DNA from: Candidatus Fermentibacterales bacterium
GTDB lineage: Bacteria; Fermentibacterota; Fermentibacteria; Fermentibacterales; JAFGKQ01
Length of the DNA stretch: 7,651 nucleotides
Reading direction: 5' to 3'
Assembly: GCA_016928495.1 (NCBI GenBank)
Contig: JAFGKQ010000037.1
Coordinates: forward strand, 1 to 7,651
Made by a program: the position numbers and the translations under genes. This document shows, one piece after another, positions 1 to 7,651 of the stretch. The stretch's first letter is position 1. Every line of letters begins with the position of its first letter. The notes beneath the pieces were generated by a model, which was not told the DNA's origin, ran no database searches, and worked only from the letters and a program-made list of their open reading frames with translations.

Positions 1-1
1 A

Positions 2-45
2 TTCCCCGTGGGAGCGCCAGCAGGGCCCCTTCGGGGGCCCTTTCG
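2..45 (+). repeat. Two-hairpin repeat, copy 1 (divergent)
   Basis: The box CCCCGTGGGAGCGCCAG lies at 4-20 and is identical in the copies at 120-136 and 248-264. The start of the box can fold as a small hairpin (TTCCC-CGT-GGGAG). It is followed by a second hairpin with arms 23-29 and 34-40 and a TTCG loop. This copy lacks the TGGGATA linker of the other two. It sits at the window edge, so the array may continue to the left. Confidence 0.8.
23..43 (+). terminator. Terminator-like hairpin with UUCG loop
   Basis: The arms GGGCCCC (23-29) and GGGGCCC (34-40) form a perfect 7-bp stem closed by a TTCG tetraloop on a C-G pair, followed by TTT. This is the form of an intrinsic terminator for + strand transcription, with a short U-tract. 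Any gene it would serve lies off the left edge. Confidence 0.55.
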
Positions 46-117
46 CTGCCACTGCCCAGAACCCCGGGTCCGCGACAACCCCTCGAAGGTCCCTTGCGGA
101 GAGAAACCGCACCAGCG

Positions 118-165
118 TTCCCCGTGGGAGCGCCAGTGGGATAGGCCCCGAAAGGGGCCTTCTCT
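118..165 (+). repeat. Two-hairpin repeat, copy 2
   Basis: The box lies at 120-136, followed by the linker TGGGATA and a GC-rich hairpin with a GAAA loop. It starts 116 nt after the first box and is nearly identical to copy 3 across about 45 nt. Here the upstream bases extend hairpin 1: GCGTTCCC (115-122 region) pairs with GGGAGCGC with one G-T wobble. The spacer before it (45-117) holds a TGCGG/CCGCA stem at 95-111. No promoter was recognised in the spacer. Confidence 0.85.
143..163 (+). terminator. Terminator-like hairpin with GAAA loop
   Basis: AGGCCCC (143-149), GAAA (150-153) and GGGGCCT (154-160) form a perfect 7-bp stem with a GNRA tetraloop. It is followed by the pyrimidine-rich TTCTCT, which is a weaker tail than in copy 3. 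The orientation is + strand. Confidence 0.5.
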
Positions 166-245
166 GCGTCAGGCGCCTCCCCTTACCACGCTGCCCGATC
201 CTGCGAGAGACCCATCTCTCTCCTCTGACGAGCACAACCGGCACA

Positions 246-293
246 CTCCCCGTGGGAGCGCCAGTGGGATAGGCCCCGAAAGGGGCCTTTTCT
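246..293 (+). repeat. Two-hairpin repeat, copy 3
   Basis: The box lies at 248-264, 128 nt after the second box, followed by the same TGGGATA linker and hairpin as copy 2. Hairpin 1 here is CTCCC-CGT-GGGAG. The spacer before it (165-245) contains a perfect GAGAGA-CCCA-TCTCTC stem at 205-220, which is unrelated in sequence to the stem in the first spacer. Confidence 0.85.
271..291 (+). terminator. Terminator-like hairpin with U-tract
   Basis: The stem AGGCCCC (271-277) / GGGGCCT (282-288) with a GAAA loop runs into TTTT (288-291) and then CTGT. It is the most convincing intrinsic terminator of the three. It acts on the + strand, towards the 3' end of the convergent lipoprotein gene. Read on the - strand the stem persists but no T-tract follows, so it is unlikely to be a good terminator for that gene. 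Confidence 0.6.
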
Positions 294-312
294 GTATGCC
301 GGGCCTGGCGGT

Positions 313-855
313 CTATTCCCAGCTCCTCACGCCGTCGACGATGGAACCATGGCCAGAGGGGCAGGTTATCGTGTAGGAGTTGTCGGTGTGCTCGTAGAGA
401 TACCCTCCTGCCTTGCCTTCCGGACAGCGGGGCAGCCTCTCCGGGCGCTGCATGGTCCCCCAAATGCTGGTGCTCCCGAGGGAGATGAACCCGAGGCCCT
501 GATACCAGTCCCAGGCCTCCCCCAGAGACGGCGGAAAGCAGCCCAGCGAGTCGCGGTAGGCGACCACCGTCTCCTCTATCCACATCATGTCCTGCCAGCA
601 CTCCATGGCGGGAGTCCTCCGGATGACTCCAGGCATGCTCCCCGGCGTGCCCGGGCCGAAGACGGTGACACCACCGCCGGATCCCGCCACCGTCCCGGTC
701 TGCTCCTCATCGTCCTCCTCGAACCCGAACTCGACCCCCGCCATGCCTTCATGGGTGCTCGGCTTCGTAGTGACCTTGCAACCAACCGCAGCGGTCAGAA
801 TTGCCGCAAGCATCGAGACTCCGACCAGGAGACACCTGCGCCCCACTGTGATCAT
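313..855 (-). CDS. Lipoprotein with a pseudopilin-like C-terminal domain
   Basis: This 180-residue predicted lipoprotein was not recognised as a named gene. It has a basic N-terminus, a hydrophobic segment (about 9-25) and a lipobox-like AVGC with Cys26 as the likely lipidated residue. An Asp/Glu- and Gly-rich linker (about 35-75) follows. Residues 84-170 resemble the globular part of GspG/type IV pseudopilins: a Cys-started helix (ECWQDM, 85-90), an AYRDSLG...PPSL segment (99-111), then LPRCP (141-145), GGYLY (150-154) and a final YTITCPSGHG (161-170). C144 and C165 sit where such proteins have their CP and C..HG motifs. The methylated hydrophobic helix and prepilin cleavage site of true pilins are absent. 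The ATG start (853-855) has GGAGG at 863-867, 7 nt upstream. The gene diverges from the DUF4097 gene. Pilin likeness is by eye only; the CDS itself is well supported. Confidence 0.82.
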   Translation of the reverse strand: MITVGRRCLLVGVSMLAAILTAAVGCKVTTKPSTHEGMAGVEFGFEEDDEEQTGTVAGSGGGVTVFGPGTPGSMPGVIRRTPAMECWQDMMWIEETVVAYRDSLGCFPPSLGEAWDWYQGLGFISLGSTSIWGTMQRPERLPRCPEGKAGGYLYEHTDNSYTITCPSGHGSIVDGVRSWE

Positions 856-879
856 ATCCGTACCTCCTGAATCGCTTTA

Positions 880-899
880 TTGTCAGCCCCCACTGACAA
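880..899. promoter_or_regulatory. 7-bp inverted repeat, possible operator or leader hairpin
   Basis: TTGTCAG (880-886) and CTGACAA (893-899) form a perfect inverted repeat with 6 nt between the arms. It ends 25 nt upstream of the lipoprotein ATG on the - strand. It may be a dimeric repressor site or a 5' leader hairpin in that mRNA. No convincing -35/-10 pair was seen around it, so the role is inference. Confidence 0.45.
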
Positions 900-1001
900 C
901 AGGACGATAGCCCGTGTCCCCGGGGTCGCCAAGCCCGCCAGTCGGAGACCATGTACCGCGGGGCACCTTTACTGGGAAGATCGCCATTCAGCAACCATGA
1001 C

Positions 1002-1030
1002 TTGACAAAATGATAGTTTAGTGTTACTAT
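1002..1030 (+). promoter_or_regulatory. Sigma70-type promoter for the DUF4097-DUF2089 genes
   Basis: A perfect -35 box TTGACA (1002-1007) is followed by a 17-bp spacer and a -10 box TACTAT (1025-1030, four of six consensus bases). The region is strikingly AT-rich for this window. Transcription would start near 1037 and leave a leader of about 30 nt before the ATG at 1066. Confidence 0.75.
1013..1030. promoter_or_regulatory. Palindrome inside the promoter, candidate operator
   Basis: ATAGT (1013-1017) and ACTAT (1026-1030) are inverted around 8 nt, and an inner pair TAGT-GTT-ACTA (1019-1029) overlaps the same right arm. The right arm is the -10 box, so a bound protein would block RNA polymerase. 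The DUF2089 HTH protein encoded downstream is one candidate ligand; this is inference from position only. Confidence 0.45.
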
Positions 1031-1065
1031 TCTGTCACATCAAGCTGAGTAGAATGGAGGCACCC

Positions 1066-2040
1066 ATGAGCGAGGAACGCAAGCAGATTCTCAGCATGCT
1101 CCAGGAGGGCAAGATCAGCGTCGACGACGCCGAGAGACTGCTCAACGCCCTGGCAGAAGGAGAGAGAAGGAAGCACAAGGGCAGAGCTTCGGCGGGTGCC
1201 GTCAGGAAGAGCCTGGGCTCCTCCCTCGACTCGATCGGCGAGGCCCTGGCGGGGATCGGCCCGCTGATCAGCGAGGCAGTCGGGGAGGCAACGTCCGGCC
1301 TAGGCGAAGACGAGGCGGGTGCCGACGAGGAGGAAGAGGAGGAGGAGCTCGAGCAGGTGGCTCTGGAGGACGGCGGGTTCGACATCCCCGAGGGCCAGAA
1401 GCTCGTCATACGCCAGGCGGGACGACGGGGCCTGCTCGGCGCGGGGAGCGGAGACCTGGAGCTGGAGGGCTGCGAGGGCACGAGGTGCCAGGTGCTGCCC
1501 GAGGACGGCGGGGCCCTGAAGGTGTTCCGTGGACGCGGAAGCTGCTCGATCAGGTGGGCCGGCGGCGATCTCAGAGTGCGTGTCCCCCACAGCGTCTCCA
1601 GCGTCACGGCAAGGACCCTCGGAGGAGACATCAGATCGGAGGGGCTCGGGTGCCAGCTCTTCGTGAAGGCCATGGGGGGAAACCTGGACATCGATACCAG
1701 CGGGCATGAGTTCCAGGCCAAGACCATGGGAGGCAACATCAGGGTGAAGATGCTCAAGGCATCCGGCGGAGAGTCGAGAGCCAAGTCCATGGGTGGCGAT
1801 ATCCGGCTGGAGCTCGAGCTCGACGACCCCCTCGAGCTCCGGGCAAGCACCATGGGCGGTGAGATCAGCGTCGATCCCGAGCTGGGCAGCGTCTCGAGGT
1901 CCGGCTCCTTCGGAAGGCAGAAGGCGACGATCGTGATAGGCGCAGCCAAGGGGGATCCCGGCTCGAGCGTGAATCTGAAGACGACCGGAGGGAACATCGT
2001 CATCGTCCGCCGGGAGGGCGAGGAGGCCGGGGATGACTGA
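1066..2040 (+). CDS. DUF4097 (YvlB-like) beta-repeat protein with SHOCT-like N-terminus
   Basis: The protein has 324 residues and no signal peptide or membrane segment, so it is likely cytoplasmic. Residues 4-29 form the short helical motif found at the start of YvlB-like proteins (ERKQILSMLQEGK...AERLL). A Gly/Ala/Ser-rich, possibly amphipathic stretch (42-78) and an acidic run (81-97, mostly Glu) come next. The rest is the DUF4097 beta-repeat domain, marked by six GG(D/N/E)(I/L) turns: LGGDI 185, MGGNL 203, MGGNI 221, MGGDI 242, MGGEI 263 and TGGNI 307. Spacing is 18-21 residues apart from a longer last interval. Such domains are often linked to envelope-stress loci, but no biochemical role is established here. 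The ATG at 1066 is chosen because GGAGG (1056-1060) lies 5 nt upstream; the frame is open back to 1021, but that would start inside the promoter. It overlaps the DUF2089 gene by 8 nt. Confidence 0.9.
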   Translation: MSEERKQILSMLQEGKISVDDAERLLNALAEGERRKHKGRASAGAVRKSLGSSLDSIGEALAGIGPLISEAVGEATSGLGEDEAGADEEEEEEELEQVALEDGGFDIPEGQKLVIRQAGRRGLLGAGSGDLELEGCEGTRCQVLPEDGGALKVFRGRGSCSIRWAGGDLRVRVPHSVSSVTARTLGGDIRSEGLGCQLFVKAMGGNLDIDTSGHEFQAKTMGGNIRVKMLKASGGESRAKSMGGDIRLELELDDPLELRASTMGGEISVDPELGSVSRSGSFGRQKATIVIGAAKGDPGSSVNLKTTGGNIVIVRREGEEAGDD

Positions 2041-2395
2041 CCGCACCATTCCCCCTGTCTGCCCATCCTGTGGGGGCATCATGCTCGTGGTGAAGCTGGA
2101 GTGCCCCTCTTGCGGAGCGGAGGTTGCCGGAGACTTCGACCTGTGCCCGGTTTGCACTCTTGATCCGAAGACCCGCGAGATCTTCGACCTCTTCCTGGAG
2201 GCAAGGGGCAACGTCAAGCAGGTTCAGAGGAAGCTGGGCGTATCCTACCCCACTGCCAGGAGCAGGATAGAGGAGATGTTCGAGAAGCTGGGACTGGGAG
2301 CCATTCCCAGAGACCCGGGCTCGATCCTGCGGAAGCTCAGGGAAGGCGAGATAGACGTCGGTACCGCCGAGAAGCTGCTGAGGGGAGACAACTGA
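2033..2395 (+). CDS. DUF2089 family zinc-ribbon/HTH protein
   Basis: A 120-residue likely DNA-binding regulator. Three CxxC pairs (C10/C13, C24/C27, C38/C41) make a zinc-ribbon-like N-terminus. Residues about 46-88 read as a helix-turn-helix (EIFDLFLEARGNVKQVQRKL, then SYPTARSRIEEMFEKLG), with the family's pattern of a conserved GN..QVQ..LG..Y.T.R. Residues 97-117 (SILRKLREGEIDV...AEKLL) repeat the helical motif that starts the DUF4097 protein upstream. The start overlaps that gene's end in ATGACTGA, so the two are translationally coupled and probably co-regulated. Domain content matches DUF2089. The regulated targets are not visible; autoregulation through the palindrome at 1013-1030 is a guess. 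Confidence 0.9.
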   Translation: MTDRTIPPVCPSCGGIMLVVKLECPSCGAEVAGDFDLCPVCTLDPKTREIFDLFLEARGNVKQVQRKLGVSYPTARSRIEEMFEKLGLGAIPRDPGSILRKLREGEIDVGTAEKLLRGDN

Positions 2396-2445
2396 CCCGG
2401 GAATAGCACTGGCCGACCTCCTGTACCAATCACGGAGTGTTGCGT

Positions 2446-2465
2446 GGAGCGCCGCCCAGCGCTCC
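2446..2465 (+). promoter_or_regulatory. Hairpin abutting a ribosome binding site
   Basis: GGAGCGC (2446-2452) and GCGCTCC (2459-2465) form a perfect 7-bp stem with loop CGCCCA. It lies between the DUF2089 stop and the next gene, 3 nt before that gene's AAGGAAGG site. No T-run follows, so it is a poor intrinsic terminator. It may affect mRNA stability or translation of the downstream gene. Confidence 0.4.
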
Positions 2466-2481
2466 GGGAAGGAAGGTCGCG

Positions 2482-2832
2482 ATGAGTGGTGCTCGTTCCG
2501 GCCTATGGGGCCTGTCGGCGCTGCTGGCCCTGGTCATGGCCACTGGCCATGCGCGGGGCGCGGAGCTCACGCTTGTCAACTCGTCCAGCCTGGATCTGGT
2601 CGCTCTGTACGTCATCCCGTGCGGAAGCGGATCCTGGGGGGAGAGCCTGATCCTGAAGCCGTTGCGGCCGGGCCAGACCCTCGGGTTCGACCTGTCTCCC
2701 GGCAGCTACGATCTGATGGTGGTCACCGAGGGCCAGGAGACCATTGCGGAGTACGGGTGGGACCTCCAGGAGGACGCGACCTGGGAAATCTGGCTCGACA
2801 TACCCACGGCGAGCTTCCCGGGTGGAGGTTGA
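2482..2832 (+). CDS. Small exported protein of unknown function
   Basis: A 116-residue protein, not recognised by name. Residues 1-26 form a signal peptide: a basic start, the hydrophobic core LWGLSALLALVMA, and a possible signal peptidase I site after ARG or ARGA. There is no lipobox. The mature part is about 90 residues and looks all-beta: ELTLVNSSSLDLVALYV, a CGSGSWGESL turn (47-56), LRPGQTLGFDLSPGSYDLMVV (61-81) and a Trp-rich end. The pattern of a WG..L turn followed by L.PG and G.YDL is seen in many small exported beta-sandwich proteins of unknown function. There is one Cys (C47). The ATG at 2482 has AAGGAAGG (2469-2476) 5 nt upstream. A GTG at 2437 in the same frame would put a non-hydrophobic extension before the signal and place the start inside the hairpin region, so it is disfavoured. 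It lies 86 nt after the DUF2089 gene and may or may not be cotranscribed. Confidence 0.75.
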   Translation: MSGARSGLWGLSALLALVMATGHARGAELTLVNSSSLDLVALYVIPCGSGSWGESLILKPLRPGQTLGFDLSPGSYDLMVVTEGQETIAEYGWDLQEDATWEIWLDIPTASFPGGG

Positions 2833-2843
2833 GGGGGCTGGTA

Positions 2844-2860
2844 GCGCCCGGTCCGGGCGC
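2844..2860. terminator. Hairpin between convergent genes
   Basis: GCGCCCG (2844-2850), loop GTC, CGGGCGC (2854-2860) form a perfect 7-bp GC stem in the 34-nt gap between two convergent stop codons. It is placed as a shared bidirectional terminator. Only a short GGCTTCC follows on the + strand and no T-run on the - strand, so strength is doubtful. Confidence 0.4.
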
Positions 2861-2866
2861 GGCTTC

Positions 2867-4189
2867 CTAGTCCTCCCTGCCGTACCTCTGAAGCAGCATG
2901 TACATCGCCTCGACCCCGAAAGCCAGCGCTTCCAGAGATATCCTCTCGTCGGCGGCGTGAGCCAGACCGAGCAGGTCCTGGCCCTCCGGGAGGATCATCG
3001 GGGTGAAGCCGTAGGTCTGGATGCCGAGCCGGGAGAAATGGCGGGCGTCCGTGCCCCCGGGCACCAGGAAGGGCAGAGCGGCCGATGCCCGGCTGTCCAG
3101 ATCCTTGAGGATGCCCTCGAGAAGCCCGAACATGCCCATGTCCTGCCTGGCAGGAACGGGGTCGAACCTCGTGACCTCGAACTCGACATGCTCCCCCACG
3201 ACCTCCCGTATCTCACCGATCGCGTCTTGCGGACTGAACCCAGGAAGCAGCCGGCAATCCATGCAGATCTCGATCTGGCTCGGGATGACGTTGATCTTGG
3301 TGCCGCCCTTCACCATCGTGGCGTTCACCGTGTTGTGGAGCAGGGGGTGGAACCCCTTGCCGGCATCTCCGAGCTCCAGCAGGACCTGATCCGTTCTGGA
3401 GGGGTCCAGCAGGGATGCGTAGGTCGAGGCGGAGGGCTCCGGCAGATTGGCGGCGAGTCTTTCCACCATCTGCCTGGTGGCGTCCGTGATGTGAACCGGG
3501 AAGGCGTGGCCGTTCAGGCGTGTCAGCAGGCGGCCGAGCTGTGCCATGGTCCCGTCGCGCATGGGCATGGACCCATGTCCTCCCGGTCCCTCGAGGACGG
3601 TCCGGAGCCAGCAGACCTGCTTCTCGGTGACCTGTACGGGATAGAACCTCCTGCCCTCCACCGTCGTGGAGTAGCCCCCGACCTCGCCCACGGCGTAGCG
3701 CACGTTCTCGAACTCGCCCGGGTGGCTGTCGGCCAGGAACCTGGCCCCGTCGTCGCCCCCCGCCTCCTCGTCGGACAGGACCGCCAGGATGATGTCGCCC
3801 GCCGGCACGAAGCCCTCGGCCCTCGCCTTGAGGAGAGCGGTGATCATCATCGTCAGCCCGCCCTTCATATCGAGGGTCCCCCTGCCCCAGATGCAACCAT
3901 CCTCGATCACTGCCTCGAATGGAGGATGGGTCCAGTTCTGGCCTTCGACGGGGACGACATCGGCGTGACCCTGAAGCAGGAGGGGCGGCGCCGACCCCTG
4001 ACCGGGAAGCCTCGCTATCAGATTGGGCCTGGAAGGGTTGCGAGCGACGGTATGCCAGGGTATTCCCGCCTCCTCCAGAATCCTCCCGATGTAGCCGATG
4101 CACTCGGCCTCGTTGCCGGGGGGGTTGATGGTAGCGAACCGCACAAGGTCGCGAAGCAACTCCGCGGGGCGTTCATGGAGTCCTGACAA
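2867..4189 (-). CDS. M20 family metallopeptidase / amidohydrolase
   Basis: A 440-residue zinc hydrolase of the M20 (ArgE/DapE/carboxypeptidase S) family. Such enzymes cleave C-terminal residues from small peptides or acyl groups from N-acyl amino acids. Expected motifs are present in order: GHADVVP with metal ligand H75 and D77; WGRGTLDMKGG with bridging D107; SDEEAGG with general base E141 and ligand E142; E169 in GEVGG; the lid-domain GGHGS with H205; PGGTDARH (377-384); and the last ligand H411 in LAHAADERI. The WTHPPF...GRG.LDMKG region is most like carboxypeptidase S/PM20D1-type members, but the substrate cannot be told. No signal peptide is seen, so it is probably cytoplasmic. The start is TTG at 4187-4189 because no ATG or GTG fits and a GGGAGGGAG stretch (4198-4206) lies 8-11 nt upstream. 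It follows the lipoprotein gene by 31 nt and probably shares its transcript. Confidence 0.93.
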   Translation of the reverse strand: MSGLHERPAELLRDLVRFATINPPGNEAECIGYIGRILEEAGIPWHTVARNPSRPNLIARLPGQGSAPPLLLQGHADVVPVEGQNWTHPPFEAVIEDGCIWGRGTLDMKGGLTMMITALLKARAEGFVPAGDIILAVLSDEEAGGDDGARFLADSHPGEFENVRYAVGEVGGYSTTVEGRRFYPVQVTEKQVCWLRTVLEGPGGHGSMPMRDGTMAQLGRLLTRLNGHAFPVHITDATRQMVERLAANLPEPSASTYASLLDPSRTDQVLLELGDAGKGFHPLLHNTVNATMVKGGTKINVIPSQIEICMDCRLLPGFSPQDAIGEIREVVGEHVEFEVTRFDPVPARQDMGMFGLLEGILKDLDSRASAALPFLVPGGTDARHFSRLGIQTYGFTPMILPEGQDLLGLAHAADERISLEALAFGVEAMYMLLQRYGRED

Positions 4190-4220
4190 GTCCGAATCTC
4201 CCTCCCGGCTCAGGCAGCCG

Positions 4221-5087
4221 TTACGGTCCGGGCCAACCGGCTATCCTGGCCAGCAGCCACCAGGTCGCCCGGGCCTTCTGTTCACAGCTCTCGTAGGTCG
4301 TGTGTCCTGCCTCGTCCCCATGGAACTGCGGATGCTCTCCGGGCACCTGGATCCCTCCATAGTCGTACCAGTGGTGCTCCCAGGAGCTGGTGGAGGGGTT
4401 GTACCACCAGGCGTCCAGATCGGCGAAATCGAACAGCGTCTTGTCGTTCTGCTCGCAATACTGCCTGATCTGCTCGTTCCTCTGATAGCGCTGGTAGCCC
4501 TCGATCCCGGTGGCCTGCGCGTTGCCCGTCATGTAGACGAACTCGATGTCCGGGTACTCGCTCTCGAGCTGAGACATCGAGTCGAGATAGGCCAGGACCT
4601 CCATCTCTCCGTAGTAGTCGAGCTGGCAGCACCAGCACCACATCGAGACCCGTATGGACGGGTTGCTGTCGAGCACGTCCCTCGTGTAGTCCATTCCCTC
4701 CGCGGTCTCCCAGTAGAGGTCCGGAGTGATGTAGGTCTCCCACTCCTGGCCATCGAAGATACACAGGGCACCGGCCGCCTCGGGAAGGTAAGAGTAGCCT
4801 ATCTCCACATCGTACGTGGCATCCTCGTCCTCGATCCTCTCCAGTCCGACGGTCAGCTGGCTTCCGTGCGAGGTGTGCGCGTAGTGGACCGGGAAGCTGT
4901 CCTGGACCGTCGAGATCCACTCGGATGGGATCTGGTCCAGATCCGTGCAGCTATGGTCGATCGTTCCGTAGAAGGCCGTTCCCCCTCCGCCACCGCCGCC
5001 CGGACCGGTCGGGCCCGAATCGCCGCAAGCCAGCCCCAGCGCGATTGCCGCGCCGATCACGATGACGGATGACTCGGATCCTCTCAT
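4221..5087 (-). CDS. Secreted lipoprotein, SGNH-like, function unknown
   Basis: A 288-residue exported protein with no firm family name. The N-terminus has a hydrophobic stretch (about 8-20) ending in LGLAC; C21 would be lipidated, although the lipobox is imperfect. A GDSGPTGP and polyglycine linker (22-36) leads to a folded domain. Notable segments are HYAHTSHGSQ (68-77), a SMWCWCC cluster (148-154), FVYMTGNA (183-190), DFADLDAW (220-227) and the C-terminal GHTTYESC...WWLLARIAGW (261-285). The layout of an HGS motif, a central beta strand ending in MTG, and a late His before a helix suggests an SGNH-hydrolase-like fold. That is inference and the canonical blocks are not clear. C47, C109, C151, C153, C154, C211 and C268 could form disulfides outside the cytoplasm. 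ATG at 5085-5087 has AAGGAG 8 nt upstream; the adjacent GTG (5088-5090) is 5 nt from the same site and equally possible. The M20 gene follows. Confidence 0.82.
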   Translation of the reverse strand: MRGSESSVIVIGAAIALGLACGDSGPTGPGGGGGGGTAFYGTIDHSCTDLDQIPSEWISTVQDSFPVHYAHTSHGSQLTVGLERIEDEDATYDVEIGYSYLPEAAGALCIFDGQEWETYITPDLYWETAEGMDYTRDVLDSNPSIRVSMWCWCCQLDYYGEMEVLAYLDSMSQLESEYPDIEFVYMTGNAQATGIEGYQRYQRNEQIRQYCEQNDKTLFDFADLDAWWYNPSTSSWEHHWYDYGGIQVPGEHPQFHGDEAGHTTYESCEQKARATWWLLARIAGWPGP

Positions 5088-5187
5088 CACCCCGGCTCCT
5101 TCCAGGAAGCACCAGCTCCGTTACGACTGGTTACCGAGCCAAGTAGAATAGGTCCGGGGTGACCGCGCAAGCCCCGGACACACCGGA

Positions 5188-5207
5188 GGCGGGCCGTGTG
5201 GCCCGCC
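5188..5207. terminator. GC hairpin in the gap after the dehydrogenase operon
   Basis: GGCGGGCC (5188-5195), loop GTGT, GGCCCGCC (5200-5207) form a perfect 8-bp stem, 144 nt past the ALDH stop on the - strand. No T-tract follows on either strand. It may stop readthrough into the lipoprotein gene or mark the 3' end of the dehydrogenase transcript. A second stem, GCTGCT/AGCAGC (5215-5220 and 5231-5236), lies beside it. The remainder of the gap (5091-5351) shows no gene and no convincing promoter. Confidence 0.4.
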
Positions 5208-5351
5208 CCCGGGCGCTGCTAGAGGAGGGAAGCAGCTGGCGCTGCCGGTGCCTTGCGCAGGCTGGATTTCGAGGTGCTTTCACCGGTCAACGCCTGCACT
5301 GCTTCTAACGCCCGCCGGGCCCCGGTTGTTCCCGATGCGGTGCCCTTGCGG

Positions 5352-6887
5352 CTAGAGCCTGAACTCGATTCCCTGCGCGAGCGGCAGCTCGTGGCTCCAG
5401 TTGATCGTGTTGGTCTGCCTCCTCATGTAGGCCTTCCAGGCCTCGGAGCCGGCCTCCCTGCCTCCGCCGGTCTCCTTCTCGCCGCCGAAGCACCCGCCTA
5501 TCTCGGCCCCGGACGTCCCGATGTTGACGTTCGCGATCCCGCAGTCGGAGCCTGAATGCGACAGGAAGCGCTCGGCCTCCCCGAGGTCCGTGGTGAAGAC
5601 AGCGCTCGAGAGGCCCTGAGGCACCTCGTTGTGGATGGCAATCGCCTCGTCGAGATCCCCGTAGGCGAGGACGTAGAGAATCGGGGCGAACGTCTCGTTG
5701 TGCACGATCCCGGTCTGAGAGGGCATGCGCACTATGGCGGGCTCGACGAAGCGCTCACCCTTGTCCGGAAGCCGCTTTCCACCGAAGACCAGCTCGCCTC
5801 CCTGGGCCTTTGCCGCTTCCAGGGCTTTCATCATCTCTTCAACGGCTTCGGTGCTCACCAGGGGCCCCATCAGGGTCCCGTCCTCCATCGGGTCACCGAT
5901 TCGCACCTGCCCGTAGGCTGACACCAGAGTGCGGACGAGGTCATCCACCACGCTCCTGTGGGCTATGATGCGGCGCGTGGATGTGCAGCGCTGTCCTGCG
6001 GTCCCGACCGCCCCGAAGAGGATCGCCCTGACGGCCATGTCCATGTCCGCGTTGGGGGTCACGATTATTGCGTTGTTCCCCCCGAGCTCGAGGATCGTCC
6101 TTCCGAATCGCCTGGCCACGGTCTCGGATACCATGCGCCCCACTCCGGTGGAACCGGTGAAGGAGACCAGTGGAATGCGCCGGTCCTCCAGCATCCTCTG
6201 TCCCACGGTCCTTCCCGAGCCGATGGCAAGGCAGAAGAGACCTTCCCGGCCGTAATCTCCCATGACGCTGTTGCAGATGTTCTGCACGGCTATCGCCGTC
6301 AGCGGCGTGGTCGAGGAGGGCTTCCAGATCACGGGGTCCCCGCACACCGATGCTATCGCGGCGTTCCAGGACCAGACTGCGACGGGGAAGTTGAAGGCGG
6401 AGATGACGCCGACGATCCCCAGTGGGTGCCACTGCTCGTACATCCTGTGGCTGGGCCTCTCGGAGTGCATCGTCGAGCCGTAGAGCTGCCTGGACAGCCC
6501 GGTGGCGAAGTCGCAGATGTCGATCATCTCCTGCACCTCGCCCAGGCCCTCCTGGCGGATCTTGCCCATCTCCAGAGTGACGAGCTCCCCGAGCGGCTCC
6601 TTGAGCTCCCGGAGCGCGTTGCCCAGGTCGCGGACCAGCTCACCCCTCTTTGGAGCGGGGACCATCCTCCATTCGAGGAACGCCCGGTGCGCGCGCTCGA
6701 CTATCCTGTCCCATGTCCCGGGGCCGGCCTGGACGTAGGACCCCAGCTCCTCCCCGGTGGCCGGGTTGATCGAAGGGATCGCTTCCTGCTCCTCTTCCTC
6801 GATCCAGCCGCCCGGGCCCCAGCAAGCCCCGGGGCTTACCTTCCTGACTCCCAGCTTCTCCAGTACAGCCGCAGCCTTCTCCGACAT
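5352..6887 (-). CDS. Alpha-aminoadipic semialdehyde (P6C) dehydrogenase, ALDH7A1-type
   Basis: A 511-residue NAD-dependent aldehyde dehydrogenase of the ALDH7 (antiquitin) group, close to full length. It oxidises alpha-aminoadipic semialdehyde, in equilibrium with piperideine-6-carboxylate, to alpha-aminoadipate in lysine breakdown. Visible landmarks are FNFP with oxyanion N166, WKPS with cofactor-binding K189, FTGST (243-247), LELGG with general base E267, AGQRC with nucleophile C301, and ETF with E398. Group-specific features are strong: PAPKRGELVR, SLEMGK-like LEMGK, GEVQE.IDICD and TSGAEIGG.FGGEK.TGGGRE. E120 and R300 match the residues that hold the aminoadipate end of the substrate in human ALDH7A1. 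Bacterial counterparts are called amaB or pcd. ATG at 6885-6887 has GGAGG (6893-6897) 5 nt upstream; an open extension to 7001 overlaps the upstream gene and lacks family similarity. It starts 35 nt after the P5C dehydrogenase stop, so one operon is likely. Confidence 0.94.
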   Translation of the reverse strand: MSEKAAAVLEKLGVRKVSPGACWGPGGWIEEEEQEAIPSINPATGEELGSYVQAGPGTWDRIVERAHRAFLEWRMVPAPKRGELVRDLGNALRELKEPLGELVTLEMGKIRQEGLGEVQEMIDICDFATGLSRQLYGSTMHSERPSHRMYEQWHPLGIVGVISAFNFPVAVWSWNAAIASVCGDPVIWKPSSTTPLTAIAVQNICNSVMGDYGREGLFCLAIGSGRTVGQRMLEDRRIPLVSFTGSTGVGRMVSETVARRFGRTILELGGNNAIIVTPNADMDMAVRAILFGAVGTAGQRCTSTRRIIAHRSVVDDLVRTLVSAYGQVRIGDPMEDGTLMGPLVSTEAVEEMMKALEAAKAQGGELVFGGKRLPDKGERFVEPAIVRMPSQTGIVHNETFAPILYVLAYGDLDEAIAIHNEVPQGLSSAVFTTDLGEAERFLSHSGSDCGIANVNIGTSGAEIGGCFGGEKETGGGREAGSEAWKAYMRRQTNTINWSHELPLAQGIEFRL

Positions 6888-6922
6888 GCGGGCCTCCAAT
6901 CCAGTCTCTGGCCTGACGCCCC

Positions 6923-7651
6923 TCAGTCCCCGCTCATGTAGGGATACCGGTAGTCGGTCGGCGGGGCGAAGGTCTCCTTGGTCGTTCGCGTGCTGACCCA
7001 CCTGAGCAGGTTCAGGTAGGATCCGGCCTTGTCGTTGGTCCCGGAGCCGCGGCTCCCGCCGAAAGGCTGCTGGCCGACGACCGCTCCGGTCGGCTTGTCG
7101 TTTATGTAGAAGTTGCCCGCCGAGTGCCGGAGTGCGGTGTGGGCCTTCATGATCGCGTACCTGTCACGGGCGAAGATGCTGCCTGTGAGCGCGTACATGG
7201 ACGTCTGGTCGCATGTCCTCAGCGTCTCCTCGTACTGCGAGTCGGGGTAGACGAAGACGGTCAGCACGGGGCCGAATATCTCCTCCTCCATCAGCCTGAA
7301 GTGCGGATCAGTGGTCTGCACCACCGTCGGCCTGATGAAGTAGCCCTTGCTGTCGTCGTACTCGCCTCCGGCCAGTATCTCGGCATCGCCCGAGCTCTTC
7401 GCGTAGTCTATGAAGGAGGTGATCGTGTCGAAGGCGGCCTTGTCGATCACGGCCCCCATGAAGACCGAGAAGTCCTCCACGCTGCCCATCTTGATGCTGG
7501 AAACCTGGTCGACGAGCATCTCCCTCACCTGCGGCCACAGGCTCTCCGGCAGGTAGGCTCTCGAGGCGGCGGAGCACTTCTGTCCCTGATACTCGAAGGC
7601 TCCCCTCACCAGGGCGGTTGCGACGGCTTCAGGATCGGCCGAGCCGTGGAC
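6923..7651 (-). CDS. L-glutamate gamma-semialdehyde (P5C) dehydrogenase, ALDH4A1-type, partial
   Basis: The C-terminal 242 residues of an NAD-dependent dehydrogenase that oxidises glutamate gamma-semialdehyde (from P5C) to glutamate, the last step of proline and ornithine/arginine breakdown. The frame is open to the right edge, beginning VHGSADPEAV, so the N-terminal Rossmann part, probably some 300 residues, lies outside. The nucleophile is C26 of the fragment in FEYQGQKCSA. Other ALDH4A1 marks are GYFIRPTVV, EEEIFGPVL, GNFYINDKPTGA.VGQQPFGGSRGSGTNDKAG and LRWVS...KETF. These long matches favour the stand-alone ALDH4A1/RocA type over a PutA fusion, although the N-terminus is not seen. The only start-like codon near the edge (GTG at 7607-7609) is internal, just before the catalytic loop. 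It is cotranscribed with the ALDH7-type gene downstream. Symbols pruA or rocA are used for such genes, but none is assigned here. Confidence 0.93.
   Translation of the reverse strand, partial: VHGSADPEAVATALVRGAFEYQGQKCSAASRAYLPESLWPQVREMLVDQVSSIKMGSVEDFSVFMGAVIDKAAFDTITSFIDYAKSSGDAEILAGGEYDDSKGYFIRPTVVQTTDPHFRLMEEEIFGPVLTVFVYPDSQYEETLRTCDQTSMYALTGSIFARDRYAIMKAHTALRHSAGNFYINDKPTGAVVGQQPFGGSRGSGTNDKAGSYLNLLRWVSTRTTKETFAPPTDYRYPYMSGD

Follow-up and report, generated by a model that had tools for sequence, protein, structure and literature searches.

We read the overlapping gene pair in the window, the whole analysed stretch of 7,651 nucleotides, as a cytoplasmic module for envelope stress, of the Toastrack/DUF2089 kind, that regulates itself and whose two proteins would be coupled through a small helical hairpin that both carry, and we give this explanation as a whole a probability of about 50%. 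The domain family and the pairing of the genes are already known; what is new is a conserved DNA site in the promoter of the operon, a predicted operator which, as far as our literature search shows, is undescribed. The window makes up an entire contig (G000:C121) of a draft genome (2.3 Mb, 81% complete) and contains the following features of the pair:

1002..1016, + strand: predicted DUF2089 operator TTGACAAAATGATAG, pseudo-palindromic, with the -35 hexamer TTGACA as its left half (matrix scan)
1025..1030, + strand: predicted -10 hexamer TACTAT, 17 nt after the -35 hexamer (promoter scan, 10/12 matches, TG before the -10)
1066..2040, + strand: gene A, ATG at 1066, SHOCT-like plus Toastrack (DUF4097) protein of 324 aa (PF22746, PF13349, AlphaFold2, Foldseek)
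1072..1164, + strand: predicted N-terminal SHOCT-like helical hairpin, A residues 3-33 (PF22746, AlphaFold2 helices)
1087-1143, + strand: motif of A, residues 8-26, within the N-terminal hairpin
1687..1890, + strand: Toastrack beta domain, Pfam-matched part, A residues 208-275 (PF13349)
2033..2395, + strand: gene B, DUF2089 regulator of 120 aa (PF22747 and PF09862)
2060..2155, + strand: zinc ribbon, B residues 10-41 (PF22747 39.0 bits, alignment A2)
2159..2296, + strand: helix-turn-helix (HTH), B residues 43-88 (PF09862 62.5 bits, alignment A2)
2324..2380, + strand: predicted C-terminal SHOCT-like hairpin, B residues 98-116 (BLASTP to A, profiles, invariant residues, model)

Genes A and B are adjacent in one operon on the same strand, and the start of gene B shares 8 nt with the end of gene A (ATGACTGA), which bears out the gene overlap claimed in the original prediction. 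Protein A is predicted to consist of a SHOCT-like hairpin, a helical linker and a Toastrack beta domain. PF13349 (Toastrack DUF4097) matches it with 31.1 bits at a cut-off of 22.9, the AlphaFold2 model (mean pLDDT 87) is all-beta in the Toastrack part, and Foldseek returned 4qrk as the best PDB match of this model (E 2.8e-8); a PDB sequence search with A gave no match. Protein B belongs to the DUF2089 family, with PF22747 and PF09862 both above their cut-offs, and its predicted architecture is that of a zinc ribbon followed by a sigma4/LuxR-like HTH and by a SHOCT-like hairpin (AlphaFold2 model with a mean pLDDT of 86). Residues C10, C13, C24, C27 and C41 of the zinc ribbon are invariant in 76 relatives, and the HTH contains a near-invariant LGVSYPTAR (both alignment A2). 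This HTH resembles the -35-binding sigma region 4 (3hug) as well as LuxR-type HTHs, with no match at E <= 0.001, and the PDB sequence search with B yielded weak HTH or zinc matches only. Downstream of gene B lies a short, secreted-looking open reading frame (2482-2829, + strand), which is without a Pfam match and was not seen after DUF2089 in the relatives.

As judged by sequence comparison, the hairpins of A and B are homologous. The two copies of the motif, ILSMLQEGKISVDDAERLL in A (residues 8-26) and ILRKLREGEIDVGTAEKLL in B (residues 98-116), are identical at 11 of 19 positions and positive at 14 of 19 in BLASTP (E = 0.005, single comparison); the best ungapped 19-mer score between the proteins is 48, as against 25.4 +- 4.1 and a maximum of 47 in 1000 shuffled pairs; and when the profiles of 79 DUF2089 tails and 74 partner hairpins were compared, the probability was 96.7% (E = 4e-10). 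Because of this identity, the score above the shuffles and the profile alignment, chance is excluded. The original prediction thus rightly placed the motif in both proteins, while its end points, residues 27 and 117, lie one residue too far, since the pattern is 19 residues long. Its view of the motif as an unrecognised pairing element has to be abandoned: the shared stretch matches the predicted small helical domain already catalogued as PF22746 ("SHOCT-like_DUF2089-C"), and the association has been in print since 2024 (PMC11237479). PF22746 scores 41.9 bits in A, above the cut-off of 27. The tail of B reaches 14.8 bits and stays below that cut-off, so that its assignment to the SHOCT-like class is based on the profile comparison and on matching relatives (PF22746 hits at E <= 0.01 in 22 of 76 relatives of B) and not on its own Pfam score. 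Two tail residues, G105 and A112, show the same degree of invariance as the zinc cysteines (76 sequences, wider scan). AlphaFold2 predicts two short helices with a turn at the motif in both proteins (A, H3-13 and H19-41, pLDDT 93-98; B, H95-103 and H109-116, pLDDT about 77-91). Weak matches to the antitoxin VbhA (PF18495) were noted for a few tails and one partner hairpin (E 0.0015-0.006, alignments A2 and A3).

Ravi et al. 2024 (PMC11237479) described DUF2089 proteins as a zinc ribbon and an HTH with a C-terminal SHOCT-like domain, Toastrack proteins with an N-terminal SHOCT-like domain, and operons common to both, for which they proposed a role in passing membrane signals on to transcription. 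The window pair has the same domain make-up and the same shared operon as the four-gene Toastrack-DUF2089 contexts of that study. A link to LiaI-LiaF-TM, B-box or PspC, as in the published operons, was not found in the window, where none of the eight proteins scanned matched these domains; this is no bar to membership, because the same authors speak of variants. Neither "operator" nor "palindrome" appears in their text, which names no DUF2089 site; the present analysis adds the predicted operator, the counts of linkage and, for Fermentibacterota, the distinction of two operon types. Toastrack proteins also take part in envelope stress in the lia operon of Bacillota, where the C-terminal domain of LiaX is responsible for its inhibitory action (PMC11601895). 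The NCBIfam model of LiaX (NF038025) aligns through its C-terminal part with residues 197-313 of A, at 21.8 bits and so far below the cut-off of 350. In contrast to the lia operon, the window lacks genes for LiaF, LiaS and LiaR, and the regulator is a DUF2089 protein instead of a two-component response regulator. The SHOCT domain proper, for which a role in oligomerisation or binding has been proposed (PMC3581485), is likewise very short, helical and located at protein termini, whereas PF22746 is a separate Pfam model.

The two genes are tightly paired. Among 42 Fermentibacterota genomes, DUF2089 is present in all and PF22746 in 41. A same-strand DUF2089 gene lies within 1.2 kb of 74 of the 77 strong SHOCT-like places in this phylum, and conversely 74 of its 79 DUF2089 places have a same-strand SHOCT-like neighbour within that distance; unpaired places are near contig ends, with the exception of one weak PF22746 match (G026:C1:523535). 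Each of the 79 DUF2089 proteins has the hairpin tail at its end. Two types of operon occur in Fermentibacterota. In type I (n = 33, including the window), a SHOCT-Toastrack gene precedes DUF2089, while in type II (n = 41) DUF2089 comes first and a short SHOCT-like protein is encoded about 0.5 kb downstream. The genome of the window has a second DUF2089 operon, which is of type II (G000:C5, L005 240-1335) and encodes DUF2089, a hydrophobic protein of 102 aa and a SHOCT-like protein of 136 aa (925-1332), in this order; a further site-like sequence, CTTAACATATTGGTAA, is found there at C5:123-138. In seven loci (L046, L056, L058, L061, L070, L079, L082) a third gene starts no more than about 15 nt from the stop codon of DUF2089 and encodes a lipoprotein-like protein. 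This protein matches DUF4097 in several of the loci, and such operons may therefore encode one cytoplasmic and one exported Toastrack protein. The Toastrack gene of Ca. Sabulitectum silens (L140) is in four reading-frame pieces, which reflects either assembly errors or a pseudogene.

A conserved neighbourhood, on which the original prediction depended, was also found in several other phyla, the pair being present in Actinomycetota, Chloroflexota, Dormibacterota, a class containing Clostridium, and others. Outside Fermentibacterota, nearly all DUF2089 loci have an upstream open reading frame, in most cases with an N-terminal hairpin, and 49 of 58 upstream partner proteins match PF22746. In the class of a Clostridium MAG (79 genomes), 19 genomes carry both a separate PF22746 gene and DUF2089, 5 and 2 carry only one of them and 53 carry neither (Fisher p = 9e-12, relatedness not removed), and DUF2089 is next to 19 of the 23 SHOCT-like places. 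Five genomes of this class have a tailed DUF2089 and no separate SHOCT-like gene above the PF22746 cut-off. Their proteins (L221, L223, L224, L225, L229) bear the divergent tail LAxxDxLDxxTAKxLI, without a SHOCT-like gene nearby; the idea that they are tail-less was ruled out, as PF22746 finds the divergent tail in all five (27-32 bits). Fusions of DUF2089 with a SHOCT-like partner, for which the original prediction had proposed a survey, were not seen among the loci examined in a non-exhaustive search.

Over the -35 hexamer and the spacer of Toastrack-DUF2089 operons, a pseudo-palindrome TTGaCA-N3-TGgnAA is conserved. Searched de novo, 43 upstream regions from outside Fermentibacterota gave the motif CTTGACAttTTGgnAA with a log-likelihood ratio of 274, as compared with 68-80 in five shuffles. 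Its dyad symmetry is significant (p = 0.0055, column permutation), and the site mostly lies 57-64 nt before the hairpin codons. A scoring matrix trained solely on non-Fermentibacterota operons was applied unchanged to Fermentibacterota. In the window, its best match, CTTGACAAAATGATAG (1001-1016, 16.3 bits), takes first place among the 15,272 positions of the two strands, and in 26 of the 33 type I loci the operon promoter is the top match of the whole locus. Type II operons score lower, with the operon promoter ranked first in 16 of 40, and in these as well as in Clostridial operons the site is weaker and AT-rich. Perfect or near-perfect palindromes are found in L128 (TTGCCATAATGGCAA) and L182 (TTGCCAATTTGGCAA); in the window, the palindrome is weak. 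Covariation between the left and right halves is nearly absent and confined to one position (p = 0.02, uncorrected). Counting a degenerate site pattern in six genomes revealed no consistent excess over the reversed-pattern control, and genome-wide counts were rejected as a predictor of the regulon. In operons L148-L197, most of which come from Actinomycetota or Chloroflexota, the start codon follows the predicted -35 at a distance of about 35 nt, and these operons may therefore be transcribed as leaderless mRNA.

We propose that a dimer of B would bind the pseudo-palindrome via its near-invariant HTH and would repress or tune its own operon, since the site lies across the -35 hexamer and the spacer. 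That B regulates its operon at this site is probable, and action as a repressor is the more likely form. The hairpins would serve as small docking or oligomerisation elements, and the Toastrack protein, kept close to the membrane or attached to a membrane partner, could capture or release B through them, such that the state of the membrane would set the output of the operon. This second half of the mechanism is weaker than the first. Control of an HTH regulator by a Toastrack protein is plausible, and an action of A on B by way of the hairpins would be the simplest link between the two conserved facts; we are less sure of it and put it forward as a tentative step, somewhat short of an even chance.

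Motif-mediated binding between A and B, as envisaged in the original prediction, gained no support from covariation measured against its control, from similarity within operons or from the tailed DUF2089 proteins that have no partner gene. Mutual information between tail and hairpin is high overall and equal to that of the control, the DUF2089 body against the hairpin, and is therefore best read as shared ancestry. Hairpins from the same operon are no more alike than those from different operons (17 vs 14 genomes), which makes pair-specific similarity uninformative as evidence for contact. At motif position 7, Fermentibacterota have E/D in the tail of B and K/T in the hairpin of A. Outside this phylum opposite charges are not kept (8 E/E pairs), and the charge swap was rejected as proof of contact, being a trend of Fermentibacterota only (charge-product test, p = 0.56).

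Each hairpin might instead dimerise or oligomerise its own protein, yielding a DUF2089 dimer on the palindrome and a Toastrack oligomer at the membrane, in which case the homology would reflect domain recruitment and A and B would not touch. The lack of specific covariation and the five Clostridium-class genomes fit this alternative, the pseudo-palindromic site suggests a dimer, and SHOCT domains are often found in oligomeric proteins (PMC3581485). However, gene adjacency across several phyla and in two gene orders suggests a functional coupling that exceeds chance recruitment, and we regard homotypic use as a serious alternative that is less likely than not. Much the same standing is given to docking of both hairpins to a common third partner, either the inner face of the membrane or one membrane protein. 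Ravi et al. proposed membrane docking for SHOCT-like domains (PMC11237479), in type II operons a gene for a small hydrophobic protein sits between those for DUF2089 and the SHOCT-like protein, and the lipoprotein-like gene after DUF2089 in several Fermentibacterota, some copies of which match DUF4097, points in the same direction. Beside the window pair, however, there is no such gene for a membrane protein, its neighbour being the short secreted-looking reading frame without a Pfam match. Neither of these two alternatives is exclusive. The last alternative, a strong sigma-70 promoter that is no operator, would explain the consensus -35 in the left half and the -10 hexamer 17 nt downstream and is nevertheless improbable, since the conserved right half in the spacer is much weaker at the 215 other TTGACA sites of the same loci (p = 2e-19, relatedness not removed) and since the TTGCCA-N3-TGGCAA sites of L128, L149 and L182 are better palindromes and worse -35 elements.

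DUF2089 proteins are found across many phyla, and our literature search turned up no DNA target for them. With a specific operator predicted and a fixed partner gene at hand, the family becomes accessible to simple binding and reporter experiments and could reveal the route by which cytoplasmic Toastrack proteins act on transcription. Whether DUF2089 proteins in general are autoregulators at a widely conserved operator, TTGnCA-N3-TGnnAA, over their own -35 and are switched by Toastrack proteins in hairpin-to-hairpin binding is doubtful; if true, this would be a widespread signalling system that uses neither a histidine kinase nor a ligand domain. The remainder of the window encodes an M20 peptidase (2867-4189, - strand) and two aldehyde dehydrogenases (5352-7609, - strand), one an L-piperidine-6-carboxylate dehydrogenase above the cut-off and the other the C-terminal part of a 1-pyrroline-5-carboxylate dehydrogenase that is cut by the contig end.
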